This document shows, piece by piece, positions 1-6,081 of a stretch of DNA of 6,081 bases. The stretch is from an uncultured Mucispirillum sp. (GTDB lineage Bacteria > Chrysiogenota > Deferribacteres > Deferribacterales > Mucispirillaceae), in contig CAMEOC010000071.1 in the NCBI GenBank assembly GCA_945929285.1, forward strand, positions 1-6,081, read 5' to 3'. The translations under genes were made by a program, and so were the position numbers. Position 1 is the stretch's first letter; every line of letters begins with the position of its first letter. Under the pieces are notes generated by a model. That model saw nothing but the letters and a program-made list of their open reading frames with translations. It was not told where the DNA came from and searched no databases.

Positions 1-192
1 GATAGCTGCTTCGCCTTTATAGTATAAATCAATGTAAGAAATGAAGTGTTCAGTAGTATTAGGGTGAGCAATTTCTGCACCAACAGAAACTTCCACAATT
101 ACATTTTCGCCTTCTTTAGATAATACTTTAATAACTGGCACATGTTTTTCAGCTTTAAAATCAGCTGTTTTGATAGAATTAGATATAGACAT
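1..192 (-). CDS. Superoxide reductase, class II (neelaredoxin / desulfoferrodoxin iron-binding domain), partial
   Basis: This non-haem iron enzyme reduces superoxide to hydrogen peroxide in the cytoplasm of anaerobes and microaerophiles, with electrons usually supplied by rubredoxin. The 64 visible residues contain the family's E-K-H-V-P motif (E15, H17) and H-P-N-T-T-E-H (H43 to H49). By comparison with characterised one-iron enzymes, H17, H43 and H49 are iron ligands and E15 is the labile sixth ligand. The last two ligands, a C-terminal Cys and His, lie beyond the window edge. There is no N-terminal four-cysteine desulforedoxin domain, so this is the one-iron class, not a two-iron desulfoferrodoxin. 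The ATG at 192 is preceded by a clear GGGAGGA SD sequence (197-203). The gene has its own promoter and is separated by 93 bases from the end of the upstream array, so it is probably an independent transcription unit, although read-through cannot be excluded. Confidence 0.92.
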   Translation of the reverse strand, partial: MSISNSIKTADFKAEKHVPVIKVLSKEGENVIVEVSVGAEIAHPNTTEHFISYIDLYYKGEAAI

Positions 193-221
193 ATGGTCCT
201 CCCATTTTTATTATTTATATA

Positions 222-250
222 ACTATACCAATTTTATCTTATTTAAGCAA
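222..250 (-). promoter_or_regulatory. Sigma70-type promoter of the superoxide reductase gene
   Basis: Read on the minus strand, a -35 box TTGCTT (245-250) and a -10 box TATAGT (222-227) are separated by exactly 17 bases. Transcription would start near 215, giving a leader of about 22 bases that contains the GGGAGGA ribosome binding site. The boxes match four and five of six consensus positions. It is predicted from sequence only. Confidence 0.6.
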
Positions 251-260
251 GCCCTTAAAT
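241..260. repeat. Inverted repeat overlapping the -35 box of the superoxide reductase promoter
   Basis: A perfect 7-base inverted repeat, ATTTAAG - 6 bases - CTTAAAT, has its promoter-proximal arm over most of the -35 hexamer. It could be an operator for a dimeric, for example redox-responsive, repressor, or a weak hairpin after the upstream array. It is not a convincing intrinsic terminator because the stem is almost all A/T and no T-run follows on the minus strand. Such short A/T palindromes also arise by chance in sequence this AT-rich. Confidence 0.3.
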
Positions 261-285
261 TAAAAATATTGTGTTTTATGTGTAG

Positions 286-804
286 TTATTTTATTTTCTC
301 ACATTTTTCCATATCTTTTATAAATACAGAAGATGTATTTGCCCTAAGTTTTTCCTTAAATATATCAAGCCTTTTTATATATTGGTTTTCCATTTCACTT
401 TGAATAAATGATTCCATATATAAATAAGATGAGTTAATAGCCTTATAGGTGCATTCCACATATTTTATATGTCTTTGATATTCTGCATTACTGCTTTTTT
501 GGCTGTATTCTTCTATAATACTAAAAGATTTTTCAAGTTTTTTCTTAATATACCCAATAAACCTGAGCATTCTTTTATAAGATGGTGCTTTAGATATTTC
601 TTCTTCATCTTCCATTATTTCAAGGCTTATAAGGTAAAGTTTATCTTCCAGCTGATATTTATATTTTTCTATATTATTATCCACTTCCTTATTATCTACT
701 TTAGCGGTTTTACTGCTGCTTTCATTTTGTATGCTAAAAGTTTTATTTTTTGCACAGCCCAGTAGCAAAAAGGGGATAGATAATAATATAAAAAATTTTT
801 TCAT
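286..804 (-). CDS. Array protein A: predicted lipoprotein of unknown function
   Basis: I do not recognise the family. The 172-residue product begins with M-K-K and a hydrophobic stretch ending in the lipobox L-L-G-C (Cys17), so it should be lipidated. The +2 residue is Ala, not Asp, which in diderms with an E. coli-like Lol rule predicts the outer membrane. After a Ser/Asn/Lys-rich linker (about 20-45) the protein is charged and apparently all helical, with acidic (E62-E69) and Lys-rich (87-92) patches. Two further cysteines, C118 and C168, are present. It is last in the array; its ATG is one base after the stop of gene B, with a GGA about nine bases upstream, so translation is probably coupled. 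It is the most diverged member: length, position and helical character fit the group, but the shared G-x-I-T-x-x-E turn is not clear here. Confidence 0.85.
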   Translation of the reverse strand: MKKFFILLSIPFLLLGCAKNKTFSIQNESSSKTAKVDNKEVDNNIEKYKYQLEDKLYLISLEIMEDEEEISKAPSYKRMLRFIGYIKKKLEKSFSIIEEYSQKSSNAEYQRHIKYVECTYKAINSSYLYMESFIQSEMENQYIKRLDIFKEKLRANTSSVFIKDMEKCEKIK

Positions 805-805
805 A

Positions 806-1303
806 CTATTTTTCCACTTTTTTTGATATTTCTTTTAAAATCCTGTCTTGTATTTTTGTTAAATCATCAATTTCTTTTCCAGAAGCAGCAACAGCCGTTT
901 CCAGCTCATTGAAAAAAGCTTCATATGTTATTTGGTTTCTGTTTTTAAAAGATATAAGCATATCTTGAGTAAAGGAGTTTATTTTTTCAATATATTCTAT
1001 TTTAGTATGCAGGTATGATTTTCCTAAATCGCTTTTTATTTCCTTATCAAGCTCATGGAGTTTTTTTATAATATTATCTTCAACCTTATTAAGTTCTGCA
1101 AGTGATTTTTCTATATCCACAGTTTTATTATCAATAAGAGCCTGCCTGATATTATATATTTCATTGCCAGATTTTTCTATAAATTCATTATCCAGAGGCG
1201 AAATTTTATGTATGATTAAATAATAATCATTTTCTGATTTAGCAGTATTTTTACTACATGATGCTAAAATAACCAATAAAAGAAGCAGAGCAATTTTTTT
1301 CAT
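806..1303 (-). CDS. Array protein B: predicted lipoprotein of unknown function
   Basis: The 165-residue product has a lipoprotein signal M-K-K-(hydrophobic)-L-A-S-C with the lipidated residue at Cys16; Ser at +2 is compatible with outer-membrane sorting. The mature part is polar, rich in Lys, Glu and Ile, and predicted almost entirely helical with coiled-coil-like spacing (about 55-92). Residues 119-130 carry F-K-N-R-N-Q-I-T-Y-E-A-F, the array's helix-turn-helix signature in a form without Gly. The start is well supported: an AAAGG SD lies eight bases before the ATG, and that SD is itself inside the last codons of gene C, only six bases separating the two reading frames. No enzyme motif is visible and no function is assigned. 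Confidence 0.87.
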   Translation of the reverse strand: MKKIALLLLLVILASCSKNTAKSENDYYLIIHKISPLDNEFIEKSGNEIYNIRQALIDNKTVDIEKSLAELNKVEDNIIKKLHELDKEIKSDLGKSYLHTKIEYIEKINSFTQDMLISFKNRNQITYEAFFNELETAVAASGKEIDDLTKIQDRILKEISKKVEK

Positions 1304-1309
1304 AATTTT

Positions 1310-1813
1310 TTACCTTTCATTTATTTCTTCAATTATATTTTCCAATAATTTTGTTTGTTTTTTTTGTATTTCTCTTATTTTTTTATTATATATAATCTGG
1401 GTAAGTTTTGCATTATTATTAATGTCATGTTCGCCCATACTTTTAAACTGCCTAATGGTTTCCCGCACATATTCAGACTGAATATCTAAAGACTGTACAG
1501 TATATTCATGGTATTTTTTTATTTCTTTTGTGGCAATATATACACTTATTTCTTTAGTAAGCACCATTAGTTTTTTAAGTTCGTTTTCTATTTCCACATT
1601 ATCTTTTTCAAACTGCACTAAATTATTACTTTCTTTAAATCTGGCAATTGAATCAACCATTTTTTCATTTACTAGCTTTATTTTAACATTTAGTTCCTGC
1701 TCAATGGCAGAATACCTATCTATATCTTTTTTTAAAATATTAACATCTGTTTTAGCACATGATATTAATAAAAATACAGAAAGCAGGGCAGTTATTTTAA
1801 TTATTTTCTTCAA
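1310..1813 (-). CDS. Array protein C: predicted lipoprotein of unknown function, TTG start
   Basis: The 167-residue product has a signal ending in the lipobox L-I-S-C (Cys19), with Ala at +2. The mature chain is charged and helical. It is the clearest relative of protein E: T-K-E-I-K-K-Y-H-E-Y-T (95-105) matches T-Q-E-V-R-D-Y-H-N-I-T of E (94-104) at nearly the same position, followed by a helix of similar length, but the Gly turn (M-G-E-H-D, 126-130) has lost the I-T part. The frame starts with TTG, not ATG; no ATG exists in frame between it and the lipobox, and the signal peptide needs this start. The start lies inside the last codons of gene D, a 17-base overlap, with only a weak GGA upstream, so expression probably depends on translational coupling to D. 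Confidence 0.83.
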   Translation of the reverse strand: MKKIIKITALLSVFLLISCAKTDVNILKKDIDRYSAIEQELNVKIKLVNEKMVDSIARFKESNNLVQFEKDNVEIENELKKLMVLTKEISVYIATKEIKKYHEYTVQSLDIQSEYVRETIRQFKSMGEHDINNNAKLTQIIYNKKIREIQKKQTKLLENIIEEINER

Positions 1814-2393
1814 TTAACTTATCCACAGCTGCAAGAAAATTTATACCATTTGTATCTGCAGGAGTTAATGCTCCGTGAGTGTTATGCAGCATTTCATAAT
1901 ATGTATCATAAGAAAGGCTGCCTTCTTTTTTATACACATCTACAAGGTTATATATGGTTTCATTTTGCAGTTTTATATATTTTTTTAAGCTAGTATATGC
2001 TAATTTATACTGGTTACTTTTTGCATTATTAATGGCATTATCTATTAGTATAAAAAGTTTTTCTTCATCACTTTTTATATAGCTTATAAGTTTTTCTAAA
2101 TTATCATTTTTACTATCAAGCAAAGCATCTAAAAGTATATTTGTATTGTCGTTTAAGTTATCAAATATGTTTCTAAATTCCATTAAATATTTTGTTTTAT
2201 ATGTAGCAGTATCTGCTTTTAATTCATCACTGGAATTAAGATATATGGCAACTTCTTCCATGGTGCTATTTGTTTGATTTGTTGCAATATTTTCTATATT
2301 TTCCATACTATTTTCAGCCCTGTATATAATAATAAGGGCTGAAATAATAGCTAATAATAGTATGATTATTGCAATAATATATGTTTTTATCAT
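1797..2393 (-). CDS. Array protein D: predicted membrane-anchored protein of unknown function
   Basis: The 198-residue product has one long, uninterrupted hydrophobic segment at residues 5-24, bounded by Lys3 and Arg25, with no lipobox and no obvious signal-peptidase site. It is therefore best read as a single N-terminal inner-membrane anchor with the remainder probably outside the cytoplasm. The rest is helical and rich in Asn, Lys and Leu. Residues 154-169 contain Y-K-K-E-G-S-L-S-Y-D-T-Y-Y, matching the turn signature of E, F and H. The C-terminal 20-30 residues (H-G-A-L-T-P-A-D-T-N-G) are less charged and have no counterpart in the neighbours. The ATG at 2393 has no good SD; it was chosen because any later Met would delete the anchor. 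It lies 22 bases after gene E and overlaps gene C by 17 bases. Confidence 0.83.
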   Translation of the reverse strand: MIKTYIIAIIILLLAIISALIIIYRAENSMENIENIATNQTNSTMEEVAIYLNSSDELKADTATYKTKYLMEFRNIFDNLNDNTNILLDALLDSKNDNLEKLISYIKSDEEKLFILIDNAINNAKSNQYKLAYTSLKKYIKLQNETIYNLVDVYKKEGSLSYDTYYEMLHNTHGALTPADTNGINFLAAVDKLIEENN

Positions 2394-2415
2394 TATGAAA
2401 AATGTTTGCCTGATA

Positions 2416-2928
2416 TTATTTTTTGTTGTTTTGGTCTGGGTGGATTACAGCTGTTAAAGTTTTAAGGATAGCTGCATTTTTCCTATCCATTTCAGCAAAA
2501 GAGCTTTCATATTTTTTAGTTATTCTAGCTTTTTCATCATCAGTAATTTTGCCGTTTTTAAGATAAGATGATATTGCATCTTTTAAAAACTCATGGCGCA
2601 GTTTTATATATTCCATAGTAATATTATGGTAATCTCTCACTTCCTGGGTTTTTATTTTAAGGGTGTATTTTTGCATGTGGTCTAAAATATATTTTACTTG
2701 GTTATCAATAATTTTCATGCTGGCATTTACATCATGTTTTGCACCTTTTTCTATAACATTATCAATAACCACAGTTTCCTGTTCTATTTTTGCAAGGGCA
2801 TCCACCACTTTTACATTAACATAAGTATTATACATTTCCAAATCTTCCATAACTTCTTTTTTTATGGAAGCAAAAGATATACCAGCAACTGCAAATACTA
2901 AAATTAATAAAGTAAATAATTTTTTCAT
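2416..2928 (-). CDS. Array protein E: predicted secreted/periplasmic helical protein of unknown function
   Basis: The 170-residue product has a classical signal peptide: M-K-K, a hydrophobic core, and S-F-A with predicted cleavage after Ala20. The mature protein of about 150 residues has three or more long helices. It shows the array signatures most fully: K-T-Q-E-V-R-D-Y-H (93-101), shared with C and in part with F; Y-L-K-N-G-K-I-T-D-D-E (122-132); and K-K-Y-E (138-141). A short polar tail ends in D-Q-N-N-K-K. There is no Cys in the mature chain and no catalytic motif. The start is firm: AGGAGA (2934-2939) lies five bases before the ATG. It follows gene F after 16 bases. Because it resembles both C (a lipoprotein) and F (secreted), it is the most useful query for finding the family elsewhere. 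Confidence 0.88.
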   Translation of the reverse strand: MKKLFTLLILVFAVAGISFASIKKEVMEDLEMYNTYVNVKVVDALAKIEQETVVIDNVIEKGAKHDVNASMKIIDNQVKYILDHMQKYTLKIKTQEVRDYHNITMEYIKLRHEFLKDAISSYLKNGKITDDEKARITKKYESSFAEMDRKNAAILKTLTAVIHPDQNNKK

Positions 2929-2944
2929 TTAATTCTCCTATATA

Positions 2945-3436
2945 TTAAAATACAGCAGATAAAAATTCGTTTCTTATATCTGCTGCTTTTTTCTTAATGG
3001 CTTTTTCTTCTTCTTTATATTGTTTTTCTATGTTTTTTATTTCTTTTTTTGTTATACTTCCCTTTGCATTATAAAAAGCAACTATTTCACCGGCAACTTT
3101 TTCATAAAAAGAAAGCTCCATATAAGGGTAGGTAAGGGCATCTTTCATATTTTTTGTTTTAAATACATTAATATGGGCTTTTATATAAGCATCCAGATTA
3201 CATATTTCAGCATGTATATTATTTAGTTTTTCATAAGCTGTGCTTTTTTCATTATATAAAAGTAAAGATTTAATATCATCAATATTTTTAAATACATTTT
3301 TTTGAGCTTGATTAATAACTTTTTCCACATCTTTACTGTATATTTTATAATCATCAAATAAATCATCTTTTAATGCTGCAAAAGAAGCATTTGCAATAAA
3401 AAAGCATATAAGTATATAGGATAATACTCTAACCAT
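2945..3436 (-). CDS. Array protein F: predicted secreted/periplasmic helical protein of unknown function
   Basis: The 163-residue product has a signal peptide (M-V-R, hydrophobic core, A-S-F-A) with predicted cleavage after Ala20, the same position as in E and H. The mature part is Lys- and Glu-rich and helical. F-K-T-K-N-M-K-D (92-99) parallels K-T-Q-E-V-R-D of E and F-K-T-Y-K-M of G. The turn A-K-G-S-I-T-K-K-E (124-132) and K-Q-Y-K-E (138-142) fall at the same residue numbers as in E, so the two chains align without gaps over this part. A highly charged segment follows (E141-K150). One Cys (C79) remains in the mature chain. An AGAAGG SD eight bases before the ATG supports the start. It lies 23 bases after gene G. 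Confidence 0.87.
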   Translation of the reverse strand: MVRVLSYILICFFIANASFAALKDDLFDDYKIYSKDVEKVINQAQKNVFKNIDDIKSLLLYNEKSTAYEKLNNIHAEICNLDAYIKAHINVFKTKNMKDALTYPYMELSFYEKVAGEIVAFYNAKGSITKKEIKNIEKQYKEEEKAIKKKAADIRNEFLSAVF

Positions 3437-3459
3437 AAACTATACCTTCTAAATTTTTC

Positions 3460-4056
3460 CTAAGCTTTTAATTCACCAGCTAAGGCAATTACAAGCATTG
3501 TGGTTTTAATAAACTGCTTTCCTATGGTTTTTTCACTGTCATCATATTTATTAAGCAGCATTCTATATTCTTCTTTACTAAGCTGGTTATAAAGGCAGTC
3601 CATAATTTCTACCCCAAGTTTTTCATCAATCTTTTCATATTTTGTAACAATACCTTTATATTCATTGAAAGTGAGGGCTTCATTTTCTGCAAACCGTTTA
3701 ATTATTTCATAGCCTTTTGCTATTTTAAAACGGCATTGTTTATCCAGCAGGTTTATAAAAACCCTCATTTTATATGTTTTAAAGCCATTAAAGTTTGCTT
3801 TTAGTATGGTTAAGTTATGCTCTAAAGTTTTTAAAGTATTTCTTAACCTAAAAACATCGTTTCTTGTAAGCTGGTATTTTGTAATATCAAGCATGGTAAC
3901 GGCTTTATCCACCTGGTTTACAATATCTTCAAACCTGGATTCAAGGCCCTGGCTTAAAAGGTCTAAATCATCTGCAAAATTTTTAATTTCCCCGGTAACA
4001 TTTTTTGCACTAGTTTCTGCAATAAGTTTTGAAAGGTTAAATTCCTGCTCGTTCAT
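3460..4056 (-). CDS. Array protein G: helical protein without export signal, carrying a duplicated turn motif
   Basis: The 198-residue product starts M-N-E-Q-E-F with a polar N-terminus, so it is predicted cytoplasmic, unlike every other member. It still belongs to the group: F-K-T-Y-K-M (92-97) matches F, and A-L-T-F-N-E-Y (127-133) with T-K-Y-E-K (138-142) matches H. The last motif appears twice: L-T-F-N-E-Y...K-Y (128-140) and L-S-K-E-E-Y...K-Y (159-171), 31 residues apart, which accounts for its extra length. The C-terminus is mildly hydrophobic (M187-G194) but too short to span a membrane. The ATG comes four bases after the stop of gene H and has no recognisable SD, so coupling to H is likely. 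It may act as an intracellular partner of the exported members; that is inference only. Confidence 0.82.
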   Translation of the reverse strand: MNEQEFNLSKLIAETSAKNVTGEIKNFADDLDLLSQGLESRFEDIVNQVDKAVTMLDITKYQLTRNDVFRLRNTLKTLEHNLTILKANFNGFKTYKMRVFINLLDKQCRFKIAKGYEIIKRFAENEALTFNEYKGIVTKYEKIDEKLGVEIMDCLYNQLSKEEYRMLLNKYDDSEKTIGKQFIKTTMLVIALAGELKA

Positions 4057-4060
4057 AAAA

Positions 4061-4510
4061 TCACATATTTTTATAGCGTTCTAAAGATTTTTGAAGTCGT
4101 TTTGCTTCTTTTTCATATTTAGAAACAACTTTATTATACTCTTTTTGGGTTATTGTCCCGTTATTTTCATATATTTCTAAAAGTTCTTTAGCTACATATA
4201 TAGTTAAAAGCTGTATGGAAGCCATATCCTGCACAATGGTGTGAAGGTCTTTATTACTTATAACTTCATCTGCCTTTGTTTTAATATCTGTAATAGTTTT
4301 TTCACTTTCACTTATTTTTTCTTTCATAGAAGGCAGTTGTTTATAAATGTAGAGCCTAGTATTTGGCCACAGGGTATCTGTAATATTTTTCATTTCCCCA
4401 CCGGTTTCTAAAATAGTGCGAATCATTTCTTGAAACTCTACCTTTTCATCAGCAAAGGCAAATAGTGGCACAAATAAAGCTATTACTGCAGTAATAATTA
4501 TTTTTTTCAT
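4061..4510 (-). CDS. Array protein H: predicted secreted/periplasmic helical protein of unknown function, first gene of the array
   Basis: The 149-residue product is the shortest member. It has a signal peptide (M-K-K-I, hydrophobic core, A-F-A) with predicted cleavage after Ala20, leaving about 129 residues. The mature chain is charged and helical, has no Cys, and ends in a coiled-coil-like stretch (about 121-149). Residues 114-135 read I-Y-E-N-N-G-T-I-T-Q-K-E-Y followed by K-Y-E-K-E, the best match to the consensus turn and closely parallel to G (N-E-Y...K-Y-E-K). It is the promoter-proximal gene: a candidate extended -10 promoter lies 35-63 bases upstream, in the 71-base gap after the HNH gene. 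The SD is weak, only a GAG about ten bases before the ATG, but the signal peptide fixes the start. Confidence 0.85.
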   Translation of the reverse strand: MKKIIITAVIALFVPLFAFADEKVEFQEMIRTILETGGEMKNITDTLWPNTRLYIYKQLPSMKEKISESEKTITDIKTKADEVISNKDLHTIVQDMASIQLLTIYVAKELLEIYENNGTITQKEYNKVVSKYEKEAKRLQKSLERYKNM

Positions 4511-4544
4511 AATTTAAACTCATATACATAAAATATTAAAATTT

Positions 4545-4573
4545 ATAGTAACAGTATTAAAACTCTTTTACAA
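4545..4573 (-). promoter_or_regulatory. Candidate promoter of the eight-gene array
   Basis: On the minus strand a -35 box TTGTAA (4568-4573) and a -10 box TACTAT (4545-4550) are 17 bases apart, and TG one base before the -10 makes it an extended -10 (TGTTACTAT). Each hexamer matches four of six consensus bases. It lies between the HNH gene stop and gene H, so the array could be transcribed independently of the HNH gene. There is no convincing terminator in the same gap, so read-through from the HNH gene remains possible. Confidence 0.45.
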
Positions 4574-4581
4574 GAAAAAAT

Positions 4582-4881
4582 CTATTGTTTCTTTAAATTT
4601 TCTAAATATTCTATCCATTCTATTGGCAGTTTATGTTTTTTCATGTTATTACATTCTTTACAAGCTGGCACCAGGTTATTTTTAGTGGATTTGCCACCTC
4701 GTATTAGTGGAACAACATGGTCCATGGTAAGCTCTTTTGGTGGAAATGTTTTGCCACAGTAGTAGCATTCCCCTTTAGAAATCTTTTCGTTCCACCAGTT
4801 TGTTTTTCTAAGGCTTCTGGCTTTTTCTCTTTCTTTTGCTATCTCTTTACTATCTGCCTGTGGTATAAAAAAATCGTTCAT
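4582..4881 (-). CDS. Small stand-alone HNH endonuclease-like protein
   Basis: The 99-residue product is a single HNH (beta-beta-alpha-metal) domain. Two zinc-knuckle pairs, C39-x-x-C42 and C74-x-x-C77, frame the core T-M-D-H-V-V-P-L (D54, H55 the presumed metal-binding and general-base pair), R-G-G-K-S-T, N69, and the C-K-E-C-N knuckle followed by H83. All residues expected of an active nuclease are present. A basic, Arg/Lys-rich N-terminal helix (14-26) with the R-K-T-N-W-W segment precedes the domain. Stand-alone proteins of this build are common chromosomal genes in anaerobic bacteria; their role is not established, and nothing here (no integrase, terminase or methylase) points to a phage or restriction setting. 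Start: ATG at 4881 with a weak AAGAG seven bases upstream. It is transcribed toward the array and divergently from pckA. Confidence 0.85.
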   Translation of the reverse strand: MNDFFIPQADSKEIAKEREKARSLRKTNWWNEKISKGECYYCGKTFPPKELTMDHVVPLIRGGKSTKNNLVPACKECNNMKKHKLPIEWIEYLENLKKQ

Positions 4882-4935
4882 AATCTAACTCTTAATAAAT
4901 TTGTAAAATTTTTAAAGATTTTTTGCTTAATATTA

Positions 4936-4964
4936 TTGACCTTATAAAAATAATGTATTATGCT
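4936..4964 (+). promoter_or_regulatory. Sigma70-type promoter of pckA
   Basis: A -35 box TTGACC (4936-4941, five of six consensus) and a -10 box TATGCT (4959-4964, four of six) have an ideal 17-base spacer. Transcription would begin near 4971, leaving a leader of about 60 bases before the pckA ATG. The intergenic region 4882-5031 also has to hold whatever drives the divergent HNH gene; I could not find a strong promoter in that direction. Confidence 0.6.
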
Positions 4965-4983
4965 TAATATATAATTTAATTGA

Positions 4984-5013
4984 GGCTGTTTGTAAACACA
5001 AAAAACAACAGTC
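4984..5013 (+). promoter_or_regulatory. Hairpin in the pckA leader
   Basis: GGCTG-T-TTGT (4984-4993) can pair with ACAA-CAGTC (5005-5008 and 5009-5013), giving nine pairs including one G-U and one bulged T, around an 11-base A-rich loop. It sits six bases before the SD and leaves it unpaired. It may stabilise the messenger RNA or act as a regulatory site. No T-run follows, so it is not a terminator, and it matches no riboswitch class I know. Confidence 0.35.
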
Positions 5014-5018
5014 TAAAT

Positions 5019-5024
5019 GGAGGA
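5019..5024 (+). promoter_or_regulatory. Ribosome binding site that decides the pckA start
   Basis: GGAGGA lies seven bases before the ATG at 5032. An in-frame ATG at 5017 overlaps this SD and would add only M-E-E-E-N, which is the SD itself translated, so 5032 is the real start. Confidence 0.8.
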
Positions 5025-5031
5025 AGAAAAT

Positions 5032-5898
5032 ATGAGCACATACAATGCTTCTACAGACTATTTAAAGTCATACGGTATTAACAATCCAAAGGCAATTTAC
5101 TTAAATATGCCAACAGAGGCTCTTTATGAAGAAGCTATTAAACGCGGTGAAGGTCATATAGTTAAAGGCGGTGCAATGGTATTTGAAACAGGTGCACACA
5201 CTGGCCGTTCCGCTCAAGATAAATATGTGGTTAGAGAATCATCTTCTGAAAAAGATGTAAACTGGAATTCATCAGCTGCTAAAGAAGCAAGCGAAGCTCA
5301 ATTTGAAACACTTTATAAAGATATGATGGCTCATTGCGATGGCAAAGAATTATTTGTTCAAGAATTATATGCTGGTGCAGATGAGTCTTGCCGTTTAAAA
5401 GTTCGTGTTATTGGCGAATTTGCATGGCACAATATGTTTGCACGCAATATGTTTATCTGCGAAACAGATTTAGCAAAATTAAAAGGCTTCCAAGCTGATT
5501 TTACAGTTATCTACCTCCCAAATTTCCAAGCTGATACAGCAAAACACGGCACTCGTTCAAGCACAGTTATTATGCTTAACTTTGCTAAAAAAGTTGTGTT
5601 AATAGGCGGCACTCAGTATGCTGGTGAGCTTAAAAAATCTGTATTTACAGTAATGAACGACTATCTCCCAAAACAAGGCATTATGAGTATGCACTGCTCT
5701 GCTAATATTGGCGAAAAAGGTGATACTGCTATTTTCTTTGGTTTATCAGGCACTGGTAAAACTACCCTTTCTTCAGACCCAAAAAGAGTGTTAATTGGTG
5801 ATGATGAACACGGCTGGAGTGATAAAGGTGTATTTAATGTAGAAGGCGGCTGCTATGCGAAAGTTATCAAACTTTCTAATAATTCGAAACGTTTATAA
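5032..5898 (+). CDS. pckA: Phosphoenolpyruvate carboxykinase (ATP), truncated at its C-terminal side
   Basis: ATP-dependent PEP carboxykinase interconverts oxaloacetate plus ATP with PEP, CO2 and ADP in the cytoplasm; it serves gluconeogenesis or, in some anaerobes, CO2 fixation toward succinate. The 288 residues contain T-G-R-S (57-60; substrate-binding Arg59), I-G-G-T-Q-Y-A-G-E-L-K-K (191-202; Tyr196 and metal-ligand Lys202), M-H-C-S-A-N (His221), the P-loop G-L-S-G-T-G-K-T-T (237-245), and L-I-G-D-D-E-H-G-W (254-262; metal-ligand Asp257). Family members are about 520-540 residues. Here similarity ends at about residue 282 (K-V-I-K-L-S), and N-N-S-K-R-L and a TAA follow. The second active-site Arg and the C-terminal adenine-binding region are absent, so the product as written should be inactive. 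No continuation of pckA is found downstream in any frame, so this is a break, not a frameshift. Confidence 0.93.
   Translation: MSTYNASTDYLKSYGINNPKAIYLNMPTEALYEEAIKRGEGHIVKGGAMVFETGAHTGRSAQDKYVVRESSSEKDVNWNSSAAKEASEAQFETLYKDMMAHCDGKELFVQELYAGADESCRLKVRVIGEFAWHNMFARNMFICETDLAKLKGFQADFTVIYLPNFQADTAKHGTRSSTVIMLNFAKKVVLIGGTQYAGELKKSVFTVMNDYLPKQGIMSMHCSANIGEKGDTAIFFGLSGTGKTTLSSDPKRVLIGDDEHGWSDKGVFNVEGGCYAKVIKLSNNSKRL
5872..5885. other. Breakpoint between pckA and unrelated sequence
   Basis: Within these bases the reading frame stops matching PEP carboxykinase and the sequence becomes the upstream region of a YbjQ-family gene. No insertion-sequence end, target duplication, attachment site or tRNA is visible at the junction. 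The gene start that follows lacks an SD, unlike pckA and the superoxide reductase gene. An assembly chimera near a contig end is at least as likely as a real deletion or recombination. Confidence 0.6.
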
Positions 5899-5917
5899 TC
5901 GAAAAATTGAAATATTT

Positions 5918-6081
5918 ATGATTATTACTACAACCCCGACCATAGAAGGTCATTGTATCAAAGAGTATAAAGGTATCGTGTCAGGAGAGGTAATCTTCGG
6001 CATGAATTTCATGAAGGATTTCTTTGCTTCCATTCATGATGTGTTTGGCGGCCGCAGCAACAGTTATGAAAAATCCATGCT
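5918..6081 (+). CDS. YbjQ/UPF0145 family protein, partial (N-terminal 54 codons)
   Basis: The visible residues show the family pattern: T-T-T-P-T-I-E-G (4-11), K-G-I-V-S-G-E-V-I-F-G (18-28), and D-F-F-A-S-I-H-D-V-F-G-G-R-S with S-Y-E-K after it (34-52). Full-length members are about 100-110 residues of heavy-metal-binding-domain-like fold with no established function, usually cytoplasmic. The C-terminal half is outside the window. The A-rich stretch before the ATG has no SD sequence, which is typical of Bacteroidota and unlike the strong SDs elsewhere in this window. Hand-counted G+C here is about 40 percent, visibly higher than the array. This fits a different source organism from the rest of the window, but does not prove it. 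Confidence 0.85.
   Translation, partial: MIITTTPTIEGHCIKEYKGIVSGEVIFGMNFMKDFFASIHDVFGGRSNSYEKSM

Follow-up and report, generated by a model that had tools for sequence, protein, structure and literature searches.

Spy and CpxP are small exported helical proteins, and the PFam54 proteins of Borrelia, CspA among them, are lipoproteins with a helical fold. PFam54 genes reside mainly on the plasmid lp54, and outer surface proteins that bind complement are among their products; the published account lists 39 paralogs in 23 orthologous groups across three species and terms the array fairly stable historically (PMC11109050). We analysed a DNA stretch of 6,081 nucleotides from an uncultured Mucispirillum sp. 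(contig CAMEOC010000071.1, assembly GCA_945929285.1), hereafter the window, which carries an array of eight small genes. In the reading that best fits the evidence, the array is an orphan, genus-specific set of helical proteins that we infer to be adaptors.

The array occupies positions 286–4510 and consists of eight consecutive minus-strand ORFs of 149–198 codons each, separated by 1–23 bases apart from a single overlap of 17 bases; these coordinates bear out the layout given by a first-pass annotation of the window. Its first gene, H (4061–4510, 149 aa), encodes a predicted secreted, periplasmic family member, and is followed by G (3460–4056, 198 aa), a predicted cytosolic family member with a C-terminal extension. 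F (2945–3436, 163 aa) is a further predicted secreted, periplasmic member, and E (2416–2928, 170 aa), the best-connected member, is a predicted secreted, periplasmic four-helix bundle. The family member D (1797–2393, 198 aa) combines a predicted N-terminal membrane anchor with a helical domain, and its gene overlaps that of C (1310–1813, 167 aa, TTG start), a predicted lipoprotein, as are the family member B (806–1303, 165 aa) and the product of the array's last gene, A (286–804, 172 aa). The D–C overlap, of 17–35 bases, is present in 10 out of 10 Mucispirillum genomes. Across the genus, the array gaps are mostly short, or overlaps, with some long ones reaching a maximum of 292 bases.

The row of eight genes is largely conserved in the ten genomes of this gut bacterium examined. 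Recurrence in related genomes, which the first-pass annotation had proposed as a check, was indeed found: the order is the same across the genus, with a few extra, replaced or lost copies. E is present in all ten genomes, while F is intact in nine and decayed in G011. The B slot is filled by B2 and/or B3 instead of B in G008, G010 and G011, and an extra E-like copy, E2, occurs in G007 and G014, these B2, B3 and E2 copies being assigned by hand. G is the most conserved member, with 85–90% identity to the window copy across the genus; it was found in 10 out of 10 Mucispirillum genomes and in 0 out of 40 other Deferribacterota, sister genera included. Metagenome proteins 48–71% identical to G were also retrieved and, since they have no assigned genome, the restriction to Mucispirillum applies only within the set of genomes searched. 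Profile matches at E 0.0007–0.01 in 11 out of the 40 other Deferribacterota were set aside as chance; in the 10 of these 11 loci whose frames were read, the matches lie in what by eye look like HolA, MazG, CheW-like, RqcH-like and kinase proteins. Two candidate members outside the array within the genus (G010:C26, E 6.9e-5; G011:C11, E 0.0025) were rejected as stop-rich, AT-rich stretches beside other genes. As for a phage origin, E had no tblastn match in 50,697 phage records and G had none in viral contigs.

In a phylogeny of 72 sequences, from which gene A and database proteins were omitted and in which the forks between families are weak and subject to a long-branch warning, the ortholog groups C, D, E, F, G and H each formed one clade, implying that their duplications are older than the sampled species. 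Most exported members evolve faster than G, the neighbouring HNH gene or pckA. The earlier suggestion that the array was either old or fast-evolving thus holds on both counts. All dN/dS values computed for A–H were below 0.5, the highest being 0.45 for F; they were obtained with NG86, as YN00 returned no values for many cells, and are whole-gene ratios that may hide a few changing sites.

Common ancestry was assessed using a leave-one-family-out hhalign comparison, in which each gene family, represented by its first nine sequences, was aligned with a merged profile of B–F minus itself; 40 of the 83 available control proteins were used. Each of the families B–H scored above its own reversed profile and above all 40 controls, with 47.3 for B, 31.6 for C, 51.6 for D, 82.2 for E, 54.1 for F, 36.6 for G and 33.0 for H, against 11.2–22.1 for the reversed profiles and at most 18.0 for the controls, which are single sequences unmatched in composition. 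The corresponding hhalign probabilities extended from 50% (C) up to 98% (E). In a like-for-like comparison, single window sequences of B–H scored 20.2–51.6, G being the lowest (20.2), where no control exceeded 17.4. Gene A scored 14.5, within the range of the controls (95th percentile 14.9, maximum 17.4), and its homology is not supported. In all-against-all profile comparisons without signal peptides, the pairs EF, CE, BE, DF, DE, FH and FG exceeded all 64 reversed comparisons, EF clearly (54.3) and FG narrowly (32.6), the highest reversed score being 32.3; the remaining 21 of the 28 array pairs did not. A family profile built from B–F and H missed G at E 0.01 in every genome searched, so the membership of G rests on the pairwise and leave-one-out tests and on its structural model. 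By sequence comparison, B–H are related copies of one small domain. Of the first-pass proposal that an undescribed helical domain had been serially duplicated into an operon-like array of eight diverged paralogs, the part covering these seven genes is therefore upheld, whereas the inclusion of A is not.

Most of the shared motifs described by the first-pass annotation were recovered, with their residue positions. E, F and G share KT at residue 93 and [IL]TxxE at residue 128; the position of Gx[ILV][TSD] is 126 in both E and F, 118 in H and 158 in D; and KYE lies at 139 in both E and G and at 131 in H, with KQY at 138 in F. ATKEI is present in C. The claimed equivalents failed for B, where nothing matches G-x-[ILV]-T/S, and in part for G, which lacks the glycine at 126. 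No catalytic-looking motif was seen in the array proteins. Two of the eight proteins, E and G, were modelled with AlphaFold2 on 23 and 21 sequences, respectively. The E model (pLDDT 82, pTM 0.79) has helices at 24–61, 67–87, 95–125 and 130–162, and the G model at 22–54, 65–91, 95–125 and 130–155, with two more at 161–170 and 178–196. Compared by helix boundaries, the two coincide at 95–125 and from 130 onwards, placing the shared motifs at inter-helix turns, namely the turn preceding helix 3 and that between helices 3 and 4. A four-helix bundle is the predicted fold of the family domain.

The first-pass annotation recognised no family for these proteins, and no convincing family or fold match emerged from the libraries searched. 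Among all Pfam matches to E 1, none for A–H passed the cut-off. The best NCBIfam match for A–H was an ATP synthase delta model against G (E 2.3e-4, 20.8 bits, cut-off 95), the best PHROGs match involved A and a family of unknown function (E 3.2e-4), PADLOC gave no match for A–H at E 0.01, and the fold search returned nothing at E 0.001 or better. Among the 25 of 47 weak Pfam families listed for 27 members, Prominin was the commonest match (5 out of 27 members, best E 3.7e-5) and none was a Borrelia family, the comparison presuming that a Pfam model covers PFam54. The homolog P0011 carries the precomputed label Prominin. As an identity for the family, Prominin was rejected, the matches of P0011 and five relatives reaching no more than 26.5 bits, short of the cut-off of 34.3, and being taken as helix similarity; the same interpretation was given to weak matches of a baculovirus envelope model in 18 out of 21 G proteins (best E 4.7e-4). 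The portions of the literature searched contain no account of the array.

Address signals were assigned from hydrophobicity and a lipobox pattern rather than by a trained predictor. A lipobox is present in all 26 A, B and C proteins (9 out of 9, 7 out of 7 and 10 out of 10 orthologs, respectively); in gene A it reads LLGC, with the cysteine at residue 17 and additional cysteines at 118 and 168. D has a hydrophobic stretch without a lipobox in 10 out of 10 orthologs, and hydrophobic leaders are found in E (10 out of 10), F (9 out of 9) and H (9 out of 9). A hydrophobic N-terminus is absent from all ten G orthologs. The signals therefore differ among copies yet are kept across species, and the earlier description of the products as small envelope proteins suits the exported and anchored copies but not G, which has no signal peptide. 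In E. coli, Asp at position +2 keeps lipoproteins in the inner membrane. The residue at +2 after the lipidated cysteine is A, S or N in all 26 Mucispirillum lipoproteins, and never Asp. The mature net charge is +1 to +8 in C (10 proteins), −8 to −16 in D (10 proteins) and −3 to −14 in B, B2 and B3 (12 proteins).

The array is flanked by an HNH gene, which matches HNH models and which in 12 out of 12 loci read in other genera adjoins an alaS-like gene instead, and by a superoxide reductase gene, adjoining it in all nine genomes covering that end. A promoter-like site upstream of H (4545–4573, minus strand; TTGTAA, 17 bases, TACTAT) recurs as TTGTAA-N17-TAnnAT in 9 out of 9 genomes covering the region. 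This pattern, taken post hoc from the alignment, occurs 12 times in 238,416 strand-bases of nine relative loci, 8 of the occurrences being the H sites. The site is weak by consensus (8 out of 12 matches) and is unlisted by a general promoter scan; distances to it were computed from the inner H start (MKK/MKQ) in G006, G007, G009, G012 and G013. Downstream of the array, a second promoter-like site (222–250, minus strand; TTGCTT, 17 bases, TATAGT) precedes the superoxide reductase gene and is kept in 9 out of 9 genomes covering the region, its pattern likewise being post hoc and unlisted by the general scan. This separate conserved site suggests that the array transcription unit stops at gene A, and it lowers the standing of superoxide reductase as an operon member.

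We tentatively propose, as a possible explanation, that copies of one small four-helix domain assemble into a heteromeric scaffold spanning the envelope of Mucispirillum. A single transcript starting at the promoter-like site upstream of H would cover the array. From their predicted compartments, G would lie in the cytosol, D on the inner membrane, E, F and H free in the periplasm, and B, C and A (the last of unproven membership) would be lipoproteins. The copies may bind one another, as suggested by an acidic D beside a basic C, their overlapping genes and the lack of a catalytic-looking motif; the periplasmic copies could then link D, anchored in the inner membrane, to the lipoproteins, tethering or organising the envelope while catalysing no reaction. 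G, acting from the cytosol, would perhaps be a fixed part untouched by the faster-changing exported copies. The scaffold is favoured by the homology of seven members, the matching helix boundaries of the E and G models with the shared motifs at their turns, the kept address signals, the +2 residue that is never Asp, the conserved order, the promoter-like site, the opposite charges of C and D and the dN/dS values below 0.5. Counting against it, G, if confined to the cytosol, would have no contact with the periplasmic copies; the decayed F in G011 and the refilled B slot are odd for a tightly fixed complex; and gaps of up to 292 bases, a consensus-weak promoter-like site, the failure of the family profile to find G and the unsupported homology of A also weigh on that side. 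That the genus built an envelope machine of its own, by serially duplicating one orphan four-helix domain within an operon and giving each copy a separate address, so that a single fold would line each layer from cytosol to outer membrane, is a rather doubtful extension.

Several alternatives draw on the same evidence. A host-facing array of lipoproteins and secreted proteins like Borrelia PFam54, in which each copy would recognise its own host or mucus molecule and copy turnover would track host range, seems unlikely. Diverged tandem copies, lipoprotein members and copy turnover (E2; B2/B3) are consistent with it, as are the rapid change of most exported copies relative to G, HNH and pckA and a Borrelia surface protein (8s2f) among the fold matches, though at E 2.0; M. 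schaedleri, moreover, lives in the intestinal mucus layer (PMC5285517). Yet every computed dN/dS is below 0.5, subject to the few changing sites that such ratios could miss, the most conserved member is the leaderless G, and content changes in ten genomes are few compared with the 39 paralogs recorded for PFam54 (PMC11109050). It appears decidedly unlikely that the copies are envelope stress chaperones like Spy or CpxP, specialised by site and holding unfolded periplasmic proteins. Such a role would suit small, exported, charged proteins, helical in both modelled cases and free of catalytic-looking motifs, and the adjoining superoxide reductase gene speaks for it, but that gene has its own promoter-like site, LTxxQ occurs once in 2 out of 74 proteins and twice in none, and Pfam gave no above-cut-off match for A–H.

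We regard as quite improbable that the products are ligand-binding modules, like four-helix chemoreceptor sensor domains freed from their signalling parts. The ligand-binding domains of PcaY_PP, Tsr and Tar recur among the weak fold matches, and one B protein scored 21.5 bits against 7TMR-HDED, an extracellular sensor model with a cut-off of 27.6. Four-helix sensor models were absent from the Pfam matches to E 1 for A–H; nor did those matches include a HAMP or signalling domain, and of these ORFs of 149–198 aa, none of which shows a pair of membrane spans, only D is N-terminally anchored. A common origin could also be denied altogether, the eight being unrelated helical proteins alike through Lys/Glu-rich helices. 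Identities to E of merely 12–22% among the other members agree with this, as do the control-range score of A and the 21 array pairs that do not stand out. For B–H it is nonetheless very improbable: reversed profiles retain composition and helix periodicity and still score far lower in the leave-one-out test, and a phmmer search with E alone recovers C and F from the same genome.

The envelope scaffold that we tentatively prefer differs in several respects from the systems closest to it. As in PFam54, diverged paralogs have been gained and lost within one genus (PMC11109050); unlike PFam54, the array lies on a single 2.35-Mb contig in G007, includes a leaderless conserved member and has no Pfam match above cut-off. 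LntA of Listeria shares 11–14% identity, with no sequence match and a Z score in a range that is meaningless for helical bundles. The array proteins resemble Spy and CpxP in being small and exported, but 72 out of 74 lack LTxxQ and Pfam offers no match above cut-off. E, like the ligand-binding domains of the chemoreceptors Tar, Tsr and PcaY_PP, is predicted to form a bundle of four helices, about 140 residues long, and gives weak fold matches to them; unlike those receptors, the array has no significant fold or sequence match, HAMP or signalling part, and most of its copies are not membrane-spanning. The set is kept across the genus, and G, the member that changes least, was missing from 40 further genomes of the phylum; the genes are therefore candidate markers for Mucispirillum, a gut bacterium that lives in mucus, and a clean case for asking how a single gene can give rise to an envelope system of several parts. 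Tandem paralog arrays are known, but in this one the copies of a single orphan domain carry four different classes of address signal.

The eight open reading frames A-H occupy positions 286-4510 on the minus strand of the window, which is the entire contig C71 (6081 bases) of a draft genome 57% complete that clusters with nine others as one genus. They are separated by gaps of 1-23 bases, with a single 17-base overlap, and transcription would read them in the order H, G, F, E, D, C, B, A. A gene for a small HNH protein lies upstream of the array, and a superoxide reductase (desulfoferrodoxin) gene starts downstream.

The first-pass annotation had proposed that all eight are diverged paralogs of an unrecognised helical family. 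A phmmer search of the same genome using protein E (2416-2928) retrieved C (1310-1813) at an E-value of 5.6e-4 and F (2945-3436) at 1.7e-3. Family profiles, with signal peptides removed, were compared pairwise against 64 reversed-profile controls, which preserve composition and helix periodicity. Seven of the 28 pairs (EF, CE, BE, DF, DE, FH and, barely, FG) exceeded all 64 reversed comparisons, while the remaining 21 did not; an initial A-C signal vanished once the signal peptides were cut. When each family was scored against a merged B-F profile minus itself, B reached 47.3, C 31.6, D 51.6, E 82.2, F 54.1, G 36.6 and H 33.0, whereas reversed profiles scored 11.2-22.1 and none of 40 unrelated single proteins scored higher than 18.0. 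The single window sequences (B 49.9, C 23.4, D 28.7, E 51.6, F 31.1, G 20.2 and H 31.1) each exceeded all 40 controls as well. Gene A (286-804) scored 14.5 as a profile and 12.4 as a single sequence, both within the control range. Since pairwise and leave-one-out scores exceed the controls for all genes except A, B-H form one family, strongly for E, F, B and D and more weakly for C, G and H; the proposed paralogy thus holds for seven genes and is not supported for A.

Of the motifs said to link the genes, KT at residue 93 and [IL]TxxE at residue 128 were recovered in identical numbering in E, F and G (3460-4056). The AlphaFold2 model of E (23 aligned sequences; pLDDT 82, pTM 0.79) has helices at 24-61, 67-87, 95-125 and 130-162, and that of G (21 sequences; pLDDT 80, pTM 0.74) has them at 22-54, 65-91, 95-125 and 130-155, plus a short helix at the start and two further helices in a C-terminal extension. 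KT immediately precedes helix 3 and [IL]TxxE stands where helix 4 starts; both resemble motifs of turns and helix caps, a role that would account for their survival without an active site. Comparison with solved and viral structures gave zero fold matches at E 0.001 or better. None of the libraries used contains a description of the family, and nothing on it appeared in the literature searched.

E was found in all 10 Mucispirillum genomes and in none of five other genomes of the taxonomic family; G was found in the same 10 and in none of 40 other Deferribacterota. In the single-contig genome G007, a profile built from B-F and H matched seven sites, every one inside the array, and missed G and A. 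Weak matches to this profile in 11 of the 40 other Deferribacterota were rejected, their loci reading as unrelated proteins. Of 45 genomes in the order, 44 carry the HNH gene (4582-4881), which is uncharacterised and conserved in its own right. Among 14 loci fetched from other genera, two are superoxide reductase loci, and the 12 with HNH all place it between genes that, by eye, we take to be alaS-like and pckA-like. In Mucispirillum, HNH is followed by the array, and the alaS-like gene lies beyond pckA where seen. Read most simply, the array either originated in the Mucispirillum lineage or was inserted there.

At the window's far end, similarity to the pckA region of the congener G010 ends at 5879. 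Positions 5880-6081, without a match in the nine congeners, read as part of a different protein, presumably YbjQ-like by eye, and are probably a false join at the draft contig end or foreign DNA. In G007, genes that look transposase-like by eye lie just past the superoxide reductase gene (L023:11163-12553, locus coordinates), and the block made up of HNH, array and reductase has, on both outer sides, neighbours unlike those in the other species.

The pattern TTGTAA-N17-TAnnAT occurs 58-63 bases upstream of the start of H (4061-4510) in all nine genomes covering the region; eight of its 12 occurrences in 238,416 strand-bases of the nine relative loci are H sites. The superoxide reductase gene has a separate conserved promoter-like site, again in nine of nine. 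Both patterns were taken from the alignments themselves and match the sigma-70 consensus poorly, and a general promoter scan lists neither (34 sites against 35.2 in shuffled sequence, no excess); the case for these promoter-like sites is one of conservation. That H to A form one transcription unit is the simplest reading.

The array recurs in related genomes, with its order kept and its content changing in some species. C, D, E, F, G and H each form a single clade in a 72-row tree, and the duplications that produced them therefore predate the sampled species. B (806-1303) is split, with the alternative copy B2 sitting beside C, and the families are only weakly connected to one another. Two genomes carry an extra E-like copy (G007, L023:7145-7654; G014, L030:8478-8984), and G008, G010 and G011 (loci L024, L026 and L027) have different copies in the B slot, showing that lineage-specific additions and replacements kept changing the array among species. 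In G011, F-like words interrupted by stops lie in a 292-base gap at the F position (L027:7465-7756); this is a decayed F remnant, and G011 is the only genome of ten without intact F. A is missing from G013 and H from G014, in each case owing to the end of the contig. NG86 dN/dS was below 0.5 in all computed comparisons. Across six genome pairs G had a dN of 0.004-0.053, which most exported copies exceeded; between G009 and G012 its value was 0.021, against 0.048-0.116 for the seven other array genes, while HNH gave 0.033, pckA 0.008 and superoxide reductase 0.044.

A lipobox is present in all 26 A, B and C proteins, its cysteine followed by A, S or N and never by D. D (1797-2393) has an N-terminal hydrophobic stretch without a lipobox (10/10), and E (10/10), F (9/9) and H (9/9) have hydrophobic leaders. 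G lacks a hydrophobic N-terminus in 10/10, and its open frame has room upstream for at most about eight extra residues. Mature D is strongly acidic (net charge -8 to -16) and C basic (+1 to +8; ten proteins each), and A keeps two additional cysteines 50 residues apart in 9/9.

The lack of a catalytic-looking motif, the envelope-wide address signals, the kept order and the encoding of oppositely charged members by overlapping genes all favour a tentative reading, possible rather than probable, in which the products would be helical adaptors that build a heteromeric scaffold or tether in the envelope. Counting against such a scaffold are the loss of F, the refilling of the B slot and the predicted position of G in a different compartment. 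The rival explanations are that the array is host-facing and acts like Borrelia PFam54, that its products are stress chaperones, or that they are free ligand-binding modules. Lineage-specific paralog arrays are a known kind of system, to which this one belongs; what is unusual, and distinguishes it, is the spread of one domain across four address classes within one array.
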